Shown here in pieces: positions 1-64,000 of a stretch of 64,000 nucleotides of DNA (position 1 is its first letter; each line of letters begins with the position of its first letter). Made by a program: the position numbers and the translations under genes. The DNA comes from Hyphomonadaceae bacterium (GTDB taxonomy: Bacteria; Pseudomonadota; Alphaproteobacteria; Caulobacterales; Aquidulcibacteraceae). Location: NCBI GenBank assembly GCA_019753175.1, contig JAIELK010000010.1, forward strand, positions 62,001-126,000. Direction: 5' to 3'. The notes under the pieces are model-generated. The model had not been told where the DNA came from, did not search any database, and saw only the letters and a list, made by a program, of their open reading frames with translations.

Positions 1-2
1 TC

Positions 3-317
3 GCGTTCGTGAGCGGCTGGGAACGCGACGCGCCGATGCTCGTGCACTGCTATGCTGGCATCAGCCGCTCGACCGCGACTGCCTACATCACAGCCTGCGC
101 ACACAATCCGGGCGCGGACGAAGAAGAGATCGCGGCGGCGCTTCGCGCAGCATCACCCAGCGCCAGCCCAAATCGCCGTTTCGTTGCGCTCGCCGACGCC
201 GAACTCGATCGTGGCGGACGCATGGTCCGCGCGATCGAACGAATCGGCCGCGGCGCAAGCTGGTTGGACGTCGGCGAAGCAAAGCCGTTCACCCTCTCAT
301 CCCGGTTCGGAGCATGA
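3..317 (+). CDS. Tyrosine/dual-specificity protein phosphatase, C-terminal part (5' end outside window)
   Basis: The frame is open back through base 3, so the gene starts before the window; the GTG at 9 offered by the ORF track is unlikely to be the true start. The visible 104 codons carry the phosphatase signature HCYAGISRSTA (Cys-x5-Arg), which holds the catalytic cysteine and phosphate-binding arginine of this superfamily. The rest is helical, as in the short predicted tyrosine phosphatases common in alphaproteobacteria. The stop TGA overlaps the ATG of nadQ (ATGA), so the two are probably translated together. The substrate cannot be inferred. Confidence 0.85.
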   Translation, partial: AFVSGWERDAPMLVHCYAGISRSTATAYITACAHNPGADEEEIAAALRAASPSASPNRRFVALADAELDRGGRMVRAIERIGRGASWLDVGEAKPFTLSSRFGA

Positions 318-1297
318 CGCCTCCCCGCGTCGTCATCGGCCTATCGGCGGTTATCGTCGCGGTGGCGGAGGACGCCCCTTGCGTCGTGGTCACGCGAGAA
401 ACGAGCAGCGCGCTGACCGGCCTGCCCTTCGGCCCGTTCGATCCCGCTGGCGACCACACCCTTGAACTTTCGTTGCGCGGCTGGGTCGCTGAACAAACAG
501 GTTTCAACATCGGCTATGTCGAGCAATTGTACACATTCGGCGATCGCGGCCGCGAGATGCCGCTGGCTGACATAGGCAGCAGCCCGGATCGCGTCATCTC
601 GATCTCGTATCTTGCACTCACTCCGTCGCGATCGACGCTCGATCGCGCGTCGGCGGCTTGGCGATCGTGGTACGACTTCTTTCCCTGGGAAGACTGGCGC
701 AGCGGTCGGCCTGCTGTGATCGATGTGGTCATCGCGCCAAAGCTGCGCAGTTGGGCGCAAAGAGCGGCGAGCGCCGACGCCATCGGGCAGCGACGTGCGC
801 GTGCGCGGCTTGCGTTTGCACTCGACGGCGCTGCATGGAACGAGGAGCGAGCGCTCGAACGCTACGAGTTGCTGTACGAAGCTGGGCTTGCGCCCGAAGC
901 GGCGCGCGATCGCGCGCGCTTCGAGGGCCGCACGCCGGACGCCATTGCAGCGATGCCCGGCCTCGGCGAGCCTATGATCTCCGATCACCGGCGCATCCTC
1001 GCCACCGCCATCGGTCGGCTGCGGGCCAAGATGAAGTATCGTCCGATCGTGTTCGAACTCGCTCCCGAGCGGTTTACACTGCTTAGCTTGCAGCGGCTGG
1101 TCGAAGCCATCGCCGGCATCGAACTGCACAAGCAGAACTTCCGCCGCCTGCTCGATCGCACGGGGTTGGTGGAAGGCACCGGCGAGTTCGACGCCAGCGC
1201 GGGCGGCAGGCCCGCTGAGCTCTTTCGCTGTCGGCGAGAAACCCTGCACGAGCGCCCCGTCGGCGGCGTTCACGTACCAGCGCCGCGACGGGAGTGA
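314..1297 (+). CDS. nadQ: NadQ-type NAD biosynthesis regulator (degenerate Nudix domain plus winged helix)
   Basis: 327 residues. Residues 1 to about 150 resemble a Nudix fold, but the Nudix box is degenerate: around LSLRGWVAEQTG the arginine and the final glycine remain while the usual REUxEE acidic pattern does not, so hydrolysis is unlikely and a ligand-sensing role is more plausible. Residues from about 240 to the end look like a winged helix. This layout matches the alphaproteobacterial NadQ (COG4111) regulators, relatives of NrtR, predicted to repress nadABC. Two kb downstream in the same direction lies nadABC, preceded by two matching palindromes. The start ATG overlaps the upstream phosphatase stop. 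Function is by family resemblance and context. Confidence 0.82.
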   Translation: MTPPRVVIGLSAVIVAVAEDAPCVVVTRETSSALTGLPFGPFDPAGDHTLELSLRGWVAEQTGFNIGYVEQLYTFGDRGREMPLADIGSSPDRVISISYLALTPSRSTLDRASAAWRSWYDFFPWEDWRSGRPAVIDVVIAPKLRSWAQRAASADAIGQRRARARLAFALDGAAWNEERALERYELLYEAGLAPEAARDRARFEGRTPDAIAAMPGLGEPMISDHRRILATAIGRLRAKMKYRPIVFELAPERFTLLSLQRLVEAIAGIELHKQNFRRLLDRTGLVEGTGEFDASAGGRPAELFRCRRETLHERPVGGVHVPAPRRE

Positions 1298-1301
1298 ATG
1301 A

Positions 1302-1964
1302 TCAAGAAACCGGCGGCGGTTCAACGCCGTAGTTGAGGGGATCGACCTGAACGCCGTCGACTGTCACTTCGTAGTGCAAGTGCACGCCGGTCGCGTTGCC
1401 GGTCATGCCCATCCGCCCAATCGGCGCACCGGTCTGCACCCGCCGGCCGGTGACCAGATTGGGATCGGCCTCGCTCAAATGCGCATAGAGCGTGCGCACG
1501 CCGCGGCCGTGATCGATCTCGACCACGAGGCCATAACCGCCGCGCCACTCGACAACGCTGATCCAGCCATCGCCTGCCGCATAGATATAGCCGCCGCCGC
1601 GATTGGCGAGATCGAGCCCGTTATGCTGACGCCCGCCGCCCGTCGCGGTTCCGCGCCAGCCATACCCAGAAGACAAGCACGCCGCTTGCGTCGGATTGCG
1701 TAGCAGCGCGCCGGCCGGTGTGAACATGTAGGGCGTATAGCCCAACACCTCCGCGCGTCGCCCAAGCTCTCCGAGGTTCGAGCCGCCGCCGCCATTGCAG
1801 GCGAACAGCTCGCTATGCAGCGACGCTTGTGGCGCGGTCGAGTATTCGTTGGGGACAGGCGGCGGCGGTGGTTGACGATAGCTTCCGGGCGCGCCGTAAG
1901 GGGCGCTCGTCGACGCACAGCCCGCCGCCAGCGCCGCCGTTGCAGCAATTGCCAAATAGCGCAT
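1302..1964 (-). CDS. M23/LytM-family metallopeptidase lipoprotein
   Basis: 220 residues when started at the ATG at 1964; the longer ORF start at 2087 is rejected because this ATG begins a lipoprotein signal (lipobox LAAGC, Cys16) and has a GGGAG Shine-Dalgarno about 9 nt upstream. After a proline-rich linker at 30-40, the LytM domain has HNGLD (His114, Asp118), AHLSE (His162) and HLHYE (His195, His197), which covers the zinc ligands and catalytic histidines of active M23 endopeptidases. It should act on peptidoglycan cross-links or serve as an amidase activator in the periplasm. It is the next gene downstream of mltA on the same strand, suggesting paired cell-wall remodelling. It converges on nadQ with only 4 nt between stops. 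Confidence 0.9.
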   Translation of the reverse strand: MRYLAIAATAALAAGCASTSAPYGAPGSYRQPPPPPVPNEYSTAPQASLHSELFACNGGGGSNLGELGRRAEVLGYTPYMFTPAGALLRNPTQAACLSSGYGWRGTATGGGRQHNGLDLANRGGGYIYAAGDGWISVVEWRGGYGLVVEIDHGRGVRTLYAHLSEADPNLVTGRRVQTGAPIGRMGMTGNATGVHLHYEVTVDGVQVDPLNYGVEPPPVS

Positions 1965-2050
1965 CGTCGTCTGCTCCCACGCCAACGCGAACCGCGATCT
2001 CTCGCACATCAACCTGAATATCGCCTGAACGGATAGGGTAACCCCGCTGT

Positions 2051-3220
2051 TCACGATATTGGCGCCAGGCGCGGCAGCAGCGTCCACCAGCGTGCGGGCG
2101 CGTTCATGCGCTCGGCGGCGCGGCCAGCTTCTGGACCGATACCGAAAAAGACATCGCCACGCAGCGGCCCTCGCCGAATGGCGCCACCCGTGTCCTGCGC
2201 TACCAACAGACGCCGGAAGGACGCTCCATCATATTCGCCATCCACGAACAGCAGCGCGCCATAGGGATGATAAGCGGGATCGACCGCGATCGAGCCCATC
2301 GGCGTCAGCGGCACACCAGCGGCGCCCCTAGCGCCGGCCGCTGGATCGCCGATCGGTTCTTCGGCGAAGAACACATAGGACGGATCGGCGTTCAACGCTT
2401 CCTGTGTCGCCTCCATTCCTCTCTCGTTGCTCCATGCCTTAAAGCTGGGCCAGCTAGCGACGGTGAGTTCGCCGGCGTCGCGCAACGCGCCAAGCGCCGA
2501 GCGCCAGCGATAGCCGTTTTGCGCCGCGAACGCCGCGCGGGCTTGCGAGCCATCCGGGAAGACCAGGCGGCCGGAGCCTTGAATTTGCAAATTGTACACA
2601 TCGACCGGATGCGCCCAGGCGAAGGCGCCATTTGCGCGCGCCATGATCTCCGCGCGGTTCGGGTAGGGCCGCACCTGATTGCCGTCGAGGCGGCCGGTTA
2701 ATGCGCGCGGCGCGCCACGTAAGGCTTCGCTGTCATACGCCTCCGCGAAAGCGGCGAGATCGACACTGACCATATCGCTGGGGCGCGTCAGCAACGGCGC
2801 CGAGAACTCCGCGTCGGGCGTACGCCGCGCTTCGATGATGGGCTCATAATACGCGGTGAGACGCGCTTCTCCTGGGCCGACGACGACGTGTGGGGTGAAA
2901 TATTGTTCGAAGAACGCGCGTTCCCCGCCCCCCGCAACCGAAGGCGCCGCAGCACACGCCGCCGCCCATTCGCCGACCGTGCCGCCATAGCGACCGCCGC
3001 CAGGCAACGCTGCGCTCTGGGCGCGAAGACGACGCCCATCGCAAGCGCGGCGGAACGCCAGCAGCGCTGGCGATAGATCGGCGAAGAGCCAGCCTGGAAG
3101 CTCCGAGAACCGGGCCGCGTTCAACGCGAATGCCGGCTCTGCAACACGGGCGGGCTCGCGCGGTGCTGTCGCGCACGCCGAGACAAGCACCAGCAAACCC
3201 ATTAGGGCGCGACGGCTCAT
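2051..3220 (-). CDS. mltA: Membrane-bound lytic murein transglycosylase A
   Basis: 389 residues from the ATG at 3220. The ORF track start at 3238 is a TTG; the ATG has GGAG 7 nt upstream and begins a lipoprotein signal ending LVSAC (Cys16). The protein has the MltA domain (TAYYEP near residue 120; DVYNLQIQGSGR in the middle) and the C-terminal 3D domain with the conserved aspartates in VAQDTGGAI and GDVFFG. MltA cleaves glycan strands to 1,6-anhydromuropeptides on the periplasmic face of the outer membrane. The NagZ needed for recycling those products is also in this window. The 86 nt to the M23 gene downstream suggests co-transcription. Confidence 0.93.
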   Translation of the reverse strand: MSRRALMGLLVLVSACATAPREPARVAEPAFALNAARFSELPGWLFADLSPALLAFRRACDGRRLRAQSAALPGGGRYGGTVGEWAAACAAAPSVAGGGERAFFEQYFTPHVVVGPGEARLTAYYEPIIEARRTPDAEFSAPLLTRPSDMVSVDLAAFAEAYDSEALRGAPRALTGRLDGNQVRPYPNRAEIMARANGAFAWAHPVDVYNLQIQGSGRLVFPDGSQARAAFAAQNGYRWRSALGALRDAGELTVASWPSFKAWSNERGMEATQEALNADPSYVFFAEEPIGDPAAGARGAAGVPLTPMGSIAVDPAYHPYGALLFVDGEYDGASFRRLLVAQDTGGAIRRGPLRGDVFFGIGPEAGRAAERMNAPARWWTLLPRLAPIS

Positions 3221-3321
3221 GGAGAAACTCCGGTCCAAGACGCACCGGCTTAGATACCCCTTCGTCTCGCCAAAAGGGTTTTCCTTGCACCTGACAGCCT
3301 TTTGAGGCTAACGTGAGTTAG

Positions 3322-3342
3322 TTATGCTCCAAAGAAGCATAA
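3322..3342. promoter_or_regulatory. Operator-like palindrome 1 upstream of nadA (candidate NadQ site)
   Basis: Perfect inverted repeat TTATGCT-N7-AGCATAA. Its core TATGCT-N7-AGCATA recurs at 3385-3405. It lies upstream of the candidate nadA -35 element. Assignment to NadQ is inference from the linked regulator gene. Confidence 0.65.
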
Positions 3343-3360
3343 GGGTGGGGATAAGTCCCT

Positions 3361-3389
3361 TTGATGGCTCGCGCCGCACCCTATATATG
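3361..3389 (+). promoter_or_regulatory. Candidate sigma-70 promoter of nadABC
   Basis: TTGATG at 3361-3366 and TATATG at 3384-3389 are separated by 17 nt, each matching four of six consensus positions. The -10 hexamer overlaps palindrome 2, so a protein bound there would block RNA polymerase. About 35 nt separate the -10 from the nadA start. This is a pattern match only. Confidence 0.45.
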
Positions 3390-3405
3390 CTCGCAGTGAG
3401 CATAA
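3385..3405. promoter_or_regulatory. Operator-like palindrome 2 overlapping the nadA -10 region (candidate NadQ site)
   Basis: TATGCTC-N5-GAGCATA at 3386-3404 shares the TATGCT-N7-AGCATA core with palindrome 1. The two centres (3332 and 3395) are 63 bp apart, about six helical turns, so dimers on both sites would face the same side of the DNA. The position fits repression. Confidence 0.68.
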
Positions 3406-3423
3406 ATATGGGAGGCCGAACCC

Positions 3424-4584
3424 ATGGCCCGGATTATTGATGTCCCGCTCCACGAAGCTGGCGGTAGCTGCGACCCTCGCGCGGTTCACGGCGCGTGGGG
3501 CGCCCTCGATGCCGCCGCCAGGCGGGGTCTGCTTTACACCCCCGAGGTCAAGGTTGAGACCGACCACCTTTACGAGAGGGTTCGGCACGTCATCCCGTCG
3601 ATCGAGTGGCCAGCCTACGCGCCGCTCATTGCCGCCATCAATCGGATGAAACGCGAGAAGAACGCGGTCATCCTCGCGCACAACTACATGACCAGCGAGA
3701 TCTTCCATTGCGTCGGCGATTTCCGCGGCGACTCGCTGCAGCTGGCGCGCGAAGCCGCCGAGACCGACGCCGCCATTATTGTACAAGCCGGCGTTCACTT
3801 CATGGCCGAGACGTCGAAGGTGCTCGCGCCTGAAAAGACAGTGCTGATCCCCGACCTGCGCGCCGGGTGCTCGCTCGCCGCCTCGATCACCGGCGCCGAT
3901 GTGCGCCTGATCAAGCAGCGCTATCCTGGCGTGCCCGTGGTCACTTATGTCAACACCAGCGCCGATGTGAAAGCCGAGAGCGACGTCACCTGCACCTCCT
4001 CCAACGCCGCCGCCGTTGTCGAATGGGCGGCGCGCACCTGGAACACCGAGCGCGTGATCCTCATCCCCGACGAATATCTCGCCAAGAATGTCGCCGCGCA
4101 GACGGGCATCAAAATCATCTCTTGGCACGGCCGCTGCGAGGTGCACGAGCGTTTCACCGCGCAGGACATCGCCGAAATGCGGGATGCGCATCCCGGCCTC
4201 GTCGTGCTGGCGCACCCCGAATGCCCGCCGGACGTGATGGCGGCGGCGGATTTCGCCGGCTCGACGGCGGCGCTACAAACTTATGTGGACGAAAAACGCC
4301 CGGCCAAAGTTGTGCTGCTGACCGAATGCTCGATGAGCGACAACGTGGCGGCGACGGCGCCGGGCACGGACTTCATCCGCCCCTGCAATCTCTGTCCGCA
4401 CATGAAGCGGATTACGCTCGAAGGCATCTACGACGCGCTCGTAGAGATGAAGCACGAAGTCATCATCCCCGAGGACGTCAGCATACGGGCGCGGCGCGCG
4501 ATCCAGCGCATGCTCGACCTGCCGAAGGAGAAGCCACGCGCGTTCAAGGTCGGTATGCCGGAAGCCGCGGTGGAGCTTGTCTAG
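3424..4584 (+). CDS. nadA: Quinolinate synthase A
   Basis: 386 residues. NadA condenses iminoaspartate (made by NadB) with dihydroxyacetone phosphate to quinolinate, using a 4Fe-4S cluster. The likely ligands are Cys149 in DLRAGCSLA, Cys238 in WHGRCEVHE and Cys324 in CNLCPHMK, placed as in characterised Nad[10 protein letters not shown] and [10 protein letters not shown] are typical family segments. The N-terminal 60 residues extend beyond the minimal enzyme, as in other alphaproteobacteria. GGAGG lies 8 nt before the ATG. It is the first gene of nadA-nadB-nadC, with its stop overlapping nadB by 8 nt, and probably repressed through the two upstream palindromes. Confidence 0.97.
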
Positions 4585-6067
4585 TCGGGGCGCCGTCCTC
4601 ATCGTCGGCGCGGGGCTCGCAGGGCTATTCCTCGCCCTTAAGATCGCGCCACGCCGCGCCATTGTGCTCAGTCCTACCAAGCTTGGCCTTTCCTCCTCCT
4701 CCGCTTGGGCGCAGGGCGGCATGGCGGTCGCGTTGGCGCAAGGCGACACGCCCGAACTGCACGCTCGCGATACGGTCGCCGCCGGCGCGGGGCTCGTTGA
4801 TCCGATCATCGCTCAGCTGATCGCCGCGGAAGGCCCTGCACGCTTGCGCGACCTTATCGCGCTCGGCGTGCCGTTCGATCGCACGCCCGACGGCGCGTTG
4901 GCGCAGAGCCTCGAAGCTGCACACTCGCGCGCGCGCGTGGTGCGCGTCGCGGGCGATCTCGCGGGCAAGGCGATCATGGATGCGCTGACCGCCGCCGTGC
5001 GCGCTGCACCGCACGTCGAGATCGTCGAGCATCATCGCGCCGACGCACTGCTCCAGGACACTAACGGACGCGCGCGCGGCGTGCGCTGCGAGGACGGCGC
5101 GGAGTTTTTAGGTGCGGAGGTCGTGCTCGCCACCGGCGGCGTCGGCGGGCTTTACGCGGTCACCACGAACCCCATTCAAGCCATCGGCCAGGGCATCGCC
5201 ATCGCCGCGCGCGCCGGCGCGCTGATCGCCGACCCCGAGTTCGTCCAGTTTCACCCTACCGCCATCGATGTCGGGCGCGACCCCGCCCCGCTGGCGACAG
5301 AGGCGCTACGCGGCGAGGGCGCTCATCTGATCAATGGCAAGGGCGAGGCCTTCGTCTCCGATCTGGCGCCGCGTGATGTGGTGGCGCGCGCCATCCACGC
5401 CGAGCGCGTCAGCGGGCGCGGCGCCTATCTCGACGCGCGCACAGCCGTCGGCGCCAAATTTCCGAAGCACTTCCCCACCGTGTTCGCAGCGTGCATGGAA
5501 GCCGGCGTCGATCCGCGCACGGCGTTGATCCCTGTCGCCCCGGCCGCGCACTATCACATGGGCGGCGTCGCCACCGATGTGTGGGGCCGCACAACGCTCG
5601 ACGGCCTCTGGGCGGTCGGCGAATGCGCCTCCACGGGCGCGCACGGCGCCAATCGTCTAGCGTCGAACTCGCTCCTGGAAGCCGTGGTGTTCGCCGCCCG
5701 CATCGCCGAGCGCTTGCGCGAGAACGGCGCGCCGGTCGACCTAACCGTCGAAGCTCAAGCGGCCATACCGTTGTTGCCGAGTGGCGCGCGCGCGGAACTA
5801 CGGCGGTTGATGCAGGCGCACGCTGGCGTCGTGCGAGAGGCCGGCGGCCTGCAAACGACGCTCGATCGCGTCGATGCGCTTTGCGCCGCGCACGGCCCCT
5901 GCCATGCTCTCACCACCGCGCGACTCATCCTCTTCGCCGCGCTGCAGCGCCAAGAAAGCCGCGGCGCGCACTTCAGGAGCGACTATCCTCATGTCTCCGC
6001 GCCGAAACGCAGCTTCCTCACTTGGCCGGACGTCGAGCAAGGCGTGGGCGCCTCCGCCGCTGCCTGA
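4577..6067 (+). CDS. nadB: L-aspartate oxidase
   Basis: 496 residues from a TTG start; no ATG or GTG lies in frame before the FAD-binding [11 protein letters not shown], so a rare start inside the end of nadA is required and translation is probably coupled. The protein has the fumarate reductase/succinate dehydrogenase flavoprotein fold: [15 protein letters not shown] near the [11 protein letters not shown] and [13 protein letters not shown] in the substrate region, and [18 protein letters not shown] near the C-terminal part of the FAD domain. It oxidises L-aspartate to iminoaspartate, which is passed to NadA. The C-terminal helical domain is complete. Confidence 0.97.
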
Positions 6068-6893
6068 CATCGTGCTCGAACCCATCGTCAAGCTTGCGCT
6101 CGCAGAAGACCTCGGCGTCGCTGGCGACGTCACCACCGATGCGCTGATCGACCCGGAAGCGGAAGGACGCTGGAAACTGGTGGCGCGTCAAGCCGGCGTG
6201 GTCGCCGGGCTCGATGCGGCGATCCTCGCGGGCTTCCTGGTCGATCCGGGCATCGAGTTCACCATGCACGCGCAGGACGGCGGGCGCGTCAAAGCCGGCG
6301 ACACCATCATGCAGCTCGACGGTTCCGTGCGCTCGGTGCTGATGGCGGAGCGCACGATGCTCAACTTCGTCGGCCGGCTTTCCGGCGTCGCTACACTAAC
6401 GCGCACGTATGTGGACGCGGTGGCTGGAATGGACGTGATCATCGCCTCCACGCGCAAGACGACGCCCGGCTTGCGCGCGCTGGAGAAGCGCGCGGTGCGC
6501 CTGGGTGGCGGCGGTGCGCATCGCTACGGACTCGACGACGCGATCCTGATCAAGGACAACCACATTGCTGCTGCAGGCTCCGTTTCCGCTGCGTTGGAAC
6601 GCGCGCGCGCTTACGCCAGCCATCTGATGTGCATTGAGGTCGAGGTGGATTCGCTCGAGCAATTGAAGGAAGCGCTACCGTACGCGCCTCACGCCATCCT
6701 GCTCGACAACTTCTCGCTGTCGGAACTGAAGGCCGCGGTGAAACTGGGCAAAGGCAAGGCGCTGCTGGAAGCGTCCGGCGGCGTCACAATCGAGAACGTA
6801 TTCGCGGTAGCCGAAACCGGCGTCGATGTGATTTCGATCGGCGCGCTGACGCACGCGGCGCGGAGTCTGGACGTGGCGCTGGATGCGGTGTGA
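5991..6893 (+). CDS. nadC: Nicotinate-nucleotide pyrophosphorylase (quinolinate phosphoribosyltransferase)
   Basis: 300 residues from the ATG at 5991, chosen because AGGAG lies 11 nt upstream; this overlaps nadB by 77 nt. The track start at 5874 is too long, and the in-frame GTG at 6072 (273 aa) has no ribosome-binding site but is possible. NadC converts quinolinate and PRPP to nicotinate mononucleotide. Signatures include EDLGVAGDVTTDA, ERTMLNFVGRLSGVAT, STRKTTPGLRALEK, HRYGLDDAILIKDNH and the C-terminal SGGVT / ISIGALTH phosphate-binding loops. Last gene of the NAD operon. Confidence 0.95.
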   Translation: MSPRRNAASSLGRTSSKAWAPPPLPDIVLEPIVKLALAEDLGVAGDVTTDALIDPEAEGRWKLVARQAGVVAGLDAAILAGFLVDPGIEFTMHAQDGGRVKAGDTIMQLDGSVRSVLMAERTMLNFVGRLSGVATLTRTYVDAVAGMDVIIASTRKTTPGLRALEKRAVRLGGGGAHRYGLDDAILIKDNHIAAAGSVSAALERARAYASHLMCIEVEVDSLEQLKEALPYAPHAILLDNFSLSELKAAVKLGKGKALLEASGGVTIENVFAVAETGVDVISIGALTHAARSLDVALDAV

Positions 6894-6941
6894 AGCGATT
6901 GCCATCCACCAACTCGCGGGCGGCGCCGGATCGCCCTTTGG

Positions 6942-7517
6942 CTAGCTCCGTTCGTTCACGATCCCGAAGAGAAGGTGGTCGCGCCAGTCGCCGTTGATCT
7001 TGAGATAGGCCTGCGCCACGCCTTCGTGAGTAAACCCGGCCTTCTCCAGCACCCGCCGCGAAGCGATATTGTCGGGCTGGCAGGCGGCCTCGATGCGATG
7101 CAGGTCGAGATCCTCGAAGCCGAAGCGCACCACTGCGCGCACGGCTGACGTGGTGTAGCCGTTGCCGGCGAACATGGCGCCGGCCCAATACCCAAGCGAC
7201 GCCATCTGCGCGACGCCGCGCCGGACGTTCGAGACAGTGACGCCGCCGACCAGCGCCTCGTCGCTCTCTCGAAAGACGAAGAGCGCGTAAGCCTTGTCGT
7301 CGCGCGCGTCTTCTGAATAACGACGCACCTTGTAGCGATAGGAGCTGCGGGAGGTTTCGTCCTGCGCCCAGGTCGGCTCCCATGGCGTCAGGAAGGCGCG
7401 GCTCTTCTCGCGCACCTCCGCCCACTCCGCGTAGTCGCGCAGTTCGGGCGCGCGCAGGAAGACGCCATCGCCGTCGATCCGGCGCGCGCCTTCGCCGTCT
7501 TTGCGCATCAGGGCCAT
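6942..7517 (-). CDS. GNAT-family N-acetyltransferase, RimJ/RimL-like
   Basis: 191 residues. The RimJ/RimL-type acetyltransferase fold is recognisable from the N-terminal LRAPELRDYAEW, the central GYWAGAMFAGNGYTTSAV (acetyl-CoA pyrophosphate-binding region) and LHRIEAACQPDNIASRRVLEKAGF, the classic C-terminal GNAT segment. Such enzymes acetylate protein N-termini or small amines; the substrate cannot be told from sequence. It follows the M16 peptidase gene by 8 nt and is the last gene of the run beginning with the cytochrome oxidase cluster, an order also known in Caulobacter relatives. Confidence 0.9.
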   Translation of the reverse strand: MALMRKDGEGARRIDGDGVFLRAPELRDYAEWAEVREKSRAFLTPWEPTWAQDETSRSSYRYKVRRYSEDARDDKAYALFVFRESDEALVGGVTVSNVRRGVAQMASLGYWAGAMFAGNGYTTSAVRAVVRFGFEDLDLHRIEAACQPDNIASRRVLEKAGFTHEGVAQAYLKINGDWRDHLLFGIVNERS

Positions 7518-7525
7518 GAACCCGA

Positions 7526-8776
7526 TTATGAAGGGATTGCGCCCAAAGCGCCAAGCCCCGCTTTCGGCCCAATCGCAGCAGCCGCCACCGGTCCCTCAAG
7601 CGCCCTACGCGCCATACGGCGCACATCGTCGGCGGTCACCGCCTCCAGCTTGGCGCGCACTTCGTCAAACGGGATCAACCGGTCGCGCAGCAGCACTTGG
7701 CTCGCCCGTGCTTCCGCCCGCGCCGAGGGCGCCTCCAGTCCCATCAGCATCTGCGCCCGCGCGACTGCCTTGGCGCGCGCCAGCTCTTCACCGGCGGGGC
7801 CCCGTTCGGCCAGCAGCGCCAGCTGCTCGCGCACAATAGCGACCACCGCGCGCGCATTCTTCGGCGCGCAGCCGGCGTAGACGCTGAGCCGACCGTCGTC
7901 TTCCAGTGCGTCAAGCGAGGAGTCGATGGCGTAAACCAGTCCGCGCGTCTCGCGCACCTCTTGGAACAGGCGCGAGGACATGCCCCCGCCGAATACGTCC
8001 GAGAGCAGACGCGCAGCGTACAGGTCTTCCGAGACCGCCGGCGGCGCCGGCCAGGACAGCACCAGATGCGCCTGCTCCAGTTTGCGCAACTCGGCGATGC
8101 GGCCGCCATATGCGTGGGCCGGAGCCGGCGCCTGCGCGATGATGGATGTCACGTGCGCGAAGCGCCTTTCCGCCGCATCGAGGAACGCTTCCCGATCATA
8201 CGCGCCAGCGATGGCGATGACGACGCGCTCGGGGCTCATGTGCGCATCGTGGAACGCGCGCAGCGTGTCAACGCGGATGTTCGCGAGCGTCGCCTCGTCC
8301 CCGAGGATCGGCCGGCCGAGCGGTTGGTTTGGATACAGCGTGCTTTGGTGCAGTTCGAACACGCGGTCGTCAGGGACATCATACGCTTCGCCGCGCTCCT
8401 GCGCGACCACGCCCTTTTCTTTCTCCAGGTCGTCGGGCGACCAGTGCGGCGCAAACAGGATGTCGGCGATGAGCTCGAGCGCAAACGGCGCCTGCTCGGC
8501 GACCACGCGCGCGTAATACGCCGTGCGTTCGTAGCCGGTGGCGGCGTTGATCACCCCGCCGACATTCTCGATCGCTTCAGCGAACTGGCGCGCGTCGCGG
8601 GGCCCCGCGCCTTTGAACGCCATGTGCTCGAACAGGTGCGCGACACCGTTAATCTCGGCCGGCTCCCAGCGCGCGCCGACGCGCTGCCAGACGCCAAGCG
8701 CCGCCGTCGCCAGCGCCGGCATCGGATCAAGCGCAACGCGCACGCCGTTGGAGAGACGGATGAGTTCGGGGGTCAC
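7526..8776 (-). CDS. M16-family zinc peptidase (mitochondrial processing peptidase-like)
   Basis: 416 residues from a GTG start. The inverted zinc motif HLFEH (HxxEH) near residue 48 and the downstream acidic segment in EKEKGVVAQERGEAYD supply the metal-binding and catalytic residues of M16 peptidases. The two-halved fold is complete, with RGLVYAID in the C-terminal half typical of the PqqL/MPP group. Bacterial members degrade peptides or targeting-sequence-like substrates. It sits between thrC (10 nt upstream) and the GNAT gene, in the conserved alphaproteobacterial order. Confidence 0.93.
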   Translation of the reverse strand: MTPELIRLSNGVRVALDPMPALATAALGVWQRVGARWEPAEINGVAHLFEHMAFKGAGPRDARQFAEAIENVGGVINAATGYERTAYYARVVAEQAPFALELIADILFAPHWSPDDLEKEKGVVAQERGEAYDVPDDRVFELHQSTLYPNQPLGRPILGDEATLANIRVDTLRAFHDAHMSPERVVIAIAGAYDREAFLDAAERRFAHVTSIIAQAPAPAHAYGGRIAELRKLEQAHLVLSWPAPPAVSEDLYAARLLSDVFGGGMSSRLFQEVRETRGLVYAIDSSLDALEDDGRLSVYAGCAPKNARAVVAIVREQLALLAERGPAGEELARAKAVARAQMLMGLEAPSARAEARASQVLLRDRLIPFDEVRAKLEAVTADDVRRMARRALEGPVAAAAIGPKAGLGALGAIPS

Positions 8777-8786
8777 GCGAACGCCA

Positions 8787-10223
8787 TCACCGCCACGCCC
8801 GGCTCCGCTCGCGGATGTAGCGCTTCACAGCTTCCGCATCCGCCGGCAGCGTGTCGAACTCCTCCTCTCGCTCGAACAGATCGGCGCACTTGGCCGGCAG
8901 CTGCGGACGCACGCCGGTCGCGCGCTCGACGGTGTCGGGGAATTTGGCGGGATGGGCGGTGGCGAGAAATACAATCGGCGCGGTGCCCATCGTGCTCGCA
9001 CGTGAAGCAAGGCCCACTGCTGTGTGAGGGCACAGCAACTGATCATCCTCGGCGCTATTCCTCATTGCGCCCAACGTCTCTTCATCCGTCACCGCGCCGG
9101 CGCGGAACTGCGCGCGCAGCATTTCAAGTGCTGGCGCGGGTATATCGAAGCCACCGGTTTGAGTCAGCTGCGCATAGAGACGGTTGACGTGATCGCCGTC
9201 GCGACCAAGGGCCTCGAACAGGATGCGCTCGAAATTGGAAGCGACCTGTATATCCATGGCCGGCGACAGGGTCGCCTTCGATGCGACGCGCTCATAGCGA
9301 CCGGTGGTCAGGGCGCGGCATAAGATGTCGTTGTCATTGACGGCAATTCCTAATGTGCCGACGGGTGCGCCCATCTGTTTGGCCACCCACCCCGAGTACG
9401 CATCGCCGAAGTTTCCCGTCGGCACGACGAAGCTCACTGGTCCGTGCGCGCCCAGGATGTGCGCTGCGATCTGGAAGTACACCGATTGCGCAACGATGCG
9501 GGCCCAGTTGATCGAATTGACGGCTGAAAGTTGGGCGCGACTGGCGAAGTCAGCATCGGCGAACAGAACTTTCACGAGAGCCTGACAAGTATCGAAATCA
9601 CCGTCGATCTCGATCACAAAGACGTTGCTGGCACGCGAGGTGGTCATGAAGCGCCGCTGCACTTCAGAGACACGGCCCTTGGGCGTTAACACGAACAGAT
9701 CAAGGCGTCCGCGATCTTTCAGCGCTTCAACCGCCGCGCCGCCGGTATCCCCGGATGTAGCGCACACGACGGTCAGGCGCTGGTCTCGGCGCGTAAGGGC
9801 CAGATCGTAGATTGGCCCGATCAGCTGCATCGCCACGTCCTTGAAGGACAGTGAAGGGCCATGGAAAAGCTCAAGCATCCACATGCCCGGACCGATCTGA
9901 CGCAAGGGCGTCACCGCAATGGGCCACTTTGGCCGCCAGTGCTCATCATCGGGATTTGAAGGGGCTGCGATATACGCGGCGTTGCACAGCGTTACAGCGC
10001 CGCCGTCTTCCCACCCAATGTCGCCTTCCGCGAACGAGACAAGCGATCGGATAGCCGCGCAGTTGTAATGGCCGATCGCCGCGGTCCTTGACGACAATTT
10101 ATGCGCTGGACCGGCCGGCCAGCTCTCCGGCACATAGAGCCCGCCGTCGGGCGCCATGCCGTTGAGCACAGCGTCCAGGAACGAGACTGGCGGCGCTTGT
10201 CCGCGTGTCGAGATGTAGCGCAT
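8787..10223 (-). CDS. thrC: Threonine synthase
   Basis: 478 residues from the ATG at 10223, which overlaps the SURF1 stop by one base (TGATG); the track start at 10319 lies inside SURF1. It is a PLP enzyme converting O-phosphohomoserine to threonine. The N-terminal MRYISTRG and APDGGLYVPE are typical of the long bacterial/fungal class, Lys128 in SLSFKDVA is the expected Schiff-base lysine, and CATSGDTGGAA binds the PLP phosphate. Homoserine dehydrogenase (hom) of the same pathway is in this window but 37 kb away. Linkage to the oxidase cluster is conserved in Caulobacterales rather than functional. Confidence 0.96.
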   Translation of the reverse strand: MRYISTRGQAPPVSFLDAVLNGMAPDGGLYVPESWPAGPAHKLSSRTAAIGHYNCAAIRSLVSFAEGDIGWEDGGAVTLCNAAYIAAPSNPDDEHWRPKWPIAVTPLRQIGPGMWMLELFHGPSLSFKDVAMQLIGPIYDLALTRRDQRLTVVCATSGDTGGAAVEALKDRGRLDLFVLTPKGRVSEVQRRFMTTSRASNVFVIEIDGDFDTCQALVKVLFADADFASRAQLSAVNSINWARIVAQSVYFQIAAHILGAHGPVSFVVPTGNFGDAYSGWVAKQMGAPVGTLGIAVNDNDILCRALTTGRYERVASKATLSPAMDIQVASNFERILFEALGRDGDHVNRLYAQLTQTGGFDIPAPALEMLRAQFRAGAVTDEETLGAMRNSAEDDQLLCPHTAVGLASRASTMGTAPIVFLATAHPAKFPDTVERATGVRPQLPAKCADLFEREEEFDTLPADAEAVKRYIRERSRAWR

Positions 10224-10915
10224 CAATCCTCGCGCGCGCGCGCGCGGCCAAAGCTCAGCCGCCCGACGCTGGCATGATACGCGAAGTAAACCACAAGCAG
10301 CACCAGCGCGAGCCCCCACCAGGTGACGGCGTAGCCAAGGTGCCGCTCCGGCGGCAGCGGATCGGCGCCCGGCGCCAGCGCGAAGGGATTGCGCGCGGCG
10401 CGCCCGTCGGCCCCGACATAGGCGCTCGCAATGTAATAGTTGGCGACGTTTTGCAGCCCACCGTTGCGTCCCATAGCGGCAAGGTCGATCGCGAACCAGA
10501 GCCGCTGCAGCGGCCGCGGCGCCAAGGTCAGTGCGCCCGGCGCTTCGGGCCGGATCGACGCGCCCGAGATCGGCGCGCCGAGTCTCAGCGCCGCCGGCAC
10601 GCGCACTTCGTCGGGGTTTGGCGGCTCGACGCCGGCGATGAAGTCAGCGTCGACAAAGACGACGGTCTCGCCGTGCTCGACCGGCGCGAACACGCGCCAG
10701 CCTTGCTCGCGTGTGTCGCTGCGCACGCCGTAGACGAACTGGATGGCGCCAGCGATGGGCTGATAGCGCTCGATCGTCATCTCCGCGACCGGCTCGCTGG
10801 CCGCCGCCATCTTGCGTTCGTAACGCTGCCATTGCCAGTGACCGAGCAGGATCAGCACCGCCAGCGACACTATGCTGAGCGCCGTCATCACCCAATACGG
10901 ACGAAAACGGATCAT
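10223..10915 (-). CDS. SURF1 family cytochrome oxidase assembly protein
   Basis: 230 residues from the ATG at 10915. It has the SURF1 layout: one membrane helix near the N-terminus (MTALSIVSLAVLILLGHWQW), a periplasmic domain, and a second helix near the C-terminus (WWGLALVLLVVYFAYH). FAPVEHGETVVFVDADFI and the ...LGYAVTWWGLAL end are family-like. SURF1 helps insert heme a into subunit I of aa3 oxidase. It overlaps DUF983 upstream by 4 nt (ATGA) and thrC downstream by 1 nt, so all three are likely one coupled transcript. The 5' extension in the track is an out-of-frame read through DUF983. Confidence 0.93.
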   Translation of the reverse strand: MIRFRPYWVMTALSIVSLAVLILLGHWQWQRYERKMAAASEPVAEMTIERYQPIAGAIQFVYGVRSDTREQGWRVFAPVEHGETVVFVDADFIAGVEPPNPDEVRVPAALRLGAPISGASIRPEAPGALTLAPRPLQRLWFAIDLAAMGRNGGLQNVANYYIASAYVGADGRAARNPFALAPGADPLPPERHLGYAVTWWGLALVLLVVYFAYHASVGRLSFGRARARED

Positions 10916-11277
10916 TCGAGATCGTCCACTGTAGCTTGACGGGCATTGTGCGCCCACTGAAGCGCAAACAGCAGCGACTTCAGCACCGGCAGCAGAGTGA
11001 CACACAGCGCCACAGCCGCACCCATGGAGGTTGTGAGCGCGAGCCATCCCGGCAGATTGAGCCCGAACTGGAGCACGATCAACAGGGGCGCTACGATCGC
11101 ACCGACAATCAAGATCACGAATACGGCAGGCCCGTCGCCGCTGTCAGCGCTGCCGAAGTCGGCGCCACAGGCACCGCAGCAGTCGCGAAACTTGAGATAG
11201 CCCTCGAAGACCTCACCGTGGCCACACTGCGGGCATCGCTGCCGAAGCCCCGCGCGCCATGCGGAGTGCGTGCTCAC
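10912..11277 (-). CDS. DUF983 membrane protein of the cytochrome oxidase cluster
   Basis: 121 residues from a GTG start that overlaps the ctaE stop (GTGA); the longer track ORF is a shadow inside ctaE. The N-terminal zinc-ribbon-like pairs CPQCG and CGACG are followed by two adjacent membrane helices (VFVILIVGAIVAPLLIVLQF and LTTSMGAAVALCVTLLPVL). DUF983 proteins are regularly found between ctaE and SURF1 in alphaproteobacteria; a role in metal handling or oxidase assembly is likely from context but unproven. Confidence 0.9.
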   Translation of the reverse strand: MSTHSAWRAGLRQRCPQCGHGEVFEGYLKFRDCCGACGADFGSADSGDGPAVFVILIVGAIVAPLLIVLQFGLNLPGWLALTTSMGAAVALCVTLLPVLKSLLFALQWAHNARQATVDDLE

Positions 11278-12176
11278 TGCATTGTCAGGTACGGCACCAC
11301 GTAGACGAAGGTGAACAAGAACAGCCACACCACATCGACGAAGTGCCAGTACCACGCCGCCGCTTCCAGCCCGAAATGCTTCTGCGGCGTGAAGTGCCCC
11401 ATCAGCAACCGCAACAAGCAGACCGAAAGGAAGATGGTGCCGATGATCACATGGAAGCCGTGGAAGCCGGTCGCCATGAAGAATGATGCGCCATACAGAG
11501 TGGCGTTCGTGGTTTCGCCCTGATTGCCGAAGGCGAAGCCGGCGATGGGATACTCGACGCCGAACTGCACCCAAGTAAAAACAGCCCCGAGCAGTACAGT
11601 GAGCAACAGCCCGAGCCGCGCGCCGTTGCGGTCACCCTGCTGCAGCGCATGGTGAGCCCACGTCACCGTCGTGCCCGACAGCAACAGGATCAGCGTGTTG
11701 ATGAGCGGCAGATGGAAGGGATCGAACGCTTCCACGCCCGGCGGTGGCCAATTGGCCCAGGCCTGCGCCGTCGCTTCATCCCAAGTCGGCACTGACCACG
11801 CCGCGCGATGCTCGTGAAAGATGGCCAGTTCGAAGAACACCCAAAACCACGCGACGAAGAACATCACTTCGGAAGCGATGAACAGGATCATGCCGTAGCG
11901 AAGTCCGACATCGACGACGGGTGTGTGATCGCCCTGGCGGCTCTCTTTGATCACATCGCCCCACCAGCCGATGCAGGTGGTCACAAGAATACCCATGCCG
12001 ATGAGGAACAGCGTCCATTGGCCTTGGCTTAGGAAGAAGTTGCCCTCCTCCGCTGTCAGCCCGCGCATCAGCACGACAGCGCCGATGGCCGTCACCAGCG
12101 CGCCCACCGAGCCCACGAAGGGCCACGGGCTGGGATTCACCAAGTGATAATCGTGTTTGACCTCGCCGTGCGCCAT
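11274..12176 (-). CDS. ctaE: Cytochrome c oxidase subunit III
   Basis: 300 residues from the ATG at 12176 (a GTG six codons upstream is an alternative). Seven membrane helices are visible, with the classic segments HEHRAAW, GFHGFHVIIGT and the C-terminal AAAWYWHFVDVVWLFLF. Subunit III stabilises the aa3 oxidase core and its proton uptake. The gene lies 57 nt downstream of ctaG and overlaps DUF983 by 4 nt. Confidence 0.97.
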   Translation of the reverse strand: MAHGEVKHDYHLVNPSPWPFVGSVGALVTAIGAVVLMRGLTAEEGNFFLSQGQWTLFLIGMGILVTTCIGWWGDVIKESRQGDHTPVVDVGLRYGMILFIASEVMFFVAWFWVFFELAIFHEHRAAWSVPTWDEATAQAWANWPPPGVEAFDPFHLPLINTLILLLSGTTVTWAHHALQQGDRNGARLGLLLTVLLGAVFTWVQFGVEYPIAGFAFGNQGETTNATLYGASFFMATGFHGFHVIIGTIFLSVCLLRLLMGHFTPQKHFGLEAAAWYWHFVDVVWLFLFTFVYVVPYLTMQ

Positions 12177-12233
12177 GTTCGCCCTCGCCTCCACCGCCGC
12201 ACTTAGCGCAGCCGCAGGTTCATGCCAATTGCT

Positions 12234-12797
12234 TCAGCTCGCACCATCGCCAATCGCGGGACCGTTGACGGAACGAAAGAAGGTGTAAGACAGCGTGATC
12301 GTGCCCAAGCCGCTGGTGTCTGGATCGGAGACCAGCTCCGGATCGACAAAGAAAACCACGGGAAGATCGGTGGTCTCGCCCGGCGCGAGCACGCGGTCCT
12401 GGAAGCAGAAGCACTCGATCTTAGCGAAATACTGGCCGGCGATATGCGGGGTGACGTTGTAGGTCGCGCGCGCGATGACCGGCTCGTCGCTGGTATTGCG
12501 CACGGTGTAGAAGGCAAGCCCCGTCTCACCGATGCGCAGCGTCTCGGCGTTTTGCTTCGGTGCGAATTCCACTGGCAGTTCGGGCGCGGTGTTTGCGTCG
12601 AAGCGCACTTCGATACGCCGGTCGAGCGCCTGCGCGGGCGCGGTCTCCGCCGTCTGCGTCGTGCCGCCATAACCGGTGATGCGGCAGAACGCTTCGTAGA
12701 GCGGGACGGCGGCGAAGGCCATGCCGGTCATACCCGCCACAGCGACAATGACGATGATGGCCGTCAGGCGTTTCTTCTTTTCGATTTGCTCGATCAT
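12234..12797 (-). CDS. ctaG: Cytochrome c oxidase assembly protein CtaG/Cox11
   Basis: 187 residues. One N-terminal membrane anchor (LTAIIVIVAVAGMTGMAFAAVPLY) is followed by FCRITGYGGTTQ and a periplasmic immunoglobulin-like domain with the copper-binding pair CFCFQ, all hallmarks of Cox11. It delivers copper to CuB in subunit I. The start ATG overlaps the stop of the 50-residue gene upstream (ATGA). Confidence 0.96.
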   Translation of the reverse strand: MIEQIEKKKRLTAIIVIVAVAGMTGMAFAAVPLYEAFCRITGYGGTTQTAETAPAQALDRRIEVRFDANTAPELPVEFAPKQNAETLRIGETGLAFYTVRNTSDEPVIARATYNVTPHIAGQYFAKIECFCFQDRVLAPGETTDLPVVFFVDPELVSDPDTSGLGTITLSYTFFRSVNGPAIGDGAS

Positions 12798-12946
12798 AGC
12801 GGGCGCTCCAGCACCGCGCCGCCCAGCTGCGCCAGGGTGATGGCGAACACCAGAACCACGAATGCAACGATCGCAAGTGCAATCCAGAGATTGCGCCGCT
12901 GGCGAGCGCGAAGTTCTTCAGGCGTCAGGGTCACTGGCACACTCAT
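12794..12946 (-). CDS. 50-residue single-helix membrane protein between ctaB and ctaG (CoxF-like)
   Basis: Not visible as its own line in the ORF track. The ATG at 12946 overlaps the ctaB stop (ATGA) and its stop overlaps the ctaG ATG (ATGA). The peptide has a charged N-terminus ([13 protein letters not shown]) and one helix ([21 protein letters not shown]). Similar tiny proteins sit at this spot in many alphaproteobacterial oxidase operons and are annotated CoxF or hypothetical. Coupling on both sides supports a real gene; its role in oxidase assembly is inference. Confidence 0.85.
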
Positions 12947-13905
12947 ACTCCGAGCCCCCGCTCGACCAACAGAGCCGCAAACAGCGTAAATAGGTATAGG
13001 ATCGAGAAGCCGAACAGGTCTCGCGCCGGCTTGTTCTGCGCTGCATCGCTTTCGCCTGCGCGGGAACTGAGCACGCGCAACGCCAACGCTACAAAAGCAA
13101 CGCCGCCAAGCGCAGACAACACACCGTACAATGTGCCGCCGAGCCCGCTCAGCACTGGCGCAAAACCGAGCGGGGCCAACAGCAGCGAATAGGCGAAGAT
13201 GTGCAGGCGCGTCGTCTGCGCGCCGCTCGTGACGGGTAGCATCGGCACCCGGGCAGCGGCGTAGTCCTCTTTCTGCAACAGTGACAGCGCCCAGAAGTGC
13301 GGCGGGGTCCAGAAGAAGATGATGGCGACCAGCAACCACGCATCAAGCGAGAGCGCGCCGGTCTTCGCCGCCCAGGCGATCGCCGGCGGCAAGGCGCCCG
13401 CCAAGCCCCCGATGACGATGTTCTGCGGTGTCGAGCGCTTCAGCCACATCGTGTAAACGACGGCGTAGAAGAAGATCGTGAAGGCCAGCAGCGCGGCGGC
13501 CAGCGGTCCGGCCGCCAGTTGCATCGTGACCACCGACAGAGCCGACAACGTCAGCCCGAGCATCAAGGCTTCTTCACGCGCCACCCGGCCCGACGGAATC
13601 GGGCGCGCGCGGGTGCGAGTCATCACCGCGTCGATGTCGGCGTCGAACCACATGTTGAGCGCGCCTGAGCCGCCCGCGCCAATGGCGATGGCGAGAATTG
13701 CCGCGAACCCGAGCACCGCGTCGCCCTGACCGGGCGCAGCCACATAACCGACCAGCGCCGTGAACACGACAAGGCTCATCACGCGCGGCTTGAGGAGCGC
13801 GATGTAGTCACCGGTGGACGCGATCCCGCCCTTCTCCCCCGTGAGGGGGAGAAGGGGGCCCGGAGGGCCGGATGAGGGGGTGGAGCCTAGATCTGCGCTC
13901 TGCAT
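12943..13905 (-). CDS. ctaB: Protoheme IX farnesyltransferase (heme O synthase)
   Basis: 320 residues, a multi-helix UbiA-superfamily prenyltransferase. [15 protein letters not shown] supplies the first aspartate-rich motif, and [18 protein letters not shown] and [11 protein letters not shown] are typical of CtaB. It transfers farnesyl from FPP to heme b, giving heme O. Oddity: the only in-frame standard start is the ATG at 13905, and residues about 9-26 are encoded by repeat element copy 1 (13829-13880). Normal homology begins only around [10 protein letters not shown], so the element seems to have replaced the original N-terminus. It is co-directional with ctaD, with 94 nt carrying a second element between them. 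Confidence 0.95.
13829..13880 (-). repeat. Palindromic repeat element, copy 1 (inside the ctaB N-terminus)
   Basis: Read on the minus strand: CCCCCTCATCC, a small GC hairpin (GGCCC-tcc-GGGCC), then a larger hairpin with arms CCCTTCTCCCCC and GGGGGAGAAGGG (12 bp, 4-nt loop). It has the same order of parts as copy 2 but lies in the opposite orientation. Such elements resemble the intergenic palindromic repeats common in alphaproteobacterial genomes. Confidence 0.85.
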
Positions 13906-13928
13906 CGATGAAGTGCACTCTTGTTGAG

Positions 13929-13992
13929 GCGCCCCCTCATCCGTCGGCTACGCCGACACCTTCTCCCCCCGCGAGGGGGAGAAGGAGGCGCC
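13929..13992 (+). repeat. Palindromic repeat element, copy 2 (ctaD-ctaB intergenic)
   Basis: CCCCCTCATCC is followed by GTCGGC-tac-GCCGAC and then CCTTCTCCCCC / GGGGGAGAAGG (11-bp stem). The small hairpin differs in sequence from copy 1 but keeps its pairing, a compensated pattern. The octamer GAGGCGCC occurs at both edges (13926-13933 and 13985-13992). The element starts 7 nt past the ctaD stop, and as RNA could fold as a processing or stabilising hairpin between ctaD and ctaB. Confidence 0.85.
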
Positions 13993-13999
13993 TCGTCCT

Positions 14000-15670
14000 C
14001 TAGTGATGCTTGTCCGGCTTGATCACCGGAAGCTCGTTGAACTGGTGGAACGGCGGCGGCGAAGACAATGTCCACTCCAGTGTCGTCGCGCCCTCGCCCC
14101 ATGGATTGGCGCCCGCCTTGCGACGGACGATGAACATTTCAGCCAGCACAACAAGGAACACCAGCACGCCGACGGCGGTAATGACGTACCCGATCGAGGA
14201 GATCTGGTTCCAGTAGGTGAACGCCTCCGGATAATCGATGTAGCGGCGCGGCATGCCCTGCAATCCAAGGAAATGCTGCGGGAAGAAGATAATGTTCACG
14301 CCGATGAACATGATCCAGAACTGCAGCCCGGCCAGGAATCCGTTGTAGCGGTACCCGCTCATCTTCGGAATCCAGTAGAAGAAGCCCGCGAAGATGGCGA
14401 ACACGGCCCCAAGCGACAGCACGTAGTGGAAGTGCGCCACAACGTAATAGGTGTCGTGCAAATACGTATCGATACCGGAGTTCGCCAGCACGACCCCGGT
14501 GACCCCGCCAACGGTGAACAGGAAGATGAAGCCGATCGCCCAGAGCATCGGCACTTTGAACTCGATGGAGCCGCCCCACATGGTGGCGATCCACGAGAAT
14601 ATCTTGATGCCGGTCGGCACGGCGATAACCATCGTCGCGGCGACGAAATAGGCTTCGAGGTCGAGGCCCATGCCTACCGTGTACATGTGGTGCGCCCACA
14701 CGATGAAGCCGATGAAGCCGATCGCCACCATGGCGTAGGCCATGCCAAGATAGCCAAACACCGGTTTGCGGGAAAACGTCGACACGATCTGACTGATCAT
14801 GCCAAAGCCCGGCAGAATGAGGATGTACACCTCGGGGTGGCCGAAGAACCAGAACAGGTGCTGGTACATCACTGGATCGCCGCCGCCGGCCGCCTCGAAG
14901 AATTGCGTGCCGAAGTTGCGGTCAGTCAGCAGCATAGTGATGGCGCCGGCAAGCACCGGTAGCGCCAGCACCAGGAGCCACACAGTCACCAGGATCGACC
15001 AGACAAACAGCGGCATGCGGTGCATGGTCATGCCGGGCGCACGCATGTTGAAGATCGTCGTGATGAAGTTGATCGCGCCGAGAATCGAGGAGGCGCCGGC
15101 AATGTGAAGCGACAGGATCAAGAGATCCATCGACGGGCCGCTATGGTGTGTCGCCACAGTCGACAATGGCGCATACAACGTCCAGCCGCCTCCGAAGCCA
15201 AAGAACTCGCCGTTGCCAGGAACAAACATCGAGAGCAGCGCGAGCGTGAACGACGCCGGCAGCAGCCAAAACGAGATATTGTTCATGCGCGGGAACGCCA
15301 TATCGGGCGCCCCGATCATGATCGGCACGAACCAGTTGCCAAAACCGCCGATCATCGCCGGCATGACCATGAAGAAGATCATGATCAGGCCGTGCATGGT
15401 GACCGCCACGTTGTAACCGTGACTGCTGTCCATGTGGAGCCACGCAGTGATCGGCGCGCCTTCGGCAAACACTTGAACGCCCGGCTCAGTCAGTTCCCAA
15501 CGAATGAGGCCCGACAGCGCGCCGCCGATCAGGCCGGCGATAATGGCGAACACAAGATACATCGTGCCGATGTCCTTGTGGTTGGTTGAATAGACCCAAC
15601 GCTTCCAGTCGTAGAGGCTCGGGCGATGGTCTTCGTGATGACCTGCGGTGTGCGCGGCTTCGTGCGTCAT
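14000..15670 (-). CDS. ctaD: Cytochrome c oxidase subunit I
   Basis: 556 residues with twelve predicted membrane helices. [15 protein letters not shown] near the N-terminus, [13 protein letters not shown] (CuB histidine and the cross-linked tyrosine region), WAHHMYTVG and [13 protein letters not shown] (heme a and a3 ligands) identify the catalytic subunit of an aa3-type oxidase. It reduces oxygen and pumps protons in the inner membrane. It starts 12 nt after the ctaC stop. Confidence 0.98.
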
Positions 15671-15682
15671 TGCTGCTGATCC

Positions 15683-16564
15683 TTAGCGCGTCGGATTGCC
15701 GGCAGGCGCCGGCTGCGGCGTTGTCGGAGCGGTTTCAGGCGCTTGCGCCGGACTTCCCGCCGCCGCCAAGGAACCACCCTGCGCTTCCACCCATCGGTCG
15801 AACTCCTCGCGGGAGACTATGCGGATTTCGACCGGCATGTAGGCGTGATTGACGCCGCACAATTCAGAGCACTGGCCGTAGACCACCGTGCCGGGCGGCG
15901 CGAGATTGGAATCGACGTTGAACCAGCCCTCGTTCACCCGCCCCATAATCGCGTCTTCCTTGAAGCCGAAGGCAGGCACCGCGAAGGAGTGGATGACATC
16001 GTTGGACGTCACCAGGACGCGCACCGTGGTATCCACCGGGACGTACAGCGGCGCATCAGTCGCCAGCAAATAGGGGCGGCCCTCCGCGCGCGCGGTTGCT
16101 TCGTCGAGCATATTCGAGGTGAACTGGACACCGAGATCCGGGTATTCGAAGTCCCATCGCCAGGAATTGCCGGTGACCTTCAGCGTAAGTTCAGCCGGTG
16201 GGATGCGTTCTTGCTGAAACAGCAAAGGGAAGGACTTCCAGGCAATGGCGACCAGTATGAGCACCGGCACAACGGTCCAAAGCACTTCCACGGCGATGTT
16301 ATGAGTGAACTTGCGAGGGGTTGGGTTGACCCGGCGATTGTACCGCACAATCACCCAGAGCAGCAGCGCTAGCACGAGTACCGAAATGGCCACTATGATC
16401 CACAAGATGAAGGTGTGGAATTCGTGGACGTCCTGCATGATCTGCGTCGCGGGCGGTTGCAGATCGATCCCGCGGTCATGCGGCTGCCCAACAGCCGCCC
16501 AAGCCGACGCGCCCGCGAGCGCTGCGCCCGCCGCAGCCGCCGCGATCATAGCCCCTCGCTTCAA
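15683..16564 (-). CDS. ctaC: Cytochrome c oxidase subunit II
   Basis: 293 residues from a TTG at 16564, preferred over the ATG at 16549 because GAGGAGG lies 7 nt upstream and it adds a KR-charged start to the signal peptide. After the signal sequence come two membrane helices and a cupredoxin domain with the CuA site GQCSELCGVNHAYMPVE, which accepts electrons from cytochrome c. The C-terminal 35 residues are an Ala/Pro/Thr-rich tail without clear function. First gene of the oxidase cluster; its promoter should lie in the 131-nt gap shared with the divergent TPR gene. Confidence 0.97.
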   Translation of the reverse strand: MKRGAMIAAAAAGAALAGASAWAAVGQPHDRGIDLQPPATQIMQDVHEFHTFILWIIVAISVLVLALLLWVIVRYNRRVNPTPRKFTHNIAVEVLWTVVPVLILVAIAWKSFPLLFQQERIPPAELTLKVTGNSWRWDFEYPDLGVQFTSNMLDEATARAEGRPYLLATDAPLYVPVDTTVRVLVTSNDVIHSFAVPAFGFKEDAIMGRVNEGWFNVDSNLAPPGTVVYGQCSELCGVNHAYMPVEIRIVSREEFDRWVEAQGGSLAAAGSPAQAPETAPTTPQPAPAGNPTR

Positions 16565-16695
16565 GCTCTCGCCTCCTCAAGAAACAGCATCGGTATGGCG
16601 CGCTCCGCCAGCCGAGCCTATAGTCGCCAGGCGCGGCATACGACCGCGCCCGAGGTTTTTGGCCCGTCACCGACCTATTCAACGAGGGTGCTAGC

Positions 16696-17343
16696 ATGAG
16701 CCGCGCTTGGCTTCCAAGGCGCTTCTGGGCCGTTATGGCGGCGTTGGTAGCCGCCTCGGCGGCGCTTGCGGCGCCGGCTGCTTCCGCGCAGGACCCAACC
16801 GCCGATCCTAGGTCCGTCACCGTGTTGGGATCGACGCCACACGCTCGCCGCTGCAACGCCGCCCTGGCCGAGGGCGATTCCTCCGACCGCGCTGTCAGCT
16901 ATTGCGAACGTGCACTTGCCTACCCGCGCCTGAGCGATGACGCCAAGGCCCAGTTGGAAATCAATGTCGGCGTCATGCGCATGCGCCGTGGCGAACACCT
17001 CGTCGCGATCCAGCATTTCGATGCGGCGCTGGCGCTGACGCCCAACCACGCCGAAGCCTTTATGAACCGAGGCGCAGCGCAGGTGCAGATCCGTGATTAC
17101 GGCCTCGCGATCGCGTCGCTGACGGAAGCGCTCAGTCTCGGGGTGACAGAACCGCACAAGGCTTACTTCAACCGCGGAGTCGCCCGGGAAAGCATGGGCG
17201 ATTTGAGGGGCGCCTTCGAGGACTACACCACGGCGCTTGAGATCCAGCCCGACTGGGGCCCCGCCAACGCCGAACTGGCCCGGTTCGCCCGAGGCCGCCG
17301 GGAAAACCTGGCCAACCGGCTGGGCGAAACCACGAACCAATAG
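16696..17343 (+). CDS. Secreted tetratricopeptide-repeat protein
   Basis: 215 residues. A signal peptide (VMAALVAASAALAAPAASAQ) precedes three to four TPR units between residues 75 and 200, for example HLVAIQHFDAALALTPNHAEAFMNRG and the AYFNRGVARESMGD unit. TPR arrays bind partner proteins, and this one is probably periplasmic. Two cysteines (RRCNAAL, SYCERAL) near the N-terminus could form a disulfide. It is divergent from ctaC and about 90 nt ahead of tldD; no specific function can be assigned. Confidence 0.82.
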   Translation: MSRAWLPRRFWAVMAALVAASAALAAPAASAQDPTADPRSVTVLGSTPHARRCNAALAEGDSSDRAVSYCERALAYPRLSDDAKAQLEINVGVMRMRRGEHLVAIQHFDAALALTPNHAEAFMNRGAAQVQIRDYGLAIASLTEALSLGVTEPHKAYFNRGVARESMGDLRGAFEDYTTALEIQPDWGPANAELARFARGRRENLANRLGETTNQ

Positions 17344-17432
17344 CGGTGAAGGCCGAATCCGCCGCTTTGTGACCGCGCAGGCGCTGCATGGCGCACCTAT
17401 ATCTCTGTCCAACGCCGAAGAAGTGAGGATCC

Positions 17433-18854
17433 ATGGCCGACGGCCTCGCAACCGAACTTGAAACCGCCCCCGAAATGGACTGGGACGCCGCCGAGCGGAT
17501 CCTCGCCGAGGCTGCGCGCGGGGCCGATGATGGCGAGATCTTCGTCGAGGAAAGTCGTGCTGAGAGTTTCTACTGGGATGACGGGCGGCTGAAGTCGGCC
17601 TCATACGACGCGAGCAATGGTTTCGGTCTGCGATTGGTCGCGGGCGAGCGCGCCGGCTACGGCCACGCCAACAGCTTCGACATCGGCAGCGTGGCGCGGG
17701 CGGCGGAAGCGGCGGTCGCAGCGAAGCTTGGCCATGACGGCTCTCTCGATGTCAGTCCCGCCAAGGTCAATCGCCAACTTTACGCTGACTTCGACCCCAT
17801 CGCCGCGCCAAGCTTTCAGCACAAGACCGGGCTGCTGGCCGAGATCGACGCCTACTGCCGCGCCAGGGATCCGCGCGTCGTACAGGTGGCGGCGACGCTC
17901 AGCGGCGCGCGTCGGGGGCTCACGATCCTTCGTCCCGACGGCGCCAAGCTCACGGATCACCGCCCGCTGGTTCGGCTCAACGTATCCGTTACCGTTGAGC
18001 GCGACGGCCGGCGTGAGAGCGGCTCAGCCGGCGCGGGCGGACGCGAGCCCTATGAGGTGTTCATCGCGCCCGAGCGCTGGAAGGCGCTGGCTGACGAAGC
18101 GCTGCGCATCGCGCTCGTCAACCTCGACGCCGTGCCGGCGCCGGCCGGCGAAATGGACGTCGTGCTTGGGCCCGGTTGGCCGGGCGTCTTGCTCCACGAA
18201 GCGGTGGGCCACGGCCTCGAAGGCGATTTCAACCGCAAGGGCACGTCCGCCTTTTCTGGCATGATTGGCCAACGCGTCGCCGCCCCTGGCGTGACCGTCG
18301 TTGACGACGGCGCCCTCGAAAACAGGCGCGGTTCGCTCAACATCGATGACGAAGGCACGCCAACGCAGCGGACCGTGCTCATCGAGGACGGCATTCTGAA
18401 GGGTTATCTGCAGGATCGCATGAATGCGCGCCTGACTGGGGTCGCGCCGACTGGCAACGGCCGCCGCGAAAGCTATGCGCATCGGCCGATGCCGCGCATG
18501 ACCAACACCTTCATGACCGCCGGCGACAAACACCCCGGCGAAATCCTCGCCAGCCTCAAGAGAGGCGTCTACGCCGTTAATTTCGGAGGCGGACAGGTTG
18601 ACATCACCTCCGGCAAGTTCGTGTTCCAATGCACCGAGGCGTATCTTGTCGAAGGCGGCAAGATCAAAGCGCCGATCAAGGGCGCAACCTTGATCGGCGA
18701 TGGGCCGAGCGCACTCACCCGCGTGAAAATGGTCGGCGACGACATGAAGCTCGATGAAGGGGTCGGCACATGCGGCAAAGCCGGACAGAGTGTGCCAGTA
18801 GGTGTGGGCCAACCGACACTGTACATCAGCGGACTTACAGTCGGCGGGATGTGA
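17433..18854 (+). CDS. tldD: TldD metalloprotease family protein
   Basis: 473 residues. The zinc motif HEAVGH (His255, Glu256, His260) followed by GLEGDFNRKG is the TldD signature; the N-terminal VEESRAESFYWDDGRLK and the C-terminal GICGKAGQ-like segment (GTCGKAGQSVPVGVGQP) are also family features. TldD normally pairs with TldE/PmbA to cleave unfolded peptides and, in some bacteria, to mature modified peptides. The tldE partner is not in this window. A GAGGA site precedes the ATG. Confidence 0.95.
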   Translation: MADGLATELETAPEMDWDAAERILAEAARGADDGEIFVEESRAESFYWDDGRLKSASYDASNGFGLRLVAGERAGYGHANSFDIGSVARAAEAAVAAKLGHDGSLDVSPAKVNRQLYADFDPIAAPSFQHKTGLLAEIDAYCRARDPRVVQVAATLSGARRGLTILRPDGAKLTDHRPLVRLNVSVTVERDGRRESGSAGAGGREPYEVFIAPERWKALADEALRIALVNLDAVPAPAGEMDVVLGPGWPGVLLHEAVGHGLEGDFNRKGTSAFSGMIGQRVAAPGVTVVDDGALENRRGSLNIDDEGTPTQRTVLIEDGILKGYLQDRMNARLTGVAPTGNGRRESYAHRPMPRMTNTFMTAGDKHPGEILASLKRGVYAVNFGGGQVDITSGKFVFQCTEAYLVEGGKIKAPIKGATLIGDGPSALTRVKMVGDDMKLDEGVGTCGKAGQSVPVGVGQPTLYISGLTVGGM

Positions 18855-18926
18855 AACGCGCGTTGCGCATTTACAATTCTACGAATCGAAGCAGAAGCTC
18901 GCGTCATCCCAAACGGGGAGGTTGAT

Positions 18927-19007
18927 ATGGCTGCGAAGAAGAAGACCACTACGAAAGCTGCGGGCAAAAAGACCGCCGCGAAAAAAGGCGCCAAGAAGGG
19001 CAAGTAA
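18927..19007 (+). CDS. 26-residue Lys/Ala-rich basic peptide
   Basis: Too short for the ORF track. It has an ATG, GGGGAGG 5 nt upstream and a TAA stop, and is followed 24 nt later by a strong terminator hairpin, so it looks like a real transcript end. The peptide contains 12 lysines and no acidic residue, in KKTAAKKGAKK-type repeats like the C-terminal tails of bacterial histone H1-like and HU proteins. DNA or RNA binding is likely from composition alone. It could be a trimmed relic of a longer histone-like protein. Confidence 0.65.
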   Translation: MAAKKKTTTKAAGKKTAAKKGAKKGK

Positions 19008-19030
19008 GCCCGGAAGGCATCGAGTTACGG

Positions 19031-19063
19031 GCGCCGTCGAGGGTCACCTCGGCGGCGCTTTCG
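19031..19063 (+). terminator. Rho-independent terminator after the basic peptide gene
   Basis: An 11-bp stem GCGCCGTCGAG / CTCGGCGGCGC (one G-U pair) with a 6-nt loop is followed by a TTTCGTTT tract. It should end the tldD/basic-peptide transcripts and insulate the TonB receptor gene. Confidence 0.75.
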
Positions 19064-19179
19064 TTTGCCCCCTTTGTCGATCCAACTCCCCAATTCGTCG
19101 AAAAGGCTCGTCAGCGCCTCAATTCGCCCCTAGGCGCCCGCCTGAAATGAGCCTGCAATCATGCAGCAATATGCGCAGT

Positions 19180-19210
19180 TCACGCCGTATGCGATCAAGG
19201 GACGGCGTGA
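19180..19210 (+). promoter_or_regulatory. Inverted repeat just upstream of the TonB-receptor ribosome-binding site
   Basis: TCACGCCGT (19180-19188) and ACGGCGTGA (19202-19210) form a 9-bp perfect dyad with a 13-nt loop. GGGAGGGG, the Shine-Dalgarno for the ATG at 19224, begins at the next base. It could be a repressor operator or an RNA hairpin controlling receptor translation; the sequence alone cannot decide. Confidence 0.45.
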
Positions 19211-19223
19211 GGGAGGGGACTGA

Positions 19224-21341
19224 ATGTGGCGCACAATGGCCTCGGTGCTGGCCTTGACGGGTGTGGCCTACGCCGACGAGACGCCGCCCGGGTCATTGCC
19301 CACGACCCCCCCGCCGACGTCTTCTCAGGGCCGTCTCTCATACGACGCCGCCTTCTTCGCTCAGTTTAGCCCTCAGAACGCCCTCGACATGGTGCGCCAG
19401 ACGCCGGGATTCTCGCTCGACGGCGGCGATGATCGCCGCGGTTTCTCGGGCGCTGTCGGCAATCTGCTGATCGACGGCCTACGCCCCAGCACCAAAAGCC
19501 AATCGCTTGAGGGCATTCTCTCGCGCATTCCCTCAAGCCAGGTGGTGCGCATTGAGGTGTTGCGCGGCGCGGACGTCGCCGGCGACGCCTCCGGCCAGAG
19601 CGTGCTGGTCAACGTGGTCCGCACGCCGAGCGCCGGGAGCGGGCTGTGGGAAGGCGGCTTCGAAAGCTTCGACGGCGGTTTCAAGCCGCGAGGCGAAACC
19701 TCCTATTCGGGCCGCAGCGGCCAAATCGAGTACGGTGTCGGCGCCTCCTTCTTCACCCAGGGCCGCTCGCTGCCCGGTTGGAGACGCATCACCGACACAA
19801 CCGGCGCTCTCGTCGAGACGGTCGACACGCCCTCGCCCCGCAACGTCAGGGAATTCACGCTCAATGGCAACGTAGCACTACCGCTGGCCGGCGGCAGGCT
19901 ATCCGCCAACGCGCAAGCCAATCGCTTCCGCTTCCACGTCGACAACGGACTCTTGTTCTTCAATCCGTCCGACACACCCACGCGCAGCTTCTTCAACGGC
20001 TTCACCGAACGCAGCGACAACTACGAACTCGGTCTCAACTACGACCGCGATATTGGCCCCTGGTCGCTGGGGCTGATCGGCCTCGTCAATCGCAACACTT
20101 ACGAAAGCCAGGAGGACGGCCGCTTCGAGGACGGGTTTGGTTCTGTCACCTCGACGTATCGGCAGGCAGTCACGCAGGAGAGCGGAGAGACGATCGGTCG
20201 CGTGAGCTTGGCGCGCGGCTTTGGCCAATCACACCGCATCGAGTTCGGCGCGGAGGCCGCGCTCAACTCGCTCGACCAGGGCCTAAGTTTTGTCGAGGAC
20301 GGAACCGCCGTGTTCATCCCCAACTCTAACGTTCTGGTAGAGGAGGAGCGTGCTGAAGTCTTCGGCTCGCACAATTGGCGGCCAGCGCCGTCCTGGTCCC
20401 TGGAGACGCGGCTCGCGTGGGAAACCTCGACGCTGACCTTCAGCGGCGACGACAACCAGACCGTCGAGCTATCGTTCTGGAAGCCCTCGGTGCAATTGTC
20501 GCGCACATTCGCCGGCAACAATCAGCTGCGCCTGCGCTATTACCGCGACGTCGGCCAACTCGACTTCGGCGATTTCGTATCGGCGGCGTCAGTGGCGGAC
20601 GCGATTATCTCGGGCGGCAATACCGACCTCGTGCCGCAGACCGATTGGCGCACCGAACTTGGTGGCGACTTCCGCTTTCCAGGCGGGGCGGCGCTGGGGG
20701 TTACGCTGACCCATCATCGCTACGGCGATGTCGCCGACCTCGTACAACTGGTTTTTCCGAACCCCGACGAGGATCCTGGCGATCCCGACGACGACTTCAT
20801 CCGCTTCGATGCGCCCGGCAATATCGGCGACGCCGAAGCGATCAGCCTGGACGTGAACTTCTCCACCCCGATCCGCTTCATCCCTGGCGGCCGCCTGACG
20901 ATCGAGGGGTCGTTGTGGGACACCGAAGTCACCGATCCCGTCACCGGACAGCCGCGGATCATCTCCTTCCAACGGGAATCGGAAGTAGAAATCGAGTTTC
21001 GGCAGGACTTGAGCGCGCACAAGCTCGCGTGGGGCGTTAGCTTTGAGAAGGAAGGGGAGTTCCAAGCCTATCGTTACAACGAAATCGACACCAGCGAGGA
21101 AGGCCCCTGGGTGGACCTATGGGTCGAGACGACAGCGCTGCCGAACAACATGCGCCTGCGCGCCATCGCCGCCAATGTCCTCGACGGTACGATCAACCGC
21201 GACCGCCGCTTCTTCGGCGCGCCGGGCGACGGCGATCCGACCAACGACGACCGCTCCGGCCCGTTCCTGGGCCGTGACCTGCGCGAGCGCCAATTTGCTC
21301 AGGCGCCGTGGCTAATCATAGAGCTCAGCGGGCGGTTCTGA
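19224..21341 (+). CDS. TonB-dependent outer membrane receptor
   Basis: 705 residues. A short signal peptide ends at ...LTGVAYA. The plug domain at about 40-150 includes LDMVRQTPGFSLDGGDDRRGFSG-type sequence, LLIDGLRPSTKSQSLEGILSRIP and the IEVLRGADVAGDASGQ turn. The remainder alternates beta strands typical of a 22-strand barrel and ends with aromatic WLIIELSGRF, a BAM-recognised C-terminal phenylalanine. The protein would import a siderophore, oligosaccharide or other ligand using TonB energy; the ligand is unknown. A possible regulatory inverted repeat lies directly upstream, and no transport partner genes adjoin it. Confidence 0.9.
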   Translation: MWRTMASVLALTGVAYADETPPGSLPTTPPPTSSQGRLSYDAAFFAQFSPQNALDMVRQTPGFSLDGGDDRRGFSGAVGNLLIDGLRPSTKSQSLEGILSRIPSSQVVRIEVLRGADVAGDASGQSVLVNVVRTPSAGSGLWEGGFESFDGGFKPRGETSYSGRSGQIEYGVGASFFTQGRSLPGWRRITDTTGALVETVDTPSPRNVREFTLNGNVALPLAGGRLSANAQANRFRFHVDNGLLFFNPSDTPTRSFFNGFTERSDNYELGLNYDRDIGPWSLGLIGLVNRNTYESQEDGRFEDGFGSVTSTYRQAVTQESGETIGRVSLARGFGQSHRIEFGAEAALNSLDQGLSFVEDGTAVFIPNSNVLVEEERAEVFGSHNWRPAPSWSLETRLAWETSTLTFSGDDNQTVELSFWKPSVQLSRTFAGNNQLRLRYYRDVGQLDFGDFVSAASVADAIISGGNTDLVPQTDWRTELGGDFRFPGGAALGVTLTHHRYGDVADLVQLVFPNPDEDPGDPDDDFIRFDAPGNIGDAEAISLDVNFSTPIRFIPGGRLTIEGSLWDTEVTDPVTGQPRIISFQRESEVEIEFRQDLSAHKLAWGVSFEKEGEFQAYRYNEIDTSEEGPWVDLWVETTALPNNMRLRAIAANVLDGTINRDRRFFGAPGDGDPTNDDRSGPFLGRDLRERQFAQAPWLIIELSGRF

Positions 21342-21402
21342 GGCGCTAAGGACAAACATCGAAGGGCTGACGAACTGCTTCAGCACTGGCAAATTGCCCA
21401 GC

Positions 21403-22065
21403 GTGAAGCCATTCACCACCGACGACCTCATCGCTTGCTATCGTCGCGGCGTCTTCCCGATGGCCGAGAGCCGCGAGGATGCCGGCTTCTTCATCTTCGA
21501 TCCGGACCAGCGCTGCATCATCCCGCTGGACCGGTTCCACCTTTCGCGCCGGCTCGCCCGAACCCTGCGCCAGGACAAGTTCCGGTTCACCATTGATCGC
21601 AGCTTCGAGGCTGTGATCGACGGCTGCGCGGCGCCGCGCAGCGGGCGCGAAGACACCTGGATCAATCCCGACATCCGCACGCTCTATCTCGAAATGCACG
21701 AGCGCGGGCTAGCGCACAGTGTTGAGACACGAATAGGCGACGAGTTGGTGGGCGGCCTCTATGGCGTCGCCCTCGGCGGTGTGTTCTTTGGAGAGAGCAT
21801 GTTTTCGCGCGTCACTGACGCCAGCAAGGCGGCGCTTGCGTATCTGGTAGCGCGGCTGCGCTTCGGCGGCTTCAAACTGCTGGACGCGCAGTTCACTACG
21901 CCGCACCTCGAACAATTTGGCGCGCAGACGCTGCCGCGAAGGATATTCCACGCGCTGCTCGGCGCCGCGCTGGAGGCCCACGCCGATTTTTGCGCTATGA
22001 ACGAGCACGTCGGAGGCGCCGACCTAGTGGACATCCTGGGGCCGTCCGCCCCCTTCAATCACTGA
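21403..22065 (+). CDS. aat: Leucyl/phenylalanyl-tRNA--protein transferase
   Basis: 220 residues from the GTG at 21403; a TTG three codons earlier (21394) is the alternative, there is no in-frame ATG, and neither has a clear Shine-Dalgarno. Aat adds Leu or Phe to proteins with N-terminal Arg or Lys, feeding them to ClpAP (N-end rule). Family segments are YRRGVFPMAE, RCIIPLDRFHLSRRL, TWINPDIRTLYLEMHERGLAHSVE, GGLYGVALGGVFFGESMFS and LLDAQFTTPHLEQFGA. It lies 61 nt after the TonB receptor and converges on serS. Confidence 0.95.
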   Translation: MKPFTTDDLIACYRRGVFPMAESREDAGFFIFDPDQRCIIPLDRFHLSRRLARTLRQDKFRFTIDRSFEAVIDGCAAPRSGREDTWINPDIRTLYLEMHERGLAHSVETRIGDELVGGLYGVALGGVFFGESMFSRVTDASKAALAYLVARLRFGGFKLLDAQFTTPHLEQFGAQTLPRRIFHALLGAALEAHADFCAMNEHVGGADLVDILGPSAPFNH

Positions 22066-22130
22066 CCTCTGCGCGCACAGGATGACGGAGACAAGTTTGC
22101 GCATCGAGCGTGGATCACGCGTCCGATGCT

Positions 22131-23737
<1,607 letters not shown>

Positions 23738-24571
23738 CTACTCCGCCGCGGCAGCCGCCGCAGTCTCGGCGGCCTCCCGCTTGTCCTGAGCGGCGCGGAT
23801 GAGCGCTACGAGCCATATCGAAATCTCGTAGAGCCCGTACATGGGAATGGCCATCAGCATCATCGAGATCACGTCGGGCGGCGTAACCAGTGAAGAAAAC
23901 GCTGCGATGCCGACTATTGCGTAGCGCCGGCCCCGCCGCAGCATCCCAGCATTGACAACGCCGATCCGTCCCAGCAGCGACAGCACGACGGGCATCTGAA
24001 AACAGAGCCCAAAAGCGAGCACCAACGTCATCACCAAGCCCAGATACTCGTCGACTTTCGGCAAGTAGCGGACTTGCACCGGGCCGTCCGTGATCTCCTG
24101 TTTCAGCGCGAACTCGAGGGCGAACGGCATCGCGATGAAGAAAACGAACGCGCAGCCCAGCAGGAACATGATCGGCGCGGCGACCAAGAAGGGCGCGACA
24201 GCACTGCGCTCACGCCGGTAAAGGCCCGGGGCGATAAACGCATAGGCTTGGTAGGCAATCACCGGGAACGCGACGATCACGGCGGCAAACAGCGCCACCT
24301 GCAGCTGGACAAAGAAAAAGCCGAAGGCGTGCGTGTTGTAGAGCGTAAGCGCTTGATCTGCTTGATCGGGGTGTACGTCGCGTATGGCGGCAAGGAACGG
24401 CTCGACCAAGAACTCGAAGATCGGCTTGGAAACGAAAAAGCAGCCGACGAACGCCACGACCAGCGCAATGACGGCCACAACAAGCCGGTTCCGCAGCTCT
24501 GTCAGATGGTCGAGCAGCGGCGCGCGCGAGGCGTCGATCTCCTCTTCGTCGGATGCGCGCGCTCTCGTCAT
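23738..24571 (-). CDS. tatC: Sec-independent (Tat) translocase subunit TatC
   Basis: 277 residues with six membrane helices. The N-terminal PLLDHLTELRNRL is the TatC signature that binds twin-arginine signal peptides; the periplasmic and cytosolic loops, including LYRRERSAVAPF, follow the family pattern. The C-terminal tail is alanine-rich. Its ATG overlaps the tatB stop (ATGA). It forms the receptor complex with TatB. Confidence 0.97.
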   Translation of the reverse strand: MTRARASDEEEIDASRAPLLDHLTELRNRLVVAVIALVVAFVGCFFVSKPIFEFLVEPFLAAIRDVHPDQADQALTLYNTHAFGFFFVQLQVALFAAVIVAFPVIAYQAYAFIAPGLYRRERSAVAPFLVAAPIMFLLGCAFVFFIAMPFALEFALKQEITDGPVQVRYLPKVDEYLGLVMTLVLAFGLCFQMPVVLSLLGRIGVVNAGMLRRGRRYAIVGIAAFSSLVTPPDVISMMLMAIPMYGLYEISIWLVALIRAAQDKREAAETAAAAAAE

Positions 24572-25071
24572 GGGGCGCTCCGCACCGGCGTCGGCGCTGT
24601 GGTGGGGTTAGATTGCGGGGATGCCTGATCACGGCCTTGTTGCGCCGCTCGGGCTGGTTCGAGCTCGTCGCCGAGCAGTCCCTCGACTTCGAATTCAACG
24701 CTCTCCGACGCCGCCTCGGAGGACAAAGCGTCGTCCGACGTCAGCGCCGGCCGGTTCGACCGGGTATCCGTCGTGGGCTTGGAGACCCCGGCATAGTCCT
24801 CCAGTGTCGGCAGCGCTTTGGTGATGTCGTTTGCGAGGCTGTTGAGATTAGTCGTCTGGCGCAAAGCTTCAACTTCGCGCTTCAGCTCGTCGAGTTCCGC
24901 CTGGCGCGCCAATTCGTCAAAGCCGGTTCGAAACTCCTGGGCCATACCGCGCAGCCGCGCTGTCCAGCGCCCGAGCTTGCGCAGCATGAGCGGCAAGTCT
25001 TTGGGCCCGATCACCACCAGGGCGAGCACGCCAAGGAGTATAATCTCCTGAAAGCCGAGACTCGGCAGCAT
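24568..25071 (-). CDS. tatB: Sec-independent (Tat) translocase subunit TatB
   Basis: 167 residues. One membrane helix (GFQEIILLGVLALVVIGPKDLP) is followed by an amphipathic helix (LMLRKLGRWTARLRGMAQEF) and a long variable charged tail, the standard TatB plan. It sits between tatA (19-nt gap) and tatC (4-nt overlap). With TatC it recognises folded substrates carrying twin-arginine signals. Confidence 0.95.
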   Translation of the reverse strand: MLPSLGFQEIILLGVLALVVIGPKDLPLMLRKLGRWTARLRGMAQEFRTGFDELARQAELDELKREVEALRQTTNLNSLANDITKALPTLEDYAGVSKPTTDTRSNRPALTSDDALSSEAASESVEFEVEGLLGDELEPARAAQQGRDQASPQSNPTTAPTPVRSAP

Positions 25072-25090
25072 AGGTTGCCCTCAACGCGCG

Positions 25091-25321
25091 TTAGCGCGAC
25101 GCCTGGTCTTCGGAGCGCTCGGTGCGCTCGGTTCGGTCCTGCACTTGGCGAGGCGCCTCGGGGACCTGATTCTGATCTTGCGGGTCGGACAGGCCTTTGC
25201 GGAAGCCCTTTATGCCTTTGCCAAGGTCTTCCATGAGGCCCGAAATGCGACCCGGCCGGCTAAACAGTAGAAACGCCAACGCCAAGACGATGAGTAATGG
25301 GATCAAACCTGGGAAATGCAT
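25091..25321 (-). CDS. tatA: Sec-independent (Tat) translocase subunit TatA
   Basis: 76 residues. The short membrane helix (GLIPLLIVLALAFLLF) is followed by the hinge and amphipathic helix SGLMEDLGKGIKGFRKGL, which matches TatA/E closely; the tail is Gln/Glu/Arg-rich. TatA oligomers form the conducting part of the translocase. First of tatA-tatB-tatC, 25 nt after scpB. Confidence 0.95.
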   Translation of the reverse strand: MHFPGLIPLLIVLALAFLLFSRPGRISGLMEDLGKGIKGFRKGLSDPQDQNQVPEAPRQVQDRTERTERSEDQASR

Positions 25322-25346
25322 GTCGTGCTCCTTGGGCCCGGACGCC

Positions 25347-26075
25347 CTATTCGTCTTGTTTCATATGATCCACGAAAAAGTCGGCGGCGTCGTCTGTTTC
25401 CGACAGCGGCTCTTCGTCCGCCGCCGTCTCCTCGCTCGGCCTTGGCATGTCGAGCTGCGCGGCCGCCCGCGGATCAAGCAACCCTAGCGACTGGAGATCG
25501 TCCTTGCCTGGGAGCGCGTCAAGCGAGGTCAGGCCAAAGTGGCCGAGGAAAGCGTCGGTCGTTCCAAAGGTGAGTGGCCGCCCCGGGCTGCGCCGGCGAC
25601 CCCGCGGCTTGATCCAGCCCAGCTCAAGCAACAGTTCCATCGAACCCCGCGACAAGCTGACGCCTCGGATATCCTCGATTTCAGCCCGGGTCACGGGCTG
25701 GTGGTAGGCTATCACCGCAAGGGTTTCGAGCGCCGCCTTTGGCAGCCGCTTCGGCGTTTCCCGCTCTTCGCGGAACAAGCCGCCAAGGTCCGGTGCGGAT
25801 TGGAAGCGCCAGCCAGCCCCGGTCTCAACCAACTCGACTCCGCGCCCGGCGTAATCAGCCTTGAGCTTCATCAACACCGAAGCGATGTCGACCCCGGGCC
25901 CAAGCCTTTCGGCGAGCACCTGGGCGGGGACCGGTTGGCCGCCGGCAAACAGCAAAGCTTCGGCGGCCCGAACGGCGTCGGCGGAAGGGGGCGGCTTGCG
26001 CGGAGGGTCGCCATCGCCGAACGCGTCTTCGATCCGGCGCATGGCTTCAGCGTGCGGGGGTTCTTGAGCGCTCAT
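25347..26075 (-). CDS. scpB: Segregation and condensation protein B
   Basis: 242 residues. Tandem winged helices are recognisable from RAAEALLFAGGQPV, LETLAVIAYHQPVTRAEIEDIRGV and the C-terminal GRPLTFGTTDAFLGHFGL. A low-complexity acidic tail of about 50 residues follows. ScpB dimers bind ScpA and regulate the SMC condensin complex on the chromosome. Its ATG overlaps the scpA stop (ATGA). The smc gene is not in the window. Confidence 0.95.
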   Translation of the reverse strand: MSAQEPPHAEAMRRIEDAFGDGDPPRKPPPSADAVRAAEALLFAGGQPVPAQVLAERLGPGVDIASVLMKLKADYAGRGVELVETGAGWRFQSAPDLGGLFREERETPKRLPKAALETLAVIAYHQPVTRAEIEDIRGVSLSRGSMELLLELGWIKPRGRRRSPGRPLTFGTTDAFLGHFGLTSLDALPGKDDLQSLGLLDPRAAAQLDMPRPSEETAADEEPLSETDDAADFFVDHMKQDE

Positions 26076-26890
26076 TCGCGTGTCGCTTCGTGAGTCGCGC
26101 GCGCGCGAACAAAAAGCGGCGCAAAGGCCTCGGCCTGCCGAAGCTCTGTCTTGCCCTCACGGGTCAATTCGAGCGCCGCGCCAAACGTGGATGCGAGGTA
26201 GCTCTCAGGCGGCGGCGCATCTGGCCCGACCCCGGCGCCCGCCAACGCCTCTAAGGCGCGCCATTGCTCCAGCCTCGCGAGCGCTTGTTCCAGTTTCTTG
26301 CGAGCGGTCTCGATAGGGTACGCGCGCCGCAACGTTGTCTGGTACGCGCGCTTCCGCACCGACCGCGCACGCTCTGCACAATAGGCGTTTAGCAGATCGT
26401 AGAGATCGGCGCGCCACGCCGTCGCCTTCGTCAAGACAGTCGCTTGTGGTTGTCCATTCAAGAAGACGTCACGGCCGAGCTGCGGCAGCTCATCGAGTTT
26501 TTTCGCGGCCACGCGCGCCGCAGCTAGGTTCACCAGCTTCCGCCGCAGAGCCGCCTCAAGCACAAGCGGATCAGGCTCGTCGGGCGGCAGCTGCGGCTTT
26601 GGAACCAGCAAGCGCGACTTCAGCAGCGTCAGCCAAGCCGCCATAACAAGATAGTCGCCGGCGATCTCCATGTTTGCCGCGCGAACCTCGGCTATGAAGG
26701 CCAGATACTGGTCCGCAATCTCTCCTACCGAGACGCAAGCCAAGTCGATCTTCCGAGTGCGCGCCAGCTCAAGCAGCACGTGCAGCGGGCCCTCAAAAGC
26801 GTCGAGCGCGACACGCAAGGCTTCCGCGCCCTCCGCCTCCTCAGCGGCGGCTAAGTCGAGATCGAGTTGCTCGTCCTGGTTCGCCATCAT
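26072..26890 (-). CDS. scpA: Segregation and condensation protein A (kleisin)
   Basis: 272 residues from the first of two adjacent ATGs at 26890; the track start at 26983 reads back into nagZ. The N-terminal FEGPLHVLLELARTRKIDL is the conserved SMC-neck-binding region, followed by AGDYLVMAAWLTLLKSRLL, a basic central section and a C-terminal winged helix. ScpA bridges the SMC heads. It starts 7 nt after the nagZ stop. Confidence 0.94.
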   Translation of the reverse strand: MMANQDEQLDLDLAAAEEAEGAEALRVALDAFEGPLHVLLELARTRKIDLACVSVGEIADQYLAFIAEVRAANMEIAGDYLVMAAWLTLLKSRLLVPKPQLPPDEPDPLVLEAALRRKLVNLAAARVAAKKLDELPQLGRDVFLNGQPQATVLTKATAWRADLYDLLNAYCAERARSVRKRAYQTTLRRAYPIETARKKLEQALARLEQWRALEALAGAGVGPDAPPPESYLASTFGAALELTREGKTELRQAEAFAPLFVRARATHEATRE

Positions 26891-26897
26891 GCTGACG

Positions 26898-27920
26898 CTA
26901 GCGCGTCTCCAGATCCTGCAACAGCGCCTTGAAGCGGGCCCATCCCGCTTCGGTGTCGAAAGGCTCGGGCGCGCGGGCCGCAATCGCCTCGACGGCCTGG
27001 GCTCGCGCCAGCGCTTCTCCCGCGAGCGGCTTACACGCGCTGGCTACAGCTTCCATATCTTTCAACACCCCGGAGCATTGAAGCACAACCTCACACCCCG
27101 CATCGAGTGCGGCGGCGGCGCGATTTCGCAAATCCCCAACAACGGCGAGCGCCTTCATATCGAGGTCGTCCGTCATCAGCAGACCCCGGAAGCCGATCTT
27201 TTCGCGAATGACCGAGCGGATCACGCTAGGCGAGCAGGTGCCCGGATTGGCCTCATCCCATGCCTCATAGATGATGTGCGCGGTCAGCGCCGCCTCCGCG
27301 TCCGCGAGCGCCATGAATGGCGACAAATCGTTGGCGAGATCGAGCGCCGAAGCGACGACACGCGGAAGCGTGAAGTGCGTGTCTGAGGTGGCGCGGCCGT
27401 GCCCCGGCATGTGTTTGATGCAACCAGCCACACCACCCGCATGCAACGCGCTCAGTGCAGCGCGCGCGAGGTTCGATATGACATCGGGTTTCGCTGAAAA
27501 GGCGCGGTCGCCCACGACCACCGGGTCCGCGCCGGCCACCGGAACGTCGAGCACCGGCGCGAAGTCGGCGTTGACTCCGATCTCGCGCAGTTCGTGCGCA
27601 ATCAGCCGGTGGCCGAGCGAGCACGCCTCGAGCGCACGCTCGGGGTCTTGGGAATAGAGATCGCCGTATCGTGCAGCGGCCGGCCAGACCGGCCATTCAG
27701 GCGCTTTGAGGCGCGCCACACGGCCGCCTTCCTGGTCAATCCAGATAAGGCAATCGCGACCAAGCGCTGCGCGAAGATCGGCGCACAAGCGCCGCGCTTG
27801 CACATTCGTCACACAGGCTTCTCGAAAAAGGATCAGCGCCCACGGCGACGTCTCCCGCAGGAACGCGCGCAAGTCGTCGTCAACTTTGGCTTGGCGAATA
27901 CCGAGGGCGCAAGAGAGCAT
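26898..27920 (-). CDS. nagZ: Beta-N-acetylhexosaminidase (peptidoglycan recycling)
   Basis: 340 residues, a GH3 TIM barrel. KHMPGHGRATSDTH holds the conserved His/Asp dyad loop, LLMTDDLDMKAL the catalytic nucleophile aspartate and WIDQEGGRVARL the substrate-binding region. NagZ removes GlcNAc from 1,6-anhydroMurNAc-peptides in the cytosol, the step after lytic transglycosylases such as MltA, which is also in this window. It starts 9 nt after the SPOR gene stop. Confidence 0.95.
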   Translation of the reverse strand: MLSCALGIRQAKVDDDLRAFLRETSPWALILFREACVTNVQARRLCADLRAALGRDCLIWIDQEGGRVARLKAPEWPVWPAAARYGDLYSQDPERALEACSLGHRLIAHELREIGVNADFAPVLDVPVAGADPVVVGDRAFSAKPDVISNLARAALSALHAGGVAGCIKHMPGHGRATSDTHFTLPRVVASALDLANDLSPFMALADAEAALTAHIIYEAWDEANPGTCSPSVIRSVIREKIGFRGLLMTDDLDMKALAVVGDLRNRAAAALDAGCEVVLQCSGVLKDMEAVASACKPLAGEALARAQAVEAIAARAPEPFDTEAGWARFKALLQDLETR

Positions 27921-27929
27921 CGTCGCCGC

Positions 27930-28499
27930 CTAGCGCGCCACCACGATGCAGTCCTGCCCCGTGCGCCTGAGGCGCTCGCAGAACAAGGCGGCGTTTTCGC
28001 GATCGGCAAAGTATCCGGCGCGTACGCGATGATAGACGCCGCGCGCGCCGAGATCGGCGCGCTCTACATCCAGCCGGGCGGACCCGAACATTCCAGGCGC
28101 GCGCGCTGCCATCAGGCGCCAAGCTGCCTCGACCCCATCTTCAGAATGCAGCGCCGCGAGCTGTACGACATAGGGGCCGTCGCCAACGATGCGGGGCGAC
28201 GTGACGACGTCCGACGGCACCATGGTCTCCGATGACGTTAGCGCCTCGTCCGCGGCGCTGATCGTTTCTTCCGCCATCTCGATCACTGGAGGCGCCGCTG
28301 TTGGCGTTGCCGGCGACGTCACGCGCGGTACGCCAGCCGGCTCGCTGTAGAGCTGCCAAACGAAGCCGCCGAACGCGAGCGCCACCACGAGCATGAGCAC
28401 ATAAACGACGCCAGGGTGGCGAGAACGCGGCTCAGCGTGCAGCCGCGCCTCGAAGCGGGGGTCAGCATAGCGGTTACGCATCTTGGGCTCTGCGCTCAT
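27930..28499 (-). CDS. SPOR-domain membrane protein
   Basis: 189 residues. A cytosolic N-terminus rich in Arg is followed by one membrane helix (VVYVLMLVVALAFGGFVWQL), a Thr/Ala/Pro linker and a C-terminal SPOR domain at about 110-189 (YVVQLAALHSEDGVEAAWRLM, VYHRVRAGYFADRENAALFC). SPOR domains bind denuded glycan strands at the division septum. It lies between dgt and nagZ; in related genomes argS usually separates it from dgt. Two C-terminal cysteines (LFCERL, DCIVV) may pair. Confidence 0.9.
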   Translation of the reverse strand: MSAEPKMRNRYADPRFEARLHAEPRSRHPGVVYVLMLVVALAFGGFVWQLYSEPAGVPRVTSPATPTAAPPVIEMAEETISAADEALTSSETMVPSDVVTSPRIVGDGPYVVQLAALHSEDGVEAAWRLMAARAPGMFGSARLDVERADLGARGVYHRVRAGYFADRENAALFCERLRRTGQDCIVVAR

Positions 28500-28547
28500 T
28501 CTAGCATGCTCGACGCCTCTCGTAGACCGTCCCCGGTCACCGAATCA

Positions 28548-29765
28548 TTACCGTGCGAGATTGAACAACCGACGGTGCTCGTCGATGGCGAAATCATCGG
28601 TCATGCCGGCGATGTAGTCGCAGACGCGCCGAGCCGTTCGTAGGCCGCCGACGCCATCGCCGCCCTCTTGCCAATCTGGTGGCAACAATTCGGGCTCGGC
28701 AAGGAAGAGGTCGAACAGCTGGCGTAAGATGCGCTTAGCGTGACTGCGGGACCGGTTCACCTTCCAGTGGCGATACATCCGCGCCATGAGGAAACGACGA
28801 AGCACGGCTTGATGTTCGTTCATTTCGTCCGAGAAGGCGATTAGCGGTTTCCCGGCGTGGCGAACGTCTTCCACGCAGCCAGGGTCGGCGTCGGCGAGAC
28901 GCGCGCCGCTTTCCTTGACGAGGTCGTCGATCCACACGCCAATCAAGCGGCGGATCAGTTCCGCCACCACGCGAAACTGGTCCAGCGCCTGGTGGTCTCG
29001 CTCGACTGTGCTCAGCACGCCAGCGACCATCGGCACTTCCGCGCGCAGCTCGGCGAGGGTGAAGAGCCCTGCCCGCAAGCCGTCGTCGATGTCGTGATTG
29101 TTGTAGGCGATGTCGTCGGCGTGGGCTGCGACTTGCGCTTCCAGACCGGGCCAAGTGTCGAGTTCAAGATCATGAACCGACACATATTCCTGAATCGCCA
29201 CCGGCAAATCTTGCAACGTCGCTCCGAAGCGAATGAGCGGACCGTTGTGCTTGACCGCGCCCTCCAGAGTTTCCCAGGTCAGGTTAAGACCGTCGAAAGT
29301 TGGGTACTTTCGCTCCAGTTTCGTCAGTACGCGTAGTGTCTGGGCGTTATGGTCGAAGCCGCCATATGGCTCCATGCAGGCATCGAGCACATCCTCCCCG
29401 GTGTGACCAAAGGGCGGATGACCGAGGTCGTGAGCGATGCCGAGGCATTCGGCCAGGTCATCGTCGAGCCCCATCTGTCGCGCCACCGCGCGCGCAATCT
29501 GAGCCACCTCCAGTGAGTGCGTCAGCCGCGTGCGATAATGGTCGCCTTCGTGGGCGACGAACACCTGCGTCTTGCCCTTGAGCCGCCGGAACGCGCTCGC
29601 ATGGACAATGCGGTCGCGGTCACGCTCAAAAGGCGTACGGCTTCGGCTTTCCGGTTCGTCATGGAGCCGCCCGCGCGAGCGGGCTGGGTCAGATGCATAA
29701 GGCGCGCGCGGCACGCGCACCGCCCGCAACGGCTGCGCCTGCACCGGTTTCCGCCTCTCCGCCAC
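28548..29765 (-). CDS. dgt: Deoxyguanosinetriphosphate triphosphohydrolase-like protein
   Basis: 405 residues from a GTG start with AAGGAGA 9 nt upstream. The HD metal motif is present: His83 in RLTHSLEV and His112-Asp113 in AHDLGHPPFGHTGED, with a later conserved aspartate in HADDIAYNNHDIDD. RDRDRIVHASAFRRLKGKTQV is family-specific. Enzymes of this class hydrolyse dNTPs to deoxynucleoside and triphosphate and may set dNTP pools. Divergent from erpA across an 82-nt gap that must hold both promoters. Confidence 0.94.
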   Translation of the reverse strand: MAERRKPVQAQPLRAVRVPRAPYASDPARSRGRLHDEPESRSRTPFERDRDRIVHASAFRRLKGKTQVFVAHEGDHYRTRLTHSLEVAQIARAVARQMGLDDDLAECLGIAHDLGHPPFGHTGEDVLDACMEPYGGFDHNAQTLRVLTKLERKYPTFDGLNLTWETLEGAVKHNGPLIRFGATLQDLPVAIQEYVSVHDLELDTWPGLEAQVAAHADDIAYNNHDIDDGLRAGLFTLAELRAEVPMVAGVLSTVERDHQALDQFRVVAELIRRLIGVWIDDLVKESGARLADADPGCVEDVRHAGKPLIAFSDEMNEHQAVLRRFLMARMYRHWKVNRSRSHAKRILRQLFDLFLAEPELLPPDWQEGGDGVGGLRTARRVCDYIAGMTDDFAIDEHRRLFNLAR

Positions 29766-29847
29766 GCATTGGTCTCCTTGGCCGCCTCTGTGGAACCCTA
29801 TATGGGATTGGATTGCTTGCGAAAGCGCATCAGCATTGGGTTAACGC

Positions 29848-30174
29848 ATGGCTGGGATTGCCATTTCCGCCGCAGCCGCCGAGCAGATCAAGGCTGTCGT
29901 GGCGAACGAACCGGGGGGTGCAGGCCTGCGGGTGGCGGTCGAGGGCGGCGGCTGCTCGGGGTTTCAGTACGAGATTGCCGTGGCCCCGGCCCCAGCCCCA
30001 GGCGATCATGTCGTCGAACGTGACGGCGCGCGTCTGTTCGTTGATCCGGTTTCTCTGCCGTTTCTGCTCGGCTCCGAGGTCGACTGGGTCGACGAGTTAA
30101 TTGGCGCTTCGTTCAAGGTGAAGAACCCCAATGCCAAGTCGAGTTGCGGCTGCGGCGTGAGCTTCTCTGTCTGA
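29848..30174 (+). CDS. erpA: A-type iron-sulfur carrier (ErpA/IscA family)
   Basis: 108 residues. The three ligand cysteines are Cys36 in GGGCSGFQY, Cys100 and Cys102 in SSCGCGVSFSV, as in all A-type carriers. The protein passes Fe-S clusters to targets; in this window NadA, GltB and GltD all need such clusters. Its stop overlaps the next ATG by one base (TGATG). ErpA is preferred over IscA from the usual linkage to dgt in alphaproteobacteria, but the two are hard to tell apart. Confidence 0.9.
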   Translation: MAGIAISAAAAEQIKAVVANEPGGAGLRVAVEGGGCSGFQYEIAVAPAPAPGDHVVERDGARLFVDPVSLPFLLGSEVDWVDELIGASFKVKNPNAKSSCGCGVSFSV

Positions 30175-30800
30175 TGACGCCGGCCGCCAAGCTTGACCGC
30201 GCGCTCGACGCCTTCGACCGGCGAGAATGGAAGCGCGCCCGGCGTATGCTGGAGGAAGCGCTTGACGAGGCTCCGCGCGCGGCCGGTTATCACCAACTCG
30301 GCCTGCTCTACTGGCGCGGTCTAGGTGGGCCGGTGAACAAGGCGGCGGCGTGCGATTGCTTCGCCCGCGCCAGCGAAGACGGCCACCCCGCGGCGCAGAC
30401 GGCATACGGCATTGCGCTGCGTTCCGGCGTTGGCGTCGGCAAGGACAATGACGCCGCGCGGGCGCAGTTCCGCTCGGCGGCAGGCGCTGGCGATCGCGAG
30501 GCCATGGTGCAGTTCGCCACCATGTGCGAACCGGAGGAAGCCCGACGCTGGCTGCTGCGCGCGTCCGAGCAAGGCTACGCGCCGGCAATGCGTCACTTGG
30601 CCGACATGCTGATGAGCAACGAGCCAGTGGACGCGTTGTCGTGGCTCTACGCAAGCGTCGCCCTCTCCGGTGACGACGCGGCACGCAAGCGCGCTGGCGC
30701 GTTGGCGGAGGAACTGAGTGCGGCAGAGATCGAAGCCGCGCAGAAAACGGGGCGTGCCTACGCCAAGGACATCGCGCAACGCGCCCGGGAGCCCAGATGA
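30174..30800 (+). CDS. Sel1-like repeat protein
   Basis: 208 residues from the ATG at 30174, coupled to erpA. About four Sel1-like (TPR-related) helical repeats are seen: AAGYHQLGLLYWRGLGGPVN, AAQTAYGIALRSGVGVGKDN, AEEARR-type and YAPAMRHLADMLMSN. There is no signal peptide, so it is probably cytosolic. Sel1 proteins act as scaffolds. The function here is unknown; coupling to erpA and a nitroreductase is the only hint. Confidence 0.85.
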   Translation: MTPAAKLDRALDAFDRREWKRARRMLEEALDEAPRAAGYHQLGLLYWRGLGGPVNKAAACDCFARASEDGHPAAQTAYGIALRSGVGVGKDNDAARAQFRSAAGAGDREAMVQFATMCEPEEARRWLLRASEQGYAPAMRHLADMLMSNEPVDALSWLYASVALSGDDAARKRAGALAEELSAAEIEAAQKTGRAYAKDIAQRAREPR

Positions 30801-31456
30801 ACGTCGACGAAGCACTAAGTGCGCGAATCTCCGTGCGGGCCTTCACAACCGCTCCGGTTTCGGAAGCGCTCGTCCGCGCGATTTTGGAGGTTGCGCGTTA
30901 CGCGCCATCGGGGGGCAACCTGCAACCCTGGAGGGTCATCGCTGTTGCCGGCGACGCGAGAGACGCCGTGGTCGGCCTCGCGAAGGCCAATCTGCCGGGG
31001 ACAGAGGACGATCGCCCTGTTTATCCCGCCGATCTCTGGGAGCCCTATCGCTCACGCCGTTTCAAGGTGGGCGAGGACATGTACGTGCTGCTCGGGATTC
31101 CGCGTGAAAACAAGATGGCCCGGCTTGCGCACCTCGCGCGCAACTTCGAGTTCTTCGGCGCGCCGGTCGGCCTCTTCTTCGTGATTGATCGGCGCATGGG
31201 CCATGGCCAATGGGCACATTTGGGCATGTTCATGCAGTCGATAGCGCTTGCCGCTACAGCGCGCGGACTCGCCACCTGCATGCAGGAAGCCTGGGCGCGG
31301 CTGCGCGCGCCGCTGCACGCGCATTTCGGCCTCGACGCCAACGAGATGATCTATTGCGGCATGGCGCTGGGTTACGCCGATGCTGCTGCGCCGGTTAACA
31401 CGCTGCGCTCCGAGCGCGCGAGTGTGGATGAAATCGCGGAGTTTCGGGGGTTTTGA
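30797..31456 (+). CDS. Nitroreductase-family FMN oxidoreductase
   Basis: 219 residues. ISVRAFTTAPVSEALVRAIL and ARYAPSGGNLQPWRVIAVAG are the FMN-binding N-terminal signatures; GMFMQSIALAATARGLATCMQEAWA is the central dimer helix. NAD(P)H-dependent reduction of nitroaromatics, quinones or similar compounds is expected, with an unknown natural substrate. The start overlaps the Sel1 gene stop (ATGA), making a three-gene erpA operon. Confidence 0.93.
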   Translation: MNVDEALSARISVRAFTTAPVSEALVRAILEVARYAPSGGNLQPWRVIAVAGDARDAVVGLAKANLPGTEDDRPVYPADLWEPYRSRRFKVGEDMYVLLGIPRENKMARLAHLARNFEFFGAPVGLFFVIDRRMGHGQWAHLGMFMQSIALAATARGLATCMQEAWARLRAPLHAHFGLDANEMIYCGMALGYADAAAPVNTLRSERASVDEIAEFRGF

Positions 31457-31465
31457 CTTGGCACT

Positions 31466-31962
31466 TCAGCTACCCAAGCTGAACCTTACCGCAATCCTCG
31501 CACGTACGGGTTCACCATCGCCATCGCGACGGTAGTATCGAACATTGCCGCGACTAGTGCCCTCGGTAGAAACATCCTCGGGGATGTCACGAAGCCGCAT
31601 GTTGCAACTGAGCGCCAAGGCCGCGCGTCCGAACTCCATGCGCTCGGGATTTCTGCCAAGACGTAACATGTCTGCGCCTTCCCATCGGCGCCGATCGCGC
31701 AATCTAACACCACGCGGCCGTCAATTCCTCGCTGCAGCGCTCTCTGCGGATAGAATCGCTGACTGCCAAAGGCGTCACACTGCCTGGTCATATCGACGGG
31801 CCTCAAATCGGGAAATGGCGGCGACGGCGCAGCAGCGGGAGCGAGCGACAAGGCTGCCTGGATTGCATCTGTCTCCTGCGCCATTCCGGTTGAGGCGCCA
31901 GCGAGCGCCAACGAAGCAATGACAACGCTTGTAAAGGCGATCGTATGGTTGCGAACTCCCAT
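31466..31962 (-). pseudogene. TonB C-terminal-domain protein, broken by a single-base frameshift
   Basis: Frame one (start 31962) reads a signal peptide (ASLALAGASTGMAQ) and the first half of a TonB-C domain: RGIDGRVVLDCAIGADGKAQTCYVLAEIP. It then runs out as non-homologous sequence ending at 31486. The natural continuation ERMEFGRAALALSCNMRL ... ARIAVRFSLGS is in another frame ending at 31466. Adding one G near 31645 (CCG to CCGG in the coding strand) joins them perfectly. Either a recent pseudogene or a sequencing error. The intact protein would be a small secreted TonB-domain protein of about 165 residues, not a full TonB. Confidence 0.75.
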
Positions 31963-31965
31963 CGC

Positions 31966-32295
31966 CTACTCCCTGCTCCTGGCGTTTCCCAGCACACCAT
32001 CCTCCACGAAGTCCACAACCGCGAAGATCGCGCCCATGACGATGAGCCAGAAGATCGGCGCGAGCAGCATCGGCACAGCGAGGTGGTGGTCGACAGCATA
32101 CGCGCTCCAAGCGGATCGCACCGCGAAGAAGGCGAGCGCCGGATAGACCCATGACAACAGCGCCGCCACCACGAGCGCCGGCTTGGAGCGCCAGTGCGCC
32201 TGCTCACGCGGCGTCAGCAGACGGACTGCCAAGCCAAGGCTGGCAAGGCCCACCGCCGCGTGGAAGGCGGTGAACGCCGAAAGGATTACAATCAT
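31966..32295 (-). CDS. Small membrane protein, function unknown
   Basis: 109 residues with three likely membrane helices (FTAFHAAVGLASLGLAVRLL, ALVVAALLSWVYPALAFFAV, MLLAPIFWLIVMGAIFAVVDF). The family is not recognised. It precedes the frameshifted TonB-domain gene by 3 nt on the same strand, so the two probably share a transcript. Divergent from xthA. Confidence 0.7.
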   Translation of the reverse strand: MIVILSAFTAFHAAVGLASLGLAVRLLTPREQAHWRSKPALVVAALLSWVYPALAFFAVRSAWSAYAVDHHLAVPMLLAPIFWLIVMGAIFAVVDFVEDGVLGNARSRE

Positions 32296-32348
32296 GCTGG
32301 CTAACCTAGCATGACCGCGCCATGTTCAGGCAATCCTCCGAGTTGGTC

Positions 32349-33134
32349 ATGCCCCTGAAGATCGCCACCTGGAACGTCAATTCGATCCTTGCGCGGCTGC
32401 CGACCGCGCTCAAGGTTTTTGAGGCGGTAGACGCTGATGTCTGGTGCCTACAGGAGATCAAGTGCGAAGATGCACGGTTTCCGCGCTTCGAGTTCGAGGC
32501 GCTCGGCTTCAACGTCGAGACACTTGGCCAGAAGAGCTACAACGGCGTTGCCATCCTCTCCAAGCATCGCATCGAGGAGACGATCCGCGGCGTGCCCGGC
32601 GTCAACCACGACCAGGCGCGTTACGTAGAAGCCGTGATCGGGGCGCCGGGCGGGCCTGTACGCGTGGCGTCGATCTATGCACCCAACGGCAATCCGCCCG
32701 ATACCGACAAATTCAAACTGAAGCTCGAGTTCATGGCCGCGCTCACTGCGCACGCACGCGATCTGTTGAAGCTGGAGGAGCGCACGATCCTCGCCGGCGA
32801 CTACAACGTCATCCCGCGCGAGGTCGATTGCTGGGATCCGCGCGTCTGGGAGGGCGATGCGCTGTTCAAGGCGGAGACACGCGCGGCCTATCGAACGCTG
32901 CAAAACCTCGGCTATGCCGACGCCTATATGCAGACCGACGCGGGCGCGCACAAATACACGTTCTGGGACTATCAGGCTGGCGCCTGGCAGAAAGACCACG
33001 GCATCCGCATCGACCACCTGCTCTTGTCGCCGCAAGCCGCCGATCGTCTCGAAGGGGTCGACATCTACAAGCCAGCGCGCGCGCTGGAAAAAGCCAGCGA
33101 CCATGTGCCGATTTGTGCGGCGTTCGCGCTCTAA
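32349..33134 (+). CDS. xthA: Exodeoxyribonuclease III
   Basis: 261 residues from the ATG at 32349, which places the family start KIATWNVNSI at residue 4; the track ATG at 32322 would add nine residues. Catalytic motifs of the EEP nuclease family are all present: TWNVNSI, WCLQEIK, YAPNG, AGDYNVIP and the C-terminal SDHVPI, with RIDHLL binding DNA. It repairs abasic sites as an AP endonuclease and 3' exonuclease. It converges on yacG with a 4-nt overlap of ends. Confidence 0.95.
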   Translation: MPLKIATWNVNSILARLPTALKVFEAVDADVWCLQEIKCEDARFPRFEFEALGFNVETLGQKSYNGVAILSKHRIEETIRGVPGVNHDQARYVEAVIGAPGGPVRVASIYAPNGNPPDTDKFKLKLEFMAALTAHARDLLKLEERTILAGDYNVIPREVDCWDPRVWEGDALFKAETRAAYRTLQNLGYADAYMQTDAGAHKYTFWDYQAGAWQKDHGIRIDHLLLSPQAADRLEGVDIYKPARALEKASDHVPICAAFAL

Positions 33135-33310
33135 CTTTGCGACTCGTCTGATTTAGGGTCGTCGCTTTCCACCGCCGGTATCGCGTACGCGCCGCTAAAC
33201 CAGCGATTTAGATCGACGTCGGCGCAACGCTTCGAACAGAACGGCTTGTAGCGTTCATCCTTCGGGTTGCCGCAAATCACACAGCCGCCGGTCTTTTTCG
33301 GTTCTTTCAT
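33131..33310 (-). CDS. yacG: DNA gyrase inhibitor YacG (zinc-binding)
   Basis: 59 residues, missed by the ORF track because of its length. The protein has the treble-clef zinc site CVICG (Cys10, Cys13) and FCSKRC (Cys25, Cys29), followed by ADVDLNRWFSGAYAIP, the YacG signature. YacG binds GyrB and blocks DNA binding. Its ATG overlaps the rng stop (ATGA), and it closes the murA-infA-maf-rng cluster. Confidence 0.93.
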   Translation of the reverse strand: MKEPKKTGGCVICGNPKDERYKPFCSKRCADVDLNRWFSGAYAIPAVESDDPKSDESQS

Positions 33311-34389
33311 GTTGGCCTTGCGTCGATCATGTCGCGCGCACCCGCGCCCACTTCAATACGCCACCGCGGACCGATGCGCTCCGTCAACGCTTCCGCCCAG
33401 TCAATTTCACCTGCATCCAGCCACGTCTTCACCTCGGCCGAAACCGTGCAAGCGATCTGGCGTCCCCCATGGACCCGCGCCTCGCGCTCGATCGCCCGGA
33501 GCGACATCAGCGCCAAGCTTTCGGCACTCAATTCGCCACGAGCATCGCACAATACTTCGTGCAGGGGCGCCCGAAGTTGCGCACGCGACAGCTGGTAGAC
33601 GCCAAATCGTGAGAGTCCCCCGAACTGTATGCTCCACGGATCGCTTGCGAACGCCGCGCGTACAGCCTCCTCGAGCGTCTTCTGATTGGACCGCCAGCGC
33701 ATCGACACAAAGTCGATCGCGATAAGGCCACCCAAGCTACGCAAGCGGACCTGCCGCGCCGCCTCTTGTGCAGCCGCGATGTTCAGCTCCAGCGCGAAAT
33801 GCTCTGGATCCTGGGCGCCTGCTCGAGCGCCTGCGTCGACGTCGATCACAACCATCGCCGCAGTCGGTTGAATGATCAGCGACCCACCCCCAGGGAGGCC
33901 GACCATCGGCGAGAGCGCCAACTCAATCGCCTCGTCGATGCGCGAGCGGGTCTCGGCATCCGCCGGTTTCACCTGATCGAGTTCTTCATCGCATTCGGGC
34001 CCCGCAACGCGGCCGGGGGATTGCTGGCTTGATGTTGCCTCGACACGCTGAAGTACAGGGCTCTTGCCCCGGGCGGCTTCGCGCGTGACCCGCGCAAGCA
34101 GCATCTCCCCCTCGCGCAACGACACACGCGCCTTGCCACCTGTGGTCGCGCCTGCGGCGTCGAGCGGCAAGAACCCTTCTTGCTCGCGCAGCCCCAAATC
34201 GATGAATCCCCCGCGCCGGCGGCGATCCACGCTCCGCACACGACCGGCATAGACCTCACCCCACCGAGCGCGCCGACCGTCATCGCTCCAGCGCGCGACG
34301 CGCAACGCTGTGGGCCGTCCGTCACTGAGCAGCACCTCTCGCGTCTCGCCGATAGCGGCGTCTCGCCAGGTTTCCAGCGCAGTGCTCAT
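33307..34389 (-). CDS. rng: Ribonuclease E/G family protein (short RNase G type)
   Basis: 360 residues from the ATG at 34389; the track extension to 34692 lies within maf. An S1-like N-terminal domain (GEVYAGRVRSVDRRRRGGFIDLG, shown in part) is followed by the RNase E/G catalytic core with metal-binding aspartates in MVVIDVDAG and LIAIDFV. The usual CPxCxG zinc link of RNase E/G is absent and the C-terminal region is short, as in some alphaproteobacterial RNase G-like proteins. It should cleave single-stranded AU-rich RNA, though oligomerisation may differ. Coupled to maf (ATGA). Confidence 0.88.
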   Translation of the reverse strand: MSTALETWRDAAIGETREVLLSDGRPTALRVARWSDDGRRARWGEVYAGRVRSVDRRRRGGFIDLGLREQEGFLPLDAAGATTGGKARVSLREGEMLLARVTREAARGKSPVLQRVEATSSQQSPGRVAGPECDEELDQVKPADAETRSRIDEAIELALSPMVGLPGGGSLIIQPTAAMVVIDVDAGARAGAQDPEHFALELNIAAAQEAARQVRLRSLGGLIAIDFVSMRWRSNQKTLEEAVRAAFASDPWSIQFGGLSRFGVYQLSRAQLRAPLHEVLCDARGELSAESLALMSLRAIEREARVHGGRQIACTVSAEVKTWLDAGEIDWAEALTERIGPRWRIEVGAGARDMIDARPT

Positions 34390-34958
34390 GGGCCCACGCG
34401 CACGCCCGCGCCTTCCAGCAGATTGGCGGTCTCGAAGAGCGGCAGCCCAACCACCCCGGAGTACGAGCCAATGATAGAAACAATGAAGCGGCCCGCACGC
34501 CCTTGCGCCGCGTAGCCGCCGGCTTTGCCGCGCCACTCGCCACCGGCAACGTACTGCTCGATCTCCGTACGAGACAACGACTTGAACGCGACGCGCGTTT
34601 CGACCAAGCGCTCCCGCAACGCTCCGTCGGGGGTTTGGAGAGCCACCGCTGTGTACACGCGATGGGTTCGACCCGACAGCAAGGTAAGGCACGCGTGTGC
34701 ATCAGCTTCTGTTTCCGCTTTCGGCAGAATGCGCCGGCCAACGGCCACCACGGTGTCGGCGGCAAGAACCGCCGCGTCTGCGCGCGTGACTGCCGATGCT
34801 TTTTCACGCGCCAGTCGCGCCGCGTGCATGCGCGGCGTTTCGCCTTTGTGCGGCGTCTCATCAATGTCGGTTGCGATCACGTCTGCCGGTGTGACGCCGA
34901 TCTGCTTCAACAGCTCAAGCCGGCGCGGGCTCGCACTCGCCAGCACCAGCTGGGTCAT
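34386..34958 (-). CDS. maf: Maf-family nucleotide pyrophosphatase
   Basis: 190 residues from the ATG at 34958; the track ORF begins inside the SDR gene. LASASPRRLELLKQIG is the Maf signature, with AADTVVAVG and YSGVVGLPLFETA completing the active site. Maf proteins hydrolyse dTTP, UTP or modified nucleotides and influence septation. It overlaps both neighbours by 4 nt. Confidence 0.94.
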   Translation of the reverse strand: MTQLVLASASPRRLELLKQIGVTPADVIATDIDETPHKGETPRMHAARLAREKASAVTRADAAVLAADTVVAVGRRILPKAETEADAHACLTLLSGRTHRVYTAVALQTPDGALRERLVETRVAFKSLSRTEIEQYVAGGEWRGKAGGYAAQGRAGRFIVSIIGSYSGVVGLPLFETANLLEGAGVRVGP

Positions 34959-35827
34959 GCGCGTTTGGGAAAGCCCAGGCGCTGCGCGAAGATGCGATCC
35001 ACCATGCGCGGCGGCAGGACCTTCGGCAACGTACGATCCATGAACGGGCGGCGCAGGATGGCGTAGCGGACCTTCGGTTTGGCGCCACTCAAGCACCGCC
35101 AAATCAGATCGCCGACTTCAGACGCCGGCAATCCTTCGCGGCCCTGCTTCAACATGTAGTCGGTGACCCGCTGAATCGCTTTCGCGTAGGGCGTATTCGA
35201 AAAACGCTTCAAATCGTTCTGCTCGGCCTTGTCCCAGATTGGCGTCGCGATGGCCCCGGGGCCGATGACGATCACATCGATGCCATAGAGCATCAATTCT
35301 CGACGGAGCGATTCCGAATAACCTTCCAAGGCGAACTTCGAAGCTGAGTATGGCCCGACGAAAGGCGAGGCGCGCTCTCCGCCCACCGACGAAATCATCA
35401 CGATGCGCCCTGGCTTGCCGGTCCGCTGCTCGTCCGCGCCAAGCAAGTCCGAAAAGGCGCGGGTGACGTTGTGCACGCCAAAGAGATTGATTTCGAATTG
35501 ACGACGCAATTCGTCCGTATCGAGATGCAGCAGCGGACCGGGGACAGCGATCCCGGCATTGTTGACCAAGCCGAACAGCTTGCGGTTGCCGAGCGCCCGC
35601 GCCACCTGCGCCGCCCCCGCGCGCACCGCCGCCTCGTCGGCAACGTCGAACAGAAGCGGGGTCACCGCCTCGCCGAACTCAGCCCTCAAGCTCTCGGCGT
35701 CGCCCTGCTTGCGTACGCTTGCGAACACGTGTGCGCCATTTTTCACGGCGGAGGCCACGGCCGCACGACCGATGCCCGTGGAGGCGCCTGTTACAACGAT
35801 AGCGCGATCGAGTGATGCAGTTGTCAT
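34955..35827 (-). CDS. Short-chain dehydrogenase/reductase
   Basis: 290 residues of the classical SDR fold: TGASTGIG cofactor loop (residues 13-20), NNAG (89-92), catalytic serine in MISSVGG and Y160-SAS-K164. The acidic/basic pattern after beta 2 (SVRKQG) suggests NADP. The C-terminal 70 residues follow the 11-beta-HSD/retinol-dehydrogenase-like group. The substrate is unknown. It is wedged between infA and maf with ATGA overlaps on both sides; this gene is not part of the standard cluster in relatives, so it is probably a later insertion that kept the coupling. Confidence 0.93.
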
Positions 35828-36042
35828 TTGAACCTGTACGTGACGCGCCCCTTGGTCAGATCATAGGGCGACATCTCGACCAGCACTTTGTCACCCGCCA
35901 GCACGCGGATGCGGTTCTTGCGCATCTTGCCGGCGGTGTGGCCGATGATCTGGTGGCCATTCTCCAATTCGATCCGGAACGTGGCGTTGGGCAAGAGCTC
36001 CATCACGGTGCCGGCAAATTCCAATAACTCTTCCTTGGCCAT
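35824..36042 (-). CDS. infA: Translation initiation factor IF-1
   Basis: 72 residues, the usual length, one OB fold. [42 protein letters not shown] and [13 protein letters not shown] match bacterial IF-1 throughout. It binds the ribosomal A site during initiation. It begins 48 nt after the phosphatase gene and overlaps the SDR start by 4 nt. Confidence 0.98.
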
Positions 36043-36090
36043 TCTCTCTCCTGAATCGGGGCGGCGCGGGGGCCTTATAGGCGCTGAAGT

Positions 36091-36555
36091 CTAGCCCGTC
36101 GACGGGCGCTGAAACCGCTGGGCGATGCGGCGGGCAAGAGTGTCGCGGACGCCTCGGTACTCCATCAGCAGCTGTTCGCGGGAGCCTTCGGCAAAGGAGG
36201 GGTCGAAGGTGGGCCAGTACTCGGCCTCGGCGGCCAGCGTCGGGATGGCCCCCAACGCGCGGTGGTGCGCCTCCGGACTGAGCGAAACAACCAGGTCGAA
36301 TGGCCCCTCCTCACGTTCGATCAGCATCTCGAAACTCGTTGGGCGATGGCGCGCAATATCGCCCCCCGCTTCATCGATGACAAAGGCCGCCATCGCCGAC
36401 ACCTCTTCGGCTGGCCGTACTCCGGCGCACGCGACGCGAACCAGCGGCCCAAACTGCAAGCGCATGAGTTCCGCCGCCATCGGCGATCGGATCGCGTTGT
36501 GGGTGCAGGCGAACAACACCGACTGAGGCGGCCCCTCGCCCACGGGCACCGTCAA
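36091..36555 (-). CDS. Low-molecular-weight phosphotyrosine phosphatase / arsenate-reductase-like protein
   Basis: 154 residues. The N-terminal FACTHNAIRSPMAAELM has the Cys-x5-Arg loop of the LMW-PTP/ArsC fold (HN in the loop is closer to arsenate reductases), and TFDPSFAEGS supplies the Asp-Pro general acid region. A homologue at this spot is conserved in alphaproteobacterial murA-infA clusters, arguing for a housekeeping phosphatase rather than arsenate detoxification. It overlaps UPF0262 by 4 nt. Confidence 0.88.
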   Translation of the reverse strand: MTVPVGEGPPQSVLFACTHNAIRSPMAAELMRLQFGPLVRVACAGVRPAEEVSAMAAFVIDEAGGDIARHRPTSFEMLIEREEGPFDLVVSLSPEAHHRALGAIPTLAAEAEYWPTFDPSFAEGSREQLLMEYRGVRDTLARRIAQRFQRPSTG

Positions 36556-37028
36556 CTCCGCACATGCAGCGCGCAGACCAGCGTGAACAATCGGCGCGCA
36601 GTTTCTAAATCGATCTGTATCCGTTCCCGTAGCAGAGTCATCAGCACGTCGGCGGCATCGTTGTGAAGACCGCGACGGCCCATGTCGATCGCTTCAATCT
36701 GGCTCGGTGACGCCGTGCGGATCGCCTGGTGATAACTCTCGCAGATCATCGTGTAGTCTTTGACGATCTTGCGCAGCGATCCCATCGATACTGGGTGGAC
36801 GCAGACGCGCTCGCCACTGCTGTCGGCGACGTCGAAAATCAGGCGGCCCTCCGCCATGGCAAGCGTCAACGCATAGGGCCCGCGGGACTCGCCGATCACG
36901 ACGAAGGTGTTGGACTCTTTGAGGTCGAATAATGCAATGCGTCGTTCTTGCTCGGCATTGGGCGACGCTGGCGCGAGCGAATCCTCGTGTAGCCCAACCT
37001 CAACCAGACGGTTCGTCTCCGCCGACAT
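36552..37028 (-). CDS. UPF0262 family protein
   Basis: 158 residues from the ATG at 37028. ERRIALFDLKESNTFVVIGE, GPYALTLAMAEGRLIFDV and GRRGLHNDAADVL are typical of UPF0262, an alphaproteobacterial family of unknown function. The ATG shares one base with the DUF2948 stop (TGATG). In many relatives hisD lies between these two genes; here the junction is seamless. Confidence 0.9.
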   Translation of the reverse strand: MSAETNRLVEVGLHEDSLAPASPNAEQERRIALFDLKESNTFVVIGESRGPYALTLAMAEGRLIFDVADSSGERVCVHPVSMGSLRKIVKDYTMICESYHQAIRTASPSQIEAIDMGRRGLHNDAADVLMTLLRERIQIDLETARRLFTLVCALHVRS

Positions 37029-37462
37029 CACGATCGCTCGTGGTCCGGGCGACGCGGCGTTCGCCACGCATCGCCAATGTCGACGAGCAGCGCGTCCAAA
37101 CACTCCACTTGGAGAACGATCTCACCCCCGCCCGCGAGCAGGAGGCGAACCGTGCCGCCGGGCGGTTCCGGATCCAACTCAAAGGCGATCGACAAGATCG
37201 ACGCCAAGGCATCGTCAGTGTCCGTTCGAACCCGGCGACTCTTGACATGGAGCACGCTCTCGAACGACAGCGCCGCCCGAACGCGCTCAAACTTGCCGGC
37301 GTCAGCCGTTTCCCAGCGAAAGCGGTTGATCAGCGCGCTGAACCGTCGCGACTTCTGATCGTACCTAATCTCGCCCACCCGGACGAGCGCGTCCTGGGCT
37401 GCCGCCGAGAGAATCTCCAAGTCGGCCGCATCTTCCGCCATCAGTCGCAAGCGCTGCACCAT
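37028..37462 (-). CDS. DUF2948 family protein
   Basis: 144 residues. LRLMAEDAADLEILSAAAQDALV at the N-terminus, RRFSALINRFRWE in the middle and LLVDIGDAW near the end match DUF2948, known from the same position after murA in alphaproteobacteria. No catalytic motif is visible and the function is unknown. The ATG follows directly on the murA stop. Confidence 0.9.
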   Translation of the reverse strand: MVQRLRLMAEDAADLEILSAAAQDALVRVGEIRYDQKSRRFSALINRFRWETADAGKFERVRAALSFESVLHVKSRRVRTDTDDALASILSIAFELDPEPPGGTVRLLLAGGGEIVLQVECLDALLVDIGDAWRTPRRPDHERS

Positions 37463-38737
37463 CTATTCGCGCGGCTCCTTGAGTCGCTCGATCCGCGCTC
37501 CACAGTCGGCCAGTTTGGCTTCCAATCGTTCGAAGCCACGATCCAGATGGTAGACGCGATTCACGACCGTTTCTCCCTGCGCGGCAAGCCCGGCGATGAC
37601 AAGACTAACCGATGCGCGAAGATCGGTTGCCATCACCGGGGCGCCAATCAGGTGCTCCACGCCGGTGACGACAGCCTCGTTGCCATGCACGGCGATCTGC
37701 GCGCCCAGCCGCGTCAGTTCCGGCGCATGCATGAAGCGGTTCTCGAAGATCGTCTCGCGAATGCGCGAGCGTCCGTCGGCCAGGCACAGGAGCGCCATCG
37801 TTTGTGCCTGCAGGTCAGTGGGGAATCCGGGATACGGCTCGGTCTCAAAGTCGACCGGCGCCACACGCCTGCCATTGCGCCGAACGCGGACGCCGCGCGG
37901 CTCTTCCTGCACGTCGACGCCAGCCGCGCGCATGACGCCCCACAGCGCATCGAGATGATGCGCGTTGGCGCCTTCGAGCAGGACATCGCCCGTCGCGGCG
38001 GCCGCCGCCAGCGCGTATGTGCCGGTCTCGATTCGATCTGCAACGACCGCGTGCCGCGCGCCCTTAAGCGAGGCGACACCGCGGATGCTGATCTCGTGAC
38101 TGCCGGCGCCTTCGATCCGAGCGCCCATCTTGTTCAGGCACTCGGCGAGATCGGCGATCTCCGGTTCGCGCGCTGCATTCTTGAGCACTGTTTCGCCATC
38201 GGCGAGAACCGCGGCGAGCATGGCGTGTTCGGTTGCGCCTACAGATACAAACGGAAATTCGATCTCAGCGCCCTTGAGGCCGCGCAGGGCCGCTGCCTTG
38301 ACGTAGCCCCTGTCGATATGGATGTCGGCGCCCATCGCTTCGAACGCCTTGAGGTGCAGGTCGACCGGGCGCGCGCCGATGGCGCATCCGCCCGGCAGCG
38401 ACACCGTCGCGTGCCCGACCCGCGCCAGAAGCGGGCCAAGCACGTTGAACGACGCGCGCATCTTTCTGACCTGGTCATAGGGAGCGATGGTCGACGCGAT
38501 GTCGGCCGCGTGCAGCCGCAGGGTCCGCGCCTCCTTGATCCAGGCAACCTCGACGCCCAGCGACGCGAGCAGCTGAGCCATGAAGCGGGTATCCGCCAGA
38601 TCGGGCATGTTCTCCAGCACCAGAGGTTCGGGCGAGAGCAACGCCGCCGCCTGGAGTTTCAGTGCTGAGTTCTTGGCGCCGTAGATGGGGATGGTTCCGG
38701 CGAGGGGCGCGCCCCCCGTGATGGCGATGCGGTCCAT
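37463..38737 (-). CDS. murA: UDP-N-acetylglucosamine 1-carboxyvinyltransferase
   Basis: 424 residues from the ATG at 38737. Cys118 in [16 protein letters not shown] is the catalytic cysteine and fosfomycin target; [33 protein letters not shown] and [11 protein letters not shown] are family segments. MurA transfers enolpyruvate from PEP to UDP-GlcNAc, the first committed step of peptidoglycan synthesis. It leads the coupled murA-DUF2948-UPF0262-phosphatase-infA-SDR-maf-rng-yacG series. Confidence 0.97.
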
Positions 38738-38819
38738 TGTGCTCTTTCGTGGGCCCCGGCCGGCGCCGGTTATGGGGGCCGGGATTGGCTTAAGCAAGGC
38801 GCCCGCGCCGCCGGGTCGG

Positions 38820-38927
38820 TCATTTCTTGGGAGGCGACGCCGCCTTGCGGCGGCCGATGTTTCGCTTGAGCGCCTCGGCTAGGCGCGCCTGCCGTGCGGA
38901 CTTGGCCTGGGGCTGCTTTTTCGTCAT
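38820..38927 (-). CDS. 35-residue basic peptide upstream of murA
   Basis: Too short for the ORF track. It has an ATG at 38927 and a TGA at 38820, and the peptide is rich in Lys, Arg and Gln ([20 protein letters not shown] in the middle), probably one amphipathic helix. The sequence looks like a small conserved type of alphaproteobacterial protein found beside murA, but I cannot name the family. It is 82 nt ahead of murA on the same strand. Confidence 0.6.
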
Positions 38928-38978
38928 CGGATTCGACCCTGCCACGGACTGAAGCTAGTCTAAGCGACGGGGGAGCGC

Positions 38979-40094
38979 ATGACCACCGAGGCAACGCAAG
39001 AACATCCGTTCAGTCACGGCGGGCGCTTCTTTGATGTGCTCGGTTTGGCGGCGAAAAACGCCGGCCTTTCTGTTCTTACCTTGACGCTCTACCGGTTCTG
39101 GGCGCGCACGGCGATGCGGCGACGCCTGTGGTCACGGGTTACGGTGCTGGGCGATCCACTTGAGTACACGGGGACCGCATGGGAGCTGTTCCGGGGTTTT
39201 CTCATCTCGTTGCCTTGCTTCTTCCTGCCGGCGATCTTCGTATTCTATGTGGCACCGCTGGTCATGGACCCGGTGTTGGCGATTTGGCTGGGCTTGGGCT
39301 TCTACTTGGTTGCGATCCCGCTCATCGCGGCTGCGCGTTATTGGATGCGCCGATATCAACTGTCGCGAACGCGGTGGCGCGGCATCCGCATGGGACTCGC
39401 TGGTTCAGCGGGCGCGTTCGCTCTCGCGTCATTCGGATGGACGGTGCTGCAATCGGTTTCACTCGGCTGGTACACGCCCGTCGCGCGCATGAACCGAGCC
39501 AAGATGATGTGGGAGAATACACGCTTTGGCGATCAACCATTCGAGTTCATCGATGACGGCGAGTCGCCGCAGAAGGGGCTGTGGTGGCCGTTTGCGCTCG
39601 GATGGTTCGCGTTTCCGATTGCCTATATCGGCTCCACTCTTGTTGTTCTGGCCGTGGTTGCAGCGCTGTCTGGCGGCGGTTTCCAGGTGCCCGGCGCCGA
39701 CGGCGACGCCGACCCAACGGCAGTGCTTGGCTTCGTCGCTGGCGTGGTTGGGTTGACGCTGTTGCTCGTGCTCCTCTGTTGGGCGCCCTACAACGCGGCG
39801 GCGATGAACCGCATTGCTTCCCTGATCACTCTCGACGGGGCTCGCTTCCGGCTGAAAGCGAAAACGTTCTCCCTGTTCTGGGTGCAGTTGGCGGGCTGGG
39901 TCATCACGATCCTCTCGCTTACCCTGCTCGCGCCCTTGGCCGGCTTTCTCCAGGTCCGCTATGTGATCAACAGACTGGAGATCGTGGGGACGCCGAAATT
40001 CGCAGAAATTGGGCAGAGCATCGTCGAGGGGCCGCGCGCCGGTGAATCACTCGGAGACGCCTTTGACCTCGATCTCGGCGTGGGCGTGATATGA
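38979..40094 (+). CDS. DUF898 (YjgN-like) membrane protein
   Basis: 371 residues with about seven to eight membrane helices. HGGRFFDVLGLAAKNAGLSVLTLTLYRFWARTAMRR, quoted only in part here as YRFWARTAMRR, and AARYWMRRYQLSRTRWRGIRMG are DUF898 features; the C-terminal QVRYVINRLEIVG also fits. YjgN-type proteins often precede an M48 protease as here, with an ATGA overlap, suggesting they act together in the envelope. The function is not established. Confidence 0.88.
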   Translation: MTTEATQEHPFSHGGRFFDVLGLAAKNAGLSVLTLTLYRFWARTAMRRRLWSRVTVLGDPLEYTGTAWELFRGFLISLPCFFLPAIFVFYVAPLVMDPVLAIWLGLGFYLVAIPLIAAARYWMRRYQLSRTRWRGIRMGLAGSAGAFALASFGWTVLQSVSLGWYTPVARMNRAKMMWENTRFGDQPFEFIDDGESPQKGLWWPFALGWFAFPIAYIGSTLVVLAVVAALSGGGFQVPGADGDADPTAVLGFVAGVVGLTLLLVLLCWAPYNAAAMNRIASLITLDGARFRLKAKTFSLFWVQLAGWVITILSLTLLAPLAGFLQVRYVINRLEIVGTPKFAEIGQSIVEGPRAGESLGDAFDLDLGVGVI

Positions 40095-41227
40095 TCCAGG
40101 GCCGCTACGCGGACGGACGCGCCGCCATCACCCACGATGCGGAGTGCGACATTGGGCCTGACGCCATCACCTTTAGGGTGCGGGACGCCCAACACATCTG
40201 GCCGTACGGCGATCTTCGACGCGCGGATGACGGCGCGGGACTCATAGTCCTCAAACGGCGGCCCGATACCGGCGAACGCCTTATGCTCGATGCCGACGCG
40301 AAGGATACGCTGCGCGCCGCGGCGCCATCCCTGTTCAGGCCGCGCGCCTTCGGTGTGGAGCCGCCAAGCGTAGTGGGCGGCCTGATTGCCGGAGCTTGGT
40401 CGCTTGCGGCGGTATTCCTGGTCGGCGTTCCGCTGGCTGCTGCGCCGATCGCGGACATCATCCCTCCGCGCTACCGCGAACAGATCGCCGACATCTCCTG
40501 GTCTCAAGTCGAAGCGCTGACCGAATTTTGCGACGACAGCGACGAGGCCTCGCGCGTCCTCAACGATCTTGCGTACCGGATGATGACGGCTGCGAACGTC
40601 GAGGGTCGCGACGACATCTGGGTCATCATCGTCGATGCGCCAATTCCAAACGCCTTTGCCCTGCCCGACAACTCTATTGTGGTCACAGACGACCTCATCG
40701 CGTTGGCGGACCATCCGGACGAGTTGACGGGCGTGATCGCGCACGAAATCGCGCATATCGAACGCAACCATGTCCTGAAGAACATTATTCGCAGCGTGGG
40801 CGCCGGCATTTTCTTCGATATCGTCTTTGGTGGAGCGGGCGCAGGCCAAGCCGTGGCCATTGCGTCGGTCAATCTCGCCAGTCTGAGTTACAGCCGCGAC
40901 GATGAGACGGACGCCGACATGCGCGGGCTCGAGTATCTCGACGCAGCCGGCATCGACACCGGCGGCCTGGCGCGGCTTTTCGATCGACTGGCGGAGCAGT
41001 ACGAAGGCGAGGAAGCGTCGGACTTCCCCTCGCTCTTCTCGACACATCCGGCCACGTCCGCACGCGCCGAGGTAGCGCGGCAGAGGTCACGCGCAGGTCT
41101 TGCGCCCTCCATGAACGCTGCCGATTGGCGCATCGTTCAGTCCTCGTGCGGCATGGATCCAGCGGCGGGAACCGAGTCGGAGGAGACGCCGAAACCGCCA
41201 GAGCAAGAAGGCGTGGCGAAGCCCTAG
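40091..41227 (+). CDS. M48-family zinc metalloprotease
   Basis: 378 residues. A short N-terminal beta domain (residues 1-80, DUF7092-like) is followed by a membrane helix (VVGGLIAGAWSLAAVFLVGV) and the protease domain with HEIAH (His218, Glu219, His222) and the third zinc ligand region YSRDDETDADMRG; FSTHPATSAR completes the M48 pattern. It resembles Oma1/LoiP-type quality-control proteases. It is coupled to the DUF898 gene and converges on a lipoprotein gene with 4 nt of overlap. Confidence 0.92.
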   Translation: MIQGRYADGRAAITHDAECDIGPDAITFRVRDAQHIWPYGDLRRADDGAGLIVLKRRPDTGERLMLDADAKDTLRAAAPSLFRPRAFGVEPPSVVGGLIAGAWSLAAVFLVGVPLAAAPIADIIPPRYREQIADISWSQVEALTEFCDDSDEASRVLNDLAYRMMTAANVEGRDDIWVIIVDAPIPNAFALPDNSIVVTDDLIALADHPDELTGVIAHEIAHIERNHVLKNIIRSVGAGIFFDIVFGGAGAGQAVAIASVNLASLSYSRDDETDADMRGLEYLDAAGIDTGGLARLFDRLAEQYEGEEASDFPSLFSTHPATSARAEVARQRSRAGLAPSMNAADWRIVQSSCGMDPAAGTESEETPKPPEQEGVAKP

Positions 41228-41601
41228 TTCGCCGCTTCCGTCACCGCCGACGTCGCCGCGCATTGGACGAGTGCATCGCGGGTCGGCTGGTCGATGCCCT
41301 GCGCACCTTCAGCCGCTGCTTCCACGCCTTGTCCCTCAAGGGTGCGCCGTATGACTGTCGTGACCGCATCGACGTGCTCGGGCTTGATCTCCGGGCCGAG
41401 CCGTTCGTGAAGGCATCCGCAGAAGGCTTCGGATTGCCCGGCAAGCATGCACGCCGTGCGCGTGTCGACCGCGCCCGCCGCGGCCTCCACCGCCTGCTGT
41501 CCAATTTCCAGCGCACCCTGCTTGGCCTCCTCAAGACCGGACGGCGCATCGCCACACGCGGCGACGCACAGGAGTGCGGCAATCATCACAATCGTGCGCA
41601 T
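41224..41601 (-). CDS. Small lipoprotein, function unknown
   Basis: 125 residues. A lipoprotein signal with lipobox CVAAC is followed by an alanine-rich helical region and four cysteines (TACMLAG, FCGCLHE, VQCAAT), which could form two disulfides. CGCLHERL resembles segments in small secreted proteins of this order, but no family is recognised. Confidence 0.75.
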   Translation of the reverse strand: MRTIVMIAALLCVAACGDAPSGLEEAKQGALEIGQQAVEAAAGAVDTRTACMLAGQSEAFCGCLHERLGPEIKPEHVDAVTTVIRRTLEGQGVEAAAEGAQGIDQPTRDALVQCAATSAVTEAAN

Positions 41602-41623
41602 GCTGGCTCCGAATATTGAAAGC

Positions 41624-41698
41624 TGGTGCCACGGGAGAGGATTGAACTCTCGACCTCACCCTTACCAAGGGTGCGCTCTACCACTGAGCTACCGCGGC
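41624..41698 (-). tRNA. tRNA-Thr (GGT anticodon)
   Basis: A 75-nt cloverleaf: acceptor stem GCCGCGG / CCGTGGC, D arm GCTCAGTGGTAGAGC, anticodon stem CACCC / GGGTG with loop TTGGTAA (anticodon GGT), T arm GAGAG-TTCAATC-CTCTC, and an encoded CCA end. Confidence 0.95.
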
Positions 41699-41762
41699 GG
41701 ACCGAAGACCGGCGCTTCTAGCTCGCGACGGGCGAGGAGGGAAGCCCGTTGCTGGACCGGCT

Positions 41763-44700
41763 TCACAAGCCGCCTAGGCGCGCAAGCGCGGCCTGATAAT
41801 TAGCCAACTGGGCGCGCAGATGGGCGGGCGCCTCGCCCACAGCGTTGCGGCGCTGCTCCAGCGCTTTTTCCTCGTCGGTCAATTCCTTGGCGTTCGGGTT
41901 GACCAGCGCCTCGTAGGCGCGGCGAACCAGCGACAGGGCGGCGGAAAGCTGAGCCTTGGTTCGGGTGATTGAGGCAGGCGCATCGATGCGCAGGTTCGCT
42001 GTCAGCAATTCGAGGCCAAACGACTTGGTCTCCCCAGCGCCTCCTTGCTGGGCGACCAATCCCGGCCTGATGCCAAGGCCAGCCAATCCGTCGCGCCCCT
42101 CGCGTCCAGCTTCCAGCCGGATCGCAGAATCGCCGTTCGGCGTAATCTTCAGTCGCTCGAAGCCCGCCTCCCGCAGCACCGTCACCCGCCCCGCGGAGCC
42201 AACCGCGCGCTGCATCCCCGCAACCAGACTCGCCAGAGTGTCATTCGCTTGGATGCGGATCGTGGCCATCCGCCCGCCGTCCACGCCGATGCGAAATTCG
42301 TCGCCGACCCGGACCGCGCTACGACTGGCGACCAAACCGGCATCGCGCGCCGCAACCACGCCGATTGGCAGGCCGAGCACATCGAGCGCCGAGGCAGCGT
42401 CGGGCGACACCGCCACGCCTGCCAGCGAGAATGAGCCGCCCGACGATCCGAAGGTCCGCATCCACGCGGCCTCTCCGTCTTGATCGAGCCGCGCCACAAA
42501 GCCGGCGCTCCTGTTGGCCGCGCCTTGCCCGGCGATGACGCCGCCAGACACGCCCGCGGCATAAACAGCGCCAGCGGCAATCGCCAAGCTCTTCACCGAA
42601 TCGTTCTGCGCCGAACCAAGATAGGTCGCTCGATCCAACAAAGTGGATGAAAGATCGACGTGCAGCCGCGCGACGAACCCCTCCTGAGCCGCCAACGCAG
42701 GCCGCGCCGGTATCCCGAGCGTGAGGCGATCGGCGCCGATCTCACCACCCACGAATAGCGCCGCCCCGTCCGACACCATTGAATGGATTGAGCCTTGGTG
42801 GAAGTTGCCGATGTCGCGCGAAGGTCCCTCGCTCAGTCCAGCGCTTGCCGCGTACGTGAAGCGTCTCACCACGCCGCGGTTGTTCTCAACCCCTGCGCTG
42901 ATGACGTCAAAGCTGCCGCCGCCGGCGTCTCGCACAAGCAAGGCGGTCGCCGCGTCATCAGCGCCTGTGCCGAACTGACGCGTGAACAATTCGAGGCCGC
43001 TGGCGCTGTAGCCGCGCAAATAGGCGTCCGATGCGCCAAGGGCGATTTGATTGCCGATTGAAGACTGCGTACGCCCAGCGACGATGACAGAACCATCAGG
43101 CGCGAATGCAACGGCGTTCGCTTGGTCGCTTGCGTTGGCACCGCGGCGTGCGGTCCACAGCTCCTCGCCGTCAGCATCAAGCAGCGTCACAAATGAGTCC
43201 GCGCCGCCCTGTCCTTGGGCGCCGACCAGCGTGCCTTCCACCGAGCCCGCAATCGCCACCTTGCCATCGCCGGCGACGGCCAAGGCGAAGCCGCTTGCGG
43301 TCTCGCTTGCGCCAAGCATGCGGCTGAAGACGATCCTGCCGGCGCTGTCATACTTGAAGAGAGCCACGTCGCGCGCGCCTTTGATCGCACTGACCGCGGA
43401 ATCGCCGCTCAAATCGGCGAGCACGTACACTGCCCCTTCAGCGCCCGCCGCCACTGCGCGGGCGGTGGCGACCTTGGTCCCCGCACCGACGCCGACGTCG
43501 AACGCCCGTCCAGGAAACCAAGCCGACGCGTTGGCGCTGGGCGCGACGAAGGCGGCCTGCGCCGGGATGACCATGGAGACCGAACCACCGCGCGCGGCGC
43601 GATCCGCCACACGAGCGGCGCCAATCGGGTCGTCGGCCGCACTTGCACTGTCGATCGGGTCGAGCGTCACGTCGTGCGAGACGCCGCCAAGGTTGAGGTC
43701 TGTGACCGTCCGGACGCTATGCGACCCACCGATGACCACCCGCAGGCCTGCGCCACCACCCGACAATGCGACAGCGGCAAGCCCCAGATCATAACCCTGG
43801 GCGGCGAGAGCTTCGTTCAACCGAAGTGCCGCGCTCTCCAAACTCCGTGCATCGCCGACTTGCAACGCGGCGCTAACGGTTCTCGATCCCCATACCGTGT
43901 CGAAGGTAATCGACACGTTCGGGTCGCTCACGAGCGACGCCATGGTGTCGGCAACGCCGGTTGCGGCCTCTGCGCTCGTAGAGCTTCGTGTTGCGGAAAA
44001 GGCGCCGCCGAGCGCAAACGACGGCGCCGGCGACGAAAGTGTGAGCGAACCTCCGTTGATCGTTATCGATTCGATGCGATGCCCGGCGCCTTCACTGGCG
44101 CGCCATTGGGTGAGATCAGCGCTGAGCGAGCCGACGTAGACGCCCGCTTCATTAAGCGCCTCGCTCAGCCGCGTCTGAAATGTGGCGCTCCACTCGCCGG
44201 GAGCGGGATCGGGATCGTTGGCGCGCTCGAGCGCGCTCACCGAAACACTGACCGTTCTTGATCCTGTCGGCGTCTGCACGACGATCGCGATGTCCAGCGC
44301 ACCGGTGTGAGCCAGCAGGGGAGGACTCCCGACCGCATAGGATCTGAGCGCGTCGCCGAATGGCTGGCCGGGGGAAGCCGCAGGCAAACCGCCCGTAGCC
44401 CAACCACCTGGCGCTTGCCGTGCCGGCGTATGCAAGACACCGTTCAATCTGGCGCTGACGCTTGTAATTTCGTGCAGCGCGTCGAGCCGAAACGTTAAGC
44501 TCCCGGCGACGTCGACGAGTGACGCGGCAGCAGCAACGCCGCGATCGCGCAAGGCCTCGTTCAATTGCTGAGCGAGCGTCGCTGAATCTATTCCGGCGGC
44601 GCCTCCAGCTATTGTGATCGTCTCCTGTTTGGCGCCCAGCGAGATCACAAACGTCTGATCCCCGACAAACATCTGGCTCGTGCTGGCGACGCCTGCAGCA

Positions 44701-46193
44701 TCGAAACGTCGAGCGAACACACCTTCGCGAAGGCCGCCAGCCATGTTGGGCGGTTCGATAACGTCGATCGCCGTTGCTCGACCGCCAATGTCGAGGCCAG
44801 ACGCCTTCAGGCCGTCGGAGGTGAAAACTGAAAGACCGAGTTGGCCCCCATTTTCCCACACCTCCACGCCTGCGGGGACGCCTTGCTCGTGCGCAAGCTG
44901 AGTCAGGCGCTCCGCGAGATCATCCAGGATGGCCCGATCGCTGCTCTCGCCGGCCCGCGTGCGCCACGCTTCAGCGTCCTCAGCGCGCCATCCCGAAGTA
45001 ATGGTGAAGAAGCGGCCGTCGCTGGTCTCCAGTTTCAACACCGCCTCACCGGCAACCCGTAACGCGGTTTCGAAATTGTTGGCGCCCGCGGACATCAGCG
45101 CATTGGTGCGATGCTCCCAGGCGCCGCTTGGAGCCGACGCGTAGGGCACGCCCGGTCCGAACCAACCCGTCGCCACGTGCGGGCCAATCGGTGAGGCCGT
45201 GGCGCCCGGACGCGTCATCCAAACGGGCTGACCGCCTTCGCCGCCCACATCGCTGAGCTTGATCAGCCGCGGGCCGCTTTGCGTTGCGCCAAGCGCATAG
45301 AAAGCGGGCTCGCTGGCGCCAGGTTGAAAGGCGACCGTCTCACCGGCGCGGACATCGACCTTGAGCCCGTATTGCTTGGGGCCCGCGTAGCGCGACGTGA
45401 TCGTGCGCCCTGCAACGACAATTGTGTTTTGTTTGGGGGTGAGATCCAGAGCTTCCAGGCGCGAGGCCGCACCGGCTGCCGAGAGTTCCGCGTTGATGTG
45501 ACTGAGCACACTACCCAGAGTACGCGGGGTCGAGCCCATGTCGCTGAGATCGATCGCGACACTGCGAACCGTACCCGTGGCCGACGTTGCTCGGATCGTA
45601 AACTGCGCGTTCGGGTCCAGGCCTTTGACCGTGTCGAAGAGACCGCCGCGGTGGATGAGGCCCGTGGAATAGTCCTCTGTTCGCACCGGCAACGCCAACG
45701 TCGTTTGTGTGGTATCGACGCGCTCGCCTTGCACGAGCCGAAGATCTTCAAAACGCTGCTTTGCGAAGAACGATTCCAGCTCGCTGAGGCCGCGAGCAAA
45801 CTGCGCCGCGACGCGGGCGCGGTCAGGAACAGATAGGTCTTTGGTCTCGGCCCGCGTAGCCAAGCCCTGCAGCATCGAGATCCCGGTGTGCAGGGCGAAG
45901 AGGCGACGATAGTCGCCGGTTGCGCCGAGATCGCTGATGACCTGGGTATCAACCTCGAAGAACGGGCGATTCGCCAGCGCACGTTCCGCCATGGCAGCTG
46001 CGCCAGGCGACAGCCCGGGCGTCCAGATCGGCGCGATCGGCGCGTTGGGGTCCTGGCCGACAGAGGCGTCGGTGGGCCCAGCGCCGGTCCGGGCGCGCAT
46101 CGCCGCTGTCAGAAGATCGGCGTCCAGGCCTGTGACCACGGAAGTCGAGCCGCCGAGCAGTCGCAGCGAGAGGTTTGGGGGAATCGATACCAA
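41763..46193 (-). CDS. Giant mosaic protein: flagellin/FliD-type insert modules around a beta-propeller (possibly FlaEY-like)
   Basis: 1476 residues from a TTG with GGAG 6 nt upstream. Residues 90-160 are helical. About six modules resemble flagellin/FliD IN motifs, each a beta hairpin, a helix of the type SATLAQQLNEALRDRGV and a closing strand pair: roughly 190-290, 383-470, 505-585, 630-722, 750-840 and 1293-1380 (the last with NDTLASLVAGMQ and DGLAGLGI). Between 905 and 1260 lies a beta-propeller-like array (AVAGDGKVAIAGSVEG, AFAPDGSVIVAGRT). Residues 1393-1470 are helical like a flagellin C-terminus. No signal peptide is seen, fitting flagellar-type or other non-Sec secretion. Caulobacter FlaEY is a large flagellin-related regulatory protein and may be the relative; this is a memory-based suggestion. 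No flagellar genes adjoin. Confidence 0.7.
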   Translation of the reverse strand: MVSIPPNLSLRLLGGSTSVVTGLDADLLTAAMRARTGAGPTDASVGQDPNAPIAPIWTPGLSPGAAAMAERALANRPFFEVDTQVISDLGATGDYRRLFALHTGISMLQGLATRAETKDLSVPDRARVAAQFARGLSELESFFAKQRFEDLRLVQGERVDTTQTTLALPVRTEDYSTGLIHRGGLFDTVKGLDPNAQFTIRATSATGTVRSVAIDLSDMGSTPRTLGSVLSHINAELSAAGAASRLEALDLTPKQNTIVVAGRTITSRYAGPKQYGLKVDVRAGETVAFQPGASEPAFYALGATQSGPRLIKLSDVGGEGGQPVWMTRPGATASPIGPHVATGWFGPGVPYASAPSGAWEHRTNALMSAGANNFETALRVAGEAVLKLETSDGRFFTITSGWRAEDAEAWRTRAGESSDRAILDDLAERLTQLAHEQGVPAGVEVWENGGQLGLSVFTSDGLKASGLDIGGRATAIDVIEPPNMAGGLREGVFARRFDAAGVASTSQMFVGDQTFVISLGAKQETITIAGGAAGIDSATLAQQLNEALRDRGVAAAASLVDVAGSLTFRLDALHEITSVSARLNGVLHTPARQAPGGWATGGLPAASPGQPFGDALRSYAVGSPPLLAHTGALDIAIVVQTPTGSRTVSVSVSALERANDPDPAPGEWSATFQTRLSEALNEAGVYVGSLSADLTQWRASEGAGHRIESITINGGSLTLSSPAPSFALGGAFSATRSSTSAEAATGVADTMASLVSDPNVSITFDTVWGSRTVSAALQVGDARSLESAALRLNEALAAQGYDLGLAAVALSGGGAGLRVVIGGSHSVRTVTDLNLGGVSHDVTLDPIDSASAADDPIGAARVADRAARGGSVSMVIPAQAAFVAPSANASAWFPGRAFDVGVGAGTKVATARAVAAGAEGAVYVLADLSGDSAVSAIKGARDVALFKYDSAGRIVFSRMLGASETASGFALAVAGDGKVAIAGSVEGTLVGAQGQGGADSFVTLLDADGEELWTARRGANASDQANAVAFAPDGSVIVAGRTQSSIGNQIALGASDAYLRGYSASGLELFTRQFGTGADDAATALLVRDAGGGSFDVISAGVENNRGVVRRFTYAASAGLSEGPSRDIGNFHQGSIHSMVSDGAALFVGGEIGADRLTLGIPARPALAAQEGFVARLHVDLSSTLLDRATYLGSAQNDSVKSLAIAAGAVYAAGVSGGVIAGQGAANRSAGFVARLDQDGEAAWMRTFGSSGGSFSLAGVAVSPDAASALDVLGLPIGVVAARDAGLVASRSAVRVGDEFRIGVDGGRMATIRIQANDTLASLVAGMQRAVGSAGRVTVLREAGFERLKITPNGDSAIRLEAGREGRDGLAGLGIRPGLVAQQGGAGETKSFGLELLTANLRIDAPASITRTKAQLSAALSLVRRAYEALVNPNAKELTDEEKALEQRRNAVGEAPAHLRAQLANYQAALARLGGL

Positions 46194-46248
46194 GCGGCGC
46201 TCCAGTCGCCACCTTGTATCCGGCGAGTAAACGGCGCGTTGCGCGCCG

Positions 46249-47109
46249 TTATCTCATGCCCGCCACTTCCACCATGTCTTTGAAGACCGGATACTCCAGC
46301 AGGCGCGGCCAAAGTTGGATGCCTTGCCATATGGATAGGCCGATCACGAGCACTGCGGCCGCCGCCAACAAAACGCGCGCCGGCATTGTTTTGGTAACGT
46401 AGCCGGCGAGCGGCGCAGCGAGGAGGCCGCCCATGATCAAACCCAGCAGCGAAGCGCCGGCGACGAGCAAGCCCCCCTCGATCTCAAACCTTCCCGTAAT
46501 CAATGCAAACAGGAAGGTTAGAGATATCGCAATCGTCACCACAAACTCAGCGGAATTGACGCTGCCTATTACGTAGCGTGGCGTGTGGCCATGGCCGAGC
46601 AGCGTTGACGTGACGATCGGCCCCCAGCCACCGCCGCCGCTGGCGTCGAGAAAACCGCCAACCAATCCGGTCGGAACAATGTGATCGAGATGGGGCGGCT
46701 CTTCGCGCATTTTGCGCATGGCGCGATAGAGCATGTAGACGCCGAGACAGCCGAGATACGCTATCACAACCGCCTTGATGAAGGTCGGGTCGAAACCGGT
46801 CAGAAGATAGGCGCCGACAACGCCGCCCAGGACGCCTGCCGGCGCGAGCCGCCAGAACAAGCGCCAATCAATGTTTTTGTGCAGGAAGTGGGAAACGCCC
46901 GACGCTCCTGTCGTGAAGCACTCCGCGACATGGATCGTTGCCGAGGCCTGCGCCGGCGGGATGCCAAAAGCCAGCAGCACACTGGACGAAATCACGCCGT
47001 AGGCCATACCAACCGCGCCATCCACCAGCTGAGCGAAAAAGCCCACCAGCATGAAGAGGACGAACGTGGTCGCGAGCGCGGGCCAAAGGTCCGTTAATGC
47101 TTCCAACAT
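46249..47109 (-). CDS. TauE/SafE-family sulfite/anion exporter
   Basis: 286 residues with about eight membrane helices in two repeats. GFFAQLVDGAVGMAYGVISSS and its counterpart VGGFLDASGGGGWGPIVTS are the paired TauE/SafE (formerly DUF81) signatures; TTGASGVSHFLHKNIDW follows the first. Members export sulfite, sulfoacetate or related organosulfur anions; the substrate here is unknown. Its gene stands 55 nt upstream of the giant mosaic gene on the same strand. Confidence 0.92.
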   Translation of the reverse strand: MLEALTDLWPALATTFVLFMLVGFFAQLVDGAVGMAYGVISSSVLLAFGIPPAQASATIHVAECFTTGASGVSHFLHKNIDWRLFWRLAPAGVLGGVVGAYLLTGFDPTFIKAVVIAYLGCLGVYMLYRAMRKMREEPPHLDHIVPTGLVGGFLDASGGGGWGPIVTSTLLGHGHTPRYVIGSVNSAEFVVTIAISLTFLFALITGRFEIEGGLLVAGASLLGLIMGGLLAAPLAGYVTKTMPARVLLAAAAVLVIGLSIWQGIQLWPRLLEYPVFKDMVEVAGMR

Positions 47110-47285
47110 GCCCTCTTACGCTCGGACTCCGACCGCTTATTAATCGTTACACGCGTTTACGGCCAGAACGCGGCGCGCATATCAGCCTAACCCATTGTTT
47201 GAAAGTAGGCTTTTTTGCGGGGCGCGCCGCTGTAAGTGCACGAGCGGCAAACTGTGCCGCCCCCGGCGACTGGACTGGGCACCTG
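47110..47285. other. Intergenic region between hom and the TauE gene
   Basis: It contains no credible gene. AGCCTA (47184-47189) and TAGGCT (47206-47211) form a short dyad followed by a T run on the plus strand, a weak terminator-like pattern facing no known gene. The region should also carry the TauE promoter on the minus strand. Confidence 0.35.
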
Positions 47286-48575
47286 TCATCGGACCAAACG
47301 GAGACCCGATTCCTCGACCGGCAGCACATAGGGCGGTTCGAGCGCGACATCCAGATTCTCGATTGCCATGGACGCCTTCTCGACGGCCGCCCGAGGGCAA
47401 GCTTGCGTCGTCAGGACGATCGGCACGGCAGCGGCGCTCGGCGCTGGCATTTGGAGAAAGCTTTCGATGGAAATCCCTTCATGCGCCAAGCGCTCCGAAA
47501 CCGACGCCACGACCCCGGGGCGATCAGCCACCAGCAGACGCACATAATAGCGCCCCCGCTCCGCTGGCGTCGCTCGCGGCGCTGATGCAAGTTCAGCGAG
47601 CGGACGCCCGAACGCTGGACCAGCACGACCCGCCGCTAACTCCATCAAATCCGACGCCACCGAAGCGGCAGTCGGCCCCTCTCCGGCGCCGCGACCGAGG
47701 AACGTCAACTGCCCTACGGGATCTGCGTCAACCACCAAGGCGTTGAGCGAGCCGCCGACATTCGCCAGTGGGTGGTCAAACGCCAACAACGCGGGGCGAA
47801 CGTGCATCTCCACGCCGCCCTCCGTTCGCGACGCTTTGGCAATGAGCTTGATGCGATAGCCAAGTTTACCCGCAAGGCGGATGTCCGTGAGCGTCACGCG
47901 CTCAATCCCTTCGACGCGTACATGTTCGAAGTCGGGCCGAACCCCAAACGCAATCGAAGCCAGGATCGCAAGTTTGTGCGCCGCATCGAAACCGCCAACG
48001 TCCATAGTGGGATCGGCCTCGGCATAGCCAAACCGTTGCGCCTCAGCGAGCACCTCGCCGAAAGAACGACCTGACGCCTCCATCTCGGTGAGAATGTAAT
48101 TGCAAGTGCCGTTCAGAATGCCCGCGAGAGCGGTGGCGCGGCATCCAGCTAGGCTGTCCTTGAGCGCCTTGACCATCGGCACGCCGCCGCCGACCGCGGC
48201 TTCGAACAAGAGCTTGGCGCGGCTTTGCTCCGCGATGTCGGCCAGGGCAGCGCCATGAAGCGCAAGAAGCGCTTTGTTGGCGGTGACCACGTGCGCTCCG
48301 CGCGCGAGTGCAGTCTCGACCACGCGGCGAGCTGGTCCCTCAGCTCCGCCGATCAGTTCCACCACCACGTCAATACTGGGCTCGGCGGCAAGCGTCAGAG
48401 GATCGTCGAACCAGCGGACACCACTCAGGTCCACGCCCCGATCACGCTCGCGGTCTCTCGCCGAAACAGCCTGCAGCGAAAGGCCTTGATTGAGACGGTT
48501 GTTGGAGTCGGCAAAAAGTTTGACCACCCCCCGGCCAACAGTTCCAAGCCCCACCACACCGACACGAAGCTTCAT
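47286..48575 (-). CDS. hom: Homoserine dehydrogenase
   Basis: 429 residues. The N-terminal Rossmann fold has GVVGLGTVGRGVV; VVTANKALLA, LFEAAVGGGVPMV, GILNGTCNYILTEM and AEADPTMDVGGFDAAHKLAIL form the catalytic region; residues from about 345 on form an ACT domain (DRPGVVASVSERLAHEGISIESF). It reduces aspartate semialdehyde to homoserine, and the ACT domain suggests threonine feedback. The ATG overlaps the lipoprotein stop (ATGA). Confidence 0.97.
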   Translation of the reverse strand: MKLRVGVVGLGTVGRGVVKLFADSNNRLNQGLSLQAVSARDRERDRGVDLSGVRWFDDPLTLAAEPSIDVVVELIGGAEGPARRVVETALARGAHVVTANKALLALHGAALADIAEQSRAKLLFEAAVGGGVPMVKALKDSLAGCRATALAGILNGTCNYILTEMEASGRSFGEVLAEAQRFGYAEADPTMDVGGFDAAHKLAILASIAFGVRPDFEHVRVEGIERVTLTDIRLAGKLGYRIKLIAKASRTEGGVEMHVRPALLAFDHPLANVGGSLNALVVDADPVGQLTFLGRGAGEGPTAASVASDLMELAAGRAGPAFGRPLAELASAPRATPAERGRYYVRLLVADRPGVVASVSERLAHEGISIESFLQMPAPSAAAVPIVLTTQACPRAAVEKASMAIENLDVALEPPYVLPVEESGLRLVR

Positions 48576-48895
48576 TGAGCGTCAGGCTCATGCGCTTGCC
48601 GCGCTTGCTCCAAGTCGCGACGCGCGTCCTCGATGAAGTCCGCTGGAGTCTCTGCCTGCGGCGCCGGTTGCGCCCGAGGATTCGCCCGCATCTCGCGACC
48701 CACCGCCAGAAGCTCTGCCTCGACCTGCGCCCAGTAGGCTGCGTCCACGTTGGCGTCGGTCGTACGCGGTACATCGCGAAGGCTGGGAAAGCCCTGCGCC
48801 GTCGCCGCATCGGCTCCCGGGGTCTGGCCACCGGATGGACCGGCGCAAGCCACGAGGCCAGCCGTCAAGCCGACAAACAGGATCAATGCACGCAT
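48572..48895 (-). CDS. Small lipoprotein coupled to hom
   Basis: 107 residues from the ATG at 48895; the 238-residue track ORF is rejected because this start gives a lipoprotein signal ending LVAC (Cys17). The mature part is polar, with a helical stretch AAYWAQVEAELLAVGREM and a Gln/Pro-rich middle. The family is not recognised. Its stop overlaps the hom start, so it shares the hom transcript, yet an envelope role is more likely than an amino-acid one. Confidence 0.75.
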   Translation of the reverse strand: MRALILFVGLTAGLVACAGPSGGQTPGADAATAQGFPSLRDVPRTTDANVDAAYWAQVEAELLAVGREMRANPRAQPAPQAETPADFIEDARRDLEQARQAHEPDAQ

Positions 48896-48998
48896 GAGCG
48901 TCCCCGCTGCGATTCCCAAGCCCGTCTCTCCTATACCAGGGTCTGCTTTTGCACCACATAAGCCGCCGCAGTAAGAATGTCCCCCGAAGGAGACGCCA

Positions 48999-50999
48999 AT
49001 GGCCGATGGAGAAGGGGCTGAGTCCCGTGGCACTGCGAGGCCGGCCGGGCGGAAGCCAGGCCGCAAGCGCGTCCCGAAGCAGCCGCCCACAGCGACGCGG
49101 GCGGCGCCCAAGAAAGCAAAGCCGGCATCAGCCACAGCGCCAAAGCCCGTCGAGCTAGCAGCCAAATCTGACGCGCAGAAACCCCAACCCGAGCCCCCTT
49201 CGCCGCTAAACGAACTCGTCCTCGCGCAAACCGCAGACAGCCTTGGGGCGCTGTCTGCGAACCTCACTCGGGCGATGACCCGCGCCAATCAGGTTTTCTC
49301 CACAGCCTTCCTCGATCAGGCCAAGGATTCGGCGAGCTGGCAGCCCGATCCGCTCGGCGTGCAGCCGGCGTTGAACGAAGTGTGGCAGACTCTTGCGCAG
49401 CAACCAGAGACTCTCCGCGAAGCGCATGCGCAACTGTGGCAACGATACGCCGACATATGGCAGCGCCACGCCGCCTACATGCTGACCGGCAAACAACCCG
49501 ACGAAGGCCCGGTGCGGGACAAGCGTTTTCGCGATCCGGAATGGCGGTCAAACCCTGCTTTTTCGATGTTGCGCGAATCCTATCTCGCCACGTCCGAGTT
49601 CATCACATCTTTGGTCGAGAAAGCCGAAGGCATCGACGAGGCGACCAAGCGCAAGGCTGCGTTTTTCATCAAGCAGGCGGTAGACGCCGCCTCGCCTTCG
49701 AACTTCCTGATGACCAATCCCGCGGCGCTGCGAGCGCTTTTGTCCTCTCACGGGGAGAGCCTGTTGAAGGGCGTCGAGAACCTCGCCGGGGATTTGAAGC
49801 GCGGACAGGGCGCGCTAGCGATCTCGCAGACCGATCTCGACGCGTTCAAGGTCGGCGAGAACGTCGCTAACTCGCCGGGCAAAGTGATCTTCCGCAACCG
49901 CGTGTTCGAACTCATTCAGTATTCGCCGACCACCGAATTGGTGCACGATGTCCCGTTGCTGATTTTCCCGCCCTGGATCAACAAGTTCTACATCCTCGAT
50001 CTACAGCCTAAGAACTCGATGATCCGATGGCTCACCGACCAGGGCCACACCGTGTTCTTAGTCTCCTGGGTCAATCCGGACGAGGACATGGCGGAAGTCG
50101 GATTTGAACATTACATGCGCGAGGGCGTCTACGCCGCCGTCGATGCTGTACAGCAAGCGATTGGGGCCGATCATATCAACACGGTCGGCTATTGCGTGGG
50201 CGGCACGTTGCTCGCCGCCACGCTCGCGCACATGGCGAAGGTCGGCGACACGCGGATTCAAAGCGCGACATTCTTCGCGAGCCAAGCCGATTTCAAGTGC
50301 GCTGGGGATCTCCTCGTCTTCGCCGATAACGCCGGCATCAACTTCCTCGAAGCCAAGATGGAGCAAGCCGGCGGCGTGCTCGAAGCGCAGACCATGGCCG
50401 ATACCTTCAACGCGCTGCGCTCGAACGACCTCATCTGGAATTACGTCGTCGACAATTACTACATCGGCAAACAGCCTCCACCTTTTGACCTGCTCTATTG
50501 GAATGCCGATCAGACGCGCATGCCGAAGGCGCTGCACCTGTTCTATCTTCGCAATTTCTATCGCGACAACGCGCTCTCTGAGGGCCAGCTCACCCTACTT
50601 GGTCAAAAGCTCTCATTGCAGGACGTCAAGATCCCGATCTTCATGCAAAGCTCCAAGGAAGATCACATCGCTCCAGCGCAAAGTGTTTTTCGCAGCGCTC
50701 TGCAGTTCGGCGGGCCAGTCGAGTTCATCGTCGCCGGATCGGGCCATATCGCTGGCGTGATCAATCATCCGGCAGCAAACAAGTATCAATACTGGACCAA
50801 CAAAACCTTGGTCGGCGCGGTCGAAGACTGGTTTGCCTTCGCGCACGAACATCCCGGCTCCTGGTGGCCGCACTGGGACCGATGGCTGCGCGAGCGCTCG
50901 GGCCCGGATGTGCCGGCGCGCACGCCAGGCGACGGCGGACTCAAACCGCTATGCGATGCGCCCGGCGAGTATGTACGCGTGAAATCGTCAGCCGCCTGA
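48999..50999 (+). CDS. phaC: Class I poly(3-hydroxyalkanoate) synthase with a basic N-terminal tail
   Basis: 666 residues. The alpha/beta-hydrolase core has the synthase box GYCVGGT (Cys399), Asp555 in KEDHIAP and His583 in GSGHIAGV, the catalytic triad. WINKFYILDLQPKNS and SWVNPDEDM are class I segments. The enzyme polymerises hydroxyacyl-CoA into carbon-storage granules. Residues 1-65 form a Lys/Ala/Pro-rich tail (ATRAAPKKAKPASATAPKP), making the protein longer than the usual 580-600. GAAGGAG-type Shine-Dalgarno lies upstream. The phaA and phaB genes are not in the window. A DUF1993 gene follows after 12 nt. Confidence 0.96.
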   Translation: MADGEGAESRGTARPAGRKPGRKRVPKQPPTATRAAPKKAKPASATAPKPVELAAKSDAQKPQPEPPSPLNELVLAQTADSLGALSANLTRAMTRANQVFSTAFLDQAKDSASWQPDPLGVQPALNEVWQTLAQQPETLREAHAQLWQRYADIWQRHAAYMLTGKQPDEGPVRDKRFRDPEWRSNPAFSMLRESYLATSEFITSLVEKAEGIDEATKRKAAFFIKQAVDAASPSNFLMTNPAALRALLSSHGESLLKGVENLAGDLKRGQGALAISQTDLDAFKVGENVANSPGKVIFRNRVFELIQYSPTTELVHDVPLLIFPPWINKFYILDLQPKNSMIRWLTDQGHTVFLVSWVNPDEDMAEVGFEHYMREGVYAAVDAVQQAIGADHINTVGYCVGGTLLAATLAHMAKVGDTRIQSATFFASQADFKCAGDLLVFADNAGINFLEAKMEQAGGVLEAQTMADTFNALRSNDLIWNYVVDNYYIGKQPPPFDLLYWNADQTRMPKALHLFYLRNFYRDNALSEGQLTLLGQKLSLQDVKIPIFMQSSKEDHIAPAQSVFRSALQFGGPVEFIVAGSGHIAGVINHPAANKYQYWTNKTLVGAVEDWFAFAHEHPGSWWPHWDRWLRERSGPDVPARTPGDGGLKPLCDAPGEYVRVKSSAA

Positions 51000-51011
51000 G
51001 AAAGAGCGACC

Positions 51012-51533
51012 ATGGCCCTCTCCTTGTACGACATCACGGCGCCAAGTTTCAGACAGACGCTGGAGGCGGTGTCGGGCTTGCTCGACAAAGCGCAAGCCCA
51101 TTGCGGCGCGCGCTCGATTCCGGAAGCCGACTTCATCGAGGCGCGTCTCGCCGAGGACATGTTCCCCTTCAGCTACCAGGTGAAATCGACCGTCGTGCAC
51201 TCAATCGGCGCGCTTCAATCACTCTCAAGAGGCGTGTTTTCACCGGACCTGACGCCGCCGCCGAACAGCTTTGCCGCGCTCAAGGAGCAGGTAACGGGAG
51301 CGCGAATGGCGCTCGATGCGCTCTCGCCAGCCGAAGTAGACGCGTATGAGGGGCGCGACATGGCGTTCCAGTTCAAAGAGTTCAAGCTGCCGTTCACGGC
51401 GGAAAACTTCCTGATGTCTTTCTCGCTGCCCAACTTCTATTTCCACGCCGCCACAGCGTACGACATCATGCGCCATAAGGGTGTCGCCATCGGCAAACGC
51501 GACTTCATGGGCCCGATGCGGATCAAGGTCTGA
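51012..51533 (+). CDS. DUF1993 family protein
   Basis: 173 residues. DITAPSFRQTLEAVSGLLDKA at the start and LPNFYFHAATAYDIMRHKGV near the end are DUF1993 features; the fold is probably a DinB-like four-helix bundle, with histidines (VVHSIGAL, YFHAATAYDI) as possible metal ligands. The function is unknown. Only 12 nt separate it from phaC, so it is likely co-transcribed, though no link to storage polymer is known. Confidence 0.88.
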   Translation: MALSLYDITAPSFRQTLEAVSGLLDKAQAHCGARSIPEADFIEARLAEDMFPFSYQVKSTVVHSIGALQSLSRGVFSPDLTPPPNSFAALKEQVTGARMALDALSPAEVDAYEGRDMAFQFKEFKLPFTAENFLMSFSLPNFYFHAATAYDIMRHKGVAIGKRDFMGPMRIKV

Positions 51534-51556
51534 TGCGTGGACGCGCGAGACGCGCG

Positions 51557-52495
51557 CTACAGTCCAGCCGCCTCGTCCAAACCCAACATGATGTTGAGGT
51601 TTTGCACGGCAGCGCCGCTCGCGCCCTTGCCGAGATTGTCCAAGAGCGCGACCAGCCGCGCCTCCCCGTCATGGCCGAAGACGAAAAGCTTCAGCTCGTT
51701 CGTGCCGTTCAGGCCTTCGGGATCGAGCGTCTTTAGCGCGCTGGCTTCTGCAAGCGAAGCGACCTCGACGAATCGTTCGCCTGAATAGGCATCGGCAAGC
51801 GCCGCATGTATTTGGCTAAGTGTCGGCGGACTGGGCAACGCTTGCAGCGCCAGCGGAACTTCAACAAGCATGCCCTTGTAGTAGCGCCCTACGCTCGGCG
51901 CGAAGATGGGCGCCCGCGCTAACCCAGCCTGCATCTGCATTTCTGGCACGTGCTTATGCTTCTGCGCCATCGCGTAAATACGATAGGGTGCGCGCGTGAA
52001 CGCCGGCGAGGATTCGTCCTCGAACTCGGCGATCATCGCCTTGCCGCCGCCGGAATAACCGCTCACGGCATTGCAGAAGAACTGCCAGCCGCGCGGAACG
52101 ATCCCCGCATCGAGCAGCGGCTTCACCAGCGCGATGAAGCCCGTGGGATAGCAGCCGGGATTAGACACGCGCTCGGCTGCCGCGATTTTCGCGCGCTGGT
52201 CCTTCGCCATTTCCGGAAAGCCATAAGTCCAATCCGGCGCGACACGATACGCGGTGGAGGCGTCAATTATTCTCACGGCGTCGTTCTCGACCAGCGCGAC
52301 GGCTTCCTTCGCAGCGTCATCGGGCAAGCACAGGATCACCGCATCAACGCTGTTTAGCAGCGCGCGCCGCGCGCCCGCGTCCTTGCGCTTGTCCGCCGTG
52401 ATCGAAACGAGTGTGAGATCGGCGCGCTGGGCCAGGCGCTCGCGAATCTTCAGACCCGTCGTTCCGGCTTCGCCGTCAATGAAAACACTTGGCAA
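51557..52495 (-). CDS. argC: N-acetyl-gamma-glutamyl-phosphate reductase (short type)
   Basis: 312 residues from a TTG; no better in-frame start is visible and no clear Shine-Dalgarno precedes it. FIDGEAGTTGLKIRERL is the NADP-binding start of the short (type 2) ArgC; Cys115 in SNPGCYPTGF is the catalytic cysteine, and QKHKHVPEM is a typical later segment. It reduces N-acetylglutamyl phosphate to the semialdehyde in arginine synthesis. Placement near rpsI-rplM is conserved in alphaproteobacteria, although here a DUF4282 gene intervenes. Confidence 0.95.
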   Translation of the reverse strand: MPSVFIDGEAGTTGLKIRERLAQRADLTLVSITADKRKDAGARRALLNSVDAVILCLPDDAAKEAVALVENDAVRIIDASTAYRVAPDWTYGFPEMAKDQRAKIAAAERVSNPGCYPTGFIALVKPLLDAGIVPRGWQFFCNAVSGYSGGGKAMIAEFEDESSPAFTRAPYRIYAMAQKHKHVPEMQMQAGLARAPIFAPSVGRYYKGMLVEVPLALQALPSPPTLSQIHAALADAYSGERFVEVASLAEASALKTLDPEGLNGTNELKLFVFGHDGEARLVALLDNLGKGASGAAVQNLNIMLGLDEAAGL

Positions 52496-52573
52496 GGAGG
52501 TATCCGGGGGTTTAGCTCGCCTGCTCCGCGCAGCGTAAGGTTACACAAAAAGCGCGGCAAACGGGAGGCCTAG

Positions 52574-52858
52574 ATGCTCGGAAGTCTTATGAATTTCGAC
52601 AGGTTCGTCGCGCCATCTCTAATTCGAATCGTCTATTGGGTTGGCATCGTGGCCATTGTCCTTGGGGCCCTGGCGACGATGGCGGGCTCGCTGGGCTCAC
52701 TCAGTTACAGCCCCACAAATGCGATGGGCGGCATTGTTATCGCCATCATCGGCGGATTGGTCGGCCTTCTGGTCTGGCGTGTCGCCTGCGAAGTCTGGAT
52801 CGTCATCTTCTCGATCAACGACCGGCTCGGCCAATTGGTAGAGCGCGGCAAGGTCTGA
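52574..52858 (+). CDS. DUF4282 membrane protein
   Basis: 94 residues with two membrane helices (YWVGIVAIVLGALATMAGSL and GGIVIAIIGGLVGLLVWRVACEVW) and a short charged tail, the DUF4282 pattern. GGGAGG precedes the ATG by 5 nt. The function is unknown. Divergent from argC; its 3' end faces the rpsI terminator. Confidence 0.85.
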   Translation: MLGSLMNFDRFVAPSLIRIVYWVGIVAIVLGALATMAGSLGSLSYSPTNAMGGIVIAIIGGLVGLLVWRVACEVWIVIFSINDRLGQLVERGKV

Positions 52859-52860
52859 GC

Positions 52861-52904
52861 CCAAAAGAAACGACGGGCGCTTTCGGCGAAGAAAGCGCCC
52901 GTCG
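52861..52904 (-). terminator. Rho-independent terminator of rplM-rpsI
   Basis: A perfect 14-bp stem CGACGGGCGCTTTC / GAAAGCGCCCGTCG with a 6-nt loop lies 24 nt past the rpsI stop. On the minus strand it is followed by TTTCTTTT. The plus-strand side lacks a T run, so it serves rpsI rather than DUF4282. Confidence 0.88.
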
Positions 52905-52927
52905 AGGTGGCAGTGTGAACGCCGCGA

Positions 52928-53419
52928 TCAGCGCTTCGAGAATTGGAAGCTTCTGCGGGCCTTCTTGCGGCCGTACTTCTTACGCTCGACCACGCGGCTG
53001 TCGCGGGTCAGGAAGCCGGCGTGCTTCAACGCGGGGCGCAACGCCGGCTCATAGTCCGACAGCGCCTTGGAAATGCCGTGACGCACCGCGCCGGCCTGAC
53101 CCGAAAGGCCCGAGCCGACGACCGTGCAGACTACGTCGAACTCGCCTTGGCGGTCAGTGACCTTGAACGGCTGATTGATCATCATACGCAGCACGGGGCG
53201 CGCGAAATACACCTCGGAATCGCGGCCATTGATGGTGATCTTGCCCTTGCCGGGTTTCACCCACACGCGCGCGATGGCGTTCTTGCGCTTGCCGGTGGCA
53301 TAGGCGCGGCCGAGCTTGTCGACCTTGCGCTCATAAATCGGCGCGGGCTCGTTGGGACGCGGCGGCGTTTGGCCCGTCATCTGGCCGAGTGATTCAAGAC
53401 CTTGGCTGATATCGCTCAT
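52928..53419 (-). CDS. rpsI: 30S ribosomal protein S9
   Basis: 163 residues. [26 protein letters not shown] starts the S9 core (quoted part: [12 protein letters not shown]) and it ends with [17 protein letters not shown], whose basic tail reaches the P-site tRNA. The N-terminal extension of about 35 residues is usual in alphaproteobacteria. It starts 3 nt after rplM. Confidence 0.98.
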
Positions 53420-53422
53420 GGT

Positions 53423-53899
53423 TTAGCCAATCCTCGAATTCTTGCGGTTCTGAGACTTGAAATCGATCGTCTTGGGATTTTGCGCCGCGTGCGGATGCTC
53501 GGCGCCCGCATACACGCGCAGCTTCGCCAACTGCCTGCGCGCCAGCGGGCTTTCCTTCGGCATCATGCGCTCCACCGCCTTCTCGAGCACGCGCTCGGGA
53601 TGCTTGCTGGCGAGCACCTTTCCGGCGACGCGCTCCTTGATGCCGCCTGGGTAGCCGGTGTGACGGTAGTAGATCTTGTCGGTCATCTTGTTGCCGGTCA
53701 GCGTGACCTTCTCGGCGTTGATAACCACCACATGATCGCCAGTGTCGACGTGCGGCGTGAAATCGGCCCGATGCTTGCCGCGCAAGCGAAGCGCGATGAA
53801 GGAGGCGAGACGGCCGACCACCGCGCCTTCGGCGTCAACAACGATCCAGCCGTTGGTGATTTCCGAAGCCTTGGCCGAGCGCGTCGATTGCGTGCGCAT
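53423..53899 (-). CDS. rplM: 50S ribosomal protein L13
   Basis: 158 residues. [44 protein letters not shown] and [15 protein letters not shown] cover the L13 signature. L13 is an early assembly protein of the large subunit. The rplM-rpsI order is universal. A candidate promoter lies 41-69 nt upstream of the ATG. Confidence 0.98.
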
Positions 53900-53939
53900 G
53901 GGTGCTTAGGTCCTAAATGGGGCTCAAATGAAGGCGCGG

Positions 53940-53968
53940 CGTTTAGTGGAGCGCCGATACCGCGTCAA
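53940..53968 (-). promoter_or_regulatory. Candidate promoter of rplM-rpsI
   Basis: On the minus strand TTGACG (53963-53968) and TAAACG (53940-53945) are separated by 17 nt, giving a leader of about 33 nt. A perfect TATAAT also occurs further upstream (54014-54019) but has no partner at the right distance. Confidence 0.4.
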
Positions 53969-54032
53969 GAGGCGACAATAATTGCCATTGATACAGGTAC
54001 TTAGAGTAGCGGTATTATAGGGTGACGGTCAA

Positions 54033-55094
54033 TTAGCGCCACGCCGCGCGTGCGCACATGAGCGTTAGAGCCCAAAGCACAACCGCGCCCGCTTGGTGCA
54101 TCAGGCTAGGCCAAAGCGCAGACGCGCTCAGCACCGCATGCACGCCGAGCCCGGCCTGAAGCAGCGCCGCGGCGCCGACGCTTATCGCCGCCCAACGCGC
54201 TGCGCCCTGCCCGCGCAAAAATCCAATGACGCCCAGCAGCAGCGCCAGAAACGCCACGCCATACCCCAACGTCCGATGGATCAGGTGCTGCGCCGCATGG
54301 TTCTCGGTCAGGTTATGCCAGAACGGTGTCAATGAGAACGAACCGGAAGGAATCCACTCGCCGCCGATGCGTGGCCAGTCCGCGAAGGCAGGTCCGCCGT
54401 CCGCGCCAGCGAGCAGCGCGCCAGCCATCGCTTGCATGAAGATGAGACCCAAGAGCGCGAAGGGCGCCCACTTCGGGAGGCCGAGCTTCGACGGTCGCGT
54501 CGGCCACGCAAACGCACCGAGCGCAACCCAGAGCGTGAGCGCCAGGATGATCAGCGCCATGCCAAGGTGAATCGCCAGCCGCACCGGGCTTACATCGAGG
54601 CGATCGAACAAGCCGCTGGTTACCATCCACCAACCGATCGCGCCCTGCAGTCCGCCCAATGCGAACAGGAGCGCCGTGACGCGAAAACGCCCGCGCAGCC
54701 GGCCGGTGAGCAGAAAAAACAAAGCCGGCAGCGCGAAGACGATTCCAATCACCTTGCCCAGAAACCGGTGGCCCCACTCCCACCAGTAAATGTGCTGGAA
54801 TTCAGCCAGACTCATGCCGCGGTTTTGCGTCTGGTACTCATAGGTCAGCTGGTAGAGCCTGAACTCTTCCGCCCACCGTTCGGCGGTCAGCGGCGGCGTC
54901 AGCCCCTTCCCCAGGTCCCATTCCGTGATCGACAAGCCGCTATCGGTCAGTCGCGTCGCACCGCCCACCAGGATCATCGCCGTCACCAACGCAGCGATCG
55001 CCAGCAGCCATGTGCCGACGGCGGGCGCACGCGGGGGCCAAACATCTTCGTTGTTCACGGCCCGAGGCTCTAACCGCCCGCCAAGTCGCCGCAT
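54033..55094 (-). CDS. ctaA: Heme A synthase (CtaA/COX15, type 2)
   Basis: 353 residues with eight membrane helices. GGATRLTDSGLSITEWDLGKG is the signature after helix 1; EFQHIYWWEWGHRFLGKVIG, AIHLGMALIILAL and HLIHRTLGYGVAFLALL hold the heme-ligand histidines. It oxidises heme O, made by CtaB, to heme A for the aa3 oxidase encoded 40 kb away. An in-frame GTG at 55058 is an alternative start. It is divergent from DUF2842 and lies 133 nt upstream of rplM. Confidence 0.96.
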   Translation of the reverse strand: MRRLGGRLEPRAVNNEDVWPPRAPAVGTWLLAIAALVTAMILVGGATRLTDSGLSITEWDLGKGLTPPLTAERWAEEFRLYQLTYEYQTQNRGMSLAEFQHIYWWEWGHRFLGKVIGIVFALPALFFLLTGRLRGRFRVTALLFALGGLQGAIGWWMVTSGLFDRLDVSPVRLAIHLGMALIILALTLWVALGAFAWPTRPSKLGLPKWAPFALLGLIFMQAMAGALLAGADGGPAFADWPRIGGEWIPSGSFSLTPFWHNLTENHAAQHLIHRTLGYGVAFLALLLGVIGFLRGQGAARWAAISVGAAALLQAGLGVHAVLSASALWPSLMHQAGAVVLWALTLMCARAAWR

Positions 55095-55130
55095 AGGCGG
55101 CGCCCCGCCGCGCCCCTATCTCTGCAGTGC

Positions 55131-55331
55131 ATGCGACAGCGTACGCGCAAAGCCATCGGCAGCCTGGCGCTCCTCACATACATGGGGATCTATGCCCTGC
55201 TTGCCTCGACCCTCGGCGCCCTGTTGTTGCCGGCCCTGCCGTTCTGGGGCGAACTCCTCTTTTTCGCGGCGGCCGGGATCGTCTGGATCTTCCCGCTGAA
55301 ACCCTTGTTCGCGTGGATGAACCGCCCCTGA
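55131..55331 (+). CDS. DUF2842 membrane protein
   Basis: 66 residues with two membrane helices (ALLTYMGIYALLASTLGALLL and LLFFAAAGIVWIFPLKPLFAWM); the ending WIFPLKPLFAWMNRP is the DUF2842 signature. The function is unknown; it is limited to alphaproteobacteria. Divergent from ctaA with a 36-nt gap. Confidence 0.88.
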   Translation: MRQRTRKAIGSLALLTYMGIYALLASTLGALLLPALPFWGELLFFAAAGIVWIFPLKPLFAWMNRP

Positions 55332-55421
55332 GGCCGCAGTCCGATTTGCAGGGCCCTTCCAACGCCGCTAAGAGTGCGCTCCCCATGGAAGAGGCGGCGC
55401 TGCCGGCCTCGCCCAACACGT

Positions 55422-55499
55422 CGGAGCGTGGCGCAGCCCGGTTAGCGCACCAGTCTGGGGGACTGGGGGTCGCGAGTTCGAATCTCGCCGCTCCGACCA
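55422..55499 (+). tRNA. tRNA-Pro (GGG anticodon)
   Basis: A 78-nt cloverleaf: acceptor CGGAGCG / CGCTCCG, anticodon stem CCAGT / ACTGG with loop CTGGGGG (anticodon GGG), T arm GCGAG-TTCGAAT-CTCGC, and an encoded CCA. The 199 nt between it and gltD hold no credible gene. Confidence 0.95.
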
Positions 55500-55698
55500 T
55501 TTCTTGACCTCGATCCACACGCTCTGGCCGATCTGGATTCCCACCAGATGCGGGCCCGAAGAACGATTTCGCAGTTGCGAAAAGCGAATGAATCTGGCTT
55601 CAAGGGCTTCGTTGCGGGGTTGGACGTTCTCGCAGCCGGCCACAAAGGTGGTCGTCATGGAAGTTTTTTCCTGAACCGGAGGTCCTCTGGCGGAGCGG

Positions 55699-57107
55699 AT
55701 GCAGCGGTTCGTGGGCCTGGATGCGGCGCCTGCTCACAAGCGGGCGCCGGAGGCGCGCGTCGGCGATTTCCAGGAGGTCTACCTACCCGCCGCTCCGGCC
55801 AAGGCGGCTGCACAGGCCTCGCGTTGCGCCCAGTGCGGCGTCCCGTTCTGCCAAACCGGATGCCCGCTCCAGAACAATATTCCCGATTGGCTCATGCTTG
55901 GCGCTAGGGCGCGCGTCCGCGAGGCCTATGAGGCAAGCGCAGCAACCAATCCGATGCCCGAAATCTGCGGCCGCATCTGTCCGCAGGATCGCTTATGCGA
56001 AGGCGCCTGCGTGATCGAGCAATCTGGACACGGCGCGGTCACCATTGGCGACGTCGAAAAATACCTGACCGACACCGCGTGGTCTGAGGGCTGGGTCGCT
56101 CCGCTCACGCCCTCCCAAAAGCGCGACCAGAGCATCGGTATCATCGGCGCTGGACCCGCTGGCTTGGCTGCGGCGGAGCGCCTTCGCCTGCTTGGCTATG
56201 AGGTCACCGTCTATGACCGGCACGATCGCGCCGGCGGCTTGCTCACCTACGGCATCCCTCACTTCAAGCTCGAAAAGCAAATTGTCGAGCGTCGCGTCGA
56301 GCGCCTCGCGCGAGGAGGCGTCGGCTTCGTGCTCAACTGCGATGTTGGCGTTCATGTGTCGTTCGAAGAACTGCGCGAGCGCCACGACGCCGTGCTGATC
56401 GCAACGGGCGTTTACGCGGCGCGTCCACTGCCCGTGCGAAATGCAAGTCTCGCCGCACCGGCGCTCTCGTACCTGATCTCCGCCAATCGGCGCGCGCACG
56501 ACGCCACGCCGATACCTGAACACCTTGATGCGCAGGGCAAACACGTCGTTGTCATCGGCGGCGGCGATACGGCGATGGACTGCGTGCGCACCGCCGTGCG
56601 CCAGGGCGCGGAGAGCGTCACCTGTCTTTATCGCCGCGATCGCGTCAACATGCCGGGCTCGGCGCGCGAGGTCAGCTGTGCGGAGGAAGAAGGCGTTCGC
56701 TTCGAGTGGCTTGTGCAGCCGAAGGCGCTACGAGGCGGCAAGCCGCCGGTGGTGACGGCGGTTCGCATGCGCCTTGGCGCGGCCGATGCGTCCGGCCGCG
56801 CATCCTCTGAAGAGACGCCGGGGAGCGACTTCAATTTACCGGCCGATCTGGTCATCGCCGCGCTGGGCTTTGAGGCTGAAAACCTCGCTGAGCGGTGGGG
56901 CATGCCGCAACTCGCGATGCGGTCAAACGGCCTTCTCCGGGTCGACCCTGTGCGCTTCGCGACCAACCTGCCCGGCGTCTTCGCTGCAGGCGACATCGTG
57001 CGCGGCGCTTCGCTTGTCGTCTGGGCGCTCAAGGACGGTCTTGATGCAGCTGAAGCGATGCATGGTTGGCTGCAGGATCAAACGCTGGCTTCACGCGTGG
57101 CGGCGGA

Positions 57108-57111
<4 letters not shown>
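55699..57111 (+). CDS. gltD: Glutamate synthase small subunit
   Basis: 470 residues. Two cysteine clusters, CAQCGVPFCQTGCPLQNNIP and CGRICPQDRLCEGACV, bind 4Fe-4S centres; the FAD site is GIIGAGPAGLAAAERL and the NADPH site VVIGGGDTAMDCVRTAVRQGA, with a second dinucleotide segment GVFAAGDIVRGASLVVWAL. It passes electrons from NADPH to GltB. Here gltD precedes gltB and its stop overlaps the gltB ATG (ATGA); the reverse order is also common. Confidence 0.97.
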
Positions 57112-61645
<4,534 letters not shown>

Positions 61646-61649
<4 letters not shown>

Positions 61650-63142
61650 GACGCGCCTGCAAACCCCGCAGCGAGCGCAAGGCTCATAGCGCCCAGGGTG
61701 ACAATGCCCCAGGACCAACCGTCCTTGGCGGCGAAAACGATGGGGTCGTCGTGCATCTCGCCGCGGCTCGCCTTCAACCAAAAACGGGCGACGAGCATAA
61801 GACACGCCGCCGGCAGCCCCCACAGGAATGCTGGCCACAGATAGCGTGCCGCATTCGTGTCATCCTGCAGATAGAGGGCCAGAACCAGGGCCGACATGAA
61901 TCCGGCCACGACGCCCATGGACGTCAGAATCTGAGTGTCGTCGCTTGTGTACCCGCGTCGCGTCAGCGCGCCCCCGCCGCGAACGGCCAGATCGCGCGTT
62001 TCAGCCACGCGCTTGACCAACGCCAGGCTCAGGAAAAAGAAGCAGGAGAACGCCAACAGCCAATCGCTCGCGGGAAAGCCGGTCGCGACGCCGCCGAGCA
62101 CGATGCGCGTGGTGTAGAGGCCTGCCAACACGAACACATCGGTCAAGGCGATTTTTTTGAGCGCAAACGTGTAGAGCGTGGTTGCCGCAAGATAGAGCAA
62201 GGTGAGCCAAAGAACATTAGCCAGAACCGACAACCCAATTCCTGCCGCAGCAAGAGCCATCGCCGCCGCCATTCCAAGCGCCGGCGAGAGCGCACCGGCC
62301 GCGAACGGACGGTTCCGCTTGGTGGGATGGCGACGGTCGGCATCGATATCGGCCGCGTCGTTCAGCAGATAAACGGCGGATGCGGTCAAAGAGAGCGCCC
62401 AGAACGCGATGCCTGCCGCTGTCCACGCTTCGAACGACATCCATCCCTGTCCGGCCATCATGGGCACGAACACGAGCACGTTCTTGGCCCATTGCTGAGG
62501 CCGTACCGCACGGGCGAGCGCCCCAATTGGATTGCGCTGGCGGGGGAACACCCGCTCAATCGCGAATTTCTCCGACGCGCGCGCAAGCGTGCCGCTCGAC
62601 GCGTTGACCACCACGGCGCCTGCGGCCCTGCGCCATACCTTGATGTCCGCCGCTTCGTTTCCAGCGTAGACAAACCCGTTCGGAAACGCCTCCGCCAGGC
62701 GTTGTGCTTTCCGCATGCTCTTCAGATTGGTCACGCCATCGGAAGTGAATACGGCGTCGAACACGCCCAGGTGCTCGGACACGGACTCAGCCATCCGACG
62801 ATCGGTCGCCGTCGCGAGCACGATTGTTCGCCCCCGGTCGCGTTCGCTTCGGAGCCAAACCACCACGCGCTCGTCATAAGGCAAATGAGCGGCGTCCACT
62901 GTCGTGAACTCTGCGACCCGCGCCTTGGCATGCGCGCGCCCGCGCAACAACCAGGCCGCGAGCGCGAAAACCCTCAAGGGTGAGGCGAATAAGAGCTTTA
63001 GAATTCCCTCGAAAAAGAGGTCCGTTCGGATCAATGTGCCATCGAGATCCACTGCAAGCGGGAGCGCCTCGGCATTATTCGATTTCAGCTGGATCGCGCT
63101 CACGCCCCGATCTCCCAACGCGCTATCAAGGCGGCCCGACAT
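61646..63142 (-). CDS. HAD phosphatase-UbiA prenyltransferase fusion protein
   Basis: 498 residues from the ATG at 63142. Residues 28-220 form a HAD hydrolase domain (AVDLDGTLIRTD with Asp32/Asp34, LATATDRRMAESV, and FVYAGNEAADIKVW). Residues from about 240 on are a UbiA membrane prenyltransferase with NDAADIDADRRHPTKRNRP, the long Asp-rich motif of the decaprenyl-phosphate phosphoribosyltransferase branch, and a second motif near YTSDDTQ. The expected activity is prenyl transfer to a phosphosugar or similar acceptor, with the HAD part removing phosphate. The exact product is unknown. It is divergent from a desaturase-like flavoprotein. Confidence 0.9.
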
Positions 63143-63197
63143 TGAAAAGCAAGCCCGGACAGCCGACAATCCACGCTGTTTGGGCGGAGAGGCCACG

Positions 63198-64000
63198 GTG
63201 TACGACGTCGTCATTATCGGCGGAGGCCATAACGGCTTGACCTGCGCGGCTTACTTGGCCGCGGCGGGCCTTAAGGTCGTTGTCCTGGAGCGGAGATCGG
63301 TTGTCGGCGGCGCGGCGGTGACGGAGGAATTTCACCCCGGGTTCCGCAACTCCGTCGCTTCGTACACCGTGTCGCTGCTGAACCCGAAAGTGATTGCCGA
63401 TCTCGAGCTTCATCGGCACGGCTTGAAAATCGTAGAACGCAAGGTTTCCAACTTCCTCCCGCTCTCAAGTCGCGAGAGCTTGCGGTCCGGCCCTGGCCTC
63501 ACGCAAGCGGAAGTGGCTCGCTTCTCGCCGCGCGACGCAGCGCGATTGCCGGACTACGAACGTCGGCTGGAGGCCATTGCCGATGTCGTACGCGCGCTGC
63601 TCTTGCGGTCTCCGCCGAATCTTGTCGAGCGAGGCTTGGTCGCAGCTATCGAGGAGGCCATACGCGCAGCCCAGCTCAGCGGCGAACTTAACAAACTAGA
63701 TCTCACCGCCAAGCGCGATCTGCTTGATCTCTTCACCAAATCCGCCGGCGATTGGCTCGACTATTGGTTCGAGTCCGAACCCATCAAGGCCTTGTTCGGT
63801 TTCGACTCGATCGTCGGCAATTTCGCGAGCCCGTACACGCCTGGCAGCGCCTACGTGCTGCTGCATCATGTATTCGGCGAAGTGAACGGCAACAAAGGAC
63901 TATGGGGTCACGCGATCGGCGGCATGGGCGCCATCACGCAAGCCATGGCGGCGTGCTGTCGCGAGCGCGGCGTCGACATCCGCACAGACGCCGCAGTCAA
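63198..64000 (+). CDS. Phytoene-desaturase-like FAD oxidoreductase, N-terminal part (runs off the right edge)
   Basis: Not in the ORF track because it has no stop in the window. It has a GTG start with GGAGAGG 5 nt upstream. The protein opens with the FAD-binding VYDVVIIGGGHNGLTCAAYLAAAGLKVVVLE (GGGHNG loop) and continues with VGGAAVTEEFHPGFRNSVASY, typical of COG1233 / PYROXD2-like oxidoreductases; AYVLLHHVFGEVNG and GLWGHAIGGMGAITQAM follow. The substrate is unknown; carotenoid desaturation is only one possibility and no other carotenoid genes are visible. The 55-nt gap to the divergent HAD-UbiA gene must hold both promoters. Confidence 0.88.
   Translation, partial: MYDVVIIGGGHNGLTCAAYLAAAGLKVVVLERRSVVGGAAVTEEFHPGFRNSVASYTVSLLNPKVIADLELHRHGLKIVERKVSNFLPLSSRESLRSGPGLTQAEVARFSPRDAARLPDYERRLEAIADVVRALLLRSPPNLVERGLVAAIEEAIRAAQLSGELNKLDLTAKRDLLDLFTKSAGDWLDYWFESEPIKALFGFDSIVGNFASPYTPGSAYVLLHHVFGEVNGNKGLWGHAIGGMGAITQAMAACCRERGVDIRTDAAV

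Follow-up and report, generated by a model that had tools for sequence, protein, structure and literature searches.

A genus-specific long form of a flagellar protein family, most probably FlaEY, with a possible role at the filament tip

We analyzed a 64,000-nucleotide stretch of DNA from a Hyphomonadaceae bacterium (termed the window) and found that it carries the gene for a long form, specific to one genus, of a flagellar protein family of alphaproteobacteria that is most probably FlaEY. The enlarged variant is new, and its parent flagellar family is known and poorly understood. The chances are about even that the encoded protein is an exported component of the flagellar axis, plausibly a substitute for FliD at the filament tip.

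A conserved gene outside the flagellar clusters

The open reading frame (ORF) of 1476 aa runs on the minus strand from a TTG start and is a real, conserved gene. The original prediction of this ORF is borne out across the genus: at 56 to 64% identity, almost every congeneric genome keeps it open, the exceptions being one copy with two stops and a few copies cut at contig ends. No such gene was found in two congeneric genomes of low completeness. The start codon is TTG in nearly all aligned congeners and GTG in two. The gene lies between a tRNA-Thr gene and a TauE/SafE gene, the latter being directly upstream in each congener aligned.

41763 to 46193, minus strand: FlaEY-type gene, long form (ORF; frame and TTG start conserved in the genus)
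46249 to 47109, minus strand: TauE/SafE family permease gene, not flagellar (Pfam, 4e-37; upstream neighbor throughout the congeners)

The intergenic region between these two genes (46194 to 46248) contains a CGTTTAC element kept in nearly all congeners, which is possibly a promoter and is not of the sigma-54 type; a sigma-54 promoter was sought upstream of the long forms in the genus and was not found.

The gene had been described as having no flagellar neighbors, which holds within the window; the genome itself has flagellar clusters, located on two other contigs. Contig 32 carries flhA, flbD, fliN, fliG, fliF, flgE, flgD, fliK, flgK, and flgL, and contig 1 carries fliM, fliL, flgF, flgG, flgA, flgH, fliX, flgI, flgJ, a flagellin gene, flbT, and a gene for a FlaF-like protein. 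The flagellar gene set is thus near complete. FliD was not found with the FliD_N and FliD_C profiles in the host genome or in 40 relatives, and Caulobacter vibrioides, included as a control, likewise gave no match. A giant FlgL of the host genome, reported as a 1043-aa open frame, was rejected, the FlgL ORF itself having 310 aa. Beside the single flagellin gene of the genus, we noticed a gene for a ∼240-aa protein with flagellin-like ends (L089:7368-8165 in the host; L091:10936-11721) and, between flagellin and flgJ-flgI, one for a conserved membrane protein of ∼410 aa (L089:6120-7358; L091:11732-13009).

Domain organization of the window protein

A Pfam search with the window protein alone returned nothing useful, with no match to flagellin, FliD_N, or FliD_C. 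Family profiles were needed. The features are listed in the order of the protein, six candidate modules (M1 to M6) having been cut at residues 190 to 321, 376 to 481, 500 to 591, 622 to 734, 748 to 851, and 1285 to 1394.

45723 to 46016, minus strand: N-terminal helical domain, flagellin D1-like, residues ∼60 to 157 (hhalign, PDB, and Pfam)
45231 to 45626, minus strand: insert module M1, residues ∼190 to 321 (99.7% probability versus the short-form N-terminal module)
43554 to 45206, minus strand: long-form insert of ∼550 residues (∼330 to 880), without counterpart in ∼900-aa homologues; boundaries approximate and aligner dependent
44751 to 45068, minus strand: insert module M2, residues ∼376 to 481, long form only (1.8e-5 versus M3; 3.6e-5 versus M5)
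44421 to 44696, minus strand: insert module M3, residues ∼500 to 591, long form only (6e-6 versus the short-form C-terminal module)
43992 to 44330, minus strand: insert module M4, residues ∼622 to 734, long form only, the weakest (7e-4 versus M2; 1.4e-3 versus M5)
43641 to 43952, minus strand: insert module M5, residues ∼748 to 851, long form only (1.2e-6 versus the short-form N-terminal module)
42369 to 43481, minus strand: SBBP beta-propeller, residues ∼905 to 1275, about seven blades by length (NCBIfam, profile, and model)
42012 to 42341, minus strand: insert module M6, residues ∼1285 to 1394 (PDB FliD, E 3e-5; hhalign FliD, 4e-6)
41766 to 41981, minus strand: C-terminal helical segment with a final conserved QLANYQAALxRL helix (conserved columns; low-confidence model)

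Both ends had been likened to flagellin termini. For the N-terminal domain this stands: its helices matched flagellin with an E value of 6.8e-6 and a probability of 85 (hhalign, 28 short homologues against 11 flagellins), over the flagellin D1 region that ends in the F-x-G-x-x-L-x-x-G turn. The N-terminal family profile matched PDB flagellin weakly (E 0.012), and in Pfam searches Flagellin_N was matched by 1 homologue of 14 (9e-4) and Flagellin_IN by 2 of the 14 (best, 0.029). The C-terminal end is helical, as predicted, but in profile-profile comparison it did not significantly match the C termini of flagellin or FliD; the same method recognized no D0-like helix at the N terminus. Measured against a flagellin, which has Flagellin_N and Flagellin_C and D0 helices at both ends, the window protein thus matches in part of the N-terminal D1 alone. 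No Sec signal is present on inspection by eye, in agreement with the original prediction.

About six insert modules had been proposed from the letters, with boundaries drawn by eye, and both the count and the boundaries agree with the profile results, with M4 being weak and uncertain. Against a background of 300 shuffled controls, the best of which scored 4e-4, M2, M3, and M5 are linked to each other or to short-form modules with E values of 1e-6 to 4e-5, and the match of M5 to the short-form N-terminal module is colinear across 80 columns. The scores of M4 (7e-4 and 1.4e-3) are no better than those of the controls. M1 and M6 are common to the long and short forms (probability of 99.7 for M6). 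Among the modules, M6 is the closest to the IN domain of FliD, with an E value of 3e-5 for the family profile against PDB structures and of 4.4e-6 in profile-profile comparison. An absence of flagellin-like modules from profile searches, named at the outset as a result that would tell against the prediction, did not occur.

The propeller-like array proposed between the fifth and sixth modules occupies that position in the profile results and proved to be a propeller of the SBBP type. The window protein matched the SBBP repeats of NCBIfam at 1e-18, the family profile matched the CylK propeller at 7e-67, and an AlphaFold model of residues 852 to 1476, in which only the propeller was usable, matched CylK at 7e-11. 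A model of residues 1 to 622, computed with two sequences, was too poor for use (mean pLDDT of 37). CylK and the Leptospira LipL53 family share the propeller alone with the window protein and have no flagellar parts; our literature search yielded no report of SBBP proteins in flagella.

In other alphaproteobacteria, IN-type modules also occur as insertions in FlgK and in flagellin/FlgL-like proteins (L083:4220-6442 and L085:3144-5333; L084:4637-6325 and L088:3527-5221). We conclude that the module moves among axial proteins and that by itself it is no sign of a cap.

A long form of a family encoded in flagellar clusters

The window protein aligns end to end with homologues of 885 to 977 aa, through residues 1 to ∼320 and ∼890 to 1476. 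In these short homologues the propeller is flanked by a single module on either side, and the ∼550 additional residues of the long form follow the first module and precede the propeller. The C-terminal profile of the family, built with the query among its members, gave E values down to 1e-84. The two terminal parts show identities of up to 39% to short flagellar forms. Roughly 50 homologues were collected in all. Homologues at E < 1e-20 were present in 24 of 289 sampled alphaproteobacterial genomes, together with one damaged copy. Across 249 sampled genomes of the phylum, every match at an E value of 1e-8 or better falls in the alphaproteobacteria, and no relatives were found in viral contigs. 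We saw the long form in no genus other than that of the window, where it is the sole family member in the genomes that have it; a second genus of the same bacterial family has an 888-aa form.

Many of the short homologues, though not all, are encoded in flagellar clusters. Some adjoin flagellin genes (L020-L022), and others lie beside flgJ-flgI, often with fliX (L094-L096 and L098). In one case (L106), the homologue is flanked by fliG and a rod gene, and flgN, flgJ, flgI, and fliX are close by. On a plasmid of Erythrobacter aureus (NZ_CP031358), the family gene, which spans the start of the record, again lies between fliG and a rod gene, in a near-complete flagellar cluster that includes FlgK and two flagellin-type genes and in which no FliD was annotated or found by profile; a plasmid of Sphingobium sp. 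V4 shows the same gene order. For about half of the sampled loci, the detection used found no flagellar gene in the flanks that were fetched.

In Sphingomonas, a published cluster includes flbD, fliX, flbT, and flaEY (PMC8921679). We use the name FlaEY because the synteny of the short homologues matches this cluster, so that the assignment rests on synteny and on that report. The suggestion that the window encodes a FlaEY-like flagellar protein is thereby supported: its end-to-end homologues of ∼900 aa are encoded in flagellar clusters, in a fliX/flbD neighborhood like that of Sphingomonas FlaEY (PMC8921679). With FlaEY (Caulobacter FlaE/FlaY; Sphingomonas sp. WG), the family thus shares a place in flagellar clusters, the likeness being one of synteny, whereas the window protein is ∼550 residues longer, has about four more modules, and is encoded outside such clusters.

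Distribution of FlaEY-type genes and FliD

Among 182 flagellin-positive alphaproteobacterial genomes, 68 have FliD, 23 have a FlaEY-type gene, none has both, and 91 have neither. This zero overlap has a hypergeometric probability of 8e-6 with genomes as the units and of 6e-5 when each family is counted once (14 and 46 of 99 families), both values being uncorrected for phylogeny. With FliF as the marker, 169 genomes divide into 64 with FliD, 21 with a FlaEY-type gene, 0 with both, and 84 with neither; FliD was absent from every FlaEY-positive genome tested. In one bacterial family (f15), four sampled genomes have FliD and another (G517) has a FlaEY-type gene and no FliD_C match, which looks like a replacement of one gene by the other within a single family.

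Weak-hit loci in genomes with neither gene were inspected for divergent relatives, and six of these loci had a readable match. Five are not of the FlaEY type: two encode FlgK, two encode flagellin/FlgL-like proteins, and one encodes an autotransporter-like protein in which the module match is due to chance. The sixth (in G227) is a genuine FlaEY-type gene of the short form, whose frame is apparently damaged. At another two weak-hit loci there was no match.

Motile Rhizobiaceae and Phaeobacter have been reported to lack FliD (PMC6913195 and PMC12363192). Together with the 91 of 182 genomes that have neither gene, these reports imply that a flagellum without FliD needs no FlaEY-type protein. Many motile alphaproteobacteria lack FliD, and their filament cap is not described in the literature that we found. 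A subset of the FliD-less genomes carries the FlaEY family, which is tied to flagellar loci and consists of parts of filament and cap type, so it offers a concrete gene for the cap question.

A possible filament cap and the alternatives

An exported axial protein is the simplest account of the parts of axial type, the flagellar-cluster genes, and the distribution that excludes FliD. The vacant job in FlaEY-positive genomes is the filament cap, and from this we infer a cap function. We tentatively propose, with slightly less than even confidence, that the FlaEY family is a non-orthologous replacement of FliD that caps the filament in one FliD-less alphaproteobacterial group and that the genus of the window has a giant version; such a cap would combine flagellin helices with FliD-type modules and a propeller. 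Capping is the leading mechanism and has the standing of an unproven hypothesis, in which export, location, and cap function are plausible readings of the sequences.

In this mechanism, the protein would exit the cell via the flagellar export apparatus, as other axial proteins do. Its flagellin-D1-like N-terminal helices, together with the C-terminal helices, would attach it to the filament end. Its FliD-like modules and propeller, directed outward, would promote the assembly of flagellin at the tip in the place of FliD. In the genus of the window, the outward part would have been enlarged by about four modules and the gene would have departed from the flagellar cluster, an expansion that would exemplify growth of an outward-facing part by module duplication.

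The resemblance to FliD (HAP2) lies in the C-terminal module of the family, which matches the FliD IN domain, and in the complementary distribution. Unlike FliD, the window protein has no FliD_N or FliD_C match and its C-terminal helices do not correspond, and FliD in turn has neither the propeller nor the flagellin-like N-terminal helices. Flagellins and FlgL-like proteins can also carry IN modules; the window protein differs from flagellin (FliC) and FlgL in having no recognizable N-terminal D0, no significant C-terminal match, and a large modular middle with a propeller.

The same homology and genomic evidence would also fit an exported axial part other than the cap, such as a hook-filament junction protein or a minor decoration of the filament, with propeller and modules exposed at the surface and serving, for instance, adhesion or filament stiffness. 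FlgK and flagellin/FlgL-like proteins too hold IN modules, and many genomes have neither FliD nor a FlaEY-type gene, so a cap role need not be that of FlaEY. Against this, the host genome already has FlgK and an FlgL-like protein, and a decoration would not predict mutual exclusion with FliD. We regard such a part as unlikely, at roughly one chance in four.

FlaEY of Sphingomonas sp. WG has been called a possible regulatory protein (PMC8921679), and control of flagellin synthesis by a regulator or assembly factor in the cytoplasm would accord with earlier observations, as cited in PMC8921679, that in Caulobacter the expression of flagellin genes is modulated by FlaE and FlaY and that a Sphingomonas flaQ mutant has altered fliC expression. 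However, Pfam and NCBIfam searches of 14 members revealed no DNA- or RNA-binding or other regulatory domain, and the domains present are typical of secreted or axial proteins. The old phenotypes may also be explained by a defect in filament assembly that indirectly alters flagellin levels. A regulator is therefore improbable in our view, and the label may have hidden a structural role of FlaEY in the literature.

Least probable, and in our estimate quite improbable, is that the long form is no longer flagellar and has become a cell-surface or secreted protein that uses flagellar export: the orphan position beside the TauE/SafE gene throughout the genus, the ∼550-residue enlargement, and the lack of a sigma-54 promoter would suit it, whereas the gene is the only family member in its genomes, both of its ends are conserved with the short forms, the genomes retain flagellin and still have no FliD, and a short form occurs in the family's closest other genus.
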